From Paramagnetospirillum marisnigri (GTDB lineage: Bacteria > Pseudomonadota > Alphaproteobacteria > Rhodospirillales > Magnetospirillaceae): DNA of 64,000 bases. Shown here in pieces: positions 1 to 64,000 of the stretch (position 1 is the stretch's first letter; every line of letters starts with the position of its first letter). The stretch is taken from assembly GCF_001650715.1 (NCBI RefSeq), contig NZ_LWQT01000010.1:1-64000 (forward strand), read 5' to 3'. The notes beneath the pieces are model-generated. The model did not search any database and was not told the DNA's origin. It was given only the letters and a program-made list of their open reading frames with translations. The position numbers and the translations under genes were made by a program.

Positions 1-229
1 AAACAGACCCGGAAACGCCGATCAACCGCAATTCACGCCCGGAACAACTCTCAAACCGTCAGAATGAAGAGGTTTCCGGAGGTGCCCATATATGCCACAG
101 CCATTCGCATCGACTGATCGCCCTGTTGATGAACGCCGCCGATAGCCCTAGGTCGGATCGACATTCAGGATTCCCCGTCGGACGTTTCTGTGATTCATAA
201 GGTTCCGCCTTGTTGATGCGGAGCGACCG
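1..229. other. left-edge non-coding stretch
   Basis: No convincing gene is seen on either strand before the transposase start at 230. The short open frames here have no recognisable domain. The stretch should contain the left end of the IS5-type element, but I could not identify a terminal inverted repeat because the right end of the element is gone. Confidence 0.4.
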
Positions 230-628
230 ATGGGGATCAAGCGATACGAGTTGAATGAAGCCCAATGGACCAGGATTTCGTCTCTTTTGCCTGGAAAGGC
301 GGGCGATCCCGGGCGAACGGGCGCAGATAACCGGCTGTTCGTGAATGGATGCTTGTGGGTACTGCGCTCCGGGGCGCATTGGCGTGATCTGCCGGAACGG
401 TATGGTAAATGGAAGACGGTCCATCGCCGTTTCAGCCGCTGGTGCCATGCGGGAATATGGGAGCGGGTGTTCGAGGTTCTCACCGCCGATCGCGACAACC
501 AGTACCTGATGCTCGACAGCACCATCGTTCGCGCCAGATCGAGAAGTCGCTTGTCGCTTCCATGGCAATCCCCAACTGATGAAAAACACACGCCAAAGTG
601 GCTTCTGCTATCTTGTACCCTTGCGTAG
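230..628 (+). pseudogene. truncated IS5-family transposase (N-terminal part)
   Basis: Residues 1-103 match the N-terminal part of IS5/IS427-group transposases (DUF4096-like region): an opening helical segment, the conserved WVLRSGAHWRDLP block, the W..VHRRF.RW block, and the stretch LMLDSTIVRA that leads into the catalytic DDE half. Directly after this, at about position 540, family similarity stops; the last 30 residues are unrelated frame read-through. Intact members are about 250-270 residues, usually made from two overlapping frames, so this is a remnant without the catalytic core and cannot move itself. It lies at the outer side of a probable genomic island, 160 bp upstream of the operon starting at 788. 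I am confident in the family and moderately sure of the exact breakpoint. Confidence 0.85.
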
Positions 629-787
629 ACTAGGTGGAATCGCAGTCAGTGAAAAGGTCTCCGCAGTGCCCTGCCTTGGAGAACGCCAGGACACTCATGG
701 AAATCTGGAGGGGGCTCGACCTGGCACCTATCCGTCTATTCCTGAAATTCGGGTATCATCCCCGGCACCAAGGAGGGGAGAATCAAA
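629..787 (+). promoter_or_regulatory. leader of the MotA/FliG-like operon with strong Shine-Dalgarno
   Basis: This is non-coding sequence between the transposase remnant and the first operon gene. A near-perfect Shine-Dalgarno, AAGGAGG, sits at 770-776, 11 bases before the ATG at 788, and fixes that start. I did not find a convincing -35/-10 pair, so the promoter is unplaced and could lie in the IS remnant. Confidence 0.5.
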
Positions 788-2188
788 ATGACATCAGCAC
801 CTGCCGAGGCAGACATCGACCTCATCACCCTGGCCCCGACCAGGGAAACGGCGCGCGACCTTTGCCTGCTGATCAACGATCTGTGCCACCTGGACAAAAT
901 GCGGCAGATCGTCGTCCTGGAAGACACGCTGGATCACCCCGAGCGCAGCCTGCTGTTCTACGCTTATCGCCATGTACGGGATCGCGCTTGGCTGGCGGAA
1001 CCGCTGCGCGACATCTTCCGCCACATCACCTTGGGCCTGACCGAGCAGGTCCAGGTCGAGCGCCTGCTCGATTCCCGTATCGCGGCCGTAGGCGAGGATG
1101 ATAGGCGGTACATCCGCGACACTCTTGCCGGAATGGCCGACACACCGGCGCGGGAAGATCTGCGTGAGCGGCTGAACGATGCCGCCGCCGACAAGGTGCT
1201 GGTGCTGCGTGCCCTGCGCAACGCCCTGGCAGCCCATGTGGGCGGCTATACCCCGCAGGTTTCGGCCGATTATGCCAGGTTCTCCCTGCCGAAGCACCTG
1301 CGACTGGGCTATGACGAGTTTCTCGACGGCATCAACAACTCGGCTGGCAAGCGTATTCGAAGCCCCAACGAGATGCTGCTTCCCGTCGACCCTATCGACC
1401 CCACCACCACCGATTACGACGACCAGATGGCCCGTCGGCTTGGGGAGAATTTCGAGGACGAAGAGGAGGATGAGCCGGTCGAGGCCCCGCCGGATCTCGA
1501 GGCCAGACTGGTCGCTATCGCCAAGGGCTGGGCCACTGACGATAGCGACTGGCACCGATCGGTCGACCGCTTGGCCGAATACCTTGAGATGATCGGCAAG
1601 CCCGCGCTAATGGAGCTGCTCCGGCTGGTCGACAAGAATGACTGGGGTGTAGGCCTCCTGGGCCTGCCAACCACGGTGGTTCGTCGGGTCTTCAGCCTGA
1701 TGAGCAATCGCGCCCAAGCGCTGCTGTTGCGGGACATGGAAGAAGAAAGCGATTTCGACGGCATTTGCCGGACCCCTGGCGCCGTATCCAAGGTGCGCGA
1801 AAGCATCATTGATGTCATTGAGCAACGTGGCCTTGCCGATGGCGGCGCTGCGCTGTTGAAGACGTTCATGCATCCCCATGTTGGCTGCGACGCATTCGAT
1901 GCCTTGGCCCAGAAGGAAGATGCCGAACTAAACTCGTTGTGGCGCAATATCGAGAAGGATCGGATGGGAATTGCGCTGCTGGGCACCACCGCCGAGGTGG
2001 CGGTACGGTTCCTCGACCGCCTAAGCGAGAGGGCTCGCCAGATGATGCTGGATGACATGAAAAACCTGTCCGGTTCGGTCACGGCCTCCGACATCGAAAA
2101 GATCCAGAAGGAAATCGTCGGGTCCTGTCGGCCGCTTGAAGATGTCCTGGCCGATATACGGGAGCTTCTGGCGAGTCCGGGCGCATGA
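788..2188 (+). CDS. soluble MotA-loop/double FliG-C-like chimeric protein
   Basis: A 466-residue protein I do not recognise as a named family. Residues 20-105 resemble the cytoplasmic loop of the flagellar stator protein MotA: K37 and E45 fall where E. coli MotA has R90 and E98, and the LED..DHPERS stretch matches LER.IENPRES. Residues 140-180 resemble the MotA C-terminal tail (GGYTPQVSADYAR...LPKHLR). The two transmembrane helices that separate these parts in MotA are missing, so the protein looks soluble. An acidic linker (about 205-235) leads to two FliG C-terminal-like repeats, about 270-345 and 376-460. The torque-helix arginine is R308 and R415; E. coli D288/D289 correspond to R315/D316 and D422/D423. 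Strong Shine-Dalgarno; the stop overlaps the next ATG by 4 bp. Homology is judged by eye. Function is unknown, but interference with or modulation of the flagellar motor is a reasonable guess. Confidence 0.75.
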   Translation: MTSAPAEADIDLITLAPTRETARDLCLLINDLCHLDKMRQIVVLEDTLDHPERSLLFYAYRHVRDRAWLAEPLRDIFRHITLGLTEQVQVERLLDSRIAAVGEDDRRYIRDTLAGMADTPAREDLRERLNDAAADKVLVLRALRNALAAHVGGYTPQVSADYARFSLPKHLRLGYDEFLDGINNSAGKRIRSPNEMLLPVDPIDPTTTDYDDQMARRLGENFEDEEEDEPVEAPPDLEARLVAIAKGWATDDSDWHRSVDRLAEYLEMIGKPALMELLRLVDKNDWGVGLLGLPTTVVRRVFSLMSNRAQALLLRDMEEESDFDGICRTPGAVSKVRESIIDVIEQRGLADGGAALLKTFMHPHVGCDAFDALAQKEDAELNSLWRNIEKDRMGIALLGTTAEVAVRFLDRLSERARQMMLDDMKNLSGSVTASDIEKIQKEIVGSCRPLEDVLADIRELLASPGA

Positions 2189-3381
2189 GCGGGATTACTT
2201 CGATCCGCTCATTGATCCGCGAAGCCCCGACGCGGGAAGCCGCCCTGGCCCTGCTGCTGTGCCTCTACGACCTTTGGTCCTTGGCCAAGGCCAGAGGGCC
2301 GCTGGCTTTGGAAGACCACGTCGTTCATCCCGAACGGAGTGTCATCCTCCACCAGCACCGGTCATTGGCCCGACTGCCCTGGCTGATGGAACCGCTGATG
2401 GATCTGGTGCGCCACTTCACCCTGGGAACCGATGGCAGTTCCGCATACGGCCAAATGATCGACGGCATCATTGCCGCTGAGGAGCGGCGGATGCGCACCG
2501 TCCAAGGTTTGGTGATGCTGCTTGCCACGGCAATCACCGCCTTATGGGCGATGGCCATGGCTATCGTAAGACCACCCCTGGTCATGGAAGGAAGCCTTGC
2601 CTGGCCCATGGTCACGCTCTGGATCGTCCCCATGGGGCTGGCCATGCTGGCGCTTCATTGCGTCAAGGTTTGGATCGGATGGATCGCGAGCGAGCGGCTC
2701 GGCATGCTGGAGGCACTGCGCCGAGGCATCTGCTTTCACGCCGATGGCGCATTTGCCCCCCAGGTGAGCGCGGATGCCGCCCGCATGGCATTGCCACAAC
2801 GGCTACGGCCGAGCCATGACCAGTTGGAAGCCATGATCAGGGCTGAGTCCGTACGGCACCTCTATCCCGGCGCCCCCCTGCTGTTGCCTGCGGGCAAGGC
2901 CGGCGGAAAAGACTGCACCACGGCCATCCAGGACATGCTGGACCGGCTAATGCCGTCCGATCTTGACAGTTTCGAGCGAGATCAGAGGTTGGATGAACTG
3001 CTGACCGATCTTTCCGACGATCTGCCTCCCGAGCATTCCGCCGTATCCGTGGACTTCAACCGGTTGTCCCTCCTTGGAACAGATGGCATCCGAGTCTTGC
3101 TGCATTCCGTTGACAAGGACGTATGGTCCCTGGCGCTGCGCGGAGCCAGCTCACATACGGCTCGGTCCATCCTTGACTGTATCAGCCATCGCGCCGGGCG
3201 ATTGTTGATGCGGGACATGGAGGCGCTGGACGGCGCTACGGCGGTGGAGATTCTTGAGGCCCAGCGCACGATCATCGAGACGATCAGAAACTTACGTGCG
3301 ACAGGAACTTTGCCGGATCAGGCGACCTTGAACAGGGAGTTTCTCGCGCAGCTCTCATCCCTGGACGGCCCCCTATCCTGA
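2185..3381 (+). CDS. membrane MotA-like/FliG-C-like chimeric protein
   Basis: A 398-residue protein with the same plan as its neighbour but membrane-bound. Residues 15-103 resemble the MotA cytoplasmic loop (LLLCLYDL...ALEDHVVHPERS; K35 and E43 at the MotA R90/E98 positions). Two transmembrane helices follow at about 106-127 and 139-163, where MotA has TM3 and TM4. Residues 172-217 resemble the MotA tail (FAPQVSADAAR...LRPSHDQLE). Residues 292-367 form a FliG C-terminal-like domain: R319 at the E. coli K264 position, R336 at R281, R343 and D344 at D288/D289. MotA TM1 and TM2 are absent, so it is not a complete stator subunit. The start codon overlaps the previous stop as ATGA, indicating translational coupling. 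The MotA part is clear by eye; the FliG part is good but needs profile confirmation. Confidence 0.75.
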   Translation: MSGITSIRSLIREAPTREAALALLLCLYDLWSLAKARGPLALEDHVVHPERSVILHQHRSLARLPWLMEPLMDLVRHFTLGTDGSSAYGQMIDGIIAAEERRMRTVQGLVMLLATAITALWAMAMAIVRPPLVMEGSLAWPMVTLWIVPMGLAMLALHCVKVWIGWIASERLGMLEALRRGICFHADGAFAPQVSADAARMALPQRLRPSHDQLEAMIRAESVRHLYPGAPLLLPAGKAGGKDCTTAIQDMLDRLMPSDLDSFERDQRLDELLTDLSDDLPPEHSAVSVDFNRLSLLGTDGIRVLLHSVDKDVWSLALRGASSHTARSILDCISHRAGRLLMRDMEALDGATAVEILEAQRTIIETIRNLRATGTLPDQATLNREFLAQLSSLDGPLS

Positions 3382-3421
3382 CGCAAATCATCGCAATGGC
3401 ATTCATGGCGGGAGCATTCGA

Positions 3422-4231
3422 GTGACGATATTTACATCCGTAATCCAGCCAGTGCGCGCGCTGCACCGCGAGGCGCCGACGCGGGAAGCCACCCTGGCCT
3501 TGCTGCTCTGCCTGAACGAACTGTGGGCATTTGCCAGGGACAAGGGCGATCTGGCGTTGGAGGCCCATGTGGAGGCGCCACTCTCCGATTCCCTCTTCCT
3601 CCATCACAAGGCCGTGTGCGATCTGCCCTGGCTGCTGACGCCACTGGTGGATTTCGCTCGGCGGCTGACCCTGGGCTCCAATAATGCCAAGCAGGCCCGG
3701 CGTCTGTTGCAGGCCTATCGGGAAACCGAGCGGCGTGCCCTGGAGCAAGTTCTGCGGCAGGCATCGCTTGTCTGGCCACTGGGGCTTTGCCTGTGGCTTG
3801 CCGGTCTGGCGGTGCTGGGTGAGGCGGGCATCACGGCGCTGGCCTGGTGGGCGGCCTCGCTGGCCGCCGCTGGCGTGGTGTCGGGACTTTGGCGGATCCG
3901 CCTTCGATCCATCGTCGATCAACGCCTCGGCGTTCTCGACGCCATGATCGAGGGCTGCCTGTCTTATCTGAACGGCTACGTGCCACGGGTCTGCGCCGAG
4001 AATGCCCGTTCCGTCCTGCCACCGGCCCTGAGGCCGAGCGTCTTCGACCTGGACGAGGCCCTTGGCGCGCACAGCACATCCATCCCCGCCGTTGGCACGG
4101 TCGCCGCCCGGAGTAAGGTGCTCGATCTAATTGGGGCCAAGGCCGATTCCGGGGAACCAACCGTCGGGACCACGGAAGAAGCTGACCTGCTGGCCCTGTG
4201 GAAGCGGATGAACGGTGAGGAAAAGACATGA
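3422..4231 (+). CDS. truncated MotA-like membrane protein
   Basis: A 269-residue paralogue of the two preceding proteins without a FliG-like domain. Residues 19-108 resemble the MotA cytoplasmic loop (R39 and E47 at the MotA R90/E98 positions). Two transmembrane helices lie at about 115-133 and 138-157. Residues 170-213 match the MotA tail (YLNGYVPRVCAENAR...LRPSVFDLDE). Compared with real MotA (about 285-295 residues) it lacks TM1 and TM2, so it could not form the usual ion-channel interface. It starts with GTG, supported by GGGAG nine bases upstream, 40 bp after the previous gene, and its stop overlaps the next start by 4 bp. It may pair with the membrane chimera encoded just upstream. Function is not known. 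Confidence 0.75.
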   Translation: MTIFTSVIQPVRALHREAPTREATLALLLCLNELWAFARDKGDLALEAHVEAPLSDSLFLHHKAVCDLPWLLTPLVDFARRLTLGSNNAKQARRLLQAYRETERRALEQVLRQASLVWPLGLCLWLAGLAVLGEAGITALAWWAASLAAAGVVSGLWRIRLRSIVDQRLGVLDAMIEGCLSYLNGYVPRVCAENARSVLPPALRPSVFDLDEALGAHSTSIPAVGTVAARSKVLDLIGAKADSGEPTVGTTEEADLLALWKRMNGEEKT

Positions 4232-4511
4232 TGCCGGACAGCCCCTGGTCCCAGGATTCCTTCCTGACCACCCTGGCCTTTGCCGCCGAACGGCATGGCG
4301 ACCAGAAGACGCCGACAGGCTTTCCCTATGTCACCCATCTGGCGTCGGTGGCGCAGGAGGTGATGGCCGCCCTGGCGACAGAGCCCGGACGTAATGGCAC
4401 CCTGGCGGTAACGACCGCCCTGCTCCATGACGTGATCGAGGATACCGCCACCAGCCCCGAGATGGTGGCGGAGCGATTCGGTCCCGATATCCTGGCAGCG
4501 GTCACCGTCAC
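4228..4511 (+). pseudogene. truncated HD-domain protein (RelA/SpoT-type (p)ppGpp hydrolase-like)
   Basis: About 95 residues of an HD phosphohydrolase like the hydrolase half of RelA/SpoT enzymes or small alarmone hydrolases. The pattern is H..Q.T..G.PYVTHL..VA, then ALLHDVIEDT (the HD pair) and a final FGPDILAAVTVTG where intact proteins have LV.GVTKL. Family similarity stops at about 4511, exactly where a tyrosine-recombinase fragment begins in another frame; the original frame then runs on as unrelated sequence to 4689. The ATG overlaps the stop of the MotA-like gene by 4 bp, so it belonged to that operon and was cut later. Intact small hydrolases are about 180 residues, so this remnant is probably inactive. 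HD assignment is confident; the substrate is inferred from family. Confidence 0.75.
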
Positions 4512-5042
4512 TGGGAGGTTGATGAGGTTGACGCTTTTCTCCGCTCTGAGCTCGAACCAGGGATCCGGCTGGCGTTCATGCTGGGGCTATATCTTGGTCA
4601 GCGCGAGCGCGACATCATCACCATGCGTTGGGATCAGTATCAAAATGGTGAGATTGTTCTCACCCAGTCAAAAACGGCTCAGCCTCTGACCCTTGCGATT
4701 GCGCGTCCGTTGGCGGAGGCCCTGGACGGGGCACCGAGGCAGGGTATGACCATGGTGATCTCGGCGAAGGGGCGGCCATACCGCGAAGACAATTTTCGCC
4801 ATCGCTTTGCCAAGGCGATGAGGCAGGCGGGGTTGAAAGGTCTGACCTTCCATGGCCTGCGCAACACCATGACTGCCATGCTTGCGGAGGCAGGTTGCAC
4901 CAATCCGGAAATCAAGGCGGTTACTGGGCATGTGACCGATCAAATGGTGCAGCATTATCTCGGCCACGCCCGACAGAAGGAGCGTTCTGCCTCGGCCATT
5001 GGCAAGCTCGAAAAGCTGCTGGATGCGGGGCGGAATTCATGA
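4512..5042 (+). pseudogene. C-terminal half of a tyrosine recombinase (island integrase)
   Basis: The recognisable frame begins at about 4512 (W..DEVDAFL...EPGIRLAFMLGL) upstream of the first ATG at 4578. The catalytic domain is complete: counting from the ATG at 4578, Arg I is R9 (in GQRERD), the HGLR box gives H92 and R95, then H118 (TGH) and the nucleophile Y127 (HYLGH). The N-terminal arm-binding and SAM-like core-binding domains are missing, replaced by the HD-gene fragment, so this is a deletion or recombination remnant. The gene points at the 3' end of the tRNA-Lys gene 100 bp away, the usual arrangement for integrases of tRNA-targeting islands. The family call is firm; recombination activity is unlikely. 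Confidence 0.9.
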
Positions 5043-5074
5043 CTGCCAAACTTTTTTCCGCGGACTGCCAAACT
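5041..5074. repeat. direct repeat GACTGCCAAACT x2
   Basis: The 12-mer GACTGCCAAACT occurs at 5041-5052 and again at 5063-5074, 22 bp apart (about two helical turns). It starts on the integrase stop codon and lies between the integrase and the tRNA-Lys gene. Tandem short direct repeats in this position are typical of arm-type integrase binding sites, which is the proposed role. That role is inferred. Confidence 0.55.
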
Positions 5075-5103
5075 CTTGATTTTGAAGGCTGGTCCCGAAA
5101 GAG

Positions 5104-5139
5104 CAAGACCCCGATTTCCGTTGAGAAATCAGGGTCTTG
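5104..5139 (-). terminator. hairpin terminator of the tRNA-Lys gene
   Basis: An inverted repeat with arms CAAGACCCCGATTTC and GAAATCAGGGTCTTG (one mismatch) around a six-base loop lies directly downstream of tRNA-Lys on the minus strand. On that strand it is followed by CTCTTTC rather than a clean T tract, so it is a strong hairpin with a moderate U-run. If the tRNA is the island attachment site, this hairpin lies on the island side. Confidence 0.6.
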
Positions 5140-5142
5140 GAT

Positions 5143-5218
<76 letters not shown>

Positions 5219-5259
5219 ATAGGGCCGTCGGGGCTTGGTGTCTCCCGGCGGAGGGCGGC

Positions 5260-5288
5260 TTTATATGTCGATCCTGGGCAGGGCGCAA
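5260..5288 (-). promoter_or_regulatory. sigma-70-type promoter for tRNA-Lys
   Basis: On the minus strand TTGCGC (forward 5283-5288) and TATAAA (forward 5260-5265) are separated by exactly 17 bp, with the -10 about 41 bp before the tRNA 5' end. Spacing and orientation fit a housekeeping promoter for the tRNA. Confidence 0.55.
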
Positions 5289-5395
5289 GGGGAAAATGCG
5301 CAAGGCGGCCAAAGCCGACGCAGCCCCTTTGCAAGCGGTGGTGGGAGGCGTAAAACCGCCCGGAGAATTACACCCGCCAATAGGGGGTCGTGGAA

Positions 5396-6754
5396 ATGAC
5401 CGAGAGCACCAAGTACCTGCTGTCCGAGGATCGGATGCCCAAGGCCTGGTACAATCTGAACGCCGATTTGCCGGTTGCGGCGCCGCCGCCCTTGCATCCC
5501 GGTACCGGCCAGCCCATCGGTCCCGACGACCTTGCCCCCATCTTCCCCATGGCGGTGATCGCCCAGGAAGTCACCACCGAGCGCTGGGTGGACATTCCCG
5601 AGCCGGTGCGCGAGGTCTATCGCCTGTGGCGGCCGTCGCCACTGATCCGGGCGCGCCGTCTGGAGCGGGCGCTGGACACTCCGGCCCGCATCTATTTCAA
5701 GTATGAGGGCGTCAGCCCGGCGGGCAGCCACAAGCCCAATACCTCGGTGCCCCAGGCCTTCTACAACCAGCAAGAGGGCGTCAAGCGTCTGTCCACCGAG
5801 ACCGGGGCCGGTCAGTGGGGCAGCTCGCTCGCCTTCGCCGGATCGCTGTTCGGCCTGGAGGTCGAGGTCTTCATGGTGAAGATCTCCTACCAACAAAAGC
5901 CCTATCGCCGCGCCCTGATGGAAACCTACGGCGCCACCTGCATCGCCAGCCCCTCGCCCTTGACCCATGCCGGGCGCGCCATCCTGGAGCGGGACCCGGA
6001 GTCCAATGGTTCGCTGGGCATCGCCATCTCCGAGGCGGTGGAAATGGCCGCCTCGCGCGACGACACCAAATATGCCCTGGGCAGCGTGCTCAACCATGTC
6101 TGCCTGCATCAGACGGTGATCGGCGAGGAAGCCATGATGCAGATGGAGATGGCGGGCGATTCCCCCGACATCGTCATCGCCTGCACCGGCGGCGGCTCCA
6201 ACTTCGCCGGTCTGGCCTTTCCCTATATCCGCGAGAACCTGAAGGGCGCCAAGGTCCGCGTCGTCGGGGTGGAGCCCGCCTCGTGCCCGACCCTGACCAA
6301 GGGGCTCTACGCCTATGATTTCGGCGATACCGGCAAGCTGACGCCCCTGGTCAAGATGCACACATTGGGCGCCACCTTCATGCCGCCGGGCTCCCATGCC
6401 GGTGGCCTGCGCTATCACGGCATGGCCCCCATGGTCAGCCATGTCAAGGAGCTGGGCCTGATGGAGGCCCGCGCCTATCACCAGACCGAGTGCTTCGAGG
6501 CGGCGGTGCGCTTCGCCCGGGCCGAGGGCATCGTGCCCGCCCCGGAATCCTCGCACGCGGTCAAGGCGGCGGTGGATGAGGCCCTGCGCTGCAAGGCCGA
6601 GGGCAAGGCCGAGACCATCTTGTTCAACCTGTCGGGCCACGGCCATTTCGACATGCAGGCCTATACCGACTATTTCGCGGGCAAGCTGAAGGATACCGTC
6701 TATGACCAGGCGGCGCTGGATGCCGCCCTGGCGGAATTGCCCAAGGTCGGCTGA
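5396..6754 (+). CDS. trpB2: TrpB2-type tryptophan synthase beta chain
   Basis: A 452-residue PLP enzyme of the TrpB2 subfamily, which joins indole and serine to tryptophan. The PLP lysine is K113 in the GSHKPN box, the phosphate-binding loop is CTGGGSN, and the C-terminal half has SSHAVKAA and LFNLSGHG motifs. TrpB2 proteins are longer at the N-terminus than ordinary TrpB (about 400) and usually lack an adjacent trpA; none is present here. The ATG at 5396 is preferred over the in-frame GTG at 5390 because GGGGG at 5383-5387 is then correctly spaced. It sits alone, just right of the tRNA-Lys promoter, and marks the start of the core chromosome side. TrpB2 may also serve serine deamination or indole salvage. 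Confidence 0.95.
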   Translation: MTESTKYLLSEDRMPKAWYNLNADLPVAAPPPLHPGTGQPIGPDDLAPIFPMAVIAQEVTTERWVDIPEPVREVYRLWRPSPLIRARRLERALDTPARIYFKYEGVSPAGSHKPNTSVPQAFYNQQEGVKRLSTETGAGQWGSSLAFAGSLFGLEVEVFMVKISYQQKPYRRALMETYGATCIASPSPLTHAGRAILERDPESNGSLGIAISEAVEMAASRDDTKYALGSVLNHVCLHQTVIGEEAMMQMEMAGDSPDIVIACTGGGSNFAGLAFPYIRENLKGAKVRVVGVEPASCPTLTKGLYAYDFGDTGKLTPLVKMHTLGATFMPPGSHAGGLRYHGMAPMVSHVKELGLMEARAYHQTECFEAAVRFARAEGIVPAPESSHAVKAAVDEALRCKAEGKAETILFNLSGHGHFDMQAYTDYFAGKLKDTVYDQAALDAALAELPKVG

Positions 6755-6781
6755 GTCCCCCGGCCGCGGCCGTGTCTTCGT

Positions 6782-8263
6782 CTATGCGGCGACGACGCGG
6801 TTGCGGCCGGAGTCTTTCGCCTGGTACAGCGCCCTGTCGGCGCGGGTCAGCAAATCCTCGAAATTGGCGTCAGCCTCGCCCAGGGCGGCAACGCCGATGC
6901 TGACGGTGAAGCGCACCGGCTGGCCGTCATCGGCGGCCACCTCGATGTCGCCCGCCACCGCCGCCCGCATGCGCTCGGCGATCACCAAGGCTCCGGCCAG
7001 ATCGGTTTCCGGCAGGATCACGGCGAATTCCTCGCCGCCCAGGCGCCCCGCCATGTCCTGGTCGCGGACGATGGTCTGCATGGTCCGCGACAGGGCCTGG
7101 ATGGCGCGGTCGCCGGTGGGGTGGCCCCAACTGTCGTTGATGGCCTTGAAGCGGTCGATATCCAGGATCATCGTCGACAGTCCGTGGGCATAGCGCCGGG
7201 CGCGCCCAACCTCCAGCCGCCCGGTATCCACCAGATGGCGGCGGTTGGCGATACCGGTCAGGGCATCGGTGGTGGCCAGCTTGCGCATTTCCTCGCGCTG
7301 GCGCAGCGTTGTCAGGTGCGCCCGCATCATCAGCAGGGCGGCCAGCACAAGCACCACGAAGCCCCCCGAGAGCTGCCAGGCGCGCTTGCGCTATTCCGCC
7401 AGGGCACTGGCCTTGTCGAAGCCGACGATAATGGCCACCGGAATCTGCTCGATCTTGCTGACGCCGAAGATGCGTTCCCGCCCGTCCAGCGGCGAGACCG
7501 CCACGAAGGTGGCCGAGGCGCGGGCGGAGCCGAAGGCCGGTTGGCCCGGAGGTGGTGGGGTGATGGTGCCGATTGCGTCCGGAATGGGGGGATTGCGGGC
7601 CAGCAGGATGCCCTGGATATCGACCATGGCCAGGACGTCGTGGGGGTCGACTTGGAAGTCGGCGATCCATTCCTGGGCCTGATCCAGGTCCAATGCCGCG
7701 AGGGCGCCTCCCACCAGCCTGCCTTCCTGCGTCACCAGATTGCGCGAGATCAGGATCACCGGCCGCTTGGACGCGGATTTCTCGGTGGGCATGTACTGAA
7801 CATAGCTGTCGGAGCTGACCTTGGCATCGGGAGTGGCGCAAAAGACCTGCCTGCTCCGAAACCCATCCACCGGTCGACTGCCGGTGGCGGTGAAGACGCA
7901 GTCCTTATTGTAGACCGCGATGTCGAGGATGGCGGGCAGGGATGCGGTCTTTTCCGCCAGCATCGCCCGCATCCGCTGGAAGTGGTCGGGATCGGGGTCG
8001 GGATAGACCAGATCGTCGGTGCTGATCCGCCCCAGCACGTCACGCAGCACATAATCGGTGGTCAGGATGGTGGTACCGAACCACTGGCTCATGAACTGGC
8101 TTTTCTGGGCGGCGAGGCGCGAGCGTTCCTCAATGATCCGGTCGCGGCTGCCGGACAGGTCCAGGGCCAGCCACCCGGCGGCCAGGGCGAAGGCCAGCAG
8201 CATCATGCCGCATACAGCCAGAAAGGACAGTGGCGGGTGGCTCTGGGGCGGGGAGGGGGGCAC
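6782..8263 (-). pseudogene. membrane sensor diguanylate cyclase interrupted by an in-frame TAG
   Basis: One continuous frame encodes a 493-codon protein except that codon 291 is TAG (7391-7393). Before it: an N-terminal transmembrane helix (about residues 10-30) and a periplasmic PDC/dCache-like sensor domain. After it, in the same frame: RKRAWQL, a second transmembrane helix and a full GGDEF domain with the GGEEF active site and an RDQD inhibitory (RxxD) site five residues upstream. A single change from CAG (Gln) would explain the stop. As read, the sensor half would be made alone; the cyclase half could only be made by re-initiation, for example from the GTG at 7357. It would make c-di-GMP if intact. 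The GTG start at 8263 is uncertain, with a weak ribosome site. Confidence 0.85.
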
Positions 8264-8524
8264 GAATATTGCCTGTCAGCGATGGATGAGGAGCAGCCTA
8301 ACCCGGAACTCAACGGAGAGTTGGTGGCGAATTGGCGCGGCTTGTGACCGGATGTGGCATCTCCGTCATGTGCTGGCGCTATACCAACGCCTCGATTCCT
8401 GCTAGCAAGGCTCCGTGAAGTTTCCATGTCACGTCCTCGGCGGCATGGAACCCTGGGGCCGGTGTCGCTAGGCTGCGCTGCGGCCCGGCAAGGCCCGATA
8501 ATGATCCGGACTTAGGAGCAGGTG

Positions 8525-10885
8525 ATGGAGTTCTTTCGGCGGCTGACATTCCTGGTCTGTGCTCCGGCATTCGGTACCGACGACCTGGAGGGGGCGCGGG
8601 TCCAGCAGATCATCCACGAGGTGGAGCGCCTGGGCTTCGAGGTGGTTCGCGCCCGCAGGATCGAGGACGCCGAGATCGCGGTGCAGACCGACGCCGCCAT
8701 CGGCTGCGTGCTGGTGGACTGGGCCAAGGGCGGCCAGGGCGGCGATGCGACCGAGCTGATCAATCTGATGCGGCGGCGCGGCCTGGAAATGCCCATCGTC
8801 ATCCTGGTGCGCGGCGAGCGCTTCGAGGACATCCCGGTGGACGTGCTGGACTATATCGACGGTTACGTCTTCCTGGCCGAGGAAACCCCGGAATTCATCG
8901 CCAAGAATCTGGTCAGCCGCCTGAAGCAGTTCGCCGAGACCCTGAAGACCCCGTTCTTCGGCGCTCTGGTGGACTATGCCGAGGAAGGCAACCAGCTCTG
9001 GACCTGTCCCGGCCATAACGGCGGCATCTTCTACAACCGCAGCCCCATCGGCCGCATCTTCGTCGAGCATCTGGGCGAGGCGGTGTTCCGCGACGACCTG
9101 GACAATTCGGTGCTCGAACTGGGCGACCTGCTGATCCACGAAGGCCCGGCCCTGCAGGCCCAGAAGGAGGCGGCGGCCATCTTCGGGGCGGAAAAGACCT
9201 ATTTCGTGCTCAACGGCACCTCGGCGTCGAACAAGATCGTGCTGTCGGCCCTGGTGGCCGAGGACGATCTGGTGCTGTTCGACCGCAACAACCACAAGGC
9301 GGCCCATCACGGCGCCCTGCTGCTGGGCGGCGGCATTCCCATCTTCCTGGAGACCGACCGCAACGCCCAGGGGTTGATCGGTCCCATCTATACCGAGGCC
9401 TTCGACGAAGACGCCATCCGCGCCAAGATTCGCGACAATCCGCTGGTCAAGGACCCCGAGGCCTGGCAGCGGCCGCGTCCCTTCCGCGTCGCGGTGATCG
9501 AGCAGTGCACCTATGACGGCACCATCTACAATGCCGAGCTGATCCTGCAGCGGATCGGCCATCTGTGCGACTACATCCTGTTCGACGAGGCCTGGGCCGG
9601 ATTCCTGAAATTCCATCCCCTGTTCCGGGGCTGCTACGCCATGGGGCTGAAGGATCTGGGCGAGGACCAGCCCGGCATCATCTCGACCCAGTCCACCCAT
9701 AAGCAGATGGCGGGCTTCTCGCAGGCGTCGCAGATCCATGTGCGCGACCGCCACATCAAGGGCCAGCCCCGCCGCATCGAGCATAAGCGGTTCAACGAGA
9801 CCTTCATGCTGCACGCCTCGACCTCGCCGTTCTATCCGCTGTTCGCCTCGCTGGACGTGGGCGCCCAGATGATGCGCGGCCGCTCGGGCGAGGTGCTGTG
9901 GGACGACACCGTCGATCTCGGCATCGAGCTGCGCAAGAAGATCCGCGCCATCAAGCGCGAGTTCATGGAGAAGGAAAAGGACAAGGCGCGGCACTGGTTC
10001 TTCGAACCCTTCGTGCCCGACCGGGTGGTGGCGGGCCAGGGCGACGGCGCCGCCGACGGGGCCGAGGTGGCCTGGGAGGAGCTGCCCACCGAGACCCTGG
10101 CCGCCAATCCGCGCTATTGGGAATTCACCCCCGGTGCCCGTTGGCACGGCTTCACGCATGTTACCCGGTCGGGCTATGCCATGACCGATCCCAACAAGCT
10201 GACCCTCCTGACCCCCGGCTTCGACCGCGCCACCGGCACCTATGCCGATTACGGCATTCCGGCGCCGGTAGTGGCGCAGTATCTGCGCGAGAACCGGGTG
10301 GTGCCGGAAAAGAACGACCTCAACTCGCTGCTGTTCCTGCTGACCCCCGGCGTCGAGTCGAGCAAGGCCGGAACCCTGCTCTCCACCCTGGTGGCCTTCA
10401 AGCGCCGCCATGACGACAATGCCCTGCTGGACGACGCCATTCCCGAATTCGTTCGCCGCCGTCCCGAACGCTACAAGGGCATCCGCATGCAGGAATTGTG
10501 CGCCGCCATGCACGCCTTCTACCGCGAACGCAATGTCAGCGCCCTGCAGCGCGCCCAGTTCTCGCCCGAGCATCGCCCCGTGATGGTCATGCGTCCCAAC
10601 GATGCCGTGCGCATGCTGACCCGCAACCAGGTGGATTACCTGCCCATCGACCAGATCGAGGGTCGCATCGCCACCACCCTGTGGGTGGTCTATCCCCCCG
10701 GCATCGCCACCATCATTCCCGGCGAGCGGCTGTGCGCGCGGGCCAAGCCCATGCTGGACTACCTGAAGATGTTCGAAAGCGCGTCGAATCAGTTCCCCGG
10801 CTTCGAGGCAGAAATCCAGGGTCTGTACCGCGAGATCGAGCCCGATGGCTCCATCCGCTTCTACACCTATGTCGCCAAGGAGTAG
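8525..10885 (+). CDS. Orn/Lys/Arg decarboxylase (PLP-dependent)
   Basis: A 786-residue member of the large bacterial ornithine/lysine/arginine decarboxylases, which produce a polyamine or cadaverine and consume a proton. Residues 1-125 form the receiver-like wing domain. The PLP core follows with the W.CPGHNGG box, the LNGTSASNK cofactor region, the FDEAWAGF aspartate box and the Schiff-base lysine in STQSTHK (about residue 395). A C-terminal domain with Y.PPGI completes it. AGGAG at 8514-8518 favours the ATG at 8525 over the GTG at 8522. It stands alone without an antiporter gene, so a biosynthetic role (putrescine or agmatine) may be more likely than acid resistance. The exact amino acid cannot be told by eye. 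Confidence 0.9.
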   Translation: MEFFRRLTFLVCAPAFGTDDLEGARVQQIIHEVERLGFEVVRARRIEDAEIAVQTDAAIGCVLVDWAKGGQGGDATELINLMRRRGLEMPIVILVRGERFEDIPVDVLDYIDGYVFLAEETPEFIAKNLVSRLKQFAETLKTPFFGALVDYAEEGNQLWTCPGHNGGIFYNRSPIGRIFVEHLGEAVFRDDLDNSVLELGDLLIHEGPALQAQKEAAAIFGAEKTYFVLNGTSASNKIVLSALVAEDDLVLFDRNNHKAAHHGALLLGGGIPIFLETDRNAQGLIGPIYTEAFDEDAIRAKIRDNPLVKDPEAWQRPRPFRVAVIEQCTYDGTIYNAELILQRIGHLCDYILFDEAWAGFLKFHPLFRGCYAMGLKDLGEDQPGIISTQSTHKQMAGFSQASQIHVRDRHIKGQPRRIEHKRFNETFMLHASTSPFYPLFASLDVGAQMMRGRSGEVLWDDTVDLGIELRKKIRAIKREFMEKEKDKARHWFFEPFVPDRVVAGQGDGAADGAEVAWEELPTETLAANPRYWEFTPGARWHGFTHVTRSGYAMTDPNKLTLLTPGFDRATGTYADYGIPAPVVAQYLRENRVVPEKNDLNSLLFLLTPGVESSKAGTLLSTLVAFKRRHDDNALLDDAIPEFVRRRPERYKGIRMQELCAAMHAFYRERNVSALQRAQFSPEHRPVMVMRPNDAVRMLTRNQVDYLPIDQIEGRIATTLWVVYPPGIATIIPGERLCARAKPMLDYLKMFESASNQFPGFEAEIQGLYREIEPDGSIRFYTYVAKE

Positions 10886-10906
10886 GGGCGGGCAGGATAT
10901 CCACTT

Positions 10907-10946
10907 CCCCCCTCTCCCGCTTGCGGGAGAGGGTCGGGGTGAGGGA
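10907..10946. repeat. REP-like palindromic hairpin
   Basis: CCCTCTCCCGC and GCGGGAGAGGG form a near-perfect stem with a TT loop, followed by TCGGGGTGAGGG. It lies between two genes that converge (decarboxylase and the 11012-12541 gene). This kind of intergenic palindrome is widely repeated in GC-rich proteobacteria; here it may also act as a bidirectional terminator. No T tract is present. Confidence 0.6.
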
Positions 10947-11011
10947 CTGGTAGCCGCGACTTGATGTCGAATGGCGCGCCGACGCGGGCGCCCTCACCCG
11001 TCCCGGCGGCC

Positions 11012-12541
11012 TCAGACCTGGATGCCGAAGGCGGACAGGGTCTTGGTCAGCAGCGTCATCTTGCGCTCCTTCTCCTCGCCGGACGCCCCGGCCAGATAGT
11101 CGGGCAGGAAGCTGGGATCGCGCAGATAGGTTTCCATGATGGTGCGCACGGCGGCCATGTTGGGGCCATCGATGAAGGTGCCCTTGCGACAGAGGTCCAG
11201 CAGGGTCAGCACCTTCTGCGACGCCGATCCGCCTTTCTTGTCCACCTGCTCGAACAGGCGCGAGGAGCGCAGCAACTGGCCCTGGGCGGCTTCCACCTGG
11301 GCCATGCACACCGCCTTGTCGCCCTCGGGCAGCCAGGACGCCTTGATGGCCTTGTGGATGGTGGTCAGGGTCTGAAGCTTGGGAACCGGTGGTTCCTGGC
11401 CGCCGATGACCCGGGGCACGAAATCCTTGTCGCCGAAATAATGGTCGATGAAGGTCTTGAGCGTGGCGCGGTTGCTCTGGCCGATGGCGATGGCGCTGAT
11501 CTGCATCAGGAAGGCATAGCGGTCGGCCAGCACCTTGCGTTCGCGCAGCAGGTCGGTGATGCCTTCCTTGCTGAGATAGCGGGCCTGGCGCCGCTCCAGC
11601 GAGGCCATGGCCTTGGTGCCACCGATCAGGGTGGTGCCGGTCCACATGCGCTTGAACATGTCGAACAGCGCCTGGATCTCGATCTCGGGTTCGGCGGAGC
11701 GCAACGGGTCCTTGGCCGCCAGGGTCCGCAGCAACGCATATTCAACGGAGGCCTTGACATTGGGTGCTTCGCCCGCGGCGATCATGGCGTTGATGGCCGC
11801 CGTGCCGGGATTGGCATTGGGGCGCGGCTTCCACTCGCCCTTCCACAGCTCGATCAGGTCGCCACAGCGCTCTTCCAGGGTTTCGCACAGGCCCAGCATC
11901 TGGTCCAGGGCGGCGTCGCTCTTGGCGCATTCCGACAGGATCAGCTCGATATAGGCATTCTCGTCCTTGCCCTTGCTGGCGGCGAACAGCTTCAGCAGGG
12001 CGCCGACCTTGTCCTTCCAGACCTTGAATTGGGACAGGTACTCGGCCAGGGTGCGGTTGATCACATAGTCGCGCTCGGCCCCGGTGGCCTTCACCCCGGC
12101 CACGAAGGCGCAGAACGTCTCGGGGGTGATGGCGGAGACGGGTTTCTCCTTGTCGTCGTCCCAGACCTTCTTCATCCCGGCGCTGATCAGGGTGTTGAGG
12201 TCCTTGAGGCGCTGGGCGGCGCTTTCGTTCCTGGTCTTGGCCTGCAGGGTGGCGATCTTGTCGACCGCGTTCATCATCACCCGGCCGGCGTCATTCAGCC
12301 GCTTCTGGTACTTGGAGGAAAACACAAGTTCCGTAGGGGTAATGACCAGGGACTCGATGAAGTTGGTTAGAAATCGACCGATAAGGTCGCGCGACCCGGC
12401 GGAATAGAAATCCTCGACCTTGGTGCAATAGGCGCCATCCAGCAACGCTTCCGGAGCGGCATCCACATCTTCCTTGGTTGGTAGCGCCATCGAAATATCG
12501 CCCATCGGTAATGTAGAGGCCATCGCCTCACAAAATGTCAC
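11012..12541 (-). CDS. conserved hypothetical protein, 509 residues
   Basis: I do not recognise a family. The protein is soluble and mostly alpha-helical, with no signal peptide, transmembrane helix or obvious catalytic motif. It has leucine-rich amphipathic stretches throughout and ends in SAFGIQV. Codon use and GC look native, and a frame this long with good third-position bias is clearly coding. The start is uncertain: GTG at 12541 gives the full frame, but ATG codons at 12523, 12505 and 12490 are possible, and the last begins MALPTKED, a typical N-terminus. It is divergent from hrpB, with only 74 bp between the two frames. Confidence 0.7.
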   Translation of the reverse strand: MTFCEAMASTLPMGDISMALPTKEDVDAAPEALLDGAYCTKVEDFYSAGSRDLIGRFLTNFIESLVITPTELVFSSKYQKRLNDAGRVMMNAVDKIATLQAKTRNESAAQRLKDLNTLISAGMKKVWDDDKEKPVSAITPETFCAFVAGVKATGAERDYVINRTLAEYLSQFKVWKDKVGALLKLFAASKGKDENAYIELILSECAKSDAALDQMLGLCETLEERCGDLIELWKGEWKPRPNANPGTAAINAMIAAGEAPNVKASVEYALLRTLAAKDPLRSAEPEIEIQALFDMFKRMWTGTTLIGGTKAMASLERRQARYLSKEGITDLLRERKVLADRYAFLMQISAIAIGQSNRATLKTFIDHYFGDKDFVPRVIGGQEPPVPKLQTLTTIHKAIKASWLPEGDKAVCMAQVEAAQGQLLRSSRLFEQVDKKGGSASQKVLTLLDLCRKGTFIDGPNMAAVRTIMETYLRDPSFLPDYLAGASGEEKERKMTLLTKTLSAFGIQV

Positions 12542-12581
12542 ACCATCATTAACTTTCGCGGCCTCGTCTCACAATCGGTTT

Positions 12582-12609
12582 TTGACCCTAGATCGGGCAT
12601 CGCTATAAA
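12582..12609 (+). promoter_or_regulatory. promoter of hrpB, possibly leaderless
   Basis: TTGACC (12582-12587) and TATAAA (12604-12609) are 16 bp apart. The -10 ends only six bases before the hrpB ATG at 12616, so transcription would start at or next to the A of the start codon. No separate Shine-Dalgarno is visible. Confidence 0.45.
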
Positions 12610-12615
12610 GGTTGC

Positions 12616-15120
12616 ATGAACGGCCTTCCCATCGATCCCATTCTGCCCGGCATCCGCGATGCCCTGGCCCAGGCCGGGCAATTGGTGCTGCAGGCCCCTC
12701 CCGGGGCGGGCAAGACCACCCGGGTGCCGCTGGCGCTGCTGGACGCGCCGTGGCTGGCGGGCAAACGCATCGTCATGCTGGAGCCCCGCCGCCTGGCGGC
12801 CAGGGCCGCCGCCACCCGCATGGCCGCCACCCTGGGCGAGGCCCCCGGCGCCACGGTGGGCTGGCGCATCCGCTTCGACAGTCGTGTCGGCCCTGACACC
12901 CGCATCGAGGTGGTGACCGAAGGCATCCTGGTGCGCATGCTTCAGGATGATCCGTCGCTGGACGGCGTCGGGCTGGTGATCTTCGACGAATTCCACGAAC
13001 GCTCGCTGCATGCCGATCTGGGATTGGCCCTGGCCCTGGAAAGCCGCCAGGGCTTGCGCGATGACCTGCGGCTGCTGGTGATGTCGGCCACCCTGGATGG
13101 CGGGCCGGTGGCGGCCCTGATGGGCGGCGCTCCCCTTCTCAGCAGCGAGGGCAGGGCCTATCCGGTGGCGACCCGCTTCCTGTCGCGTCCCGATCCCCGC
13201 CGTCTGGCCGACGAGGTGACGGCGGCGGTGGCGAGCGCCTTGCGCGACGACGAGGGCGACATCCTGGTCTTCCTGCCCGGCGCCGGGGAAATCCGCCGGG
13301 TGGAAGGCCTGCTGGCCGAGCATCCCGCCGCCCGAGACGCGGTGATCACGCCGCTTTACGGCGATCTGACCCAGGAGGCCCAGGACCGGGCCATCCGTCC
13401 CGACAGCCAGGGGCGGCGCAAGGTGGTGCTGTCCACTTCCATCGCCGAGACCTCGCTGACCATCGACGGCGTGCGGGTGGTGGTGGATGGCGGGTTGATG
13501 CGCCTGCCCCGCTTCGATCCCGGCTCGGGCATGACCCGGCTGGTCACCTTGGCGGTGTCGCGCGCCGCCGCCGACCAGCGCCGGGGCCGCGCCGGGCGGC
13601 AGGGGCCTGGAGTGTGCTACCGCCTGTGGTCCGAGGCCGAGGATCGCGCCCTGCAAGCCTGGACGGCGCCCGAGATCACCGAGGCCGATCTGGCGCCGCT
13701 GGCGCTGGATCTGGCGCAATGGGGCGTCGACGACCCCCTGTCGCTGGCCTGGCTGGACCCGCCGCCCGCTCCCCATCTGGCCCAGGCCCGCCAATTGCTG
13801 GCCGAGTTGGGGGCGCTGGGCAAGGACGGGCGCATCACTCCCCATGGCCGCGCCATGGCGCGGCTGCCCATGCATCCCCGCCTGGCCCATATGGCGCTGA
13901 AGGCGCGCGAGATGGGGGAAGGCGGGCTGGCCTGCGATCTGGCGGCGCTGCTGGAGGAACGCGACATCCTGCGCGCCGGGCGGGGCTTGCGTGATTCCGA
14001 CATCCGCTTGCGCGTCGACGCCCTGCGCGGCGGCGATATGGGCGATCCCCGCCATGGCTTGACCGTGGACCGCGGTGCCCTGGCCCGAGCCCGCCAGTCG
14101 GCCAAGGAGTGGCGCCGCAGGCTGGGGGTGAAGGGCGGGGATGGCCGAGGGGCGGATGCCGGAGCGCTGCTGGCCTTCGCCTATCCCGATCGCATCGCCC
14201 GGCGTCGGCCGGGGGGCGAACCGCGCTATTCCCTGGCCAATGGCCGTGGTGCCGCCTTTGCCGATCACGAACCCCTGGCGGCGGAGGAATGGCTGGTGGC
14301 CGCCGATCTGGACGGCGACCGCCGCGAGGCCCGCATCTTCCTGGCGGCGCCCCTGACCCTGGCCGGGATCGAGGAGCGGTTCGCCGAGCGGATCGAGACC
14401 GAGACCCTGTGCGACTGGGACGGGCGGGAGGAGGTGGTCCGCGCCCGCCGTCGCCGCAGGCTGGGCGCCTTGGTGCTGGAGGACAAGCCGCTGAAGGAGG
14501 CCGAGCCCTCCCGGCTGGCCGCCGCCATGGCCGAAGGCGTGCGCGCCATGGGGTTGGGCTGCCTGCCTTGGACACCGGAACTGGAGAAACTGCGCCAGCG
14601 GGTGGCCTTCCTGCGCTCCCAGGACCCCGAGGCGGGCTGGCCGGACCTGTCGGACCAGGCCCTTCTGGACGGTATCGAGGACTGGCTGGAGCCCCATCTG
14701 GCGGGCATCACGCGGCGCGCCCATCTCGCCCGCCTCGACCTCGGGGCTGCCCTGGGCGGACTGGTGGACTGGGATTCCAGGCGCCGCCTGGACGAGCTGG
14801 CCCCCAGCCATGTGGAGGTGCCTTCGGGCTCGCGCCTGCCCATCGACTATTCCGGCGAGACCCCGGTGCTGGCGGTGCGTCTGCAGGAGATGTTCGGCTG
14901 CGCGGATACCCCCCGCGTCAATCGGGGCCGGGTGGCGGTGCTGCTGCACCTGTTGTCGCCCGCGCGGCGTCCGGTCCAGGTGACCCGCGATCTCGCCAGC
15001 TTCTGGGCCAATGCCTATCGGCAGGTCAAGGCCGATCTCAAGGGCCAGTATCCCAAGCATTGGTGGCCCGATGACCCCATGCAGGCCGAACCCACCGCCC
15101 GGGTCAAGCCGCGAAAATAG
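12616..15120 (+). CDS. hrpB: ATP-dependent helicase HrpB
   Basis: An 834-residue DEAH-type helicase matching HrpB in length and motif order. Walker A PPGAGKTT is at 28-35, motif Ia LEPRRLAARAAA at 55-66, motif II DEFH at 124-127, motif III MSATLD, then STSIAETSLTIDG (motif V) and QRRGRAGR (motif VI). HA2 and the HrpB-specific C-terminal domain end in the typical HWWPDDPMQAEPTARVKPRK tail. HrpB is a predicted RNA helicase of poorly known role in most bacteria. It is followed 70 bp later by a TerB-like gene. Expression may be leaderless (see promoter). Confidence 0.95.
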   Translation: MNGLPIDPILPGIRDALAQAGQLVLQAPPGAGKTTRVPLALLDAPWLAGKRIVMLEPRRLAARAAATRMAATLGEAPGATVGWRIRFDSRVGPDTRIEVVTEGILVRMLQDDPSLDGVGLVIFDEFHERSLHADLGLALALESRQGLRDDLRLLVMSATLDGGPVAALMGGAPLLSSEGRAYPVATRFLSRPDPRRLADEVTAAVASALRDDEGDILVFLPGAGEIRRVEGLLAEHPAARDAVITPLYGDLTQEAQDRAIRPDSQGRRKVVLSTSIAETSLTIDGVRVVVDGGLMRLPRFDPGSGMTRLVTLAVSRAAADQRRGRAGRQGPGVCYRLWSEAEDRALQAWTAPEITEADLAPLALDLAQWGVDDPLSLAWLDPPPAPHLAQARQLLAELGALGKDGRITPHGRAMARLPMHPRLAHMALKAREMGEGGLACDLAALLEERDILRAGRGLRDSDIRLRVDALRGGDMGDPRHGLTVDRGALARARQSAKEWRRRLGVKGGDGRGADAGALLAFAYPDRIARRRPGGEPRYSLANGRGAAFADHEPLAAEEWLVAADLDGDRREARIFLAAPLTLAGIEERFAERIETETLCDWDGREEVVRARRRRRLGALVLEDKPLKEAEPSRLAAAMAEGVRAMGLGCLPWTPELEKLRQRVAFLRSQDPEAGWPDLSDQALLDGIEDWLEPHLAGITRRAHLARLDLGAALGGLVDWDSRRRLDELAPSHVEVPSGSRLPIDYSGETPVLAVRLQEMFGCADTPRVNRGRVAVLLHLLSPARRPVQVTRDLASFWANAYRQVKADLKGQYPKHWWPDDPMQAEPTARVKPRK

Positions 15121-15190
15121 ACCGGAATCCGGGTCGGGATTGGTAAGGTGCCGATGGCGTGATAAACTACCGCCGAGGGAGACGGGAGTT

Positions 15191-15592
15191 ATGACAATGT
15201 TTCTTCAGCACCTGGACGCCGGGCAGCGTCGCGCCCTGGTTATCTTCGCCTATTATGTCATGGCGGCCGATAACGAAGTGGCTCCGGAAGAGTTGGCCAT
15301 CGTCGCGGCGCTGGAACATGAACTGGGGTTGGAGGGGTGCATTCATCCCGGTGAGATGCTGGTGGAACCGTTGTTCAGCGAGTTCCCGGACCGTCGATCG
15401 CGCATGGCGGTGATGCTGAAGCTCTACGCGGTGGCCCATGCCGACCGCAAGATTCACCCCAAGGAACGGGCCATGCTGGACGACTATGCCCGGCGGATCG
15501 GCCTGACCGAGGCCGAGGTCGCCGCCCTGGACCAGTGGGGACAGCGCCACACCGCCTTGGTGGAAGAGGCCCGTCGGCTGGTTGAGGGGTGA
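15191..15592 (+). CDS. TerB-like protein
   Basis: A 133-residue all-helical protein resembling the TerB (tellurite resistance B) fold: ALVIFAYYVMAADNEVAPEE near the start and KLYAVAHADRKIHPKE in the middle are the two pseudo-repeated A.AD..I...E helical hairpins of the family. TerB-like domains bind metal or act as scaffolds in stress systems; nothing here shows the specific role. The ATG at 15191 is supported by CGGGAG at 15183-15188, although the frame is open further upstream into hrpB. A second, distantly similar protein lies on the other strand at 15789-16157. Confidence 0.75.
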   Translation: MTMFLQHLDAGQRRALVIFAYYVMAADNEVAPEELAIVAALEHELGLEGCIHPGEMLVEPLFSEFPDRRSRMAVMLKLYAVAHADRKIHPKERAMLDDYARRIGLTEAEVAALDQWGQRHTALVEEARRLVEG

Positions 15593-15688
15593 TACAGGGT
15601 TTGGTTGTTCTGTGCCGTTGCCGACATACTTGACGCGGGAGTGGGTGGCGGATGCAGGAATGTCGGCGTGCGGAGGCCCCCCTCCCGA

Positions 15689-15715
15689 CCTCCCCCCACC
15701 CGTGGCGGGGGGAGG
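15689..15715. repeat. GC-rich hairpin, REP-like
   Basis: CCTCCCCCC and GGGGGGAGG pair around a nine-base loop in the 195-bp gap between convergent genes ending at 15592 and 15789. It resembles the palindrome at 10907-10946 in composition and position and may serve as a bidirectional terminator. Confidence 0.5.
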
Positions 15716-15788
15716 AGTCTGTCCGATGATGCGTTTGCCGCTCCAATTCCTTCATCCGGCTGCCCAGGACCATCCTCGCCCGAACCGA

Positions 15789-16157
15789 TCACCCCGCCAG
15801 GGCGGCGAGGTCGTCGGGCACGGACTCGGCGGCGGCGCGGATGGCTTGCAGCGCCTTGCGCTCCAAATCGTCGACAGTGCCGTCGCGCAGCAGATGGCCC
15901 TTCAGCCAGGCCCAGGTGTCGTCGCTGATGGTGGTGCCGCCATCCAGGGCGAAGGTGGTCAGCGAGTCCACGAACAGATCCTCGAAACTGGACGGATAGT
16001 CGCTGCCGCTCAGGATGGTGTTGATGTCGAGCAGCACCTGGACCTCGTCGCGACCAAGTCCGCGCGCCAGCACCGAGCGCAGGGTCTTGACCTCGCTTTC
16101 GTCGATGGAGCCATCTTCATAGACCGACATCTTCAGGTCCTTGAGATAGTGATCCAT
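15789..16157 (-). CDS. TerB-like small protein at the end of the type I secretion operon
   Basis: A 122-residue soluble helical protein. Two internal segments, YEDGSIDESEVKTL near the start and LRDGTVDDLERKAL near the end, repeat the D.G.IDD.E..AL pattern seen in TerB-like and calcium-loop-like helical hairpins. No signal peptide or membrane segment. It lies 16 bp downstream of the TolC-like gene and is preceded by AGGGGGCGGGG before its ATG, so it is probably the last gene of the secretion operon. Assignment to the TerB-like group is by pattern only; the function in secretion is not known. Confidence 0.6.
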   Translation of the reverse strand: MDHYLKDLKMSVYEDGSIDESEVKTLRSVLARGLGRDEVQVLLDINTILSGSDYPSSFEDLFVDSLTTFALDGGTTISDDTWAWLKGHLLRDGTVDDLERKALQAIRAAAESVPDDLAALAG

Positions 16158-16173
16158 AACCCCGCCCCCTTTC

Positions 16174-17481
16174 CTAGTCGATCAGGGTTTCGTTCAGGAC
16201 CCCGACGGATTTCAGCAATGTAAAGGCGGCGATTCCCACATCGGCCTCGGCCGAGGCGGCATCGCTCTGGGCATTGATCAGCGTCGTTTCCCCCGCCAGG
16301 ACATCGATCAGCGAGCGGCGTCCGTGCAGACGCTCCTCGCGGGCCATGGACAGGAACTCTGCCGAAATGCGTGCCTGATTATGGAGATAGTCGGCGTTTT
16401 CACGGGCGGTGGCAAGGGCTTGCCATGCATTTCGAACCTGTTCCTCCACCACGTCGCGGGTGTCCGCGTGACGGTTGTCGGCGGCCAGGACGCCTTCGCG
16501 CGCCACGGCCAGCGAGCGGACCGGAGCCAGCCCGAGGTTGAAGGGGTAGCTGAGTTCCAGCTTGACCACTTGCTCCTGCTGGTTGCCCGGCGTGCCGTCG
16601 ACATTGATCTTGACCTTGGACTCGGCCACGGCATTGAGCTTGGGGGCCAGTTCGGCTCCGACCACGCGGCGGACCTCGGCCTGGGCGATCTGGCCGGTCA
16701 GGCGGGCGGCGCGCAACTGATAATTCTTGTCCCGCGCCATCTCCACCGCGTCGTCCAGGCTTTTGGGCAGCAAACCATCGGGAACCGGCACCGTCGTCAC
16801 CTCCTTGGACGGCGGCGGCTCGGAGGCGAAGACGGCACGATAGCGGTTGATGGCCGCCACCAGGCTGCCGCGCGCCCGCACCAGCCGGGCCTGGGCGCCC
16901 GCCAACTGGCTTTTGGCCTGAAGCACGTCGGTGGGCATGCCCGCACCAAGCTCCACCCGGCTTTCCTCCAATCCGGTCTGGCGGCGGATGTTTTCCACGG
17001 ATTGCTCGGCGAAGGCCAGCGACCGATAGGCGCGTAAAAGGTTGATATGCGACGAGATGCCTTCCAGCACCAGATCCTGGCGGACACTGGCCAGGGTGGT
17101 GCGCGATTGGGTATTGGCCAGATCGGCCTTGTCCACCTCGGCATCGGTCTTGCCGAAATCGATCAGGTTCTGGGTCAGCGAGATGGTGGCATCCCGGTTG
17201 ATCATGTCGGTGCTCTGGCTGGGCGCCGGCTTGTGGACGTGCTGGCGCCCCTTGTTGGCGGTCAGCTTCAGGTCTGGAAAGTAGCCGCCGCGCGCCTTCA
17301 GCGCCCCGGCGTCCGAGGCCCGGACATCGGCCTCGGCGGCGGCGAGGCGCTTGTGGCTTTGCAGCATGCGGTCCAGGGCTTCCCGCAACGGCTCGGCCGA
17401 GGCGGGGCCTGAGTAAACCACCCAGGCCAGCAGGGTGCTCAGGATCACTCGGGCGGCGGGCAGATGCGCGGACAAGGTCAA
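16174..17481 (-). CDS. TolC-family outer-membrane channel of a type I secretion system
   Basis: A 435-residue TolC-like protein. A signal peptide ends near PASAEPL, followed by two long coiled-coil halves (TDAEVDKADLANTQSRTTL in the first; AEADVGIAAFTLLKSVG near the end) and an LSLTQNLIDFGK-like strand typical of the outer-membrane efflux fold. It provides the outer-membrane duct for the adaptor and ABC protein encoded just upstream. The likely start is TTG at 17479-17481, overlapping the HlyD stop as TTGA, with GAGGAA four bases upstream; the frame stays open further upstream but that would overlap hlyD and lack a signal peptide. Confidence 0.9.
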   Translation of the reverse strand: MTLSAHLPAARVILSTLLAWVVYSGPASAEPLREALDRMLQSHKRLAAAEADVRASDAGALKARGGYFPDLKLTANKGRQHVHKPAPSQSTDMINRDATISLTQNLIDFGKTDAEVDKADLANTQSRTTLASVRQDLVLEGISSHINLLRAYRSLAFAEQSVENIRRQTGLEESRVELGAGMPTDVLQAKSQLAGAQARLVRARGSLVAAINRYRAVFASEPPPSKEVTTVPVPDGLLPKSLDDAVEMARDKNYQLRAARLTGQIAQAEVRRVVGAELAPKLNAVAESKVKINVDGTPGNQQEQVVKLELSYPFNLGLAPVRSLAVAREGVLAADNRHADTRDVVEEQVRNAWQALATARENADYLHNQARISAEFLSMAREERLHGRRSLIDVLAGETTLINAQSDAASAEADVGIAAFTLLKSVGVLNETLID

Positions 17482-18782
17482 CGTTCCTCGAAGGCGAAGC
17501 GTAGGGACTGGAACCAGGGACTCAGCAGATAGGCGAAGACGCTGCGCGATCCGATCAGGATACCGCACTGCACCTGCATGCCAGGATACAATTGATATAC
17601 CCTGTCGCCGCTCTCGAATCGATTCTTGTCGGTGACGACGCGGATCTTGTAGAAGGCGCGGCCATCCTGGGTGACGGTGGCGTCGGGGCTGACGGTATCC
17701 ACGGTGCCGTGGATATGGCCGAAGGCCGCCGCCTCCGACGAGACCAGGGTGACGCGCGCCGATTGGCCACGGCGGACATAGCCGATATCCTCGATGCGCA
17801 GCTTGGCCTCGACGATCAGGCGGTCCTCGATGGGCACGATCTCCAATACGGTCTGGCCCGGCTGGATCACGCCGCCCTCGGTGGCCACCGCGATGGTCTT
17901 GACGATGCCGTCCACCGGCGCCCGCAGCACGGTGCGGTCCTGGGCGCTTTGGAATTTGTGCATGCGCTGGGTCAGTTCCTCCAGCGACTGATAGGCTTGG
18001 GACAGTTCCTTGCGGGCCTGCTCGATGAAATTCTCCTTCAGGCTGCCCAGGCGTTCGCGCGCCTCCTTCAAGGCGGACTCGATGCGGGGCACCGCGGCCT
18101 GGTCGGCGTCCAACTGGCCCTTCAGGGTCTGCTGCTGGCGGACCAGATCGAGATGGACCATGCGGCTGGTCAATTCCCGCGACAGCAGATTCTCGCTGAT
18201 GCCGACCTGATCGCTGACCAGCCCCAGGGCGCGGCGGTTGTTGCCGATGCGGATACCGATTTCGTTCAGTTCCTGCTGGCGCTGCACGATCTGGGTTTCC
18301 TGGGTGCTGATATCGTGGGAGAGGCGGCGGCGGCGGGTCTCGAACACCTCGGTGGCGGATTTGGCCAGATCGGGGGCCTCGCGGGCCAGGGCAGGCGGCG
18401 GCACGAACCTGTCCTCGCTCCGCACCTCGGCCTCCAGCCGGGCGATGTCGATGCGCAGCCCATTGAGTCTTGCCCCCAACTCCTCCAACTCGGAACTGGC
18501 GCGGATGGGGTCCAGGCGGATCAGCGGGCGGCCCTTTTCCACCCGGGCGCCTTCCTCCACCAGGATGGCGCTGACGATGCCACCTTCCAGGTGCTGCACC
18601 GCCTTGACCCGGCTCATGGGCATGACTTCGCCCACGGCGCTGCTGACCACATCCAGCCGGCCCAGCGCACCCCAGGCGACCAGGACCGCCGCCAGGACCA
18701 GGCTGTAGGCCAGCAGGCGCTGGGCGGGAGTGGCGGTCCGGGCGTGATCCCGCAAGGATTGGATGGCCTGGGCCGGGGTCAT
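17478..18782 (-). CDS. HlyD-family periplasmic adaptor of the type I secretion system
   Basis: A 434-residue membrane-fusion protein. One transmembrane helix lies at about residues 25-42, followed by a lipoyl half-motif (VKAVQHLEGGIVSAILVEEGARVEKGRPL), a long coiled coil (about 90-280), the second lipoyl half (RAPVDGIVKTIAVATEGGVIQPGQTV) and a beta-barrel with the HlyD-type C-terminus. It links the inner-membrane ABC protein to the TolC-like channel. Start and stop overlap its neighbours by 4 bp on both sides, so translation is coupled. Confidence 0.95.
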   Translation of the reverse strand: MTPAQAIQSLRDHARTATPAQRLLAYSLVLAAVLVAWGALGRLDVVSSAVGEVMPMSRVKAVQHLEGGIVSAILVEEGARVEKGRPLIRLDPIRASSELEELGARLNGLRIDIARLEAEVRSEDRFVPPPALAREAPDLAKSATEVFETRRRRLSHDISTQETQIVQRQQELNEIGIRIGNNRRALGLVSDQVGISENLLSRELTSRMVHLDLVRQQQTLKGQLDADQAAVPRIESALKEARERLGSLKENFIEQARKELSQAYQSLEELTQRMHKFQSAQDRTVLRAPVDGIVKTIAVATEGGVIQPGQTVLEIVPIEDRLIVEAKLRIEDIGYVRRGQSARVTLVSSEAAAFGHIHGTVDTVSPDATVTQDGRAFYKIRVVTDKNRFESGDRVYQLYPGMQVQCGILIGSRSVFAYLLSPWFQSLRFAFEER

Positions 18783-20437
18783 GCCGCCACCTCGGACGCG
18801 GTCAGGCGGCAGCCGCTGGGATCGATCTCCAGGACCTGGCGGGCGCCGCGCAGGATATTGGGGTCATGGGAGACCACGACGATGGTGCGGCCCAGCCGTG
18901 CCAACTCGATCAACAGGGAATAGACGGCCTCGACGGCGTCGCGATCCAGGCCCTCGGACGGTTCGTCCAGCACCACCAGCGGGCCGTTCACCGCCAGGGC
19001 GCGGGCCAGGGCGAGACGGCGGCGCTGTCCCAGGGCGAGGCTGCGGCCTCCCAGGGTCAGGCGACGATGCAGCCCGTCGGGATGCTCGTCGACGAAGCGG
19101 CCCAGCCCGACCTTGTCCAGGCAGGCCCGCATCTCGGCCTCACCCAGGCCGGGGCGAACGGCGGCCATGTTCTCGGCGATGCTGCCGTCAAGGAAGATGG
19201 GTTCCTGGGGCAGATAGGAAACCTGCGCCCGCCACCAGGCCGGGTCCAATTGGCGGATATCGACGCCATCGGCCAGGACTTGACCCTCGTCGGGATCGGC
19301 AAGGCCGGTGATCAGGCGCAGCAGGCTGGACTTGCCCGAGCCGTTGCGCCCGGTGATGGCCAGGACGCCGCCGGGTTCCACCACCACGTCCAGGGCCGAG
19401 AACAGCGGCATGGGCTGGCCGGGAGGGGCATAGGCCAGCCGTCGCAGTTCCAGCCGACCGTGATAGGCGGCCAGCACCGCGCCACGCCCGGGCTCCACCG
19501 GAATGTCGACGGCGAAGGCGCGGGCGGCGCGCAGATCGCCCTCGGCCTGCTGCAGCGAGGGGCTCAACTGGGCAAGCCGCACCACCGGCGCCAGGGCGCG
19601 GGCGGCGATGAGGTTGGCGCCGATCAGGGCGCCCACATCCAGCTTGCCGTCTACCACCAGTATGGCACCCACCGCGATGATACCGGCGCCCATCAGCCCT
19701 TGCAGTGCCTGATTGAGCGAGGTGGCGCCATTAGCCTGGGCCGCCAACTGGCCGCGCAACTCCCTGGCGCGGGCGGAGACCTGGACCCAGCGCCGCATCA
19801 ACAGCGAAGCGCCGCGGAACTGGCGGATGGCGTCGCCGCCGCTTCCCGCCGCTTCCACCAGGGTCGCCACCGCCTGGCCCGCCGCCTGGGCGGCCTTGAT
19901 GGGGGCGACGGTTCGGCGTTGGCCAAACCAGATGGAGGCAACGGTGGCGGCGGTGAAGATGCTGGCGATCAGGGCCAGGGGCGGCGACAGCAGCGCCAGA
20001 ACCAGCAGGAAGAAGACGGAAAAGGGAACGTCGGCCAGGGCGGCCAGATTGGGGGCGCCAAAGGCGGCTTCCGCCCGCTCGACGCCGCGCATCAGGATCT
20101 CGGCCTCGCCGCGTGGCCTTGCGTCCAGGGCGGTGGGGCGCGCCGTCAGCATCAGGCCGAACAATCCGGTGGCCAGCTTCTCGTCGTCGCCGCCGACGAT
20201 CTCGGCCGCCAGCTCCAGGCGCAGGGTGCGGAAGACGTGTTCCGCCAGCACCGCGATCACCACGCCCACGGTCAGGGTGAACAAGGTGGCGCCGACGCCA
20301 TGGCCCACATAGCGGTTCAACACCTGGATGACATAGAGCGACGAGGCCAGCCCCAGGGCATTGACCAGCAGCGATGCCAGGAACAGCCGGACGGTGGCTG
20401 CCGGATGCCGGGACAGCCGTGCCAGCAACTCCTTCAT
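18779..20437 (-). CDS. type I secretion ABC transporter (permease-ATPase)
   Basis: A 552-residue half-transporter of the PrtD/HasD type without an N-terminal C39 peptidase domain. Five to six membrane helices occupy about residues 15-290. The ATPase has Walker A GRNGSGKSS, a Q-loop in SYLPQEP, Walker B LVVLDEPSEG and the switch histidine in VVVSHD. The signature motif is degenerate: LGGRSLALGQRRRLALARAL stands where LSGGQ is expected. It drives export of the neighbouring giant adhesin. The ATG at 20437 is preferred (GAGGA eight bases upstream) over the longer frame starting at 20560, which overlaps the channel gene. It is 10 bp downstream of that gene. Confidence 0.93.
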   Translation of the reverse strand: MKELLARLSRHPAATVRLFLASLLVNALGLASSLYVIQVLNRYVGHGVGATLFTLTVGVVIAVLAEHVFRTLRLELAAEIVGGDDEKLATGLFGLMLTARPTALDARPRGEAEILMRGVERAEAAFGAPNLAALADVPFSVFFLLVLALLSPPLALIASIFTAATVASIWFGQRRTVAPIKAAQAAGQAVATLVEAAGSGGDAIRQFRGASLLMRRWVQVSARARELRGQLAAQANGATSLNQALQGLMGAGIIAVGAILVVDGKLDVGALIGANLIAARALAPVVRLAQLSPSLQQAEGDLRAARAFAVDIPVEPGRGAVLAAYHGRLELRRLAYAPPGQPMPLFSALDVVVEPGGVLAITGRNGSGKSSLLRLITGLADPDEGQVLADGVDIRQLDPAWWRAQVSYLPQEPIFLDGSIAENMAAVRPGLGEAEMRACLDKVGLGRFVDEHPDGLHRRLTLGGRSLALGQRRRLALARALAVNGPLVVLDEPSEGLDRDAVEAVYSLLIELARLGRTIVVVSHDPNILRGARQVLEIDPSGCRLTASEVAA

Positions 20438-20447
20438 GCGGCTATCC

Positions 20448-23400
20448 TCACGCCCGCACCGGCATGGGGGTGTCGGCGGGGTCCGGGCTGTCTTCCGACA
20501 GCGGCTTCCAGACGATTCCGGCCTCGTTGAAGGCGTGCCAGATGCGGGTCCAGACCTCATCGGTGGCGAAACGCATGCGGCCCATATGCTTGATGCTGAA
20601 GCGGATATTGTAGCGCGCCACCCAATGGCCGCCGATGCATTCCACTCCGGCGAAATGGATCTCGGCGCCCTCGGTGGTGCCGCCGCCCTCGGGGTCCTCG
20701 CCAGCGATGAATTCCTTGACCCCCACCAGGGAATGCTTGAGCAGTTCCACCACCTGCACCGGGTCGTGGCTGGGATCGGCGTGGATGATCAGGCCGGTAT
20801 AGGCACCCTTGGCGCTGCTGTAGTTGTGGACCTCGGCCTCGGACACCTTGCCGTTGGCCAGGGACACCATATAGCCGTTGGAGCGGATGCGCACGGTGCG
20901 CCAGGTGATGTCCTTGATCTGTCCGGCGATGCCGCCGATCTTGACGAAGTCGCCCACCTTGAACGGGCGTTCGATGTTGAGCACCACGCCCGAGAAGATG
21001 TTGGCGATATTGGCCTGCACCGCCAGGCCGATGATCATGGCCAGCACGCCCGAGGTGGCCAGCAGGCTGGTCAGGGTCTGGCCCATGACGAAGGCCACCA
21101 CGCCGCAGGCCGCCAGGGCATAGACCACGAAGGACGACAGCATGCGGATGACGTTGGGAATCTTGCGGTTGGTGCGGCTTTCGATGGGCACCCACAAGAA
21201 ACGTTCCAGCGAGATGGTGACGATGCGGGCCGGAACGATCCACCACAGGGTCTCGTAGACGAAATAGATGGCGTCGATGGCCGAGGTGCTGAAATTGGCC
21301 AGCGCGTAGTCGAGGATCAGGTTGCCCACGGAGACCAGCAGCAAGGGCCAGGTCACCGCGCGCAGGACCAGGGTCTGCATGCGCCAGAACTGGCCGCGAT
21401 CCTTGCGGTCGAGCAGGCTGGCCAGCACCGAGCCCACCAGCGAGAAGATGGCGAAATAGATGAAGGAATCCGCCGGGAAGGCGTCGCGGGCCTTGAAGCC
21501 GTCCGGCTTCAGGATCATGCCCATGTCGATCAGCGAGAAGGACGGCAGCGGCTTGCCGAAACCGACGAAGGTGGGATCGCCGGACGAGCCCTGCAGCGAG
21601 GCTTCCTGCGATACCCAGGCCCGCTCGATCTCCCAGCCCGACAACCCGGCCAGCACATGGGCCCGCATCATCATGTCCACCAGCGGATCGGCATTGACCA
21701 TGCCGCCGCTCAATCCGGCCAGCAGCGCCTTGACCGAATTGCCGCCATCGCCCTCGCTGATGGACATGCGGCTTTTCTTCAACTGCTCCTGAAGGGTGCC
21801 GCCGCTGCCCAGATCCATGCCCAGCACGTCGGAGACGTACATCAGGTTGTTGCGGTTGAGGATGCGGTGGTGGAAGGACAGGCCCACCAGCTGGGTGCCA
21901 TAGGCGCGGCTGACCTGGGAGTAGTTGCGGAAGAACTTGCCGTGCACCCGATAGGACCGGTACAGCATGTCGCCGTCCTGGCCCTCGCGCTCGGGATGCT
22001 CCAGCTTGATGGGGGTGACGGCGTTGGTGAAGACCACGTCCTGGGGGTTGATGTCGCCGCGCCAGCGGAACCAGATGGTCAGGTCCAGGTCGACGGTATT
22101 GGCCTTGGTGTCCATGGCCGACACCTTGTCCACCTTGACCCCGGCGAAGACCACATTGGTCTTGTACATGAAGCGGTCGTTGACGTAGAGGGCGCGCCCG
22201 GCGATCAGCTCCTGCAGGTAGTTGGCGACGCCCTCCTCGCGGATGGGCGACAGCTGGGTCAGGGCCGAGATCATCTCGATGCCGTCATACTGGCCGATCC
22301 AGGCCGGGGCCGCCGACACACCGCGCGCGTCGAAATATTGCGGCCCGTTGATGCCAGGGAAGGCCTTGTCCACCCGGTTCATGGCGGCCAGGGCGTCGCG
22401 TAGCGCCTTGCGCACCGATCCGGGCTGGCGCTCGGCCGAGGACAGGCCGCGATAGGTCTCGCTCAGCAACCGTGCCCCGTCGAAGGCATAGCCCGCCAGC
22501 CAGTCGGGCGAGGCACCGAATTTCTCGATATAGCCGTTGCGGAAGCGTTGCGCCCGCTCGCCCGCCGTGTCCAGCAGCATGGGGGCGCTGACCAGGGTGC
22601 CGTTCAGTGCCGCCCCCACCGAGCCCTCGCCCTTCCAGTGATTGGCCAGGCTGGCGCGGAAGGCGTCGGTGGCCAGGGCGCGCAGGCCGACCACCTTGTT
22701 GCGCACGCCGCCCTTGCGCAGGCCCGCCACGATGCGGCCCGCCGCCTCGGCGTCGCCGAGGACGAACACCGCGCCGATCAGCTTCTTGTCGTTGATGTCG
22801 GCGGCGATGCGCTCGATATCCTGGTCCAGCCCCGCCGCGGCCGGGTCATAGGCCCAGCGGAACAGCACCTTGGTGCCGAAGCGTTGCAATACCTCGTCGA
22901 ACACGGTGGACAGGGCTTCGTCGCGGGGGCTGCCGGAATGGATGATGGAAACCGTCTTCTCGCCCACCACATTGCGCACGTAATTGGCCAGGAAGCGGGT
23001 CTCGAAGGTCTCGTCGAAGGTGGTGCGGAACAGCCAGGGATCGGCGGGCAGGGCTTCCTGCTGCGCCGTGGCCGGGGTCAGCGCCGGGATGCCGCGCGCG
23101 GCATAGACCTCGGCCGCCGCCCGCGCCGCCGCGCCCGAGGCATGGCCGATGACGCCGATGACATCGCTGGCCGCCGCTTTCTCGGCCGCCGCTTTGGCCT
23201 GGACGGGGTCGTCGCCATCGTCGATCCGCAGCACCGCCAGGGGATGGCCGCCGATGCCGCCCGCCTTGTTGACCTGCTGCACCAGCAACTCGACGCCGCG
23301 ACGGATGGACTCGCCCTGATCCGCCGCCCGGCCCGAGGCCGGGGCCAGCACCGCGATGGAGACCGGCTTCTTGGAACTGGTGTCCAGGAACGCGATCCAC

Positions 23401-23513
23401 ATCACCAGGGAAACCAGCCCGGCGACGGCCGCCGCCACGCCCAGCATGGTCAGGAACAGGCCACGCTTCGACATGTTCGACAGGCGGTCTTGGATGGTGC
23501 GGATCAGGTCCAT
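20448..23513 (-). CDS. chimeric channel: type I periplasmic binding protein + Cys-loop-like ectodomain + MscS pore
   Basis: A 1021-residue protein with an unusual architecture. A signal-anchor helix is at 19-43. Residues 51-425 are a LivJ-like type I periplasmic binding domain (AVLAPASGRAADQGESIRRG, AVLRIDDGDDP, VIGHASG). Residues 445-565 resemble the ligand-binding ectodomain of prokaryotic Cys-loop receptors (NTVDLDLTIWFRWRGD, MLYRSYRVHGKF, LMYVSD). Four helices follow at about 682-701, 713-735, 745-769 and 788-810. Residues 817-900 are an MscS pore helix and beta domain (GLAVQANIANIFSGV, RPFKVGDFVKIGG). The expected product is a ligand-responsive MscS-type channel in the inner membrane with a large periplasmic sensor. 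It lies 14 bp after the adhesin gene and 10 bp before the secretion ABC gene. PBP and MscS parts are certain; the middle part is by pattern. Confidence 0.85.
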   Translation of the reverse strand: MDLIRTIQDRLSNMSKRGLFLTMLGVAAAVAGLVSLVMWIAFLDTSSKKPVSIAVLAPASGRAADQGESIRRGVELLVQQVNKAGGIGGHPLAVLRIDDGDDPVQAKAAAEKAAASDVIGVIGHASGAAARAAAEVYAARGIPALTPATAQQEALPADPWLFRTTFDETFETRFLANYVRNVVGEKTVSIIHSGSPRDEALSTVFDEVLQRFGTKVLFRWAYDPAAAGLDQDIERIAADINDKKLIGAVFVLGDAEAAGRIVAGLRKGGVRNKVVGLRALATDAFRASLANHWKGEGSVGAALNGTLVSAPMLLDTAGERAQRFRNGYIEKFGASPDWLAGYAFDGARLLSETYRGLSSAERQPGSVRKALRDALAAMNRVDKAFPGINGPQYFDARGVSAAPAWIGQYDGIEMISALTQLSPIREEGVANYLQELIAGRALYVNDRFMYKTNVVFAGVKVDKVSAMDTKANTVDLDLTIWFRWRGDINPQDVVFTNAVTPIKLEHPEREGQDGDMLYRSYRVHGKFFRNYSQVSRAYGTQLVGLSFHHRILNRNNLMYVSDVLGMDLGSGGTLQEQLKKSRMSISEGDGGNSVKALLAGLSGGMVNADPLVDMMMRAHVLAGLSGWEIERAWVSQEASLQGSSGDPTFVGFGKPLPSFSLIDMGMILKPDGFKARDAFPADSFIYFAIFSLVGSVLASLLDRKDRGQFWRMQTLVLRAVTWPLLLVSVGNLILDYALANFSTSAIDAIYFVYETLWWIVPARIVTISLERFLWVPIESRTNRKIPNVIRMLSSFVVYALAACGVVAFVMGQTLTSLLATSGVLAMIIGLAVQANIANIFSGVVLNIERPFKVGDFVKIGGIAGQIKDITWRTVRIRSNGYMVSLANGKVSEAEVHNYSSAKGAYTGLIIHADPSHDPVQVVELLKHSLVGVKEFIAGEDPEGGGTTEGAEIHFAGVECIGGHWVARYNIRFSIKHMGRMRFATDEVWTRIWHAFNEAGIVWKPLSEDSPDPADTPMPVRA

Positions 23514-23527
23514 GGACGAAGAGGCCC

Positions 23528-26500
23528 CTAGGTGACGGTGACGTGGATGGTATGCGCGGTGGTATGTCCGTGCTGATCGCTGATATCAATCACGAAACTG
23601 TCGGAATGGGCGGTGCCGCCCGCCGTATAGGTAAAGGTTTCGCCGCTCAGCGAGACGCTTCCATATTGGGCGCCGCCATTGGGGTGCACACCATCGTTAT
23701 GGAGGGCGTAGCTCAGCGAATCATTGGTCGAGGTGGTCCCCAGGACCATGGATTTGTAGCTGCTGCCGTGGGCGACGGAGAAGTCATCCCAGTCATTGGC
23801 GGTTATCCCGCTCGACCGGCCGGCGCTGCCGTTCTTCCCGGTGGCGTCCGCGAGACTGTTGGAGGTCTCGTCGAGATGGAACGAGGCCAGCAATCCGCTT
23901 TCGGTGCCCAGGGTCTTGTGGGTCATGTCGGCCTGGATCTCCTGGGAACTGCGTGCGGTGTTCCAGACGTTCACACCGGCCAGGTCGCCATTCAGGAAGC
24001 GCTGTCCGGTGTAGCTGGGGTCGGTGTCATTGCCAAGGATCAGGTTGCTGGTCGGCAGGTTGAACTTGCCGGCACCGGGCGTGGCCGAGGTATCGGCGAC
24101 GCCGTCGATATACATGGTCATCTGGTTATTGTCGTAGGTGGCGGCGATGAAATGCCATTTGCCATCGGCCACGCTGATGGAGCTGTCCAAAGATGCATGG
24201 CCGCCGCCGCCGGTGGTGTCGAGGCGGACCTGGCCCGATGGCCCCACCAGTACTTTCAGGCCATTGCCCCCCGGCTGATCCATGAAATTGACCAGACCAA
24301 CCCAATTGGCGGTGCTGCCGGTGATCTTGACCCAGGTTTCCACCGTGTAGTTGGCGGCCATGCTTGAAAGTCCGGTCGCCCCGTTGTTGAAGCTCAGGCC
24401 ACTCACCCCGCTGAAATGGGTCGAGTATTGGTTGGGCAGGTTGATCGGCAGGTTGAGCGTGGTCGAGGCGGTCGCCGTGTTGTTGGCGGTGTTGCTGTCG
24501 CCGATGCTGGCGGTGACGCTGGCGGTTTGCGCCAGGCTGGACCACGACGCCGAGGCCGTGCCGTTGATGCTGAAGGTGGCGACCTCATTGGGGGACAGTT
24601 TCAGCGTGGTGTCGATGCCGCCGGTACCGCTCCCCGAGCCGCCGCCATTGGTGGTGTAGCTCCAATTGTTCACGGTAAAGCCGTTGGGGGCCGTATAGAC
24701 GAAATGGGCACTGGGATCGGTGACCGAGCCACTGTTGGTCACCGTCGCGGTCAGCGTCAGGGCATCTCCCAGATTGGCGGTGGCTGGGCCGCTGATGCTC
24801 GCCGACAGGTCGGTGGTGGTGACGGGGTTCAGTACCGTCACCACCACGTTGTCGATCTCGTGGTTGTTGGTGGCGCCGCCGGTGGCGCCGGAGAAGCCCA
24901 GCGACACGGTGTCGCCGATGGCGTCGGCTAGCTGCGTGTACTGGAAGTTGCTCCACAGATCCAGCCAGGTCCCGCCGCCATCGAAGCTCATCTTCAGATT
25001 GAAGGTCTTGTTGGCGTTCATGGTGAACTCGACCTTGCGACTTCCGACCAGCCCGACATTCCAGCCTGCGACATTGACCGCCGAGCCGCTCACATAGGGA
25101 GTATGGTCGTTGCCGGTGACGGCGTTACCGACCCGCATGGCGACGATATTCGGGGTGGTCTCGGTGAAGGGGCCGCCCCAGCTGAGGCCCGCGTTGGAAT
25201 TGGTGAAGTTGCCGTATTCGTCGAAGCCGACCCCCATCAGCAGGTTGGACATGCTGTGGACGTCAGACGAAAGCATGCCGGCGAAGCCCAGCAGCGGACC
25301 ACCACCGCCCAATGTGGGGCCGGATGCGGTGCCGTTCAGCATGACCAGGGCGAAACCATCGGCGGTGCGGGGATGGTTGACGTTGGTGCCGCCTCCGACC
25401 CAGTAGTCGAAGGTCACCTTGAAGCCCTGGGCGGTGGACAGGCCGGACTTGAAGATGGCGCTGCCCTTCTGGTCCGTCGCATTGACGTTCAGGTGCAAGA
25501 CGCCGCCGCCGATGCTGGCGGAACCGCCCAGCCACCAACTGCCGAGATCGGCGTTGAAGGCATCGGATACCAGGGTGTTCGAACTGATGCTGATGGAAGC
25601 CGTCTCGGTCGCTGTGCTGAAGGCGGTGCCGGTCAGACTGACCCAGTCATGCGCGTTGCCGCTGGTCTGGTCCCAGGCCTTGTAGGTGAAGGTGGCGTTG
25701 CCGGTGGTGGCGCCATCGGGCACGAAACGCAGGCGGTCGGTCGCGGTCAGCAGCAAGCCGTTGGAGCCGTTGAAGGAGGCGCTCAGCAGATTGGTCCAAC
25801 TGGTGCCGCCATTGATGGAATATTGCCACTGGCCCAGGCTGTTATCGACACCGGTGACGGCGATGCTTTTCGGGACCGAACCGCTGGTCACGTCCACATC
25901 GGTGATGGAGCCGTTCGGTATGATGTCCGAGATCAGCTTGCCTGGATTGGTGGTCGCGATCTTGTCGATGGAAGACAGGGTCGGGCTGTAGCTTGTGTTC
26001 AGCACCGGGGCGTCGTTGACCGAAGTAATGGTCAGGGAATGGGTGGCGGTGGCGGTCTTGGCGCCGCCGGTTCCCGAATTGCCCTGGTCGTCCACAGTGA
26101 CGCTGACGCTGCCCGTGCCGGAATAATTGGCGGTGGGGCTGTAATTCAGCGTCGCCAGGGCGGTGGTCAGATTGGCGAGGGTCCCGGTGAAGACCATGCT
26201 GGAATCGCTGGTGCCGTCGCCGGTGGTGAAGCTCAGACCGGTGGTCGAGGCCAGGGTGACGGCGCCATTGGTGGAGGACAGGGTGACCTTGATCAGGTCA
26301 TTGGCCTGCGCGTCAACGTCTCCCACCGTGCCGGTGATGCTCAGAACACCGTCCTCGGCCAGGGTGGAGGCGGCGCTCAGCGCGATGGTGGGGGCGTCGT
26401 TGGTGGCGGTGATGGTGAAGGTGCCGGTGATGCTGGGGGTCGGCCCGGCGCCGTCGTTGAGGGTGACCGTCACCGCCCGGTTGAGGTCGCCGGTGGGAGT

Positions 26501-29500
26501 ATCGCTGGCGGTGGTGTAGCGCAGCGCCGAGACCAGGGCCTCCACCGAGACCCGGTTGGCCGCCGTGGCCAGGGCGATCTTGAGGCCGGTGCCCTGGCCG
26601 TTCAGGGTATTGGCGTCCACCGTGCCGATGGTGGTGCCGTTATAGCGGATGGTGCCGCCCGCCACGGTGATGCCGCCGGTTTCGGCGACGCTGAGGCGGT
26701 CGGTGGTGGCATAGCTGTCGAAGGTGACCATCAGATCGCCGCCGCCATAGGAATGGACCTTGGGATTGCTGATGGCGACGCTGGACACCAGCGCCATGGG
26801 GGTGTCCTCGGTATAGGCGGTTCCGGCGGCGCCGGTGAAGGCCAGGGTGGTGTTGCCGGACTGGTTGACCGTCACGCTGATGGTGGTGGGGTCGGTGTCG
26901 ACACCGTTGACCGTGGCCTTGACCTGCACGTCGTAGGAATGGCTAGCATTGGTGGCGAAGTCGATATCGGCCCCGGCCACCAGCACCAGATTGGTGCCGG
27001 AAATGGCGAACATGCCGCCGGGATTGCTTACCAGGGAATAGGTGGTGGTGGCTCCCGTCGCCGCCCGCGCCGTGCTCAGCGCCGCCACCACGGTCCCGCC
27101 CACCGCCTTGTCGGTCTCGTTCATGTTGGGAATGGGATTGAGGACCGTGCCGTCCTTCACCACCCAGCTGTAGACGCCATTGATTCCCACATTGCTGGTG
27201 TTTTCCAGATTGGTCATGGACGAGGTGCCGGATCCCACTACCTCGCCGTAGTTCTTGGTGGCGGGAACCCCCGCCGTCCAGCCGCCGGTGGCGCCCTGGC
27301 TCCAGTTGATGCTTTGGTAGCGCAGGATGATCTGGAAGTCGGTGGCAGCATAGCCCGCGATGCCGGAGAGGGGCTTCAGCTGGATCTGGAAGGTGTCGGC
27401 GCTGGAGACGAAGATGTTGTAGGCGTGGACGTTGGAATAGGTCACCACGATGCCATCGGTGGCGTTGACGGCCGTGGTGATGCTGCCGCCCTTGCGGGTA
27501 TCGATGTCGTTGTACATGCCCGCCACCATGGGCAGGGTCGATCCGGCGATGCCACGCGGCGAATAGGATGACGAGCCGGTGCCGAAGGTGATGTAGCCGT
27601 TGGACCCGGCGAACAGGTTGGTATAGGTGGTGCTGCCCAGCTTCAGGCCATTGGCGAAGGCCGAGGCGATGTTCAAGGCCCAGTAAGTGTCGTCGGCCGA
27701 ACCATAGGGGGACAGGGTTCCCGACAGGCCGGTCAGCACCGACTTGCTGCCGGGATCATAGGGCAGGGCATTGCTGCCGATGCCCGAGTAAACAACGATG
27801 GGCGGGTCGGGCTGGGTGATGACGATCTTGGCGGTGTCGGTGGCGGTGGAGAAGGCGGTGATGCCGCCCGTGGCCGACATGTTGTTGGCGGCATAGCCCA
27901 CCGAGCCCGAGGTTTGGTCCCAGGCCCGATAGGTGAAGGTGGCGGGGTTGCCGCTGGCCAGGGTGTGGCTGCCATCGGGCACGAAGCGGACATAATCGTC
28001 GGGGCGCAGCAGCAGGGCCGAGTTGGCGCCGATGGCCGGAAAATTGGCCCAGGTCGGGGTTGCCGCATCGTAGATCATGTATTGCCAGGTACCGTAGGAA
28101 TTGGGCACCGAGGTTCCGGTGATGGCGATGCCTTGCGACGGGGTGGCATCCACCTCGCTGATGCTGGACTGGAAGATGGTGGAAACACGCTGACCCGGCG
28201 TGTCGGTCTGGGAATAGGTCAGGGATTCCAGGGACGGCGCGGCGGCGGTCAGGACGGGAGCATCGTTCACCGGATTGATGGTGATGGCGACGCTGTCCTG
28301 GTCCTGCTTCTCGCCGCCGCTGCCGGAATGGCCGTCGCCATTGCCGTCCAGGGTGGTGATGGTCAGGGTGTCGGTGCCGTTGTAGTTCAGGGTATTGCGA
28401 TAGGTGATGGACGCCAGGGCGGCGTTCAGCGCCGTCTTGGTGCCGCTGAAACTCATGGCGGCATCATTGGTGCCGTCGCCCGCCGTGAAGGTGAGACCGG
28501 TGGTCTGGCCCAGGCTGACGACGCCGTGACCGACACCCAGGCTGACCTTCATGGTCTGGCCCTGGTCGTCCAGATCGGAAATGGACAGCTTGGTGGCGCC
28601 GCTCAGCACCAGATCATTGTCCTCGTCCACCGTCCGGCCGGAGGAGACGGAATTGACCGGGGCGTCGTTCACCGCCGCCACGGTGATGTCGAATTCGGCG
28701 CTGGCCGAGGCCTCGCCGTCGCTGACGGTGATCAGGGCCTTGCGAACGGTGGTATGGGGGTCGTCGCTGAGATTGCGATAGGCGAGGCTGCGCAACACAT
28801 CCTGATAGGCAATGAGCGAGGCTCCACCGGAAAATTCAAGAAGCCCGGTAGCCGAGTTCATGGTCGCGGTCATGCCGGTGGGCAGGGTGTAGGTGATCTC
28901 GTCCTCGGTGGGAAGCCATCCGGTGAACTTCACCTGGACCAGGGACAAGGCTCCGTCATCGCTATCGGTGACGCGCAGCAGCGGCTGCAAGCTCAGCGGT
29001 GCGCCGTTCTCGGTATAGGCGGCCACGGTGCCGGGGACGGACAGGGACGGCGCCTGATTGGGAAGCGGCGTGGTGGGCGGCGTGTTGACCGGGCCGGTAT
29101 CCTGGGTGTTGTTGGTGTTATTGCTGGTGTTGCTCGACGTGCCGAGGATCTGCGGCGGCGGCGGCGTGAAGGTGATGGCCACGGTCTCGCCCGGCGACAG
29201 ATTGGTCGAGCCGCTGCCGCTGGTCCCCGGGCCGGTGGCCCCCCCCGGCGTCGGAGCGGGCGGCGTCAGGCTGGGAGCCGAGGAGGTGAACAACTGGGGC
29301 GCCGACTGCCCGACCGGGGCGATGGCCTCGCTTGGGCTGGTGGAGGGACCGAAGGAAGACAGCGACTGCACCCCCTGGCCGCTGGCCATGGCCATCAGGG
29401 TGGGATCGGAGGTCACGCCCTGGCTGGCCTGGCTGGTCTGCTGTTGCGACGACTGGGCGGCGCTTCCTGCCTGTTGGGCAGCAGCGCCGAAATCGCCGCC

Positions 29501-30736
29501 CTTGGCTAGGGCCGAGGAGAGGTTGGCGACGAAAGCGGCGGAATCACCGCCGAAATTTCCCGCCATGGAGTTGATGGCCCCCTGGGCGTTCTGGCCGCTG
29601 GCCAGGGCGGCGCCCAACTGGGCGGCGGGCGACAAGGGCACAGAGGCGGAGGCCGTCTGGGTCTGGGCGGCGTCCGAGGCTCGCTGGGCGGTCTGGGTGG
29701 CGGAGGCGATGTCCGATCCCTTGGCCAGGGCCTGGGTCAGGGCATTGGCGAATTCGGCCCCCCCCGCCAGGGCGGTGCCGGTATCCTTGCCGGTGGCCAG
29801 GGCGTTCATCAGCGCCTGACCCGGCGACACCGGCACGGACTGGGCCTCGGTCTGCCGCGATTGGGCTTCGGTGGCCTGGGTGGCGGCCTTGGCGGCATCG
29901 CCGGAACTGCCGCCCCTGGCCAGGGAATTCAGCATGGCCTGGAGACCGGCGCCATTCTGCAGCCCCGCCGCGCCGCCATTGGCCAGGGCGGCGATGATCT
30001 GGTCGGCGGCGGACATGGGTACCGTCTGGGCATTGGCGATATCGGCCTGGGCGGCGGCGGCCTGTCCGGCGGCCTTGAGGGCGGTATTGGTGTCGGCCCC
30101 CGAGGCGGCGGCGGCCTGGAAGGTCTTCAGGAAGGCGCTGGCCTGATCCGGCGGCATCCCGGCGGTGGCCGTCTTCAAGGCATTGGCGGAGTCGGTGCCG
30201 CCCGCCAGCGAACTCATCAGCCCGGCGGCGGCGGTGGTGGGGGCCTGGGCGCCCTTGGCGGTATCCACCGCCTTGACTCCGGCCTCGGCCTGCTTGAGGG
30301 CGGTGGCCATGTCGACGCCCTTGGCGATGGCGTTCTGCAAGGTATTGATGAAAGCATCGACATGCTGCTTGGTCACGGCGCCCTTGCCCACCACATTGGC
30401 CAGGGCGGCCTGGACATTGTCGCCCTTGGCCAGGGCCTGGACCAGGGCATTGGCGTTGGCGCCTTCCGTTGCTTCGGCCTCGGTGCTGACCTTGGTCTCG
30501 CTCTTGACCACGGCGATGGCCTGGCCAGGGGGCACGCCCTCGCCCAGGGACTTGGACAGGCCCTGGGTGAAGGACTTGGCCGCATCGGCAGCCTTGTCGG
30601 CGGGGACACCCAGCTTGGCGAAGTGGGCGGCAATGGACTTTTGGGTGACCGCCAGGGCCTCGGACACGCCCTTGCCCGAGGCGAAGCTTTCCAGCAACGC
30701 CTGGGGAGGTGTCCAATCCTTCAGGTCAAAAATCAT
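23528..30736 (-). CDS. giant secreted multidomain adhesin (type I secretion substrate)
   Basis: A 2402-residue protein without an N-terminal signal peptide. Residues 1-480 are alanine-rich helical repeats; the clearest are three units of about 62-73 residues beginning VPMSAAD, VPVSPGQ and VPLSPAA, each with an ALA.G...AL core. A Pro/Thr/Asn-rich linker spans 480-557. Cadherin-like and VCBS-like beta repeats with NDAP motifs recur between 565 and 1720. A nidogen-like (NIDO) domain lies at about 990-1190 (DDTYWALNI, GSNGYITFG, YNDIDTRKGG). An L-type lectin-like domain lies at about 1724-1964, a CARDB/DUF11-like domain follows, and a LamG-like domain spans about 2102-2280. The tail (DSFVIDISDQHGH...) is cadherin-like. 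No GGxGxD RTX nonapeptides are seen. Adjacent secretion genes make it the likely exported cargo, probably for surface or biofilm attachment. Confidence 0.88.
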   Translation of the reverse strand: MIFDLKDWTPPQALLESFASGKGVSEALAVTQKSIAAHFAKLGVPADKAADAAKSFTQGLSKSLGEGVPPGQAIAVVKSETKVSTEAEATEGANANALVQALAKGDNVQAALANVVGKGAVTKQHVDAFINTLQNAIAKGVDMATALKQAEAGVKAVDTAKGAQAPTTAAAGLMSSLAGGTDSANALKTATAGMPPDQASAFLKTFQAAAASGADTNTALKAAGQAAAAQADIANAQTVPMSAADQIIAALANGGAAGLQNGAGLQAMLNSLARGGSSGDAAKAATQATEAQSRQTEAQSVPVSPGQALMNALATGKDTGTALAGGAEFANALTQALAKGSDIASATQTAQRASDAAQTQTASASVPLSPAAQLGAALASGQNAQGAINSMAGNFGGDSAAFVANLSSALAKGGDFGAAAQQAGSAAQSSQQQTSQASQGVTSDPTLMAMASGQGVQSLSSFGPSTSPSEAIAPVGQSAPQLFTSSAPSLTPPAPTPGGATGPGTSGSGSTNLSPGETVAITFTPPPPQILGTSSNTSNNTNNTQDTGPVNTPPTTPLPNQAPSLSVPGTVAAYTENGAPLSLQPLLRVTDSDDGALSLVQVKFTGWLPTEDEITYTLPTGMTATMNSATGLLEFSGGASLIAYQDVLRSLAYRNLSDDPHTTVRKALITVSDGEASASAEFDITVAAVNDAPVNSVSSGRTVDEDNDLVLSGATKLSISDLDDQGQTMKVSLGVGHGVVSLGQTTGLTFTAGDGTNDAAMSFSGTKTALNAALASITYRNTLNYNGTDTLTITTLDGNGDGHSGSGGEKQDQDSVAITINPVNDAPVLTAAAPSLESLTYSQTDTPGQRVSTIFQSSISEVDATPSQGIAITGTSVPNSYGTWQYMIYDAATPTWANFPAIGANSALLLRPDDYVRFVPDGSHTLASGNPATFTYRAWDQTSGSVGYAANNMSATGGITAFSTATDTAKIVITQPDPPIVVYSGIGSNALPYDPGSKSVLTGLSGTLSPYGSADDTYWALNIASAFANGLKLGSTTYTNLFAGSNGYITFGTGSSSYSPRGIAGSTLPMVAGMYNDIDTRKGGSITTAVNATDGIVVTYSNVHAYNIFVSSADTFQIQLKPLSGIAGYAATDFQIILRYQSINWSQGATGGWTAGVPATKNYGEVVGSGTSSMTNLENTSNVGINGVYSWVVKDGTVLNPIPNMNETDKAVGGTVVAALSTARAATGATTTYSLVSNPGGMFAISGTNLVLVAGADIDFATNASHSYDVQVKATVNGVDTDPTTISVTVNQSGNTTLAFTGAAGTAYTEDTPMALVSSVAISNPKVHSYGGGDLMVTFDSYATTDRLSVAETGGITVAGGTIRYNGTTIGTVDANTLNGQGTGLKIALATAANRVSVEALVSALRYTTASDTPTGDLNRAVTVTLNDGAGPTPSITGTFTITATNDAPTIALSAASTLAEDGVLSITGTVGDVDAQANDLIKVTLSSTNGAVTLASTTGLSFTTGDGTSDSSMVFTGTLANLTTALATLNYSPTANYSGTGSVSVTVDDQGNSGTGGAKTATATHSLTITSVNDAPVLNTSYSPTLSSIDKIATTNPGKLISDIIPNGSITDVDVTSGSVPKSIAVTGVDNSLGQWQYSINGGTSWTNLLSASFNGSNGLLLTATDRLRFVPDGATTGNATFTYKAWDQTSGNAHDWVSLTGTAFSTATETASISISSNTLVSDAFNADLGSWWLGGSASIGGGVLHLNVNATDQKGSAIFKSGLSTAQGFKVTFDYWVGGGTNVNHPRTADGFALVMLNGTASGPTLGGGGPLLGFAGMLSSDVHSMSNLLMGVGFDEYGNFTNSNAGLSWGGPFTETTPNIVAMRVGNAVTGNDHTPYVSGSAVNVAGWNVGLVGSRKVEFTMNANKTFNLKMSFDGGGTWLDLWSNFQYTQLADAIGDTVSLGFSGATGGATNNHEIDNVVVTVLNPVTTTDLSASISGPATANLGDALTLTATVTNSGSVTDPSAHFVYTAPNGFTVNNWSYTTNGGGSGSGTGGIDTTLKLSPNEVATFSINGTASASWSSLAQTASVTASIGDSNTANNTATASTTLNLPINLPNQYSTHFSGVSGLSFNNGATGLSSMAANYTVETWVKITGSTANWVGLVNFMDQPGGNGLKVLVGPSGQVRLDTTGGGGHASLDSSISVADGKWHFIAATYDNNQMTMYIDGVADTSATPGAGKFNLPTSNLILGNDTDPSYTGQRFLNGDLAGVNVWNTARSSQEIQADMTHKTLGTESGLLASFHLDETSNSLADATGKNGSAGRSSGITANDWDDFSVAHGSSYKSMVLGTTSTNDSLSYALHNDGVHPNGGAQYGSVSLSGETFTYTAGGTAHSDSFVIDISDQHGHTTAHTIHVTVT

Positions 30737-30788
30737 CTGTCCGAGCTCCCCAAAGCCTACCTAGCCCCCGCCAGGCCGGACGGCTGGG

Positions 30789-31376
30789 TCAGAAAAACGG
30801 AAAGGAGAACATCAAGGTGTAGCCGTTGAATGTCAGAATCGAGCCGATGATCGCCAGGATGACGCTCACCGCCATGATGGCGGGCACTTCGACCATGGTG
30901 GCCACCGAGGCGGTGACGATGGCGATTTCCAGCAGGGCGACGGCGCGATCGAAATAGGGGTCCTTCCGGGCGGCGGTGTCCCGAAGCTGTTCGTAGATCT
31001 TGGCCTTTTCCAGCAATTCCTTCTTGCCTTCGCCCTTTTCCGGGTCGCTGTCGTATTTCTTGATGGCGGCCTGATACTTGTCGATATTGGCCTGGATCGC
31101 TGTCCGGGCTGGTTCGGGCATGTCGGGCTGGGTTGCAAGCTGGAGCTTCAGGCTGTCTGCCGCGAGCTGGTAGGAGGTTTGGCGCAGGGTCTTGGCCTGG
31201 TAAAAATTATACGTATCCGAAACGGCTATATAGTTTGCCATAAATTCCTTGGTGGCATTGCCGCCACCCAGATTGGTCACGGCCAGCAGAACGGCAAGAA
31301 TAGAGATGTACAAGGCTGCGCGGCGGTTATCGCCGCCATGCTTCGCGTCATCCTTCAATTCGTCAAGTTTCGTCAC
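30789..31376 (-). CDS. DUF4337-family membrane protein
   Basis: A 195-residue protein with one transmembrane helix near the N-terminus (AALYISILAVLLAVTNL), a helical periplasmic or cytosolic segment starting YNFYQAKTLRQT, and two C-terminal helices (VALLEIAIVTASVATMV and MAVSVILAIIGSILTF). This pattern matches DUF4337, a family of unknown role. It is the first gene of the adhesin/secretion operon, 52 bp upstream of the adhesin. The start is GTG at 31376 with GGAG seven bases upstream. Confidence 0.8.
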   Translation of the reverse strand: MTKLDELKDDAKHGGDNRRAALYISILAVLLAVTNLGGGNATKEFMANYIAVSDTYNFYQAKTLRQTSYQLAADSLKLQLATQPDMPEPARTAIQANIDKYQAAIKKYDSDPEKGEGKKELLEKAKIYEQLRDTAARKDPYFDRAVALLEIAIVTASVATMVEVPAIMAVSVILAIIGSILTFNGYTLMFSFPFF

Positions 31377-31457
31377 GATTTGCTCCGAAATTTTTCGGCT
31401 GCTAAATGAATGCAGATTGATAGGTTGCTGCGATAATCAAGCCTTTGAACAGAATTT

Positions 31458-31486
31458 TCTATACTGAATTTGACGCACAAGGTGAA
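31458..31486 (-). promoter_or_regulatory. candidate promoter of the adhesin/secretion operon
   Basis: On the minus strand TTCACC (forward 31481-31486) and TATAGA (forward 31458-31463) are 17 bp apart, about 80 bp upstream of the first operon gene. Both hexamers match the sigma-70 consensus at four of six positions, so the call is tentative. Confidence 0.35.
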
Positions 31487-31525
31487 GGCGCAGTTTGTGA
31501 CGCAGGGTCCGGTTCCTATCCAACC

Positions 31526-31547
31526 ACTCCATTAGTATTAGTGGAGT
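31526..31547. promoter_or_regulatory. 22-bp inverted repeat between divergent operons
   Basis: ACTCCATTAGT and ATTAGTGGAGT form an inverted repeat matching at 9 of 11 positions. It lies between the secretion operon promoter and the tetR gene, so it could be an operator for either side. Confidence 0.4.
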
Positions 31548-31609
31548 CCGGGGGGCTTGTTTCAAAAGATGATTCGCCAAGGCCATTGACTCCGCCGCCG
31601 CCGAGGCCC

Positions 31610-31635
31610 AATGTGAGTGAACAAACGCTCACATT
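31610..31635. promoter_or_regulatory. probable TetR operator in front of its own gene
   Basis: AATGTGAGTG and CGCTCACATT form an inverted repeat (nine of ten pairs) around AACAAA, ending 10 bp before the tetR ATG at 31646. Size, symmetry and position are typical of a TetR autoregulatory operator; binding is inferred. Confidence 0.5.
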
Positions 31636-31645
31636 GGGGTTGGTC

Positions 31646-32224
31646 ATGAGGGACGGAAGCGAAACCCGGCGAAGAATTCACGAAACCGCCTTGCGGCTAT
31701 TCGTGGAAAAGGGGGTGGCGGAAACGACGGTGCGCGATCTGGCCAAGGGGGCGGGCATCGCCGAGGGCACGCTTTACCGCCACTACGCCTCCATGAATGA
31801 TCTGGTCTGGGATCTGTTCTCGACCCATTACCGCGCCTTCGCCCGCCGCCTGGATGTCGCCCAGTCCGGACAGGCCGGGTTCGGCGGCAAGCTGGCGGCC
31901 ATCATCGCCGAGTTCTGCCGCTTCTTCGACGCCGAGCCGGTCTTGTTCCGCTTCCTGATGTTGGTCCAGCACCAGGCGCTGCCTCGGGTCGCCAATGATG
32001 CCGACAACCCGGTGGAACTGGTCCACGGCGTCATCGCCCTGGCCATGGAGCGGGGTGAAATTCCCCGACGTCCGGTGGGGCTGGCGGCGGCCATGGTGCT
32101 GGGGCTGGTGCTGCAACCGGCCTTTGGCCTGGCTTACGGACGCCTGAGCCTGCCGTTTTCCCAATACGCCGAGGATATCACCGCCGCCTGCTTGGCGGCG
32201 CTGGGGAGTAACGCCCATGTCTGA
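31646..32224 (+). CDS. TetR/AcrR-family regulator
   Basis: A 192-residue regulator counted from MRDGSETRRRI. Residues 5-50 are a standard TetR helix-turn-helix (ETALRLFVEKG..ETTVRDLAKGAGIAEGTLYRHYAS); the rest is a helical ligand-binding domain. The frame is open upstream to 31445, but those residues are Pro-rich, include the probable operator and are not part of the TetR fold, so the ATG at 31646 is preferred. Its stop overlaps the ATG of the lipid-remodelling fusion gene by 8 bp, suggesting it controls that operon; an acyl-CoA or lipid-like ligand is a guess from context. Confidence 0.85.
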   Translation: MRDGSETRRRIHETALRLFVEKGVAETTVRDLAKGAGIAEGTLYRHYASMNDLVWDLFSTHYRAFARRLDVAQSGQAGFGGKLAAIIAEFCRFFDAEPVLFRFLMLVQHQALPRVANDADNPVELVHGVIALAMERGEIPRRPVGLAAAMVLGLVLQPAFGLAYGRLSLPFSQYAEDITAACLAALGSNAHV

Positions 32225-35200
32225 CGGGTCTTTCCACCTGCTGCGTTGCCGTCGTTTCCTGCCGCTGTTCGCGGCCCAGTTCCTGGGGGCGGCCAATGAC
32301 AACCTGTTCAAGAATGCCCTGGTCATTCTCATTGTCTACCGTCTGGGGGAAGGGCTGGCGCTTCCGCCGCAAATCCTGGTGACCCTGGCCGCCGGGCTGT
32401 TCATCCTGCCCTTCTTCCTGCTGTCGGCCACGGCGGGACAGATGTCGGACCGCTTCGAGAAAAGCGGCCTGATCAAGCGGGTCAAGCTGGCCGAGGTCGC
32501 GGTGGCGGCCCTGGGTGTCTGGTCCCTGTTCACCGGCAGCGTCACCGCCATGCTGGTGGTGCTGTTCGGCTTCGGGGTCCAGGCCACCTTCTTCGGGCCA
32601 TTGAAATACGCGGTGCTGCCCGAACATCTGGCCGAGACCGAACTGGTGGGCGGCAATGCCCTGATCGAGGGCGGCACCTTCATCGCCATCCTGGTGGGGA
32701 CCATCGCCGGGGGGCTGCTGATCCTGGCCGAGGGCGGCGTCATGCTGGTCTCCGTCCTGATGCTGGCCCTGGCTGCCGCCGGTTACGTCGCCAGCCTGTT
32801 CCTGCCCATCGCCCATCCCGGCAATGCCTCGGTCAGGGTCTCGGCCAATATCATGGCCGAAACCCTGGCGGTGCTGCGCCTGATCCGGGGGCGTCGCGAC
32901 CTGTTCCTGTCGGTGCTGGGCATCTCGTGGTTCTGGCTGATGGGCGCCACCTTCCTGGCCCAGTTTCCCGCCTTCGCCAAGGATGTGCTGGTGGCGGATC
33001 AGCATGTGGTGACCTTGCTGCTGACGGTGTTCTCGGTGGGCATCGGCATCGGTTCTGTGCTGTGCGGCCGCCTGCTCAAGGGCGAGATTTCCGCCCGGCC
33101 GGTGCCTTTCGCCGCCCTGGGCATGACCTTGTTCTCGTTCGACCTCTATTTCGCGAGCGCGGTCCCCGCGATGCCGGGCGCCGCCCTGGCCGGGGTGGCC
33201 GAGTTCCTGTCCCTGGCCGCCAACTGGCGGGTGCTGGGCGACCTGCTGGCCATCGCCATCTGCGGCGGCCTCTATATCGTGCCGCTCTACACCATCTTGC
33301 AAAGCCGCGCCGACGAGGGCAGCCGGGCGCGGGCCATCGCCGCCAACAACATCATGAACGCCGCCTTCATGGTGATCTCGGCGGCGGCGGGTGCTCTGAT
33401 GCTGGGGCTTGGCTTCTCGGTGCCACAAGTGTTCCTGGTCCAGGCCGGGGCCAATCTGGTGGTGGCGGTCTATATCTGCGGCCTGCTGCCCGATGCCTTC
33501 CTGAAGGGTCTGTTCGCCTGGGTTCTGCGCCGGGCCTATGGCGTCCGGGTCGAGGGGCTGGAGCATCTGGCGGCGGCGGGCGACAAGGCGGTGATCGTGG
33601 TCAACCACGTCTCGTTCCTGGACGCGGTGCTGATGGCCGCCTTCCTGCCCGGGCGGCCCAGTTTCGCCATCAACACTTTCGTCGCCCGGCTGTGGTGGGT
33701 GCGTCCCTTCCTGTCGGTGGTGGACGCCACCGCCATCGACCCCACCAATCCCATGTCCACCAAGACCCTGATCCACGCGGTGCAGGGCGGGCGGCGCATG
33801 GTGATCTTTCCCGAGGGACGCATCACCGTCACCGGTGCGTTGATGAAGATTTACGAAGGTCCCGGCATGATCGCCGACAAGTCCGATGCTCCGGTGGTGC
33901 CGGTGCGCATCGACGGTGCCCAGTTCACCCTGTTCTCGCGGCTGAAGGGCAAGGTCCGGCGTCACTGGTTCCCTCGCATCACCATCACCATCCTGGCGCC
34001 CCGCCGCTTCGAGGTCCCCGAGCGGATCAAGGGCCGTGCCCGGCGCCAGTATATCGGTGCCGCTCTCTATGACGTGATGTCGGGCATGATGTTCGAGACC
34101 TCGGACCGTCACCACACCCTGTTCCAGGCGCTGGTGCAGGCCAGGCGGCATCACGGCGGCGATGGGGTGGTGCTGGACGATGTCAGCCGTAAGCCCCTGA
34201 CCTATACAAGGCTGATCGCCGCCAGCCACGCCCTGGGCCGCGTCCTGGCCGGGCAGTCCCGCCCGGGCGAGGCGGTGGGGCTGCTGCTGCCCAATGTCAA
34301 CGCGGTGGCGGTGGCGTTCTTCGCCCTGCAGTCGGTGGGCCGGGTGCCCGCCATGCTGAACTTCTCCACCGGCGCCGACACCGTGCTGGCCGCCTGCCGT
34401 GCCGCCGGGCTGGAGACGGTGGTGACCTCGCGCCGCTTCATCGCCCAGGCCCGGCTGGATGGTCTGGTGACGGCACTGGCGGGGGCGGTGAGGGTGCTCT
34501 ATCTCGAGGACCTCGCCCCGGCCATCGGCCCCTTCGCCCGACTGGCGGCCCTGGCCAAGGCCAGGTTCGGCGGCGCGCCCCAGGGCGATCCCGAGAGCCG
34601 GGCGCTGATCCTGTTCACCTCGGGCTCGGAAGGCACCCCCAAGGGCGTGGTGCTCAGCCATGCCAATCTGCTGGCCAATTGCGCCCAATTGGCGGCGCGG
34701 GTGGCGTTCAGCCCCCAGGATATCGTGTTCAACGCCCTGCCGGTGTTCCATTCCTTCGGCATGACCGGCGGGCTGCTGCTGCCGCTGCTCAACGGGCTGA
34801 GGGTGTTCCTCTATCCCAGCCCGCTGCATTACCGCATCGTGCCGGAATTGGTCTACGACACCAACGCGACCATCGTCTTCGGCACCGACACCTTCCTGGC
34901 GGGCTATGGAAGGGTGGCGGCCCCCTATGACTTCTATTCGGTGCGCTATGTCTTCGCCGGGGCCGAGAAGGTCAAGGACGAGACCCGCAGAGTCTGGATG
35001 GACAAGTTCGGCATTCGCATCCTGGAAGGCTACGGTGCCACCGAGACCGGCCCGGTGCTGGCGGTCAACACGCCCATGCATCACAAGGCGGGAACCGTGG
35101 GCCGGCTGCTGCCCGGTATCGAGGCGCGGCTGGAAGCGGTCCCCGGCATCGACGAGGGCGCCAGGCTGCTGGTGCGCGGCCCCAATGTGATGAAGGGCTA

Positions 35201-35627
35201 TCTGCGGGCCGAGGCGCCCGGTGTGCTGCAACCGCCCGAGGATGGCTGGTACGATACCGGCGACATGGTCACCCTGGATGAGATGGGGTTCGTCCGCATT
35301 GTCGGCCGGATCAAGCGCTTCGCCAAGATCGCGGGCGAGATGGTCTCGCTGGGCAAGGTGGAGGCCGAGGCCGCCCTGCTGTGGCCCGACTCCCAGGTGG
35401 CGGTGGTGGCCGTGCCCGACGACAGGAAGGGCGAGCAACTGGTGCTGGTCACCGACCGGGCCGGGGCCGATCGTGCCCAGGTGCTGGCCCATTTCAAGAT
35501 GCGGGGGCTGGCGGAACTGCTGGTGCCCCGGACCGTGATGGTGGTGGGCAAGCTGCCGCTGCTGGGCACCGGCAAGACCGACTATGTCGCCTTGAAGTCC
35601 CTGGTGGAAGGAGGGGGGCATGCCTGA
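32217..35627 (+). CDS. LplT-PlsC-Aas fusion: lysophospholipid transporter, acyltransferase and acyl-ACP synthetase
   Basis: A 1136-residue three-part fusion. Residues 1-420 are an MFS transporter of the LplT type (FLGAANDNLFKNA, then about 12 helices). Residues about 440-620 are a PlsC-type acyltransferase with the NHVSFLD (H-x4-D) and FPEGRIT boxes. Residues about 640-1130 are an AMP-forming acyl-ACP/acyl-CoA synthetase (LFTSGSEGTPKGVVLSH, GYGATETGP, YDTGDMV). In E. coli LplT and Aas do these jobs as separate proteins: lysophosphatidylethanolamine is flipped inward and reacylated. Here transport and both enzyme steps are on one chain in the inner membrane. Start overlaps tetR by 8 bp; stop overlaps the next gene by 8 bp. 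Confidence 0.93.
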   Translation: MSDGSFHLLRCRRFLPLFAAQFLGAANDNLFKNALVILIVYRLGEGLALPPQILVTLAAGLFILPFFLLSATAGQMSDRFEKSGLIKRVKLAEVAVAALGVWSLFTGSVTAMLVVLFGFGVQATFFGPLKYAVLPEHLAETELVGGNALIEGGTFIAILVGTIAGGLLILAEGGVMLVSVLMLALAAAGYVASLFLPIAHPGNASVRVSANIMAETLAVLRLIRGRRDLFLSVLGISWFWLMGATFLAQFPAFAKDVLVADQHVVTLLLTVFSVGIGIGSVLCGRLLKGEISARPVPFAALGMTLFSFDLYFASAVPAMPGAALAGVAEFLSLAANWRVLGDLLAIAICGGLYIVPLYTILQSRADEGSRARAIAANNIMNAAFMVISAAAGALMLGLGFSVPQVFLVQAGANLVVAVYICGLLPDAFLKGLFAWVLRRAYGVRVEGLEHLAAAGDKAVIVVNHVSFLDAVLMAAFLPGRPSFAINTFVARLWWVRPFLSVVDATAIDPTNPMSTKTLIHAVQGGRRMVIFPEGRITVTGALMKIYEGPGMIADKSDAPVVPVRIDGAQFTLFSRLKGKVRRHWFPRITITILAPRRFEVPERIKGRARRQYIGAALYDVMSGMMFETSDRHHTLFQALVQARRHHGGDGVVLDDVSRKPLTYTRLIAASHALGRVLAGQSRPGEAVGLLLPNVNAVAVAFFALQSVGRVPAMLNFSTGADTVLAACRAAGLETVVTSRRFIAQARLDGLVTALAGAVRVLYLEDLAPAIGPFARLAALAKARFGGAPQGDPESRALILFTSGSEGTPKGVVLSHANLLANCAQLAARVAFSPQDIVFNALPVFHSFGMTGGLLLPLLNGLRVFLYPSPLHYRIVPELVYDTNATIVFGTDTFLAGYGRVAAPYDFYSVRYVFAGAEKVKDETRRVWMDKFGIRILEGYGATETGPVLAVNTPMHHKAGTVGRLLPGIEARLEAVPGIDEGARLLVRGPNVMKGYLRAEAPGVLQPPEDGWYDTGDMVTLDEMGFVRIVGRIKRFAKIAGEMVSLGKVEAEAALLWPDSQVAVVAVPDDRKGEQLVLVTDRAGADRAQVLAHFKMRGLAELLVPRTVMVVGKLPLLGTGKTDYVALKSLVEGGGHA

Positions 35628-36723
35628 CCCTCTCTCCCACGGCCAGACACCGGATCGGGTGGTGTCGCTGGCCGAGACCCGCCGGGTCTTCATCGAGGCG
35701 GCCGATCCCGCCGAGCTGTGGCGCGACGTCTATCGCGCCGACGACATGGACGCCATGCGCGACCTGGTGCGGGCGGTGATGGGCGATGTGCGGCGCAAGC
35801 CCTCCTGGTCGCTGGGGTGGAACGTCGTCACCCGGCTGGCCTATGCCGCCCTCTACAAGCCTTTCGGCCATTTCATGCCGGAAAGCGATCATTTCGCCCG
35901 GCTGCTGGACACCCCCCGGCCCGACATGGCGGGGCTGCAGCGGCTTTACACCCTGGCTCATGCCGGATGCTCGTCGGTAATGGCCTGGGACAAGGTCGCA
36001 GCCCGCATGGTGCATTTTCGCAGCCTGGACTGGCCTTCGGCCCCGGCCATCGCCCGGGCCAGCCGGGTGCTGGACGGCGTGCGCGCCGATGGCGAAGTCG
36101 CCTTCCGGGCGGTTGGCATCCTGGGCATGGTGGGGCTGTTGACGGCGGTGAAGCCGGGCTTTTCGGTGTCCATCAATTTCGCGCCCTGGAGCGGGGCATC
36201 GCTGTCACTCAATTCCGATCCCACCTTCCTGGTGCGCCGCCTGATGGAAGCCGGCGCAGACAGCTATGCCGAGGCTCGCCGGGTGATCGAGGGCTGGCGG
36301 CCCGGTGCGCCCGTGTTCATCTCGCTCTGCGGTATCCAACGGGGCGAGGCCTGCGTCTTCGAGTTCGGCGCCGCCTGGGACGGGCAAGGCCCCTGGCATG
36401 TGGTGGAGATGGGAGAGGGCGAGGTCCTGGTCCAGACCAACCATTTCGCCGATGGCGGTCCCTTCGCCCGGCATCGGGTGGCGCAGGCGCCCGAGGCGGC
36501 CTGGGACGATCCCGCCTGGGACGCCCACGGCATACGCCAGACCTCGCGGGCGCGCAAGACGCTGATCGAGCAGGGCTTGAGCGATGCTCAGGAGGAGGGC
36601 CTGGACAATGCCCTGCGGCGGGTCTTCGCCCGGCGCCCGGTCTGGAGCCACGAGACAGCCCAATGGGCACGGATGATTCCGGCGACCGGCGGGCTGGATG
36701 CCTGGGTGCGCGGGGCGGCATAG
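35620..36723 (+). CDS. acid ceramidase/NAAA-like N-terminal nucleophile amidase
   Basis: A 367-residue protein resembling the linear-amide C-N hydrolase family (N-acylethanolamine acid amidase, acid ceramidase). The expected nucleophile is C117 in HAGCSSVMAWD, followed by the R.LDWPS box (equivalent to GRNLDFP) and FRAVGILGMVGLLTAVKPGFSVSINF, matching the G..G.LTG.KPG.FS...N pattern. VQTNHF near the C-terminus fits the family TN motif. Members mature by self-cleavage just before the cysteine, removing about 116 residues here. The start codon overlaps the stop of the LplT-PlsC-Aas fusion, so the two act together, suggesting turnover of N-acylated phospholipid or amide lipids. The lipid substrate is inferred. 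Confidence 0.7.
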   Translation: MPDPLSHGQTPDRVVSLAETRRVFIEAADPAELWRDVYRADDMDAMRDLVRAVMGDVRRKPSWSLGWNVVTRLAYAALYKPFGHFMPESDHFARLLDTPRPDMAGLQRLYTLAHAGCSSVMAWDKVAARMVHFRSLDWPSAPAIARASRVLDGVRADGEVAFRAVGILGMVGLLTAVKPGFSVSINFAPWSGASLSLNSDPTFLVRRLMEAGADSYAEARRVIEGWRPGAPVFISLCGIQRGEACVFEFGAAWDGQGPWHVVEMGEGEVLVQTNHFADGGPFARHRVAQAPEAAWDDPAWDAHGIRQTSRARKTLIEQGLSDAQEEGLDNALRRVFARRPVWSHETAQWARMIPATGGLDAWVRGAA

Positions 36724-36731
36724 GAAAAAGC

Positions 36732-36762
36732 GGGCCGGTGGGGAGGGGAGCGCCACCGGCCC
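36732..36762 (-). terminator. intrinsic terminator between convergent genes
   Basis: GGGCCGGTGG and CCACCGGCCC form a perfect 10-bp stem with an 11-base loop. On the minus strand the hairpin is followed by GCTTTTTCC, a proper U-run, so it terminates the cbbM-cbbP transcript; it may also stop the opposing lipid operon. Confidence 0.8.
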
Positions 36763-36779
36763 AGGCGGAGACTCCCCCG

Positions 36780-37673
36780 TCAGCCAAGGACGGACCGGCG
36801 GTCCTCCATGATCCGGCGAAGGATCGGGGTCAGGATCAGCTCCATGGCCAAGCCCATCTTGCCGCCGGGCACCACGATGGTGTTGCGGCGGCTCATCCAG
36901 GAATCCTTCAGCATCTGCAGCAGAAAGGGGAAATCCACCCGGAAGCGGTCGGGTTTCCTGAATCGGATCACCACCAGGCTTTCGTCGGCGGTGGGAATGT
37001 CGCGGGCGATGATGGGGTCCGAGGTGTCGACGATGGGCACCCGCTGGAAGTTGATATCGGTCAGCTTGAACTGCGGCACGATGTAGTGAACATAGTCGTG
37101 CATGCGGCGCAGGATGGTGTCCATCACCGCTTCCTCGGAATAGCCGCGCTGGCTGGTGTCGCGGTGGATCTTCTGAATCCATTCCAGATTGATCACCGGC
37201 ACCACCCCGATCTTCACATCGGCATGCTGGGCCACATTGGCGTCCTTGGTGGCGACGCAGCCGTGCAGGCCCTCGTAGAACAGGCAGTCGGTGTCCTCGG
37301 GAATTTCCTCCCAGTCGGTGAACTGGCCCGCGCCAAGCCCGAGATGGGCATAGGCGGCGGCCTCCTCCTCGTTGTGGATGTAAAGCCTGCGCCGACCGCG
37401 TCCGGTGTCGCCATAGGTGGCGAACAGTTCCTCCAACTCCCCGAACAGATTGGCCTCGGGGCCGAAATGGCTGAAGGTGCGGCAGCCGCTTTTCTCCGCC
37501 TCGGCCATGGCCTTCTTCATGCCCGCGCGGTCATAGCGGTGGAAGCTGTCGCCCTCGACGATGGCGGGCTTGATGCCCTCGCGCCGGAACATGTGCTCGA
37601 AGGCTTCCTTGACCGTGCTGGTTCCGGCTCCGGACGAGCCGGTGACGGCAATGATGGGATGTTTTCTCGACAT
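36780..37673 (-). CDS. cbbP: phosphoribulokinase
   Basis: A 297-residue proteobacterial-type phosphoribulokinase, which makes ribulose-1,5-bisphosphate for RuBisCO from ribulose-5-phosphate and ATP. The P-loop GSSGAGTSTVKEAF is at 12-25, with the substrate-region boxes VEGDSFHRYDR and FYEGLHG and the VVINLEWIQKI stretch. Length matches the octameric bacterial enzyme. GGGGGGAAG lies before the ATG. It is 27 bp downstream of cbbM and shares its transcript. No LysR-type cbbR is nearby. Confidence 0.96.
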   Translation of the reverse strand: MSRKHPIIAVTGSSGAGTSTVKEAFEHMFRREGIKPAIVEGDSFHRYDRAGMKKAMAEAEKSGCRTFSHFGPEANLFGELEELFATYGDTGRGRRRLYIHNEEEAAAYAHLGLGAGQFTDWEEIPEDTDCLFYEGLHGCVATKDANVAQHADVKIGVVPVINLEWIQKIHRDTSQRGYSEEAVMDTILRRMHDYVHYIVPQFKLTDINFQRVPIVDTSDPIIARDIPTADESLVVIRFRKPDRFRVDFPFLLQMLKDSWMSRRNTIVVPGGKMGLAMELILTPILRRIMEDRRSVLG

Positions 37674-37700
37674 TCTTTCTTCCCCCCAAGGTCCCCCGGT

Positions 37701-39077
37701 TCAGGCGATGCGCAGTTTCTCGCGCCAGCCCGGATAGAGTGCGTCGGCATCGCCGGAAAAGGACTCGAAGGCCGCTTTCAACTCGGGATGGGCCTTGGCG
37801 TAGTCCACCAGATCGATCCCCTCGGCCCAGGCCTGATGCGCCTGGCGCAACGACAAAGCGCCCGCCACCGGTCCGTCCTTGTGGCCGAAGGCGCCGCCGC
37901 CCGAGGTCTGGATCACATTGGCATGGCCCAGATTGGTGAAGAAGCCCGGCAGCCGCAACGCGTTCATGCCCCCCGAGATGATGGGGGTGCAGGCCTTCAT
38001 GCCGCACCAGTCCTGGCGGAAATGGGGGCCATCGGCCACGTCGCGCTCCAGCATATAGGCGACGTCCTTTTCATCGGGGGCGCCTTCCATCTTGCCATAG
38101 CCCATGGTGCCGGTATGGATGCCCGACGCGCCAAGCAGGCGGGCCATCTTCATATGGACCAGCACGGTATAGCCGCGTTTGGACTGCTTGGAGGTGACGG
38201 CGCCGTGCCCGGCGCGGTGATAGTGCAGGAACTGGGCGGGGAAGTTGCGGCGACAGGTGGTCACCGCCGTCGGTCCCGCCACATAGCCGTCCACCAGGAA
38301 GGCCACATGGCTGGCGTTCTCGGCGAAGGTTTCCAGGATGTAGTGACCGCGCGCCAGCATCTCGGCCGGGTCGTCGGCGGTGATGTTGGCCGAGAACAGC
38401 TTGGCCTGGCCGGTCTCGTCCTGGGCGCGCTTCATGGCGTCGGCCACCAGCCGGATGGTTTCCTTCAGCGGCGCGAAGACCTGGTTGCCCTGGGGCTCGT
38501 CGTTCTTGATGAAGTCACCGCCCAGCCAGAACTGATAGCAGGCATCGGCAAAGGGCTTGGGGCGCAGGCCCAGCTTCGGCTTGATGATGGTGCCCACCAC
38601 CATGCCGCCGTCGCTCTGGGGGCGGCCCAGCACCCGCCACATATCGGCGATATTGGCGGCCGGGCCGTCGAACAACTGGAGGAATTTGGGTGGGACGTAG
38701 AAATCCACCATCTTGGCGTAGTCCACGTCGCTCATGCCCTGGTTGTTGCCGATGGTCAGGGTCAGGAAGGACGCGATCATGGCGCGGCCGTCGATGATGT
38801 TGCGGTCGAACAGATCCACGGGAAAGGCGATCTTCATCAGTTCGCGCTGTTCGTCGATCTCGTAGACCAGGGCATCGACGCCGCGGGTGAAGTCGTCGGT
38901 GGTGCAGACCTCCACATTGGTGCCGGTGGAGGATTCGGCGGCGAAATGGGCGGCGGTGGCCAGATAGCCATGGCCGGATTTCGGCTTCATGCGATAGGCA
39001 CAGAGCACATGGGCGCCGCCCTGGATCAGGCTTTGCTCGGTCAGGCCCAATTGGGCATAGCGCTTGGACTGGTCCAT
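37701..39077 (-). CDS. cbbM: form II ribulose-1,5-bisphosphate carboxylase/oxygenase
   Basis: A 458-residue form II RuBisCO large subunit. Residue numbering agrees with the Rhodospirillum rubrum enzyme: K166 in GTIIKPKLG, the carbamylated K191 with D193 and E194 in GGDFIKNDE. Later boxes [10 protein letters not shown] and [11 protein letters not shown] are intact. Form II needs no small subunit and works best at high CO2 and low O2, fitting a facultative microaerobic or anaerobic autotroph or a redox-balancing role. The start [10 protein letters not shown] at 39077 gives the family's usual length; the frame is open upstream to 39467 but overlaps the dCMP deaminase gene. Confidence 0.97.
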
Positions 39078-39226
39078 GGCTGTCTCGTCTCCCTTGAACG
39101 ATCCTGCTTTGTTGTTGGCGTCACTGTGCCCGGATCGGTCCGGCGGGAGAACACCCGTGCGGGGAGTGCGGCGAAATGACATGGGTGGGTGAAAAACCAC
39201 CAGAACAGGCTGCGGATGGGTAGGGG

Positions 39227-39658
39227 TTACTCCTGGCGGGTGACGTCGACCCCGGCCTCGCTGAACATGGTGGCGGCGGTTTCGAACTCCTCGGCGGGCA
39301 TGGAGGTGGTGCCGCCCGCCACCGTCACCGCCGTCACCCCGGCCTGGATCAGCGAGCGGGCGCAGCGCGAGCAGGGGTAATGGGTGACATAGACCCGGCA
39401 GCCCTTGAGGCTGACGCCCACGCGGGCGGCATGGGCCACCAGATTTTCCTCGGCATGGGAGGTCCACAGATACTTGGCCGGGCGCTCCATGCGCTCGGGC
39501 CGGTCCTCGACGCCGCGCGGCAGGCCGTTATAGCCGGTGGCCCTGATCTCGCCGTCCGGTCCCACCGCCACGGCGCCCACCTGGGTGGAGGGGTCCTTGG
39601 ACTTGGCCGCCGCATGGCGGGCGAAGCCCATGAAATAGTCGGGCCAGCTCATGGTCAT
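39227..39658 (-). CDS. deoxycytidylate (dCMP) deaminase
   Basis: A 143-residue zinc deaminase that turns dCMP into dUMP for thymidylate synthesis. Zinc ligands and the proton shuttle are visible as H68-A-E70 and P-C96-S-R-C99, and the start ([10 protein letters not shown]) and TGYNGLPRG are typical of the ComE/dCMP family. The ATG at 39658 is chosen because GAGGG lies about eight bases upstream; the TTG at 39664 gives two more residues. It is 149 bp upstream of cbbM on the same strand, with room for a separate cbbM promoter, and 47 bp downstream of hemN. Confidence 0.93.
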
Positions 39659-39705
39659 TATCAAAGTCCCTCAATCGCCGATGGACCGGCTCGTCGATTC
39701 ACGCT

Positions 39706-41061
39706 TCACACCGCCTTGGAATGGCGCTGCTCGCCCGCCTTGAGATAGCGGTCGAAGGCGGCGCAGACGGCGCGGACCAGGGTGCGGCCGTCATGGGTGA
39801 CGCTGATGCGATGGCCATCCACCACCACCAGCCCGTCGGCCTGAAGCGGGGCGAGCGAGGCCAGTTCGGCCTCGAACTGACCGGCATCGGCGCCGTGGCG
39901 GGCGGCCACCGCGTCCAGGTCGATCTCCAGGTCGCACATCAGGCGCTCGATGATCTCGCGGCGCAGGCGGTCGTCGGCATTGATGGCGACGCCGCGCGAG
40001 GTGGCCAGCTTGCCCTCGGCGATCAGGCGCTGATAGGCGTGGACCTCGCCCTCATTGGCGACATAGCCCTGGGGCAGCGAGCCGATTCCCGACGCCCCGA
40101 AGCCGATCAGAGTCGTGGCGGAATCGGTGGTATAGCCCTGGAAATTGCGGTGCAGCTTCTTGTCGCGCAGGGCGACGGCCATGGCGTCGTCGGGGGCGGC
40201 GAAATGGTCGAGGCCGATCTGGACATAGCCCAGGGTCTCGGTCAGTAGTTTGCAGCCCAGTTCATACTGCTTCCAGCGGGTCTCGGTGTCGGGCAGGGTC
40301 TCGTCGGGGATCAGCCGCATGTGCTTCTTCATCCACGGCACATGGGCATAGCCGAACAGCGCCACCCGGCGGGGCTGGAAGCCTTTCACCGCCGAGTCGA
40401 TGGTGGCCAGCAGCCCGTCCACCGTCTGGTGCGGCAGGCCGTAGACCAGATCGATATTGACCTCGGGCACGCCGTACTGGCGCAGCCAACCCACCACCCG
40501 CTCGGTGACCTCGTAGGGCTGGATGCGGTTGATGGCCTGCTGCACCTTGGCGTCCAGGTCCTGGACGCCGATGGAGGCCCGGGTCACGCCCGCCCCGGCC
40601 ATGGCCTTGACATAGGCCTCGTCGGCGGTGCGGGGGTCCAACTCCACCGCCACCTCGGCGCCGTCCTTCAGCAGGAAGCGCGACTTCAGCAGGTCGAGGG
40701 TGCGGACGAAATCCCCGGATTTCAGGATGGTGGGGCTGCCGCCGCCGAAATGGATGTGGCGCGCCTTCATGCGGGTGGGCAGGGCATCCGCCACCAGCTC
40801 GATCTCGCGCCACAGCGCTTCCATATAGGCGGCGACGGGTCCGTATTTCTTGGTGATCTTGGTGTGGCAGCCGCAGAACCAGCACATCTCGGCGCAAAAG
40901 GCGATATGGAGGTAAAGCGACAGTTCCAGCTTGGGGTCCATCTCGGCCAGCCAGCCGCGACAGGTCTCGCCGGTAACGCCGGGATGGAAATGCGGCGCGG
41001 TGGGATAGGAGGTGTAGCGGGGGACGCGAAGGTCATATTTGGCCGCGAGGTCGGGGCGCAT
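39706..41061 (-). CDS. hemN: oxygen-independent coproporphyrinogen III oxidase
   Basis: A 451-residue radical SAM enzyme for anaerobic haem and bacteriochlorophyll synthesis. The iron-sulfur cluster motif is C56-x3-C60-x2-C63-x-C65 (CAEMCWFCGC), followed by HFGGGSPT and the HemN-type NIDLVYGLPHQT and GIGASGIGSL-like boxes. The RYTSYPTAPHF start and length (about 450) separate it from the shorter HemW proteins. No clear FNR-type box (TTGAT-N4-ATCAA) is seen in the 68 bp upstream. Confidence 0.95.
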   Translation of the reverse strand: MRPDLAAKYDLRVPRYTSYPTAPHFHPGVTGETCRGWLAEMDPKLELSLYLHIAFCAEMCWFCGCHTKITKKYGPVAAYMEALWREIELVADALPTRMKARHIHFGGGSPTILKSGDFVRTLDLLKSRFLLKDGAEVAVELDPRTADEAYVKAMAGAGVTRASIGVQDLDAKVQQAINRIQPYEVTERVVGWLRQYGVPEVNIDLVYGLPHQTVDGLLATIDSAVKGFQPRRVALFGYAHVPWMKKHMRLIPDETLPDTETRWKQYELGCKLLTETLGYVQIGLDHFAAPDDAMAVALRDKKLHRNFQGYTTDSATTLIGFGASGIGSLPQGYVANEGEVHAYQRLIAEGKLATSRGVAINADDRLRREIIERLMCDLEIDLDAVAARHGADAGQFEAELASLAPLQADGLVVVDGHRISVTHDGRTLVRAVCAAFDRYLKAGEQRHSKAV

Positions 41062-41129
41062 GGCAAAGGTCCTGGGTGGGCGGGGGTAGTGACCCTACTC
41101 CCCTCGGCCGGGAATTGGCAACAATCGGG

Positions 41130-41846
41130 CTATCTGAACTGGAAGGGAATGGCGAAGGTCAATTGCCCGCGCGAGGCGCCGGGCGGCGGCGGCGGATAGG
41201 GCGCGGCGCGGCGCACGGTGTCCAGGGCGACCTGGCCGAGGGAGGTATCCGCCTTGCCGTCGGCGATCTCGGCCGATACCACCTGGCCGTCGGCATCGAG
41301 GGCGAAGGTGACGGTAACGCTGCCGGGCAGCCTGACCCCACGCGGCTTGTGGGCGGCGATGCGGGCCCAGACCATCTGGCCGTAGAGGCGCAGGGCATCA
41401 TCCGGGGCCGGTGGGCCGCTGGCCGCCGGGGCGGCAGGCTGTGAAGGCTGGACGGCGGCGATAGCGACGCTGTCCTGGCTGCCGGTCCCGCTGCTCGGCT
41501 GCGGCGCGGCGGTGGGCAGTGCGGCCACCGGCTTGGGCAGGATGGGCGGACGCGGTGGCGGCTTGGGCAGGGGAAGGAGGGGCTTGGGCTCCGGTGGGGC
41601 GGGCTTCGGCGGCTCGGGCTCCGGTGGCGCCGTCTCTTCGGCGGCGGGCGGCGATTCGGCCTGCAGAATGTCGATGATCAGTCCTTCGGACTGGCTGGGG
41701 GCGACGGGAATGGTGGTGGCGTGGATCATGGCCGCCAGCAGCGCCGCATGCATGACCAGGGACAGCGCGGCGCAGGCGCGGCCGCCGGGTCCCGTGGATA
41801 CGGGGCGGGGCATCTCCGCGCTGTGGATCATGTCGCCGTGGCCCAT
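41130..41846 (-). CDS. TonB-family energy-transducing protein
   Basis: A 238-residue TonB-like protein: one N-terminal membrane anchor (about residues 24-44), a long Pro/Glu/Lys-rich periplasmic spacer (about 65-115), and a C-terminal TonB domain (RLYGQMVWARIAAHKPRG, then TVTFALDADGQVVSAEI and the closing FAIPFQF strand). It couples the inner-membrane proton gradient to an outer-membrane receptor. It sits 68 bp after the receptor gene on the same strand, so it probably serves that receptor. No exbB or exbD is next to it. Confidence 0.9.
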   Translation of the reverse strand: MGHGDMIHSAEMPRPVSTGPGGRACAALSLVMHAALLAAMIHATTIPVAPSQSEGLIIDILQAESPPAAEETAPPEPEPPKPAPPEPKPLLPLPKPPPRPPILPKPVAALPTAAPQPSSGTGSQDSVAIAAVQPSQPAAPAASGPPAPDDALRLYGQMVWARIAAHKPRGVRLPGSVTVTFALDADGQVVSAEIADGKADTSLGQVALDTVRRAAPYPPPPPGASRGQLTFAIPFQFR

Positions 41847-41914
41847 GGAAGGAGCCTTTTCAAAAAGTCCGGAGGGAGGCGCGGCACGCGGGCCATCCTC
41901 CCTCCGGGGATGGG

Positions 41915-44068
41915 TTAGAACTTCACGGTCACGCCCGCGTTGAACGAGCGGCCCGGCGCGGGAAGGGCGCCAACCTGGCCCGCCTGGTTGTTGTAGCGCC
42001 AGTCGGCGTAATCGACGCCGCCCAGCGGGTGGTAGTAGCGCTTGTCGAACAGGTTATCGATGCCGAGGTTGAGCGAGACGCTCTCCCAGTCATAGCCCGA
42101 GCGGATGTTGAGCAAGGCATAGCCGGGGGTCTTCGGCTCGCGCCGGAGATTGTCCACCTGGCTCTTGGCGCCGACCAGGGCCAGTTCCAAGGCACTCCTC
42201 CAGCCGCCAATACTGTGTTCCAGCGTGGTTTTGGCATTGATGGGCATCATGTGATAGAGGCTCTTGCCGGTATTCACGGTCTCGCCGTGCACCCAGCCCA
42301 GCACGCCCCACAGCCTGACCTTGCCGTAGGACTCGTCCTTCAGCAGGGTGGTGGAGCCCGAAACGTCGACGCCGTAAAGCAGCGCGTCGTGATTGGCCAG
42401 CCGCAGCAAGGGGAAGGCGCTGTTGCTGGAGGTCACCACCGAGTCGTAGTTCACGCCGATATAGTCCACCACATAGGTGGCATAGGGGGTGACCTTGGCG
42501 CTCCAATCCGACTTGGCGGCGTCGTGCAGGCCGATGGAGGCGCTGACGGTATGGGCCACCTCGGGCTTCAGGTTCATGTCGCCCACATAGCCGTTGGCGT
42601 CGCCGAACCAGTTGTTCATGTAGGCGTCCATGGAATTGACGCCCCAGGAATACCGCTCGTACAGGCTGGGCGAACGGCTCTTGCGGGCATAACCCAGTTC
42701 ATTGGTGCTTTGCGTGGTCGGCTCGAAGCGGACCAGGGCGGTCATGTCGAAATTATAGTCGACCCGGCTGCGGTCGCGGGAATTGAACGCCGCCGCGGCT
42801 GCATCCTCGGTACCGCACATCATGGCGCCGCAGCCATAGGAATTGACGTTGCCGGTGTTCATGATGACAGTGTCGTTGCGCAGGCCCAACTGGGTGGTCC
42901 ATTCCGGGGTCCACTTGTTCTCCCACTCGACAAAGGTGCCGATACGGTCGCGGCGGCCGTCATTGATGTTCTTGAAACTGTCGGGGGCCATCATCGCCGA
43001 GCCCTTGACCGGCGGCCACCAGTCGTCCAGGCGGAAGCTGTGCAACTCGTTGCCGATGCGGAAGGTGTGGGTCTTGAACGCCGGGATCTCGGCCTTGACC
43101 GAATAGCCGAGATCGGTGCCCTTGGTCTTCATGGGCATGGTGCCGGGCTTTTCTCCGGCGATCATGTCCATGGAATGCTGGACCAACTGCCAGTAGGCCT
43201 TGGCCTCGACCTTGCCCCAGTCGAACTCGCCTTCCCAGCGTCCGTTGACGAAGCGGCCGATATTGCCGGTCAGGTCCATGCGCTGATTGGCGAAGCCTTC
43301 CTTGGGTATCTGCTGCACGCCGCCCTGCAGGGCGACAAGGTGGCGTTCGCTGCGTGCCGCCAGGGTGACGGCATGGTTGCGGGATTCGTACAAGGTGGCG
43401 TGGACCGCCTTGTGGTCCTCGCCGCCCGCGTAGTAGTCGCGGCCTTTCACCAGCGATCCGTTATAGCCCAGGCTGAATGTCTCGTTGGCGGCGGTCAGGG
43501 CGGCCGAGGTGCCGAAGCCGTCATTGACGCTGCGGTAGAAGGCCGACACCTGACCCTCGGTATGAAATGCCTTGCCCGCCGGGGCGAAGACGGGGGGCAG
43601 CGACTTCACGACGATGGAGCCGCCGATATTGTCGCCACCGGCGCTGACCGGCGACAGGCCGGTCCACACGTCCAGCACCGATATCCGCGACGGATCGATA
43701 TAGGACAGGGCGGGATTCATGTGGTTGGGGCAGGCGGAGGTCAACTGCATGCCGTCCACGGTGATCTTGATGCGGTCGTCGCCCAGGCCGTGGATGGTGG
43801 GAAGGGCCGAGACGCCGCCGCCGGTATAGAAGTCCACCCCGGGCACGTCCTGGATCAAGGAGGTGGAATCCGTCGCCCCGGCCCGCTTGCGATAGAGCTC
43901 GGGCGCGAAGACGGTGGCCTCGGTCGGCGGCAAGGCCATGTCACCCACGGTTTCCACCTGGATCGGCGGCAACGGGGTGGCGGTCTGGGCGGCGGCGGGA
44001 AGCGCCGCCGCCGTCAGCCCCGCCGCCAGGGCAAGGGCGGAGGTGGTGTAATTCAACGGTCTGAACAT
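41915..44068 (-). CDS. TonB-dependent copper receptor, OprC/NosA-like
   Basis: A 717-residue outer-membrane receptor: signal peptide (cleavage near AAAQTA), a plug domain starting about residue 35, and a 22-strand barrel ending in phenylalanine (GVTVKF). The stretch LTSACPNHMNPALSYI carries C113 and M117, the CxxxM copper site characteristic of OprC/NosA receptors, with methionine-rich loops later (DMIAGEKPGTMPMKTKG). It would import or bind copper under limiting conditions. The ATG at 44068 has AGGGGAA seven bases upstream; the longer frame to 44323 has no signal peptide. Neighbours (DUF2946 upstream, TonB downstream, SCO1 nearby) support the copper assignment. Confidence 0.88.
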   Translation of the reverse strand: MFRPLNYTTSALALAAGLTAAALPAAAQTATPLPPIQVETVGDMALPPTEATVFAPELYRKRAGATDSTSLIQDVPGVDFYTGGGVSALPTIHGLGDDRIKITVDGMQLTSACPNHMNPALSYIDPSRISVLDVWTGLSPVSAGGDNIGGSIVVKSLPPVFAPAGKAFHTEGQVSAFYRSVNDGFGTSAALTAANETFSLGYNGSLVKGRDYYAGGEDHKAVHATLYESRNHAVTLAARSERHLVALQGGVQQIPKEGFANQRMDLTGNIGRFVNGRWEGEFDWGKVEAKAYWQLVQHSMDMIAGEKPGTMPMKTKGTDLGYSVKAEIPAFKTHTFRIGNELHSFRLDDWWPPVKGSAMMAPDSFKNINDGRRDRIGTFVEWENKWTPEWTTQLGLRNDTVIMNTGNVNSYGCGAMMCGTEDAAAAAFNSRDRSRVDYNFDMTALVRFEPTTQSTNELGYARKSRSPSLYERYSWGVNSMDAYMNNWFGDANGYVGDMNLKPEVAHTVSASIGLHDAAKSDWSAKVTPYATYVVDYIGVNYDSVVTSSNSAFPLLRLANHDALLYGVDVSGSTTLLKDESYGKVRLWGVLGWVHGETVNTGKSLYHMMPINAKTTLEHSIGGWRSALELALVGAKSQVDNLRREPKTPGYALLNIRSGYDWESVSLNLGIDNLFDKRYYHPLGGVDYADWRYNNQAGQVGALPAPGRSFNAGVTVKF

Positions 44069-44163
44069 GATGTGATTCCCCTGCGCCAAGGCTCGCGGCC
44101 TTGGGCGAATTCCGATGGGACGCGTCGCCTGGAAGCGGCACGCCGATGATCGACACGGAAGCG

Positions 44164-44547
44164 TCAGGCGAGGGGAGGGGCGCGGGCCGAATAGGCAGAG
44201 GCGATACGCCCAGGACGTGCCTGGGTCGGGGCCAATGCATAGGTAACATCCGAGGCGAGGCGCGACGGAAGGGTCTGATCCGCCGAGGGCGGGGGCAGCA
44301 TGGCCGTCCGGCCGACTTGGCAATAGGTGCAGCAGTCGTGGACCGAGCCGGTCTTGCCGGGGGCACTGTCTCCCGCATCATTGACCGAGCGGGGGCTGTG
44401 GCAGATTTCCCCGGCGACCAGGGGGTCAGGCCAATTCGTCCCGAGATGGGAGAGTGCCTCGGACAGGGAGCCGACGAACAGCGACACGGCCAGCAGGATC
44501 GCTGCCATGCTTCGCCAGGTTCTGGTCGTCGACAAACGGGGGCTCAT
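44164..44547 (-). CDS. DUF2946-like secreted Cys-containing protein
   Basis: A 127-residue small protein with an N-terminal signal peptide (MAAILLAVSLFVGSLSEA) and a single HDCCTYCQ cluster, the layout of the DUF2946 family. Genes of this family often lie in front of OprC-type copper receptors, as here (95 bp upstream of the receptor start), suggesting a periplasmic copper role. The ribosome-binding site is weak, so the start is less sure than the frame. Confidence 0.7.
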   Translation of the reverse strand: MSPRLSTTRTWRSMAAILLAVSLFVGSLSEALSHLGTNWPDPLVAGEICHSPRSVNDAGDSAPGKTGSVHDCCTYCQVGRTAMLPPPSADQTLPSRLASDVTYALAPTQARPGRIASAYSARAPPLA

Positions 44548-44778
44548 ACTTTAGCGGTCCATAATATTCAGTGATGGTGTCTGGAGAATTTCTTGAATCC
44601 AGAAGGCCAAGCTCTTGATACACGCCACCAGTAGCAAAGACCACCATCTGTCGGCATGACCCATGTCAAGAACGGGGGGGGCAGCGATGTTTTCGGTCTG
44701 TGACAAGGCGTCACTTCAACTTCCTATCCATTTGATCTAATGTCTCGGAGGGATGGGTCTAGGGCTGAAGGAATAGGG
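44548..44778. promoter_or_regulatory. divergent regulatory gap (copper operon / diguanylate cyclase)
   Basis: About 230 bp between divergent genes. On the minus strand TTCTCC and TATTAT (forward 44571-44576) are 17 bp apart and could serve the copper operon. CTTGACATGGGTCATG lies further upstream (about 44655-44670) and contains a TGAC-N4-GTCA inverted repeat that might bind a regulator. Both are tentative. Confidence 0.3.
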
Positions 44779-45939
44779 GTGAGTTTCGACACCAAGACCC
44801 TGTGGGTAGCGCTGGCGGTCAGCAACATGCTGTTCGGCCTGTTGATGCTGGCCTATGCAAATCCCGGCGGCGATCGCTCCATCAGCCGCACCTGGGCCAT
44901 CGGGCAGGTGGTCAAGGGGGTGGCCATCGTCCTGATCGTCCTGAAGACGGCGTTGCCCTATCCGGTCAGCTTCGTCGGCAACTCCCTCTACATGGTTGGC
45001 CACTTCCTCGAACTGCTGGCGTTTCTCGCCTATGCGGGACAGTCCTGCCGACGGGGGCAAGCCCTGGGAGTGCTGCTGGGGTTGCTGGCGCTGTACAATC
45101 TGGCCGTGGGCTTGATTCCGTTCGGAGCCGAGCCTCGCCATATGGCGGTGCTGTTTTCGCTGTCCCTGTGCATCCTCTATACCCTCAATGCCCTGGCCTT
45201 GCTGGCGTCGGGGCGTCGGCGGTCGCTGGTCCAGAGGCTGTTGATCGCCAGCAATGGCCTGATCGCCGTCACGGCTCTGGCCCGCGCCTTGGTGGCATGG
45301 TTGAGCGAAAGCTGGGATCCACACCAGGGCATGCTGGCCAATCAGGCTCTGTTCCTGGCCGGTTTCATCTTTTCCATCAGCGACGGCTTCGGCTTCCTGC
45401 TGCTGGTGAAGGAAGACGCCGACCGCGACCTGCTGCGCATGGCGACGGTGGATGGCCTGACCGGCCTGGCCAATCGCATGGCCTTCATGCTCCAGGCCGA
45501 GGATCGCCGCAAACTATGCCTGCGCACCGGCCAGCCCATTTCCCTGCTGATGATGGATGTGGACAATTTCAAGCGGATCAACGACGTCCATGGCCATGCC
45601 ACCGGCGATGCCGTCCTGCGTGCCATCGGCGAGTTGATGCGGAAGCAATTCCGGGATGTGGATGTCTGCGGCCGCCTGGGGGGCGAGGAATTCGCCGTGG
45701 TGTTGCCGGGGACGCCCGTGGCCGCGGCGATGGAAGTGGCGGAACGGCTGCGGCTGGGCCTGGCCGAGACTCCCATCACGGTAGAGGGCGTTTCCCTTCG
45801 TATCACCGCCAGCTTTGGGGTTGCCGATCTCGCCTCGCTCCATGGATTGGAGCAGACCATGTCGCTGGCGGACCAGCGGCTGTATCAGGCCAAGAATCTG
45901 GGGCGGAACCGGGTGGTCGGCATCCAGCCCCTGGCTTGA
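44779..45939 (+). CDS. membrane diguanylate cyclase
   Basis: A 386-residue protein with six or seven predicted membrane helices in residues 5-205 and a cytosolic GGDEF domain from about 220. The active site is GGEEF, with an RDVD inhibitory site (RxxD) five residues upstream, so the enzyme should make c-di-GMP and be product-inhibited. The membrane part resembles MASE-type sensor regions but I cannot name the class. GTG at 44779 is preferred (GAAGGA about seven bases upstream) over the ATG at 44740, which lacks a ribosome site. A SCO1-like gene follows 58 bp later on the same strand. Confidence 0.88.
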   Translation: MSFDTKTLWVALAVSNMLFGLLMLAYANPGGDRSISRTWAIGQVVKGVAIVLIVLKTALPYPVSFVGNSLYMVGHFLELLAFLAYAGQSCRRGQALGVLLGLLALYNLAVGLIPFGAEPRHMAVLFSLSLCILYTLNALALLASGRRRSLVQRLLIASNGLIAVTALARALVAWLSESWDPHQGMLANQALFLAGFIFSISDGFGFLLLVKEDADRDLLRMATVDGLTGLANRMAFMLQAEDRRKLCLRTGQPISLLMMDVDNFKRINDVHGHATGDAVLRAIGELMRKQFRDVDVCGRLGGEEFAVVLPGTPVAAAMEVAERLRLGLAETPITVEGVSLRITASFGVADLASLHGLEQTMSLADQRLYQAKNLGRNRVVGIQPLA

Positions 45940-45997
45940 TCTCGATCATGGCGGGGGAATCGGGGCGGAGGCAATGTCTGCGCCCGAGGAGACTCCC

Positions 45998-46552
45998 ATG
46001 TCGATCTTTCTGAGACTCGCCTTGTTGGTGCTGTGTTTGCTGCACAGCGCGTCCCCGGTCCTTGCCGATGCCATCGGCGGGCCATTCACCCTGGTCGGGG
46101 AGGGGAGAGAGAGCATCAGCGATAGCCGCTTTCGCGGCCAATGGATGCTGATCTATTTCGGCTATACCTCTTGCCCCGATGCCTGTCCCACCGATCTCCA
46201 GCGCATGACCGAGGCCCTGGATGCCCTGGGACCGCTGGCCGAGCGCATCCAGCCCCTGTTGATCACCCTGGATCCCGCCCGCGACACCCCGTCGGTCCTG
46301 ACGGACTATGTCCGCATGTTCCATCCCCGGCTGAGGGGGCTGACCGGTTCCGTCGAGCAGATCGACGAGGTGGCGCGGCGCTATCGCGTCCGCTGGGTGC
46401 GCAATCCGCCCGATGCCCAGGGGGCCTATTCGGTGGACCATACCACCACCCTTTATCTGGTCGGGCCGAATGGCGCCTTCGTGGAGTGGTACAAATCCGG
46501 AGTGGCTCCCGCCGCCATGGCCGAGGCCATCCGGCGCAGGCTGGCCCGGTGA
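45998..46552 (+). CDS. SCO1/SenC-family copper chaperone
   Basis: A 184-residue exported thioredoxin-fold protein. A signal peptide spans residues 1-23; the copper ligands are C59 and C63 (TSCPDACPT) and H148 (SVDHTT). It delivers copper to the CuA site of cytochrome c oxidase, or acts as a periplasmic thiol-redox protein. CGAGGAG lies seven bases before the ATG at 45998; earlier in-frame starts overlap the cyclase gene. Located near the OprC-like receptor and DUF2946 gene, it adds to the copper theme. Confidence 0.92.
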   Translation: MSIFLRLALLVLCLLHSASPVLADAIGGPFTLVGEGRESISDSRFRGQWMLIYFGYTSCPDACPTDLQRMTEALDALGPLAERIQPLLITLDPARDTPSVLTDYVRMFHPRLRGLTGSVEQIDEVARRYRVRWVRNPPDAQGAYSVDHTTTLYLVGPNGAFVEWYKSGVAPAAMAEAIRRRLAR

Positions 46553-46556
46553 GAAT

Positions 46557-48365
46557 TCATGCACGGGTCCCCGAGGTTCGGATTTCTGCCATGAAGTGGT
46601 TCACATCGCCCTCCAGGGAATGCACCACCTTGGACAGGCTGTTGGAACTCCAGATGACCCGGACGGTGCCGGCACACGCCATGGTCGAGGCCTTGGCCAA
46701 GGTTATGACACTGTCCACCACATCATTGGCTTCCTGGGCGACCTGATCGATATTGGCGGCAATGTCGCGGGTGGCGGCTTCCTGTTGCTGGACCTCGCCC
46801 GCGATGGTCGCGGTGACGGTGTCGATGGCCTGGATGGTGGAGACCACGCCATCGATCGCCGATGTCATCTGGAGAGTGGAGTCCTGAACCGCCGCCACCT
46901 GCGCGGATATTTCCTCGGTGGCCTTGGCGGTTTGGGTGGCCAGGTTCTTGACCTCGCCCGCCACAACGGCGAAGCCCTTGCCCGCTTCGCCCGCCCTCGC
47001 CGCCTCGATGGTGGCGTTCAAGGCCAGCAGATTGGTCTGGGCCGCGATGGCGTTGATCAGAGAAACAATCTCCTCGATGGAATGGACGGTTCTGGACAGG
47101 TCCCGCATTTGATCGGAGGTTGAATTGGCCTGGGAAACGGCGCGGCCTGCGATTTCCGTGGATTGGCGGACCTGATGGGCGATGCCGTTGATCGAGGAGG
47201 CCAGCTGACGGGTTGCCGCCGACACCACCGCTGCCCGTTCGGTGGTCTTGTTTGCGATATCCCCCAGGGCCATGGAGCAGCCACCGCTTTTTTCGGATTG
47301 GCTCGCCATGGAATGGGCGGTCCGCCCGATGGAGGACGACGCCTTCGATACTTCGAGAACCCTGGCCTTGACGGTGGATTCGAAGTGGTCGGCCAGCGTG
47401 GTCAAGGCCAAGAGCTTGTCCATCTCGGCGGCCCGTTCGGCGTTACGGCGTTCTTCCTCCAACTGATGAACCCGGAGGAAGGTTTCTTTCGCCCGTGCAA
47501 TGCCGCGAGCCACAGTACCCAGTTGATCGGGGCGATCAATATCGGAAACGATGACGCCCGCCAATAACTCGGGCTGATGCGCCGAGGCGATGATCTCGTC
47601 GATGGCCCGGCCTTGGCGGATCACCGCGCGCGCAAGCCTGAGCAGCATCCATCCCAGCATGCCCCCGCCAATGGTGGCGGTGGCGAGAACGGCCAGCAAT
47701 CCGGATATCCGATTCCGAAGCTTGAATTCGGCCATGTCATCGCGGGATTGATGAATCTGATCGATCGTCTGGTCAATAACGCCCTTGAAGCGCGCGAAGG
47801 AAAGGCGACGGTCGGCCAGTTCGGCCTGGCGACGGTCGAACGTCGCGGTGCGCTCCTGATGGCGGGCGCGCAATTGCTCAACGGCATGGGCCGGATCGGG
47901 AATTGTCATGCTTTCCACGACAACCCCAATGAACTTGCTCGCCATGTCATGTTGCCCGCGATAGAAAATCACGGACTGCTTGGCCTCGTCGGCGACAATG
48001 AACAGCGATCCCAGTTTGTCTATGCCGCCACGAACCCGTCGGTCCGCGATTCGGTCACGGTAGTCCTCGGCCCCGAATGTCAGTTGTGAACGGGATGTCG
48101 ACATGGCTGCCGCCTCGGCCAGCAACTGTTCGACGGTGGCCGTGGCTTCGCGGATGATGGCCTTCTCCTCGGCCGCGAATCCGGCTTCTCCCATGGACTG
48201 GATATTCGGGATGATGCGGCCGAAGATGATGCTTTCGTAGCCGCTTTCTATGGCGGAGATGGTGGCGTGGGCGATGGTGAAGGATACGGCGACCGTGGCC
48301 CCCAGGACGATGGCCAAGGTCGTTATCAGCTCGCGCGCAATGCTGCTGCGAATTCGTGAGAGCAT
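46557..48365 (-). CDS. methyl-accepting chemotaxis protein
   Basis: A 602-residue chemoreceptor. Membrane helices lie at about 13-35 and 218-240 around a helical periplasmic sensor; a HAMP-like segment follows and the signalling domain carries the conserved hairpin tip [38 protein letters not shown]. No C-terminal CheR-binding pentapeptide is visible. The tail ends in [11 protein letters not shown], where many Magnetospirillum-type receptors end similarly. The ATG at 48365 (MLSRIRSS) gives a clean N-terminal helix; the longer frame to 48560 covers the palindromic regulatory region. Converges with the SCO1 gene, 4 bp apart. Confidence 0.94.
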
Positions 48366-48487
48366 AGTGCCCGGCACCCCCCGAGAATGACTCAAAAGTG
48401 AAATAAAACTGTCACAAATGAGTGAGTATTTTTTTGGCGCATTTGCGAATTTCTGCGCTGTGTCATTGATTGACCATGGCAGAGGAT

Positions 48488-48504
48488 ACTCATGATACAT
48501 GAGT
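48488..48504. promoter_or_regulatory. perfect palindrome ACTCATG-ATA-CATGAGT
   Basis: Seven-base arms with a three-base centre, no mismatch. Its centre is 21 bp from that of the palindrome at 48509-48525, which would place both on the same face of the helix. Proposed operator. Confidence 0.5.
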
Positions 48505-48508
48505 TGCA

Positions 48509-48525
48509 CAATTATGTCATAATTG
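48509..48525. promoter_or_regulatory. perfect palindrome CAATTATG-T-CATAATTG
   Basis: Eight-base arms with a one-base centre, no mismatch, four bases from the preceding palindrome. Both share inner ATG..CAT half-sites. Proposed operator of the same regulator. Confidence 0.5.
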
Positions 48526-48661
48526 CCTTGTGGCGAGGAACCGTGGTTGCTCTGTTGCAAGGGGGGCTGGCCGTGCTGTCCGGCGAGAAACCCTCGGACG
48601 GCTTGTCGCGCGGCATCTTCTCGGCGATGATGTCGAACCGTGACGAACAGGAGTGCCCGCG

Positions 48662-49357
48662 GTGAGCCTGATCTTTCCCGCCCCCCCGACCGTCTCCGCT
48701 CCCATCGACGGTAGCGCCGATCGCTTTCCCATTCACCGCATCTTCTGCGTCGGCCGTAATTACGAAGCCCATGCCAAGGAGATGGGCGCGGTGGCGGATC
48801 GCGAGGCGCCCTTTTATTTCATGAAGGGCAGCTACGCCTATTGCCCATCGGACGCCACCATTCCCTATGCACCGGGCACCGCCAATCTGCACCACGAGAT
48901 GGAACTGGTGGCCGCCATCGGCAAGGCGGGATTCCGCATTCCGGCCGAGACGGCGGCGGATCATGTCTTCGGCTATGCCTGCGGCCTGGACATGACCCGG
49001 CGCGACCTGCAGTTCGCCGCCCGCGACAAGCAGCGGCCGTGGGATTTCGGCAAGAATTTCGAGAACGGGGCGGTGCTGTCGGCCATTGTTCCCGCCACTC
49101 GCATCGGCCATCCCGCCAAGGCCCGCATCACCCTGTCGGTCAACGGCCAGACCCGCCAGGATTCCGATATCGACCAGATGATCCATCCGGTTCCGGCGCT
49201 GGTGGCCTATCTGTCCCAGTATTATCATCTGGAGCCGGGTGACCTGATCTATACCGGCACGCCGGAAGGGGTGGGGCCGGTCAAGGCGGGCGACCGCATC
49301 GAGGGCAGCATCGACGGCGTCGGCTCCATCGGCCTGACCATCGGCCCGGCGGAATAG
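48662..49357 (+). CDS. fumarylacetoacetate hydrolase-family protein
   Basis: A 231-residue FAH-domain enzyme (acylpyruvase or fumarylpyruvate hydrolase-like). [15 protein letters not shown] starts the domain; the metal-binding E in LHHEMELV, the TRRDLQ stretch and [14 protein letters not shown] at the end are typical of the short bacterial members. It cleaves C-C bonds of diketo acids or decarboxylates oxaloacetate; the substrate cannot be told. AGGAG at 48649-48653 is correctly spaced for the GTG at 48662; the GTG at 48653 overlaps the ribosome site. Confidence 0.92.
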
Positions 49358-49375
49358 ACAGGGTCGGGCCGCGTC

Positions 49376-50668
49376 GTGCCACCCGTCATGACCGCCTTCG
49401 ACCTCTATCGCGCCGGTCGCCCCGCCGAAGCCTTGACCGTGGCCAATGCCGCGCTGGCGGGAGATCCCGCCGACGAGGGCGCCGCCTGCGCCATGGGCTG
49501 CGCCCTGGTCATGCTGGGCCGCGCCGCCGAGTTGCCCCGGCTGGCCGAGCATCTCAATCTGGCGGCGGGCGAGGCCAAGGGCTGGATCATCACCGCCACC
49601 GTGCTGCATTGCCTGTTGGGCGACGGTCATCACCAGGAGCTGGTGGCGGCCGAGCAATCCATCGCCCAGGACAGCCCGGTCCATATCCTGGCCGTCTATT
49701 TCGGCGGTTGCGCCCGCATGATGCTGGGCGACATGGGCAGCGCGGTGGACCGCTTCGACTGGTTCCGCCGCCATGTTCGCTTCTATGCCGCCCATATCAA
49801 TTTCAGCGCCCATCCGCTGCTCAGCATGGTCTATCGCCAGGGGCGCTGCATCGCCGGTCCCGACGAGATCGATCGCCGTCTCGCCACCCCAAGGACTTCG
49901 CCCGCGTCGCGGCTGGTGGGCGAGATCGCGGCGGGCGAGGGGCCTGTGCTGTTCACCTGCCTGGACGATCGCTATTTCACCCTGTTCGGCCCGGCCTTCG
50001 TCGAGGCCAACCTGGCCGCCAATCCCTCCACGCCGCTGGTGCTGCATGTCATCGGACCGTCGGAGGCGAGCCTGGAAAGGCTGGAGGCCCTGGCGCTATC
50101 TTTTTCCGGACGCTTTGCCGCCAGCGTCGAGGACCGGCCGCTCTTCTCGACGGTGACCTATTTCGCCTCGGCCCGCTTTTTCGTGGTGGAGCAATTGCTT
50201 GCCCGGTTCGGACGGCCGATGATCTCGCTGGATGGCGAGGTGAGGGCGGCGGTGGAAGGGCTGGGGCTGGCCTCGGCCTGTCGCAACCTGGATTTCGCCT
50301 GCTTCGGCACTGGCCGCGACGAGCCGGGCTCGGTCTGGCAAGCCTCGGTGATGTGGTTCGGCACCTCTGCCGACGCCCGCGGCTTCATCCACGCCCTTCA
50401 GGCCTATTGCCTGCCAGAATTGGGGCATCCCAGCCTGCTGACCTGGCAGTTGGACCAGGCGGCCCTGTTGGCGTGTAGCCATTATTTCCAGGTTCGGGGC
50501 TTGCCGCTTGCCTTCGGCGATCTGCGCCATCTGCTGGGGATGCCCCTGGTGGATGCCATCGCGGATATCGTCTCGGCCGAGGCCAAGGAGGACGACAAGC
50601 ACGGCAAGATGGCGGGGGAGGTTCGGGCGGTGGGGGCGGAGTTGGGGCGGCTTTACACCAGCTTGTGA
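49376..50668 (+). CDS. hypothetical protein, TPR-like N-terminus with possible glycosyltransferase-like domain
   Basis: A 430-residue soluble protein I do not recognise firmly. Residues 8-140 look like TPR-type helical hairpins (DLYRAGRPAEALTVANAALAGDP). Residues 185-330 contain a pattern like nucleotide-sugar-binding proteins (GPVLFTCLDDRYFTLFGPAFVEA, LVLHVIGPS, FGRPMISLDGEVR), where the LDGE may stand for a DxD-like motif. The combination suggests a TPR-glycosyltransferase of the surface-polysaccharide type, but this is weak. Start is GTG at 49376 or ATG at 49388; neither has a strong ribosome site. It follows the FAH gene by 18 bp and is probably co-transcribed. Confidence 0.65.
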   Translation: MPPVMTAFDLYRAGRPAEALTVANAALAGDPADEGAACAMGCALVMLGRAAELPRLAEHLNLAAGEAKGWIITATVLHCLLGDGHHQELVAAEQSIAQDSPVHILAVYFGGCARMMLGDMGSAVDRFDWFRRHVRFYAAHINFSAHPLLSMVYRQGRCIAGPDEIDRRLATPRTSPASRLVGEIAAGEGPVLFTCLDDRYFTLFGPAFVEANLAANPSTPLVLHVIGPSEASLERLEALALSFSGRFAASVEDRPLFSTVTYFASARFFVVEQLLARFGRPMISLDGEVRAAVEGLGLASACRNLDFACFGTGRDEPGSVWQASVMWFGTSADARGFIHALQAYCLPELGHPSLLTWQLDQAALLACSHYFQVRGLPLAFGDLRHLLGMPLVDAIADIVSAEAKEDDKHGKMAGEVRAVGAELGRLYTSL

Positions 50669-50694
50669 AAGGCCCGCACGGGCGCCCGGAAAGC

Positions 50695-50724
50695 GGAAAC
50701 GCCGCACTGTGCGGCGGCGTTTCC
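50695..50724 (+). terminator. GC-rich hairpin after the 49376-50668 gene
   Basis: GGAAACGCCGC and GCGGCGTTTCC form a perfect 11-bp stem 27 bp after the stop codon. It has no downstream T run, so termination may be weak or factor-dependent. Confidence 0.55.
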
Positions 50725-50911
50725 CTGCTGAGGAGGGTGGGGATGGGCGGGAAGGCCCCCCTTAGCAGATTTTCCGGAACCGGGATTTCGGCGGTTGCCT
50801 CTGTCCGGCTCACAAAAGTTAGACTAGCAAAGTATTCGGTGGATTAAAACAGGAAGATCACCCGCTCAATTTTACTCAAATCAAAGATCAACTACGTGGC
50901 TATTTAATAAT

Positions 50912-50939
50912 GCATTTGCATAAAATTTTATGAAAATGC
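50912..50939. repeat. 28-bp near-perfect AT-rich palindrome
   Basis: GCATTTGCATAAAA and TTTTATGAAAATGC are inverted copies with a single mismatched pair out of 14. It lies in the most AT-rich part of the intergenic stretch. A regulatory site is likelier than a terminator, because there is no loop. Confidence 0.55.
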
Positions 50940-51131
50940 TGACTTTATAGGAATTCAGCGCCTTTGGTCCGACCAGTCTGGAGTGGTTTTAGGCTTCGGC
51001 TGAGGCGAGATGGTATAGTTCCAGCCGATGGCGTCTATCTGCGTCTAGAATAAAATCCTATATATGGGCGCGCTTGTCTCCGAAGTGGAAGCGGCGCAGC
51101 TTGGAAGAGAAACTTTTGGGGAAGGTGGGGG

Positions 51132-51596
51132 ATGATGCCACGAGTCCTTTTTTCTATCCTGATGCTGCTGGTCTTGACTGGTCCTCCCGCCCTGGCGCAG
51201 TCGGTGACCTTTCCCACATCGCATCTCGACCTGGTCACCGACCAGGGGCGTCGCCATTCCTTCCGGGTCGAATTGGCCTCAAGCCCTGACCAACTGGCCC
51301 AGGGACTGATGTTTCGCCGGTCACTGGAGCCGGATGCGGGCATGCTGTTCGATTTCGGTCAGTCGCGGCCCGTTTCCATGTGGATGAAGAACACCCTGAT
51401 CCCGCTCGATATGCTGTTCATGGACCGGCGGGGGCGGGTTGTCCATGTGGAGGAATTCGCGGTTCCCGGCAGCCTGATTCCCCGAGGACCCAACGAACCG
51501 ATTCTTGGCGTGCTGGAACTGGCGGCCGGTACGGCGCGGCGCCTGGGGCTGAAGCCCGGCGATCGGGTGGAGCACCCCATGTTCAAGCAGCCCTGA
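51132..51596 (+). CDS. DUF192-family exported protein
   Basis: A 154-residue protein with a signal peptide (residues 1-23, ending PPALAQ) and the DUF192 domain: AQGLMFRRSLEPDAGMLFDF, SMWMKNTLIPLDMLF and the late VLELAAGTARRLGLKPGD. The family is a small periplasmic beta-fold of unknown role, frequent near metal and respiration genes. GGGGAAGGTGGGGG precedes the tandem ATG codons. It is followed by tRNA-Pro after 42 bp. Confidence 0.9.
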   Translation: MMPRVLFSILMLLVLTGPPALAQSVTFPTSHLDLVTDQGRRHSFRVELASSPDQLAQGLMFRRSLEPDAGMLFDFGQSRPVSMWMKNTLIPLDMLFMDRRGRVVHVEEFAVPGSLIPRGPNEPILGVLELAAGTARRLGLKPGDRVEHPMFKQP

Positions 51597-51601
51597 TGGC
51601 C

Positions 51602-51629
51602 TTGCCATTCGGGGCGAAACCCCTTACAA
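51602..51629 (+). promoter_or_regulatory. candidate promoter for tRNA-Pro
   Basis: TTGCCA (51602-51607) and TTACAA (51624-51629) are 16 bp apart, with the -10 ending nine bases before the tRNA 5' end, so transcription could begin almost at the mature end. The tRNA could instead be read through from the DUF192 gene. Confidence 0.4.
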
Positions 51630-51638
51630 ACCGCCCAT

Positions 51639-51715
51639 CGGGGTGTAGCTCAGCCTGGTAGAGCGCCAGCTTTGGGAGCTGGATGTCGTAGGTTCGAATC
51701 CTATCGCCCCGACCA
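51639..51715 (+). tRNA. tRNA-Pro (TGG)
   Basis: A complete 77-nt tRNA. The acceptor CGGGGTG pairs with CGCCCCG (one G-T pair), the discriminator is A and CCA is encoded. Anticodon loop CTTTGGGAG gives TGG. The T-loop GTTCGAATC is standard. Confidence 0.95.
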
Positions 51716-51902
51716 TTTCCCAGCCGCGTTGGTTCGATGTGTCGGCCATGTCGATGACAAAGGTCGAGCGGAAACGCGCATTGCCGGTTTTGCGCGGCTG
51801 TGCTAACCCTTCGTCGGACAATTTGGGGCATTGGTTTGCCGATGCCCGGGACAGGACGCGGCGCCCAGCGCCATCATTGGATTGACGAGCAGGAGAACCC
51901 CG

Positions 51903-52211
51903 ATGCAGGTCCGCATCTATCGCCCGGCCAAGACCGCCATGCAGTCCGGACGTTCCGGCAATGCCAAGTCCTGGGTGCTTGAGTATGAGCCCGCCGCTCC
52001 CAAGCAGCCGGACAATCTGATGGGCTGGCTGGGTTCGGACGATACCCGGTCGCAGTTGCGCATCAAGTTCGACAGCTGTGACGCGGCGGTGGCGTTCGCC
52101 AAGAAGAAGGGGCTGGACTATCAGGTGTTCGCCGAGAATGCCCGTCAGCAGAAGCCCAAGAACTACGCCGACAACTTCCGCTACGACAAGCTGGAATTCG
52201 GCCGTTTCTGA
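51903..52211 (+). CDS. NDUFS4-like complex I accessory subunit
   Basis: A 102-residue soluble protein like the alphaproteobacterial ETC complex I subunit (NDUFS4, 18-kDa): VRIYRPAKTAMQSG at the start, then W.L..EP..P......MGW..SDDT..Q..I.FDS...A..FA, and the final KPK.YADNF of the family. It stabilises the NADH-oxidising arm of complex I; in bacteria this subunit is a marker of alphaproteobacteria. CAGGAGAACC precedes the ATG at 51903. The tRNA-Arg gene begins 14 bases after its stop. Confidence 0.92.
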   Translation: MQVRIYRPAKTAMQSGRSGNAKSWVLEYEPAAPKQPDNLMGWLGSDDTRSQLRIKFDSCDAAVAFAKKKGLDYQVFAENARQQKPKNYADNFRYDKLEFGRF

Positions 52212-52225
52212 TCAATAGGCCAACA

Positions 52226-52302
52226 GCGCCCTTAGCTCAGTTGGATAGAGCAGCCGCCTTCTAAGCGGCAGGCCGCTGGTTCGAATCCAGCAGGGCGCGC
52301 CA
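52226..52302 (+). tRNA. tRNA-Arg (TCT)
   Basis: A complete 77-nt tRNA. Acceptor GCGCCCT pairs with AGGGCGC, discriminator G, encoded CCA. Anticodon loop CTTCTAAG gives TCT, decoding AGA, a rare codon in this GC-rich genome. It begins 14 bases after the NDUFS4-like stop, with little room for its own promoter, so it may be processed from that transcript. Confidence 0.95.
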
Positions 52303-52371
52303 TTTCCACGGCAATCAAGACAACCTCTGGCGCGCCGGAAGACCTGCCACGCTTCGGGAATCCTGCCGCAC

Positions 52372-53994
52372 ATGATCCGTTTCGAAAATATCAGCAAGCA
52401 GAACAGTCACCGGATTCTCTTTCTCGACTCCTCCGCCGCTCTCAATCGGGGTGAAAAGATCGGACTGGTCGGTCCCAACGGGGCGGGCAAGACCACGCTG
52501 TTTCGGATGATCACCGGCGAGGAAGCGCCCGACGCCGGTCAGGTGTCCATCGAGAAGCAGGTGTCCATCGGCTATTTCAACCAGGATGTGGGCGAGATGT
52601 CGGGCCGTAGCGCGGTCGCCGAGGTGATGGACGGCGCCGGGCCGGTCAGCGCCGTGGCGGAAGAGCTGGCCGCGCTTGAGGCGGCCATGGCCGATCCCGA
52701 CCGCGCCGACGAGATGGACACCATCATCGAGCGCTATGGCGAGGTTCAGGCCCGCTTCGAGGAACTGGGCGGCTACGAGTTGGAGGGCCGCGCCCGCGAA
52801 GTGCTCGCGGGCCTCAGCTTCAGCCAGGAGATGATGGACGGCGATGTGGGGACGCTGTCGGGCGGCTGGAAGATGCGCGTCGCCCTTGCCCGAATCCTGC
52901 TGATGCGGCCCGACGCCATGCTGCTGGACGAGCCCAGCAACCACCTGGACCTCGAAAGCCTGATCTGGCTGGAGGGCTTTCTCAAGGGCTATGACGGTGC
53001 CCTGCTGATGACCTCGCACGACCGCGAGTTCATGAACCGCATCGTCACCAAGATCATCGAGATCGATGGCGGAACCCTGACCAGTTATTCCGGCGACTAT
53101 GAGTTCTATGAGCGCCAGCGGGCGCTGAACGAAAAGCAGCAACAGGCACAGTTCGAACGCCAGCAGGCCATGCTGGCCAAGGAAATCAAATTCATCGAAC
53201 GCTTCAAGGCCCGGGCCTCGCACGCGGCCCAGGTGCAAAGCCGGGTGAAGAAGCTGGACAAGATCGAACGGTTCGAGCCGCCGCGCCGCCGCCAACTGGT
53301 GGCCTTCGACTTCCCGCCCGCTCCGCGCTCGGGCGAGGACGTGGCGGTGTTGCGCAATGTCCACAAGAGCTATGGCAGCCGCAGCATCTATCAGGGGTTT
53401 GATCTCACCATCCGCCGCAAGGAGCGCTGGTGCGTCATGGGGGTCAATGGCGCGGGCAAGTCGACGCTGTTGAAACTGGTGGCGGGGGCTGCCGAGCCGG
53501 ATACGGGAACCGTCTCGGTCGGGGGCAGCGTCCGCATGGGCTATTTCTCCCAGCATGCCATGGAGGTTCTGGACGGCGAGTCCACGGTGTTCGAGACCCT
53601 GGACTCCACCTTTCCGACCGCCAATCAGGGGTCGCTGCGGGCGCTGGCGGGCTGTTTCGGCTTTTCCGGCGACGACGTGGAAAAGAAGTGCCGCTTTCTG
53701 TCGGGGGGCGAGAAGGCCCGGCTGGTCATGGCGCTCATGCTGTTCAATCCGCCCAATTTCCTGGTGCTGGACGAGCCGACCAACCATCTCGACCTCGATA
53801 CCAAGGAAATGCTGATCAAGGCCCTGGCCAATTACGAAGGCACCATGCTGTTCGTCTCCCACGACCGGCACTTCCTGGCGACCCTGTCCAACCGGGTCCT
53901 GGAACTGACGCCCGAGGGCATCCATCAATACGCCGGCGGCTATACGGAATACGTGGAGAGCACCGGCCAGGAAGCTCCCGGCCTGCACAGCTGA
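52372..53994 (+). CDS. ABC-F family ATPase (ribosome-associated)
   Basis: A 540-residue protein with two ABC ATPase domains and no membrane segment, the ABC-F plan. Walker A motifs are GPNGAGKTT (about 38-46) and GVNGAGKST (about 360), signatures LSGGWKMR and LSGGEKAR, and Walker B LLDEPSNHLDL and VLDEPTNHLDL. A charged helical linker (about 245-305, KQQQAQFERQQAMLAKEIKF) corresponds to the ribosomal P-site tRNA-interacting motif. YbiT-like by its spacing. Such proteins act on stalled ribosomes. It begins 69 bp after tRNA-Arg; no terminator between. Confidence 0.93.
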   Translation: MIRFENISKQNSHRILFLDSSAALNRGEKIGLVGPNGAGKTTLFRMITGEEAPDAGQVSIEKQVSIGYFNQDVGEMSGRSAVAEVMDGAGPVSAVAEELAALEAAMADPDRADEMDTIIERYGEVQARFEELGGYELEGRAREVLAGLSFSQEMMDGDVGTLSGGWKMRVALARILLMRPDAMLLDEPSNHLDLESLIWLEGFLKGYDGALLMTSHDREFMNRIVTKIIEIDGGTLTSYSGDYEFYERQRALNEKQQQAQFERQQAMLAKEIKFIERFKARASHAAQVQSRVKKLDKIERFEPPRRRQLVAFDFPPAPRSGEDVAVLRNVHKSYGSRSIYQGFDLTIRRKERWCVMGVNGAGKSTLLKLVAGAAEPDTGTVSVGGSVRMGYFSQHAMEVLDGESTVFETLDSTFPTANQGSLRALAGCFGFSGDDVEKKCRFLSGGEKARLVMALMLFNPPNFLVLDEPTNHLDLDTKEMLIKALANYEGTMLFVSHDRHFLATLSNRVLELTPEGIHQYAGGYTEYVESTGQEAPGLHS

Positions 53995-54071
53995 GGGAGC
54001 AACTCCTCCCTTCCGGTATTCAAAATATTAGTATAATCTAAAGTTATATTCAATTCCGGCAGAGGCTCCTG

Positions 54072-55235
54072 ATGCCCCCCAAGCTATCGCTTCCCTCTCG
54101 CCGGACGTTGATCGCGGGGGCCGTGGCCGTTCTCGCCGTCGCGGCACTCCTTCGTCTGGCATTCGGCGGATTGACGGTCGAGGTGGCCGTGCCATCCAAG
54201 GACGTGCCGATCAAGGTTTACGGTCTCGGCACCATCGAAGCGAAAGTGTCCTCCAAGCTCGGCTTCGCTGTTGGCGGAACCCTCTCGGAGCTCAGGGTCG
54301 ATGCGGGCGAGATGGTGGCGAAGGGGGCCGTGCTCGGTCGGCTGGACGATGGGGAGCAGAAGGCCAGGCTCGCGGCGGCCCGTGCCCAGTATGACAAGGC
54401 CATGGCTCAATCGGCCTCGGCCCGTGCCATCGTCGCGAAGGCTGCCGCCAATCGGGCGCAAAAGGAACGGGTCAGTCAACGGCGCAAATCCCTGGTGGCA
54501 TCGGGCACGGTCAGCGAGGAAACCTACGGCGATGCCCACGCGGCAGCGATCAGCGCCGGGGCGGACGCCCAGTCGGCTTCGGCCGAGGTGGCGCTGGCGC
54601 TGGCGACCCTGGCCGACGCCCGGGCCCAATTGGACTTGAACGAGGTTCTGCTGGCCCGCCATACCCTTGTCGCTCCCTATGACGGGCGTGTGGCGTTCCG
54701 CTCCAAGGAATTGGGGAGCGTTCTGGCCCCCGGCGAGGCTGTCTTCACCGTCTATGATCCCGAAACGGTCTGGGTGCTCGCCTATGTGGACGAGACCCTG
54801 GCTGGTGGTGTCGCGGTGGGGCAATCCGCCGAGGTCCGGTTGCGATCGGCTCCGGCCAAGCGCTTTGCCGGTTCGGTGGTTCGCATCGATGTCGAGAGTG
54901 ACCGCACCACCGAGGAGCGGAGAATCTACATCGCCTGCCGTGATTGCCCCCAACATCTGGGGGAGCAGGCCGAGGTGATGATCGACACCGCCCGTCTGGA
55001 TAATGCCTTGCTGGTTCCCATCGCCGCCATCCAAGGCTTCGACGGCCGTCAAGGCACGGTCTGGACGGTCGAGGCCGGAAAATTGGCGCGGCGCAAGATC
55101 TTCTTCGCCCACCGCACCTTGGACGGCCGGTTGGAGGTGGCGGGCGATGTGCCCGATGGAGCGCGGATCGTCACCCGGATCGTCTCCGGCCTGGGCGAGG
55201 GGCGTTCGGTGCGAACGACCGAGGCGTCACCGTGA
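54072..55235 (+). CDS. membrane-fusion protein of an ABC exporter (DevB-like)
   Basis: A 387-residue HlyD/MacA-type adaptor: an N-terminal membrane helix (about residues 10-30), a lipoyl domain (LGFAVGGTLSELRVDAGEMVAKGAVLGRL), a coiled coil (100-175), the second lipoyl half (VAPYDGRVAFRSKELGSVLAPGEAV) and a beta-barrel. It is the first of three genes in the order adaptor, permease, ATPase, the DevBCA order. The upstream gap is AT-rich with a TATAAT at 54032-54037 but no good -35. The stop overlaps the permease start by 4 bp. Confidence 0.9.
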   Translation: MPPKLSLPSRRTLIAGAVAVLAVAALLRLAFGGLTVEVAVPSKDVPIKVYGLGTIEAKVSSKLGFAVGGTLSELRVDAGEMVAKGAVLGRLDDGEQKARLAAARAQYDKAMAQSASARAIVAKAAANRAQKERVSQRRKSLVASGTVSEETYGDAHAAAISAGADAQSASAEVALALATLADARAQLDLNEVLLARHTLVAPYDGRVAFRSKELGSVLAPGEAVFTVYDPETVWVLAYVDETLAGGVAVGQSAEVRLRSAPAKRFAGSVVRIDVESDRTTEERRIYIACRDCPQHLGEQAEVMIDTARLDNALLVPIAAIQGFDGRQGTVWTVEAGKLARRKIFFAHRTLDGRLEVAGDVPDGARIVTRIVSGLGEGRSVRTTEASP

Positions 55236-56365
55236 ATCTGGCGCTACGCGACATTCGTCACAAGCTGGGGCGCTTCCTGCTGACCTGCCTGGGGCTGTCC
55301 TTGTTGCTGGGTGTCGTGCTCTCCATGATCGGCATCTACCGGGGGCTCGTGGATGACGCGTTGTCTCTGGTTCGTGCTCCGGCCGCCGATCTTTGGGTGG
55401 TCGAGGCCGGGACACGAGGCCCCTTCGCCGAGGCCTCCCGCATGCCCGGCGATACCCGCGAGATGGTGGCCCGCATTCCCGGCGTGGCCGAGGCCGGTTC
55501 GGTGACCTATCAGACGGTGGAGACCCATTATGGCGGCCAGACCCTGCGCCTGCAGGTGGTTGGCTACGAGCCGGGGCGGATGGGCGGCCCCGCCGCCATC
55601 GCCGAGGGACGCGCCATCGCCATCCGCCATGGCGAGGTCGTCGCCGATATCCGGGCGGGAATGGCTCTTGGCGATCGTATCCATCTGGGACGCGACGATT
55701 ATCTGGTGGTCGGCCTGACCCGCCATCATGTTTCCACCGGCGGCGACCCCGTGTTGTTTCTCAGTCTGCGCGATGCCCAGGACCTGCAATTCCTCCCCAA
55801 GCCCGCGACCTACCGCCGGGACCAGGCGCGCGGCGCGCCGCCTCCGGCGCTGGATACCATCAATGCGGTGGTGGCCAGACTGGGGGCGGGCATCTCTCCG
55901 GAAGAAGTCTCGCGCGAGATTGGGCGCTGGAAGCATCTCGGCACCAACACCCAGGCCCAGCAGGAAGCCATCCTGGTCCAATCCGTGGTGGAAAAGGCGC
56001 GCCGCCAGATCGGTCTGTTCACCGTCATCCTGATGACGGTCTCCACCGTTGTCATCGCCTTGATCATCTACACCATGACCATGGACAAGATGCGCGACAT
56101 CGCCACCTTGAAGCTGATTGGCGCGTCGGATCGCACCATTGTCGGATTGATTTTGCAGCAGGCGCTGGCCATGGGCCTGATCGGCTTTGGGTTTGGCTGG
56201 GTCCTGGTCAATCTGGTGGCGGACAGGTTCCCCCGGCGGGTTCTGCTGATGCCCGAGGATGCGGTGATGCTGGCGGGCACGGTCGTGCTGGTTTGCGTTC
56301 TTGCCAGTTCCTTGGGCGTGCGCCTTGCCCTTCGGATCGAACCCGCGGCGGCATTGGGAGGCTGA
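55232..56365 (+). CDS. ABC exporter permease (FtsX/DevC-like)
   Basis: A 377-residue permease with four membrane helices (about 15-38, 255-280, 300-325, 340-365) and a periplasmic MacB-type domain between the first two (VRAPAADLWVVEAGT, RIPGVAEAGSV, LRLQVVGYEPG). The FtsX helix block has MTMDKMRDIATLKLIGAS, the coupling motif of the family. It pumps substrate from the outer leaflet or periplasm rather than from the cytosol. Works with the adaptor and ATPase on either side; overlaps the first by 4 bp. Confidence 0.92.
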   Translation: MNLALRDIRHKLGRFLLTCLGLSLLLGVVLSMIGIYRGLVDDALSLVRAPAADLWVVEAGTRGPFAEASRMPGDTREMVARIPGVAEAGSVTYQTVETHYGGQTLRLQVVGYEPGRMGGPAAIAEGRAIAIRHGEVVADIRAGMALGDRIHLGRDDYLVVGLTRHHVSTGGDPVLFLSLRDAQDLQFLPKPATYRRDQARGAPPPALDTINAVVARLGAGISPEEVSREIGRWKHLGTNTQAQQEAILVQSVVEKARRQIGLFTVILMTVSTVVIALIIYTMTMDKMRDIATLKLIGASDRTIVGLILQQALAMGLIGFGFGWVLVNLVADRFPRRVLLMPEDAVMLAGTVVLVCVLASSLGVRLALRIEPAAALGG

Positions 56366-56367
56366 CC

Positions 56368-57054
56368 ATGACGCCCAGGGCACCGCTGGCTGAATTGAGC
56401 GGCATTTCCAAGCATTTCGGCGAGGGCGAAACCCGTGTCGACGCACTCCGCGATGTCACGCTGTCGCTCTATCCCTCGGAAGTGGTGGGCTTGCTCGGTC
56501 CCAGCGGTTCCGGGAAAAGCACCCTGCTCAACATCATCGGCTGCGTCATCGAGCCCAACCAGGGCCGGATGGCACTTGACGGCAAACTGGTGTTCGATGG
56601 CCGCTCCTCCGGCGCCGATCTGCGCCGTTTGCGCCTGGACAAGATCGGCTTCATTTTCCAGTTTCACAACCTGCTGCCCTTCCTGAACAGCCGCGACAAT
56701 GTGGCGGTGGTCCTGGAACTGGCCGGGCAAAGCAGATCGGCAGCCCGCCAGCGGGCCGACGAATTGCTGGATTATCTGGAGGTCTCCAATCGCGCCTTGG
56801 CGTCTCCCTCGCAATTGTCCGGCGGCGAAGCCCAGCGGGTCGCCATCGCCCGCGCCTTGGCCAATCATCCGCGCCTGATCCTGGCGGATGAGCCGACCGC
56901 CGCCCTCGACTCGCAGCGGGCGGGGATCGTCATGGACCTGCTGCGCAAGGTGGCCACGGAACAGAGCGCAACCGTTCTGGTGGTCAGCCATGACGAGAAG
57001 ATCTTCGACCGGTTCGACCGGATGCTGCATGTCCGGGACGGCGTGCTGGGATGA
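56368..57054 (+). CDS. ABC exporter ATPase (DevA/LolD-like)
   Basis: A 228-residue ATPase: Walker A GPSGSGKST (about 45-53), Q-loop FIFQFHNLLPFL, signature LSGGEAQRVAIARAL, Walker B LILADEPTAALD and switch histidine VVVSHD. The KHFGEGETRVDALRDV start is typical of the MacB/LolD/DevA group. The ATG at 56368 has GGGAGG seven bases upstream, directly after the permease stop. The frame upstream within the permease is not coding for this protein. It converges with the cytochrome gene, 12 bp apart. Confidence 0.93.
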   Translation: MTPRAPLAELSGISKHFGEGETRVDALRDVTLSLYPSEVVGLLGPSGSGKSTLLNIIGCVIEPNQGRMALDGKLVFDGRSSGADLRRLRLDKIGFIFQFHNLLPFLNSRDNVAVVLELAGQSRSAARQRADELLDYLEVSNRALASPSQLSGGEAQRVAIARALANHPRLILADEPTAALDSQRAGIVMDLLRKVATEQSATVLVVSHDEKIFDRFDRMLHVRDGVLG

Positions 57055-57066
57055 CCGGCGGCATGG

Positions 57067-57792
57067 TCAATGATGGCCGGCATGGGGCCGGGGTGCGGCG
57101 GGATCGGTGATGGCCGGGGCATTTCCGAGCCCGTTGGCCGCCTGAATGGACCGGATATAGGCGAGAATGTCGGTCTCCTGGCCGGATTTCACCCCTTCCG
57201 GCTTGGGCATGTCGCCGAATTTCCACATATGGGATTTGGCCCCGGTACGGATTGCCGCCAGCACCACATCATCGCCGTGTCCCGATCCGGGAGCGTAAAG
57301 CGGGTGCAGCAGCGGCGGTGCCGCGTCCGATCCCCGCAAGGCCGGGCCGTGGCAGGTGGCGCAGACCCGATCGAAGGTTTGCTTGCCCGCGGCCGCCTGG
57401 GGATTGAGGGCCGGGATCGTCACCGCTTCCTGAGCGAAGCGGGCCGAGCTCGGCTTGCCGCCCACCGATAGTGACAGGATGGCCGTGACCTTGTCCGCGG
57501 CATTGACGGCGATATCCGCGCTCAGGGCCTCGCCATCGGCTTTGAGCGCGGCTTCGACCTTCTTGCCGCCCACCAGCAGGACGACCTTGCCCGAGGCGGC
57601 GACTGGCTTGTCGTCGTGGTCGCGCACCCAGGCCCGAACGCCGCCATCGCGGATGGCGAATTCGACGCGCCAGCCTTCGGCGGTTTCCGTGGTCTGCCCG
57701 CCATACCAGGCGGCAGCGGTGCCATGCGCCAGCGAGGGCGTCGCGGTGCCGATCAGCAAAAGGGCCAGGGCCAGGGCAGGGACGGTCTTCAT
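57067..57792 (-). CDS. exported class I cytochrome c with an N-terminal extension
   Basis: A 241-residue protein. A signal peptide spans 1-22. Residues 23-130 are a beta-rich domain without a named family; residues 135-225 are a class I cytochrome c with the haem site C144-A-T-C147-H148 and a likely axial methionine in KFGDMPKPEG. The tail is His-rich (RPHAGHH). Start overlaps the RND pump stop by 4 bp, making it the third cistron of the metal-efflux cluster, where it may carry electrons in periplasmic metal oxidation. Role inferred from context. Confidence 0.88.
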   Translation of the reverse strand: MKTVPALALALLLIGTATPSLAHGTAAAWYGGQTTETAEGWRVEFAIRDGGVRAWVRDHDDKPVAASGKVVLLVGGKKVEAALKADGEALSADIAVNAADKVTAILSLSVGGKPSSARFAQEAVTIPALNPQAAAGKQTFDRVCATCHGPALRGSDAAPPLLHPLYAPGSGHGDDVVLAAIRTGAKSHMWKFGDMPKPEGVKSGQETDILAYIRSIQAANGLGNAPAITDPAAPRPHAGHH

Positions 57793-60700
57793 GATCGTTG
57801 TCTCCGACTTGAGGGGGGCAGCGCCTTGCGGGCGACGGCCAGGAACACGACCGGGGTCAGGATGGTGTCGAGGATGGTCGACGACATCAAACCGCCGAAA
57901 ATCACCACCGCCACCGGATGGAGGATTTCCTTGCCCGGCTCGCCCCCGGCCACCACCAGCGGGACCAGGGCCAGGGCCGCCACCAGCGCGGTCATCAGAA
58001 CGGGCGTCAGGCGCTCCAGCGATCCGCGCAGAACCATATCGGGGCCGAAGCTCTCACCTTCGTTGCGCATGAGGTGGAGGTAATGGGACACCTTCATGAT
58101 GCCGTTGCGGGCCGCGATTCCGGACAGGGTGACAAATCCCACCAGACTGGCCACCGACATGGTTTGGTCGGTGAGCCAGATGGCGGCGACGCTACCGACC
58201 AGGGCCATGGGAATGTTGCCCATGATCACCAGGGCCAGCCGGGCCGAACCGAAATGGCTGTACAGAACCAGGAACACGCCGCTCAAGGATGCCAGCGCCA
58301 GAAGGGCGATCAGGCGAGCGGCCTCCTGCTGGCTCTTGAACTGCCCCTCATAGGAAATATAGGCCCCCTGGGGCAGCTTGATGGCCGCCAGCTGGGTCTG
58401 GACGTCGGCGATGATCGCCGCCATGTCGCGCCCCTGGGTATTGGCCAGTACAACGATGCGTCTTTGCATGTTGTCGCGGTGGATCACATTGGGTCCCTTG
58501 GTTTCCACCACCTCGGCCAGCAGCGCCAGCGGCACCTTTCCCGCCGGAGTATCCACCAGGATCTGGCCGAAATCGGCGGTGTGGGATCGCCAGTCCTCGG
58601 CCAGGCGCAGGACCACGTTGAAGCTGCGCTGTCCTTCGCGGACCTGACTGACCGTCTTGCCGTTGAGAGCCGCCTCCAAGGTCTCGGTCAGTTGGTCCAG
58701 GGTGAGGCCGTATTTCTTGGCCTCGGCGCGGTCGAGACGAAGCTGCAATTGCGGGATCAGCACCTGCTTCTCCACCTGGAGATCGGTGATGCCCGCCACC
58801 CCGGCCATGCGGCCACGCGCCTCCTCGGCCAGGCTGCGCAGGGTGTCGAGGTCATCGCCGAAAATCTTGACCGCGATTTCCGCCCGGACCCCTGATAACA
58901 GATGGTCGAGACGATGCGAGATGGGCTGGCCGATATTGACGTTGACGCCGGGGATGCGGGCCATCTGTGAGCGCAGATCGGCCAGGATGGCCTCGCGGCC
59001 GCGCCGGGACGGCTTCAGGTCCACGTCGATCTCGGTGTAGTGGACACCCTCGGCATGTTCGTCCAACTCGGCGCGCCCGGTGCGTCTTCCGGTGGACAGC
59101 ACCTCGGGAACGCCGAGAATCAACCTCTCGGCGATGCTGCCGATACGATTGGACTCCGACAGCGATGTTCCCGGCGGCAGCAGCAGATTAACCGTGACCG
59201 TGCCTTCATTGAATGGCGGCAGGAAGGTGCGCCCCAGGAAGGGAACCGACGCCGCCGCCACGGCCACCAGGATCACCGCCGGAATGATGACCTTGCGCGG
59301 ATGGGCGAAGGACCAGCGCAGCAAATTGGCATCCCAGAGCTTGAGCCGTCGCACCAGCCAGGAATCGCCATGGGTAATGGCCTTGGCCTGGGGCAACAGG
59401 TAGGAACCGAGGGCGGGCGTGACGGTCAGCGATACCAGCAGCGAGGCCAGGATCGAGACCACATAGGCGATCCCCAGCGGCGTGAACAAGCGCCCCTCGA
59501 CCCCCGACAGGGCGAAGAGCGGGATGAATACCAGCACCACGATGACGGTGGCATAGACGATGGAATTGCGAACCTCGCTGGAGGCGTCGCGGATCACCTC
59601 CATCACCGGCCGGGGCTGCCCCAGGGTTGAGTTCTCGCGCAGCCGCCGCAGGATGTTCTCCACATCCACCACGGCGTCGTCCACAAGCTCGCCGATGGCC
59701 ACGGCCAATCCGCCCAGGGTCATGGTGTTGATGGACAGCCCCATCTGCTGGAACACCAGGGCGGTCATCACCATGGACAAGGGAATGGCCGTCAGGCTGA
59801 TGATCGTGGTCCGCATGTTCATCAGGAAGACGAACAGAACGATGGCGACCAGGATGGCGCCATCGCGCAAGGCCCCTTCGACGTTATCCACCGCCCGCTC
59901 GATGAAGTCGGCCTGTTTGAACAAGATGTGGTCGGCCTTGATGTCGGCGGGCAGCGCCTGCTTCAGCTCGGCCAGGGCCTTCTCGACCTCGTGGGTCAGG
60001 GCCACGGTATTGGCGCCGGGCTGTTTTTGCACCGCCAGGATCACCGCCGGAGCGGCGTTGACCGAGGCGTCGCCCCGCTTGACGGCCGGGCCGAAGCGAA
60101 CCTCGGCCACCTGATCCACCGTGATGGGGGCATTGGCCCGCCAGGCCACCACGGTATTACGCAGGTCATCCAATTGGACGGTCTGGCCCAGATTGCGGAT
60201 CAGGAATTCCGTTGCCCGTTGTTCCAGGAAGCCGCCGGTCGTGTTCCTGGAAAAGCCCGCCAGGGCTTTTTCCAGATCGGCATAGGACAGCCCCATGGCC
60301 GACAGGCGCGACGGCGAGACCATCACCTGGTACTGCTTGACCTCGCCGCCGATGGGGATGACCTGACTGATGCCCGGAATGGACAGCAGCCTTGGCCGGA
60401 TCAGCCAGTCGGCCAGACTCCTCACCTCCATGGGGGTGGAACTGCCGGTTTCCGAGCGCATGCCGACCAGCATGATCTCTCCCATGATGGAACTGACCGG
60501 CCCCATCACCGGAGCAATGCCGACGGGGAGCTGTTCCCTGACGGTGGCCAGCCGCTCCGACACCAGTTGGCGATTGCGGTAGATGTCCGTGCCCCAGTCG
60601 AATTCGACAAAGACGATGGACAGGCCGATGCCGGAGGTGGAGCGAACCCGGCTGACGCCGGGGGCGCCGTTCATGGCGGTTTCCACCGGACGGGTGACCA

Positions 60701-60890
60701 GGGTCTCCACCTCCTCGGGGGCGAGCCCGGCGGCCTCGGCCATGATGGTGACGGTCGGGCGGTTGAGATCGGGGAAAACATCGACCGGCAACCGGGTCAT
60801 GCTCCAGCCGCCATAGATCACCAGGACCAGGGCGAAGGCGAGGACAAACAGGCGGTTGGCGAGGCTGAAGGAGATGATGCGGTCGAACAT
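57789..60890 (-). CDS. RND heavy-metal efflux pump (CusA/CzcA family)
   Basis: A 1033-residue RND transporter of the heavy-metal group: 12 helices and two large periplasmic loops. Starts with MFDRIISFSLANRLFVL and RLPVDVFPDLNRPTV; the proton-relay region in TM4 is GGLAVAIGELVDDAVVDVEN, matching the CusA GAMVDAAIVMIEN box. The CusA methionine cluster does not seem to be kept (GRAELDEHAEGVHYTEI in the comparable region), so copper/silver specificity cannot be assumed; zinc, cobalt or nickel are possible. Next to a matching adaptor. No TolC-type gene is in this cluster; it may share the one at 16174 or another. Confidence 0.92.
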   Translation of the reverse strand: MFDRIISFSLANRLFVLAFALVLVIYGGWSMTRLPVDVFPDLNRPTVTIMAEAAGLAPEEVETLVTRPVETAMNGAPGVSRVRSTSGIGLSIVFVEFDWGTDIYRNRQLVSERLATVREQLPVGIAPVMGPVSSIMGEIMLVGMRSETGSSTPMEVRSLADWLIRPRLLSIPGISQVIPIGGEVKQYQVMVSPSRLSAMGLSYADLEKALAGFSRNTTGGFLEQRATEFLIRNLGQTVQLDDLRNTVVAWRANAPITVDQVAEVRFGPAVKRGDASVNAAPAVILAVQKQPGANTVALTHEVEKALAELKQALPADIKADHILFKQADFIERAVDNVEGALRDGAILVAIVLFVFLMNMRTTIISLTAIPLSMVMTALVFQQMGLSINTMTLGGLAVAIGELVDDAVVDVENILRRLRENSTLGQPRPVMEVIRDASSEVRNSIVYATVIVVLVFIPLFALSGVEGRLFTPLGIAYVVSILASLLVSLTVTPALGSYLLPQAKAITHGDSWLVRRLKLWDANLLRWSFAHPRKVIIPAVILVAVAAASVPFLGRTFLPPFNEGTVTVNLLLPPGTSLSESNRIGSIAERLILGVPEVLSTGRRTGRAELDEHAEGVHYTEIDVDLKPSRRGREAILADLRSQMARIPGVNVNIGQPISHRLDHLLSGVRAEIAVKIFGDDLDTLRSLAEEARGRMAGVAGITDLQVEKQVLIPQLQLRLDRAEAKKYGLTLDQLTETLEAALNGKTVSQVREGQRSFNVVLRLAEDWRSHTADFGQILVDTPAGKVPLALLAEVVETKGPNVIHRDNMQRRIVVLANTQGRDMAAIIADVQTQLAAIKLPQGAYISYEGQFKSQQEAARLIALLALASLSGVFLVLYSHFGSARLALVIMGNIPMALVGSVAAIWLTDQTMSVASLVGFVTLSGIAARNGIMKVSHYLHLMRNEGESFGPDMVLRGSLERLTPVLMTALVAALALVPLVVAGGEPGKEILHPVAVVIFGGLMSSTILDTILTPVVFLAVARKALPPSSRRQRS

Positions 60891-60893
60891 CGC

Positions 60894-62516
60894 TTACCTC
60901 CCCGCCTTGAGCTGGGCGATTCCTTGGGTCACCACCCGGTCGCCGGGATTGACGCCTTCGGTGATTTCGGCCAGCGGCCCGACCATGCGGTCGATCTTGA
61001 TGGGTCTCGCCTCGAAGCTTTCGGGCGCGGTGCGCACGAAGACCACCTGACGGCCTCCCAACTCGGCGATGGCGTCGCGCGGAACGGCGGTGCGCATGCG
61101 AATGGCCCCGGTGGCGAGATAGACATCCACCGGCATGCCGATGCCAAGCTCGCCGATCCTGTCCGAGTTCACCTGGAAGATGGCGTGAATGCCTTGGTCC
61201 TGAGGGTCGAGCTTGGGGCTGCGGCCCAGCAGGGTCAGGGCGAAGGTCTGTCCCGGCAACAGCTTGGTGGTCGCCATGGCCCCCGCCACGCGCCGCGCCA
61301 AATGCAGGTCGTGGATGACCGCCTCGACCCGCAGGCGCGTGACATCGACTACCTCGGCCAGCGACTGGGCGGGGCCGACCACCTCGCCCGGCACCACATG
61401 GACATCGGTGACGATTCCGTCCAGGGGGGCGGTCAGGTATTCACGCCCCAGGGAGGTTCCCGCGATCTGAGCGCGTTCCCGCCGCAGTTGGTCCAGGCGG
61501 ATGCGGGTGGTCTCCACCTGCTTGACGGGGACCAGCGGCCCCAGGGCTTCCTGCCGCGCCAGTTCCCGTTGGGTAATATTGAGTTCGCTGTCGATCCGGG
61601 TCAGGGAGGACCGCTTGTCGCCCCGCTCCAGATTGGTCAGGGTCGGCTCCAGAACCGCCAGCACCTGCCCCCGCTTGACGATCTGGCCGGGAACCGGAAT
61701 GGGAAAGGCGGGGTCGGCGACGATGCGGGCGGGTTGCGACGGCTGCACCCGGGCATAGCCGGAAGGATCGGGAATCACCCGGCCCATGACGCGAACGGTG
61801 TCGGCGGCTTCGCGGGGCTCGATCCTTTCGGTGCGGATGCCCAGCAGGAACTGGGTCGGCTTGGACATGACGATGGGCTCGCCCGGCTGGGCCTGGGGCT
61901 TGGGGTCGGAGGGCGCGCCGTGATCCTCGCCGCCATGGGCGAGGGCCGGGGGGATGGAGATGAGCAGAATCAGGGCCGCGACGCTTGCCTTGCGCCGCAG
62001 TCCCAGCACCACGGCTACCACCACGGCGCCGATGGCCCCGCCTCCCATCCAATGGGTCCAATGCGCGACGCTGGCGTCAGTGGGATCGGCCCCCGGAGTC
62101 TGCTGCTGCCGCACGCCCTGGATCAGCACCAGGTCGCTGCGCTCACCCACCGAGATCACAAGGCTAAGGTCAACGGCCTCGACCATGGGCGCCCAGGCCA
62201 GGGTGTAGACCCCTTCGCCATTGGTGGGGGCCGCGACTCCCCGCCATGGACCAGCCTCGGCCTCGATGGCGGCGTTCGCCACCGGCGCGTTGCTGTCGGC
62301 TTCGGCCAAATAGAGCAGGCTGCCTCCCTCCGCCGATGGCACCAGCACGGCCTGGAACGCCTCGCCCTCGGCGCCAAAATTGGCCTTCTGCGCCGCTGGA
62401 CCATGCGATGGCGCATTGGGGAGGCTATGGTCGATACCGTCATGGGCGAAGCTGCCCATGGAGGCAATGGCGAGGCCAGCCGCAAGGACGGCGGCGGAAA
62501 ACAGGCGACGGGGCAT
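60894..62516 (-). CDS. RND metal-efflux adaptor (CusB/CzcB-like) with extra N-terminal module
   Basis: A 540-residue adaptor, longer than usual (about 400). Residues 1-24 are a signal peptide (ends SFAHDGIDH). Residues 25-150 form a separate periplasmic module. At 155-195 there are two hydrophobic segments, the second (ASVAALILLISIPPALAHGGEDHG) looking exactly like a signal peptide and mature start of a CzcB-type adaptor. Residues 200-540 are the adaptor itself (HGGEDHG..., QPARIVADPAFPIPVPGQIVKRGQVL, YLTAPLDGIVTDVHVVPGEVV). The two His-rich segments could bind metal. It looks like a fusion of a secreted protein to an adaptor whose own signal peptide became internal. GGGAG lies nine bases upstream. 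Ends 3 bp before the pump gene. Confidence 0.9.
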   Translation of the reverse strand: MPRRLFSAAVLAAGLAIASMGSFAHDGIDHSLPNAPSHGPAAQKANFGAEGEAFQAVLVPSAEGGSLLYLAEADSNAPVANAAIEAEAGPWRGVAAPTNGEGVYTLAWAPMVEAVDLSLVISVGERSDLVLIQGVRQQQTPGADPTDASVAHWTHWMGGGAIGAVVVAVVLGLRRKASVAALILLISIPPALAHGGEDHGAPSDPKPQAQPGEPIVMSKPTQFLLGIRTERIEPREAADTVRVMGRVIPDPSGYARVQPSQPARIVADPAFPIPVPGQIVKRGQVLAVLEPTLTNLERGDKRSSLTRIDSELNITQRELARQEALGPLVPVKQVETTRIRLDQLRRERAQIAGTSLGREYLTAPLDGIVTDVHVVPGEVVGPAQSLAEVVDVTRLRVEAVIHDLHLARRVAGAMATTKLLPGQTFALTLLGRSPKLDPQDQGIHAIFQVNSDRIGELGIGMPVDVYLATGAIRMRTAVPRDAIAELGGRQVVFVRTAPESFEARPIKIDRMVGPLAEITEGVNPGDRVVTQGIAQLKAGR

Positions 62517-62598
62517 AGGAGGGCTCCCAAAGACTCATGGACGCTTCGCCGCGCCACGGGCGCGACGGCTCACCCGTCCGCGACGGGTTGGTGGAGCG

Positions 62599-62949
62599 TC
62601 AGAGTCTGGGAGGTTTGGCGGGCGGCCCGATGCTGGCGAGTTGGCGGATGGTCTGCTGGCCAGGCGCGCCGTGACTGATTTTCACCGGCAGGAGGACCTG
62701 GATGTGAAAGCCCGATGGCAATGCGGCCACGCAGCATGATGACGCAAAGACGCAATGGCGCCCCTTGTCGTCATGAGAGGGGGCGTTCCTGTCGAGCAGG
62801 CTCTGCTCCGCTCCGTCATGACAGGGATGGTCAATGAACGGCCGCGAGGGGGATTCGGCTTGGCCGTCATGGACATGCGCCGACGCCTGCCCGACGAAGG
62901 CAAGCATCAACCCCATGACCAATACCACCAATGCGCACGCCGTTCTCAC
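62599..62949 (-). CDS. small secreted Cys/His-rich protein of the metal-efflux cluster
   Basis: A 116-residue protein with a signal peptide (residues 1-24, ending GQASAHVHD), then His/Asp-rich sequence (HVHDGQAES, DHPCHDGAEQ, HDDKGRHC) and a C-x6-CC cluster (CVFASSCC). The layout resembles DUF2946-like proteins such as the one at 44164-44547 and suggests periplasmic metal binding. It is the first gene of the cluster, 82 bp before the adaptor. No family could be named. Confidence 0.65.
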   Translation of the reverse strand: MRTACALVVLVMGLMLAFVGQASAHVHDGQAESPSRPFIDHPCHDGAEQSLLDRNAPSHDDKGRHCVFASSCCVAALPSGFHIQVLLPVKISHGAPGQQTIRQLASIGPPAKPPRL

Positions 62950-63099
62950 TTAAGGCGCCTCCCATTCCATGGCGTCATGAAGCGTCGTCGGCGGCCCCCG
63001 TGTCAACGGTTCCGGACTGAATCATCAAAAATTCTCCAGGCGGGGGGGCTCGCCGGGCTAGACTGACGCGAGAGAGGCCACCCGATCGCGGGTCCGTCC

Positions 63100-63849
63100 A
63101 TGCAAGGCCCCATTGTCATGATCGAGCCCATCCTGCTTACCGCCGCCCGCGTCATCACGTTCAGCCAGTCGACCTGCCTGACCAATGCCAGCGGCTTCTT
63201 TTTTGAACGCGATGGCCGTCTGTACCTGGTGACCAGCCGACACGTCCTGTGCGATCCCGCCACCCGTCATGCCCCCGATCGGATCGAGATCGAGCTTCAC
63301 ATCAATCCGGACAATCTCGCCGAATCGACCGGGTTCTCCATACCCCTTTATCGGGACGGGCAGGGGCTGTGGAAGCAGGGGGCGGATCATTCCGGCGATA
63401 TCGACGTGGCGGTGATTGAACTTGATCGGGCGGCACTGCCATCCACCATGGTCTACCGGGCCTTCACCCCCGAACATCTGCTCGATTGCCTGGATCGGGT
63501 GGAAGTGGGCGAGCCGTTGCTGGTGGTGGGCTTTCCGCTGGGCTTCCATGACGCCTTGCATCACATGCCGGTGGTTCGGCAAGCCATCATCGCCTCGTCC
63601 TTCGGCCTGCGTTTCCAGGGGATGGGATATTTCCTCAGCGACGCCAGAACCCATCGCGGCACCAGTGGGGCTCCGGTGGTCATGCGGGTGACGCACCCCA
63701 ATCCCCGGCAGAGCGAATTGCCGTGGATGCTGTTGGGGGTGCATTCAGCGCGCCTGGATGTCGGGACCCGGGATCTGGCGCTGGACGAGGCGCTGGGGCT
63801 CAATTGCGTCTGGTATACCGACATCCTGATGGCCTTGACCGCCGACTGA
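63100..63849 (+). CDS. trypsin-like serine peptidase domain protein, no signal peptide
   Basis: A 249-residue protein with the chymotrypsin-fold triad: H48 (VTSRHVLCD), D102 (GDIDVAVIEL) and S189 (GTSGAPVV). It begins with VITFSQSTCLTNASGFFFERDGRLYLVTSRH, like the trypsin-like peptidase_2 group, and VGFPLGFHD is conserved. There is no signal peptide, PDZ domain or membrane helix, so it would stay in the cytosol unless exported by another route. Starts at ATG 63100 or ATG 63118; both have weak ribosome sites. It is divergent from the metal-efflux cluster. Confidence 0.85.
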   Translation: MQGPIVMIEPILLTAARVITFSQSTCLTNASGFFFERDGRLYLVTSRHVLCDPATRHAPDRIEIELHINPDNLAESTGFSIPLYRDGQGLWKQGADHSGDIDVAVIELDRAALPSTMVYRAFTPEHLLDCLDRVEVGEPLLVVGFPLGFHDALHHMPVVRQAIIASSFGLRFQGMGYFLSDARTHRGTSGAPVVMRVTHPNPRQSELPWMLLGVHSARLDVGTRDLALDEALGLNCVWYTDILMALTAD

Positions 63850-63883
63850 GATGCCGCCGTCCATCCCCGGTCCCGGACAGGGG

Positions 63884-64000
63884 TCAGTCCGGGGCTTGCG
63901 CCATCGCCACCGGCGAGAAAAACGTGGAATCGGTCAAGGTCATGGCGGAGATGATGCGTGTCTCTCCCTGGCCGTCCAGGCATCTCAACCGCACATGGAC
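63884..64000 (-). CDS. partial gene at the right edge (C-terminal 38 codons)
   Basis: On the minus strand a frame enters from the right edge and ends in TGA at 63884-63886. The visible residues include RIISAMTLTDSTFFSPVAM and look like a genuine protein end, with native codon bias. It converges with the peptidase gene. No family can be named from so little sequence. Confidence 0.4.
   Translation of the reverse strand, partial: VHVRLRCLDGQGETRIISAMTLTDSTFFSPVAMAQAPD

Follow-up and report, generated by a model that had tools for sequence, protein, structure and literature searches.

The first kilobases of the 64,000-nucleotide stretch analysed here (the window) carry three adjacent genes, P1, P2 and P3, whose open reading frames were all found at the positions given by the initial annotation (Table 1). 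P1 and P2 share an ATGA overlap, as do P3 and the gene that follows it, while P2 and P3 lie 40 bases apart; this corrects the earlier description of three translationally coupled genes. Stator and rotor faces of the flagellar motor normally reside on separate proteins, and meet through the MotA loop and the C-terminal domain of FliG. The profile search proposed as a check in the initial annotation matched both MotA (TIGR03818) and FliG (FliG_C). The refuting outcome named there, a lack of such matches, thus did not arise, and the existence of the chimeras is confirmed.

Table 1. Coordinates of the features at the start of the window.
Feature	Position	Strand	Description
IS4/5-family transposase gene, part	230..628	+	Upstream edge; Pfam DUF4096 1.5e-28
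Conserved block upstream of P1	725..787	+	AAGGAGG, ribosome-binding-site-like; likely promoter region; alignment of six upstream regions
P1	788..2188	+	466 aa; MotA loop, short soluble hairpin, MotA tail, two FliG_C; without membrane helix
P1 MotA cytoplasmic-loop segment	839..1141	+	TIGR03818 positions 71-170
P1 MotA tail segment	about 1190..1330	+	Alignment
P1 FliG_C copy 1	1586..1747	+	PF01706 E 2.5e-5, scored separately
P1 FliG_C copy 2	1895..2143	+	PF01706 E 8.6e-15, scored separately
P2	2185..3381	+	398 aa; MotA loop, membrane hairpin, MotA tail, FliG_C
P2 MotA cytoplasmic-loop segment	2215..2544	+	TIGR03818 positions 65-175
P2 membrane hairpin, place of MotA TM3-TM4	about 2512..2664	+	Hydropathy peaks; model helices 85-127, 139-186
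P2 MotA tail segment	about 2686..2841	+	Alignment
P2 FliG_C	3040..3312	+	PF01706 E 4.3e-17
P3	3422..4231	+	269 aa, starting with GTG; MotA loop, membrane hairpin and MotA tail, with an apparent deletion of FliG_C
P3 MotA cytoplasmic-loop segment	3443..3736	+	TIGR03818 positions 58-156
Truncated small alarmone hydrolase	4228..4689	+	Pfam HD_4; likeness to longer copies stops near 4503
Phage-type integrase, C-terminal remnant	4578..5042	+	Pfam Phage_integrase 2.6e-16
tRNA-Lys	5143..5218	-	Possible island attachment site, role inferred

All three proteins match the MotA1 profile TIGR03818 in two stretches each (E-values of 1.8e-13, 2.7e-12 and 1.4e-12 for P1, P2 and P3), bearing out the claim that each contains a loop-like and a tail-like MotA segment, with bit scores (46.4-50.3) that fall well short of the 303.8 required for an equivalog. 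The Pfam MotA_ExbB model (PF01618) matched none of P1-P3; this model covers chiefly the channel part, the portion missing from the chimeras. TM1 and TM2 are missing, as had been noted, with only about 20 residues preceding the loop. "Loop plus tail" proved an incomplete description, since P2 and P3 contain, besides both segments, a hydrophobic hairpin in the region of MotA TM3-TM4, its Kyte-Doolittle maxima falling on residues 110 and 142 of P2 and on 114 and 135 of P3; P1 has no hydropathy peak there. The initial annotation mentioned neither these hairpins nor the alarmone hydrolase, the island setting or the restriction to one genus.

Among 18 chimeras, the position equivalent to R90 is always K or R and that of E98 always E. 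The numbering follows the E. coli MotA sequence, and the ion-path residues considered in TM3-TM4 are P173, T209, Y217 and P222; each is found in 0 of 18 chimeras against 23-24 of 24 MotA proteins, the six P1 proteins among the 18 missing most of this stretch altogether. The letters at 90 and 98 in the E. coli sequence used agree with residues named in PMC12505986. Of the positions invariant across the class (23 or more of 24 MotA proteins), those retained by at least 17 of 18 chimeras number 16 of 50 for the loop, 13 of 30 for the tail and 0 of 41 for TM3-TM4. Given these 16 loop positions, retention of R90 and E98 is modest evidence by itself. In a MotA tree that carries a long-branch warning, the chimeras form one side of a branch, and a long branch connects them with the MotA proteins as a whole. 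Shared motifs hint that they may have originated from the host lineage's own MotA. The host genome has its own MotA, MotB and FliG. A MotB partner gene within the operon was rejected as none was found; MotB_plug occurs in this genome only on contigs C49 and C109, with none on the present contig (C10).

On the rotor side, Pfam FliG_C matched P1 (E 5.8e-22, two stretches) and P2 (E 3.4e-17), both above the curated cut-off, in agreement with the earlier assignment of FliG C-terminal-like domains to the first two proteins, with two copies in P1. Pfam found no FliG_C in the P3 of the window and no FliG N-terminal or middle domain in P1-P3. As P3 of another operon copy (L034) does have a FliG_C domain, its lack here looks like a deletion. 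With R281 and D288-D289 placed in the host FliG, the D289 equivalent is kept in 18 of 19 FliG_C domains, R281 in 10 and R297 in none, while position 288 is acidic in 7 of 19 and the K264 position basic in 5 of 19. R281 and D288-D289 are among the residues named in PMC12505986.

The predicted structure of P2 (pLDDT 85) resembles both FliG_C and MotA. It shows the FliG_C fold against 1qc7_B (85 columns at rmsd 1.0, with a TM of 0.90 when normalised to the length of the target) and the MotA fold against 9luc_B (215 columns, with a TM of 0.62 on the same normalisation), although Foldseek E-values were weak, above 0.001 for both the P1 and P2 models. The P1 search gave FliG-type matches and no MotA among the matches listed (50 of 97), and a profile of P2 relatives run against solved sequences retrieved 11 FliG chains and no MotA chain.

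A search of other genomes, also proposed initially as a check, found the gene set in a single genus of flagellated bacteria, where 5 of 17 genomes carry it; 11 of the 12 genomes without it have a normal-scoring FliG. No match from another genus, among the matches listed, extended to the FliG_C part. The gene order in six operon copies is P1-(P2)-P3-small alarmone hydrolase, one copy having an extra gene, with P1 and P3 as full-length open frames in all six and P2 in five; P2 is missing from the sixth, and P3 is without FliG_C in five of the six. The P1/P2 overlap recurs in all five copies that have P2. The chimeras gave dN/dS values of 0.21-0.46 over 40 pairs, well under 1 and higher than those of MotA (0.03-0.13) and FliG (0.04-0.15). 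The whole upstream block is common to five of six copies, L038 being without part of it, and a sigma-70 scan found no site in the block of the window. The hydrolase of the window matches the other copies over 92 residues, its second half being lost. By contrast, that of locus L037 is full length, with a whole HD domain, and matches 6z3o, a small alarmone hydrolase of solved structure, at E 1.5e-30. At three loci, large exoproteins or genes for their secretion are found close to the chimera genes.

The chimeras resemble E. coli-type MotA (TIGR03818) in the loop with its R90 and E98 positions, in the tail motif GYAPQVS..AR..LP..RPS and in the TM3-TM4 hairpin of P2 and P3. They differ from it in the absence of TM1-TM2, of the tested ion-path residues and of an adjacent MotB, and in the added FliG_C. 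With FliG they share the C-terminal torque domain (PF01706) and its D289 position, but they have no N or middle domain match, have lost R297 and are fused to a MotA part. Zorya ZorA and the generic MotA/TolQ/ExbB ion transporters, which have a channel, are likewise MotA-related; a role as a defence system was rejected as P1-P3 had no PADLOC match at E 0.1. The operon's last gene, where full length, matches solved small alarmone hydrolases (MESH1-like). The flagellar brake YcgR binds both MotA and FliG (PMC10140304), and the chimeras would act alike, as one protein touching both; unlike YcgR, P1-P3 have no PilZ domain match in Pfam and are made from the motor's own parts. In Bacillus subtilis the rotor clutch EpsE is encoded in an exopolysaccharide operon (PMC3000366), and the chimeras would work in a similar way, as a clutch whose genes accompany those for a surface matrix; Pfam found no glycosyltransferase match in P1-P3, unlike the glycosyltransferase-like EpsE. 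Our literature search listed no stator-rotor chimera of this kind.

Since rotor- and stator-touching parts are retained without an ion channel, the proteins may serve the motor as clutch or adaptor. Our preferred reading, offered tentatively and at somewhat less than an even chance, is an island-borne, membrane-anchored clutch, brake or tuning adaptor of the flagellar motor. P2 and P3 would be seated in the inner membrane via the hairpin and P1 would bind them from the cytoplasm, with the complex docking on the motor. The MotA-like loops would then occupy the FliG torque helix while delivering no force, and the chimeric FliG_C domains would occupy the MotA loops of real stators. The alarmone hydrolase may tie the complex to nutrient stress, and the exoprotein or secretion genes at three loci would suit a swim-to-settle switch. 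The initial annotation had offered a decoy, brake or adaptor, or a repurposed complex, an interpretation supported in part: homology of both faces is upheld by profiles, alignment and model, whereas action on the motor we only infer. Motor action is favoured by the retained R90/E98 positions together with the lost ion path. It is weakened by the eroded FliG-side charges, by the absence of flagellar genes from the 30 neighbouring ORFs scanned (a subset of all) and by FliG_C in other members of the same family that seem not to be flagellar. We also counted in favour of the clutch the invariant positions retained in loop and tail against none in TM3-TM4, the kept D289, the fold of the P2 model, dN/dS, the full-length frames, the L037 hydrolase match, the host's own MotA, MotB and FliG, and the YcgR and EpsE precedents. 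Counted against it were the 12 of 17 genomes without the set, the copies with P3 lacking FliG_C or with P2 missing, the truncated window hydrolase, the Foldseek E-values, the absence of MotA among the listed P1 matches and the FliG-only result of the P2-relatives profile.

The partly eroded FliG-side charges make a non-flagellar scaffold possible, in which the MotA-loop/FliG_C contact is reused among P1, P2 and P3, membrane-anchored and off the flagellum, for signalling or the neighbouring secretion genes. We regard this as rather unlikely, but it draws on the occurrence of FliG_C, without the rest of FliG, in those other same-family proteins (some with Sel1-like repeats, recognised by eye) and on genes for large exoproteins or repeat proteins that neighbour the copies in L005/L039, L034, L035, L036 and L037. 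The two rotor-contact positions kept in every chimera on the MotA side speak against it. An adaptor that tunes rather than brakes, altering stator recruitment, torque or switching, would have the same anatomy as the clutch and fit a host that retains complete MotA, MotB and FliG; direct evidence does not separate the two, and 12 of the 17 genomes of the genus manage without the set. We consider this adaptor improbable. Slightly more improbable still are duplicated motor genes shuffled on islands as passenger debris with no host-selected function. Patchy occurrence, dN/dS above that of MotA and FliG and the broken hydrolase would suit such debris, but all 40 pairs stay at or below 0.46, the frames are full length, the P1/P2 overlap persists and the upstream block is conserved.

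In a broader formulation, which we hold to be doubtful, single chains would have acquired both faces of the torque interface and shed the ion channel. Together with an alarmone hydrolase they would have become a mobile complex in the membrane, through which the alarmone level acts on the motor or on some new assembly outside the flagellum. A natural channel-less chain bearing both faces would be a tool for studying the MotA loop-FliG_C contact, and would show reuse of motor parts as regulators. Were the clutch true, mobile islands and the stringent response would be linked to swimming; if not, the torque interface can turn into an ordinary binding module.

Searches of plasmid records and viral contigs gave no relatives. 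A scan of one genome per species with six P1 peptide patterns, insensitive because the patterns are exact, found one locus, L005. Its genes are 100% identical to those of G038 of the same genus, with which it appears to be one and the same, and arrival from another family was dropped. Magnetotaxis was likewise dropped as support, since the name Terasakiella sp. PR1 attached to L005 may not fit that assembly: PMC6532209 lists this strain as magnetotactic but puts Terasakiella with Thalassospira.

The open reading frames P1 (788–2188), P2 (2185–3381) and P3 (3422–4231) were verified in the window at the positions given by the initial annotation, which had described three genes with MotA loop and tail segments, the first two fused to FliG torque domains. 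The MotA side of this description was borne out by NCBIfam TIGR03818 (MotA1), which matches each protein in two stretches (E-values 1.8e-13, 2.7e-12 and 1.4e-12 for P1, P2 and P3, with scores far under the equivalog cut-off). Pfam MotA_ExbB (PF01618) matches none of the three. FliG domains were recovered in two of the genes: Pfam FliG_C matches P1 in two stretches (5.8e-22) and P2 (3.4e-17), both above the curated cut-off, and has no match in P3. A profile of P2 relatives, compared with PDB sequences, matched FliG (11 chains) but not MotA; the host MotA itself reached solved MotA with an E-value of 5.5e-13 at best in a sequence search.

Coordinates of MotA1 and FliG_C segments and of downstream elements
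Feature	Position	Source
MotA1 segment of P1	839-1141	whole-genome profile search
MotA1 segment of P2	2215-2544	whole-genome profile search
MotA1 segment of P3	3443-3736	whole-genome profile search
FliG_C first copy, P1	1586-1747	whole-genome profile search
FliG_C second copy, P1	1895-2143	whole-genome profile search
FliG_C of P2	3040-3312	whole-genome profile search
Integrase remnant	4578-5042	window
tRNA-Lys	5143-5218	window

The loop-to-tail alignment spans P1, P2 and P3 from two genomes. In P2 and P3 the loop is separated from the tail by two hydrophobic stretches, in the place of MotA TM3 and TM4; in P1 this place is taken by a short soluble hairpin. The P2 model from AlphaFold (40-row input alignment, mean pLDDT 85.2, pTM 0.63), which contains long helices at 85–127 and 139–186, is not independent of MotA and FliG homology because canonical MotA and FliG_C rows were in the alignment. 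In Foldseek it superimposes on Thermotoga maritima FliG_C (1qc7_B; TM 0.90 by target length, rmsd 1.0, 85 columns) and MotA chain 9luc_B (TM 0.62 by target length, 215 columns), with every E-value >0.001 and the best-ranked FliG rows superposing badly across the whole chain. Clear matches of the P1 model (pLDDT 79.7, pTM 0.49) were to FliG.

We compared 18 chimeric MotA parts (6 P1, 5 P2, 6 P3 and 1 solo chimera) with 24 of 47 collected canonical MotA proteins and with an Escherichia coli MotA sequence, on which the positions are numbered. Its letters at 90 and 98 are consistent with PMC12505986. All 18 chimeras have K or R at the R90 position and E at the E98 position, and all retain D128 and R131. 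P173, T209, Y217 and P222 are present in none of the 18 vs 23–24 of 24 canonical proteins, the six P1 having no residue at the T209 and Y217 positions. At least 17 of the 18 chimeras keep 16/50 class-invariant MotA positions in the loop, 0/41 in TM3–TM4 and 13/30 in the tail. Among 19 chimeric FliG_C domains, compared with 4 of 6 collected host-genus FliG proteins, D289 is retained in 18, R281 in 10 and R297 in none; position 288 is acidic in 7 and the K264 position basic in 5. These counts therefore indicate that the stator face is partly kept, including two named contact positions, that the channel is gone and that the rotor face is partly eroded.

The sequences of P1–P3 would fit a flagellar clutch or adaptor, because rotor-contact positions are kept, the channel is lost and membrane hairpins are present. 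Functions of this kind exist, as shown by YcgR, which binds both MotA and FliG (PMC10140304), and EpsE, a clutch encoded within an exopolysaccharide operon (PMC3000366). The main rival to a clutch or adaptor is a scaffold that no longer contacts the flagellum; the eroded FliG charges argue for it, as does the occurrence of FliG_C in proteins other than FliG within this bacterial family. Such non-FliG proteins are encoded at L093–L095 (own genome), L090 (genome G024), L089, L091 and L092, several having Sel1-like repeats by eye. No MotA–FliG chimera was described in the titles and abstract openings of the matches listed from open-access journal literature.

With P2 as query, full-length relatives were found in 4 of the 17 genomes that represent the genus, whereas the family's remaining 38 genomes had none; a fifth genome of the genus, G043, has P1 and P3 without P2. 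In wider searches, limited to four or five scored candidates for each genome, the matches listed from other genera stop by P2 position 248, before FliG_C, in the order (317 genomes, with all but the weakest matches listed) and by position 244 in the class (385 sampled genomes), and no genome but the own passed 1e-33 in the phylum (398 sampled genomes). Six operon copies were found (own genome G000, G038, two in G039, G043 and G047), and G039 also has one solo chimera. P1, P3 and a small alarmone hydrolase occur in all six, the window's hydrolase being truncated, and P2 in five; P3 carries FliG_C in one (L034). A 652-aa gene separates P3 from the hydrolase in L034, as do ~590 bases in L035. Related ~650-aa proteins (L034:13740-15698 and L035:6602-8554; 33% identical, no Pfam match) lie before or after the hydrolase, and the L037 hydrolase resembles small alarmone hydrolases of known structure (6z3o, E 1.5e-30).

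In an unrooted tree built from the MotA parts of 18 chimeras and 24 canonical proteins, which drew warnings about long branches and about unusual composition of four rows, all chimeras fall on one side of a branch (support 100/99), with P1, P2 and P3 in separate groups. Pairwise dN/dS was 0.23–0.40 for P1 (15 pairs), 0.23–0.40 for P2 (10 pairs) and 0.21–0.46 for P3 (15 pairs); it was 0.03–0.13 for MotA (10 pairs) and 0.04–0.15 for FliG (15 pairs, including one genome without the chimera set). When the window was compared with G038, G039 and G047, dS was 0.19–0.26 for P2, 0.62–0.77 for P1, 0.56–0.69 for MotA and 0.37–0.54 for FliG; among those three genomes it was 0.15–0.28 for P1 vs 0.66–0.83 for MotA. 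The dS values of P1 and P2, set against those of MotA and FliG, point to exchange inside the genus and a mosaic history.

The host's own MotA, MotB and FliG lie on contigs other than the chimera contig. In the window the chimera set is followed by the truncated hydrolase, an integrase remnant and tRNA-Lys; none of the other five fetched stretches carrying the operon has a tRNA. In the stretch L036:2938-14614 the solo chimera has a phage-type integrase gene and tRNA-Gln nearby and adjoins two-partner secretion genes; a 562-aa gene there has no PADLOC match beyond a weak one to JetC (E 0.002). Neighbours of the operon include a 1341-aa lipase/cadherin-type protein (L005/L039, apparently one locus) and a 1877-aa lipase/RTX protein (L034), both with adjoining putative ABC and HlyD-type secretion genes by eye, an ankyrin-repeat protein (L035) and a WG-repeat protein (L037). 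Four of the six copies (L034, L035, L037 and L039) have a gene of 287–328 aa oriented away from P1, and in G047 a TrkA_N-RyR domain protein lies directly upstream of P1 (L038:12236-14050, reverse strand). Elsewhere in the window, the reverse strand encodes a 1021-aa protein with periplasmic binding and mechanosensitive channel domains (20448-23513) and another, of 2402 aa, in which laminin G, nidogen-like and cadherin-like domains occur (23528-30736).
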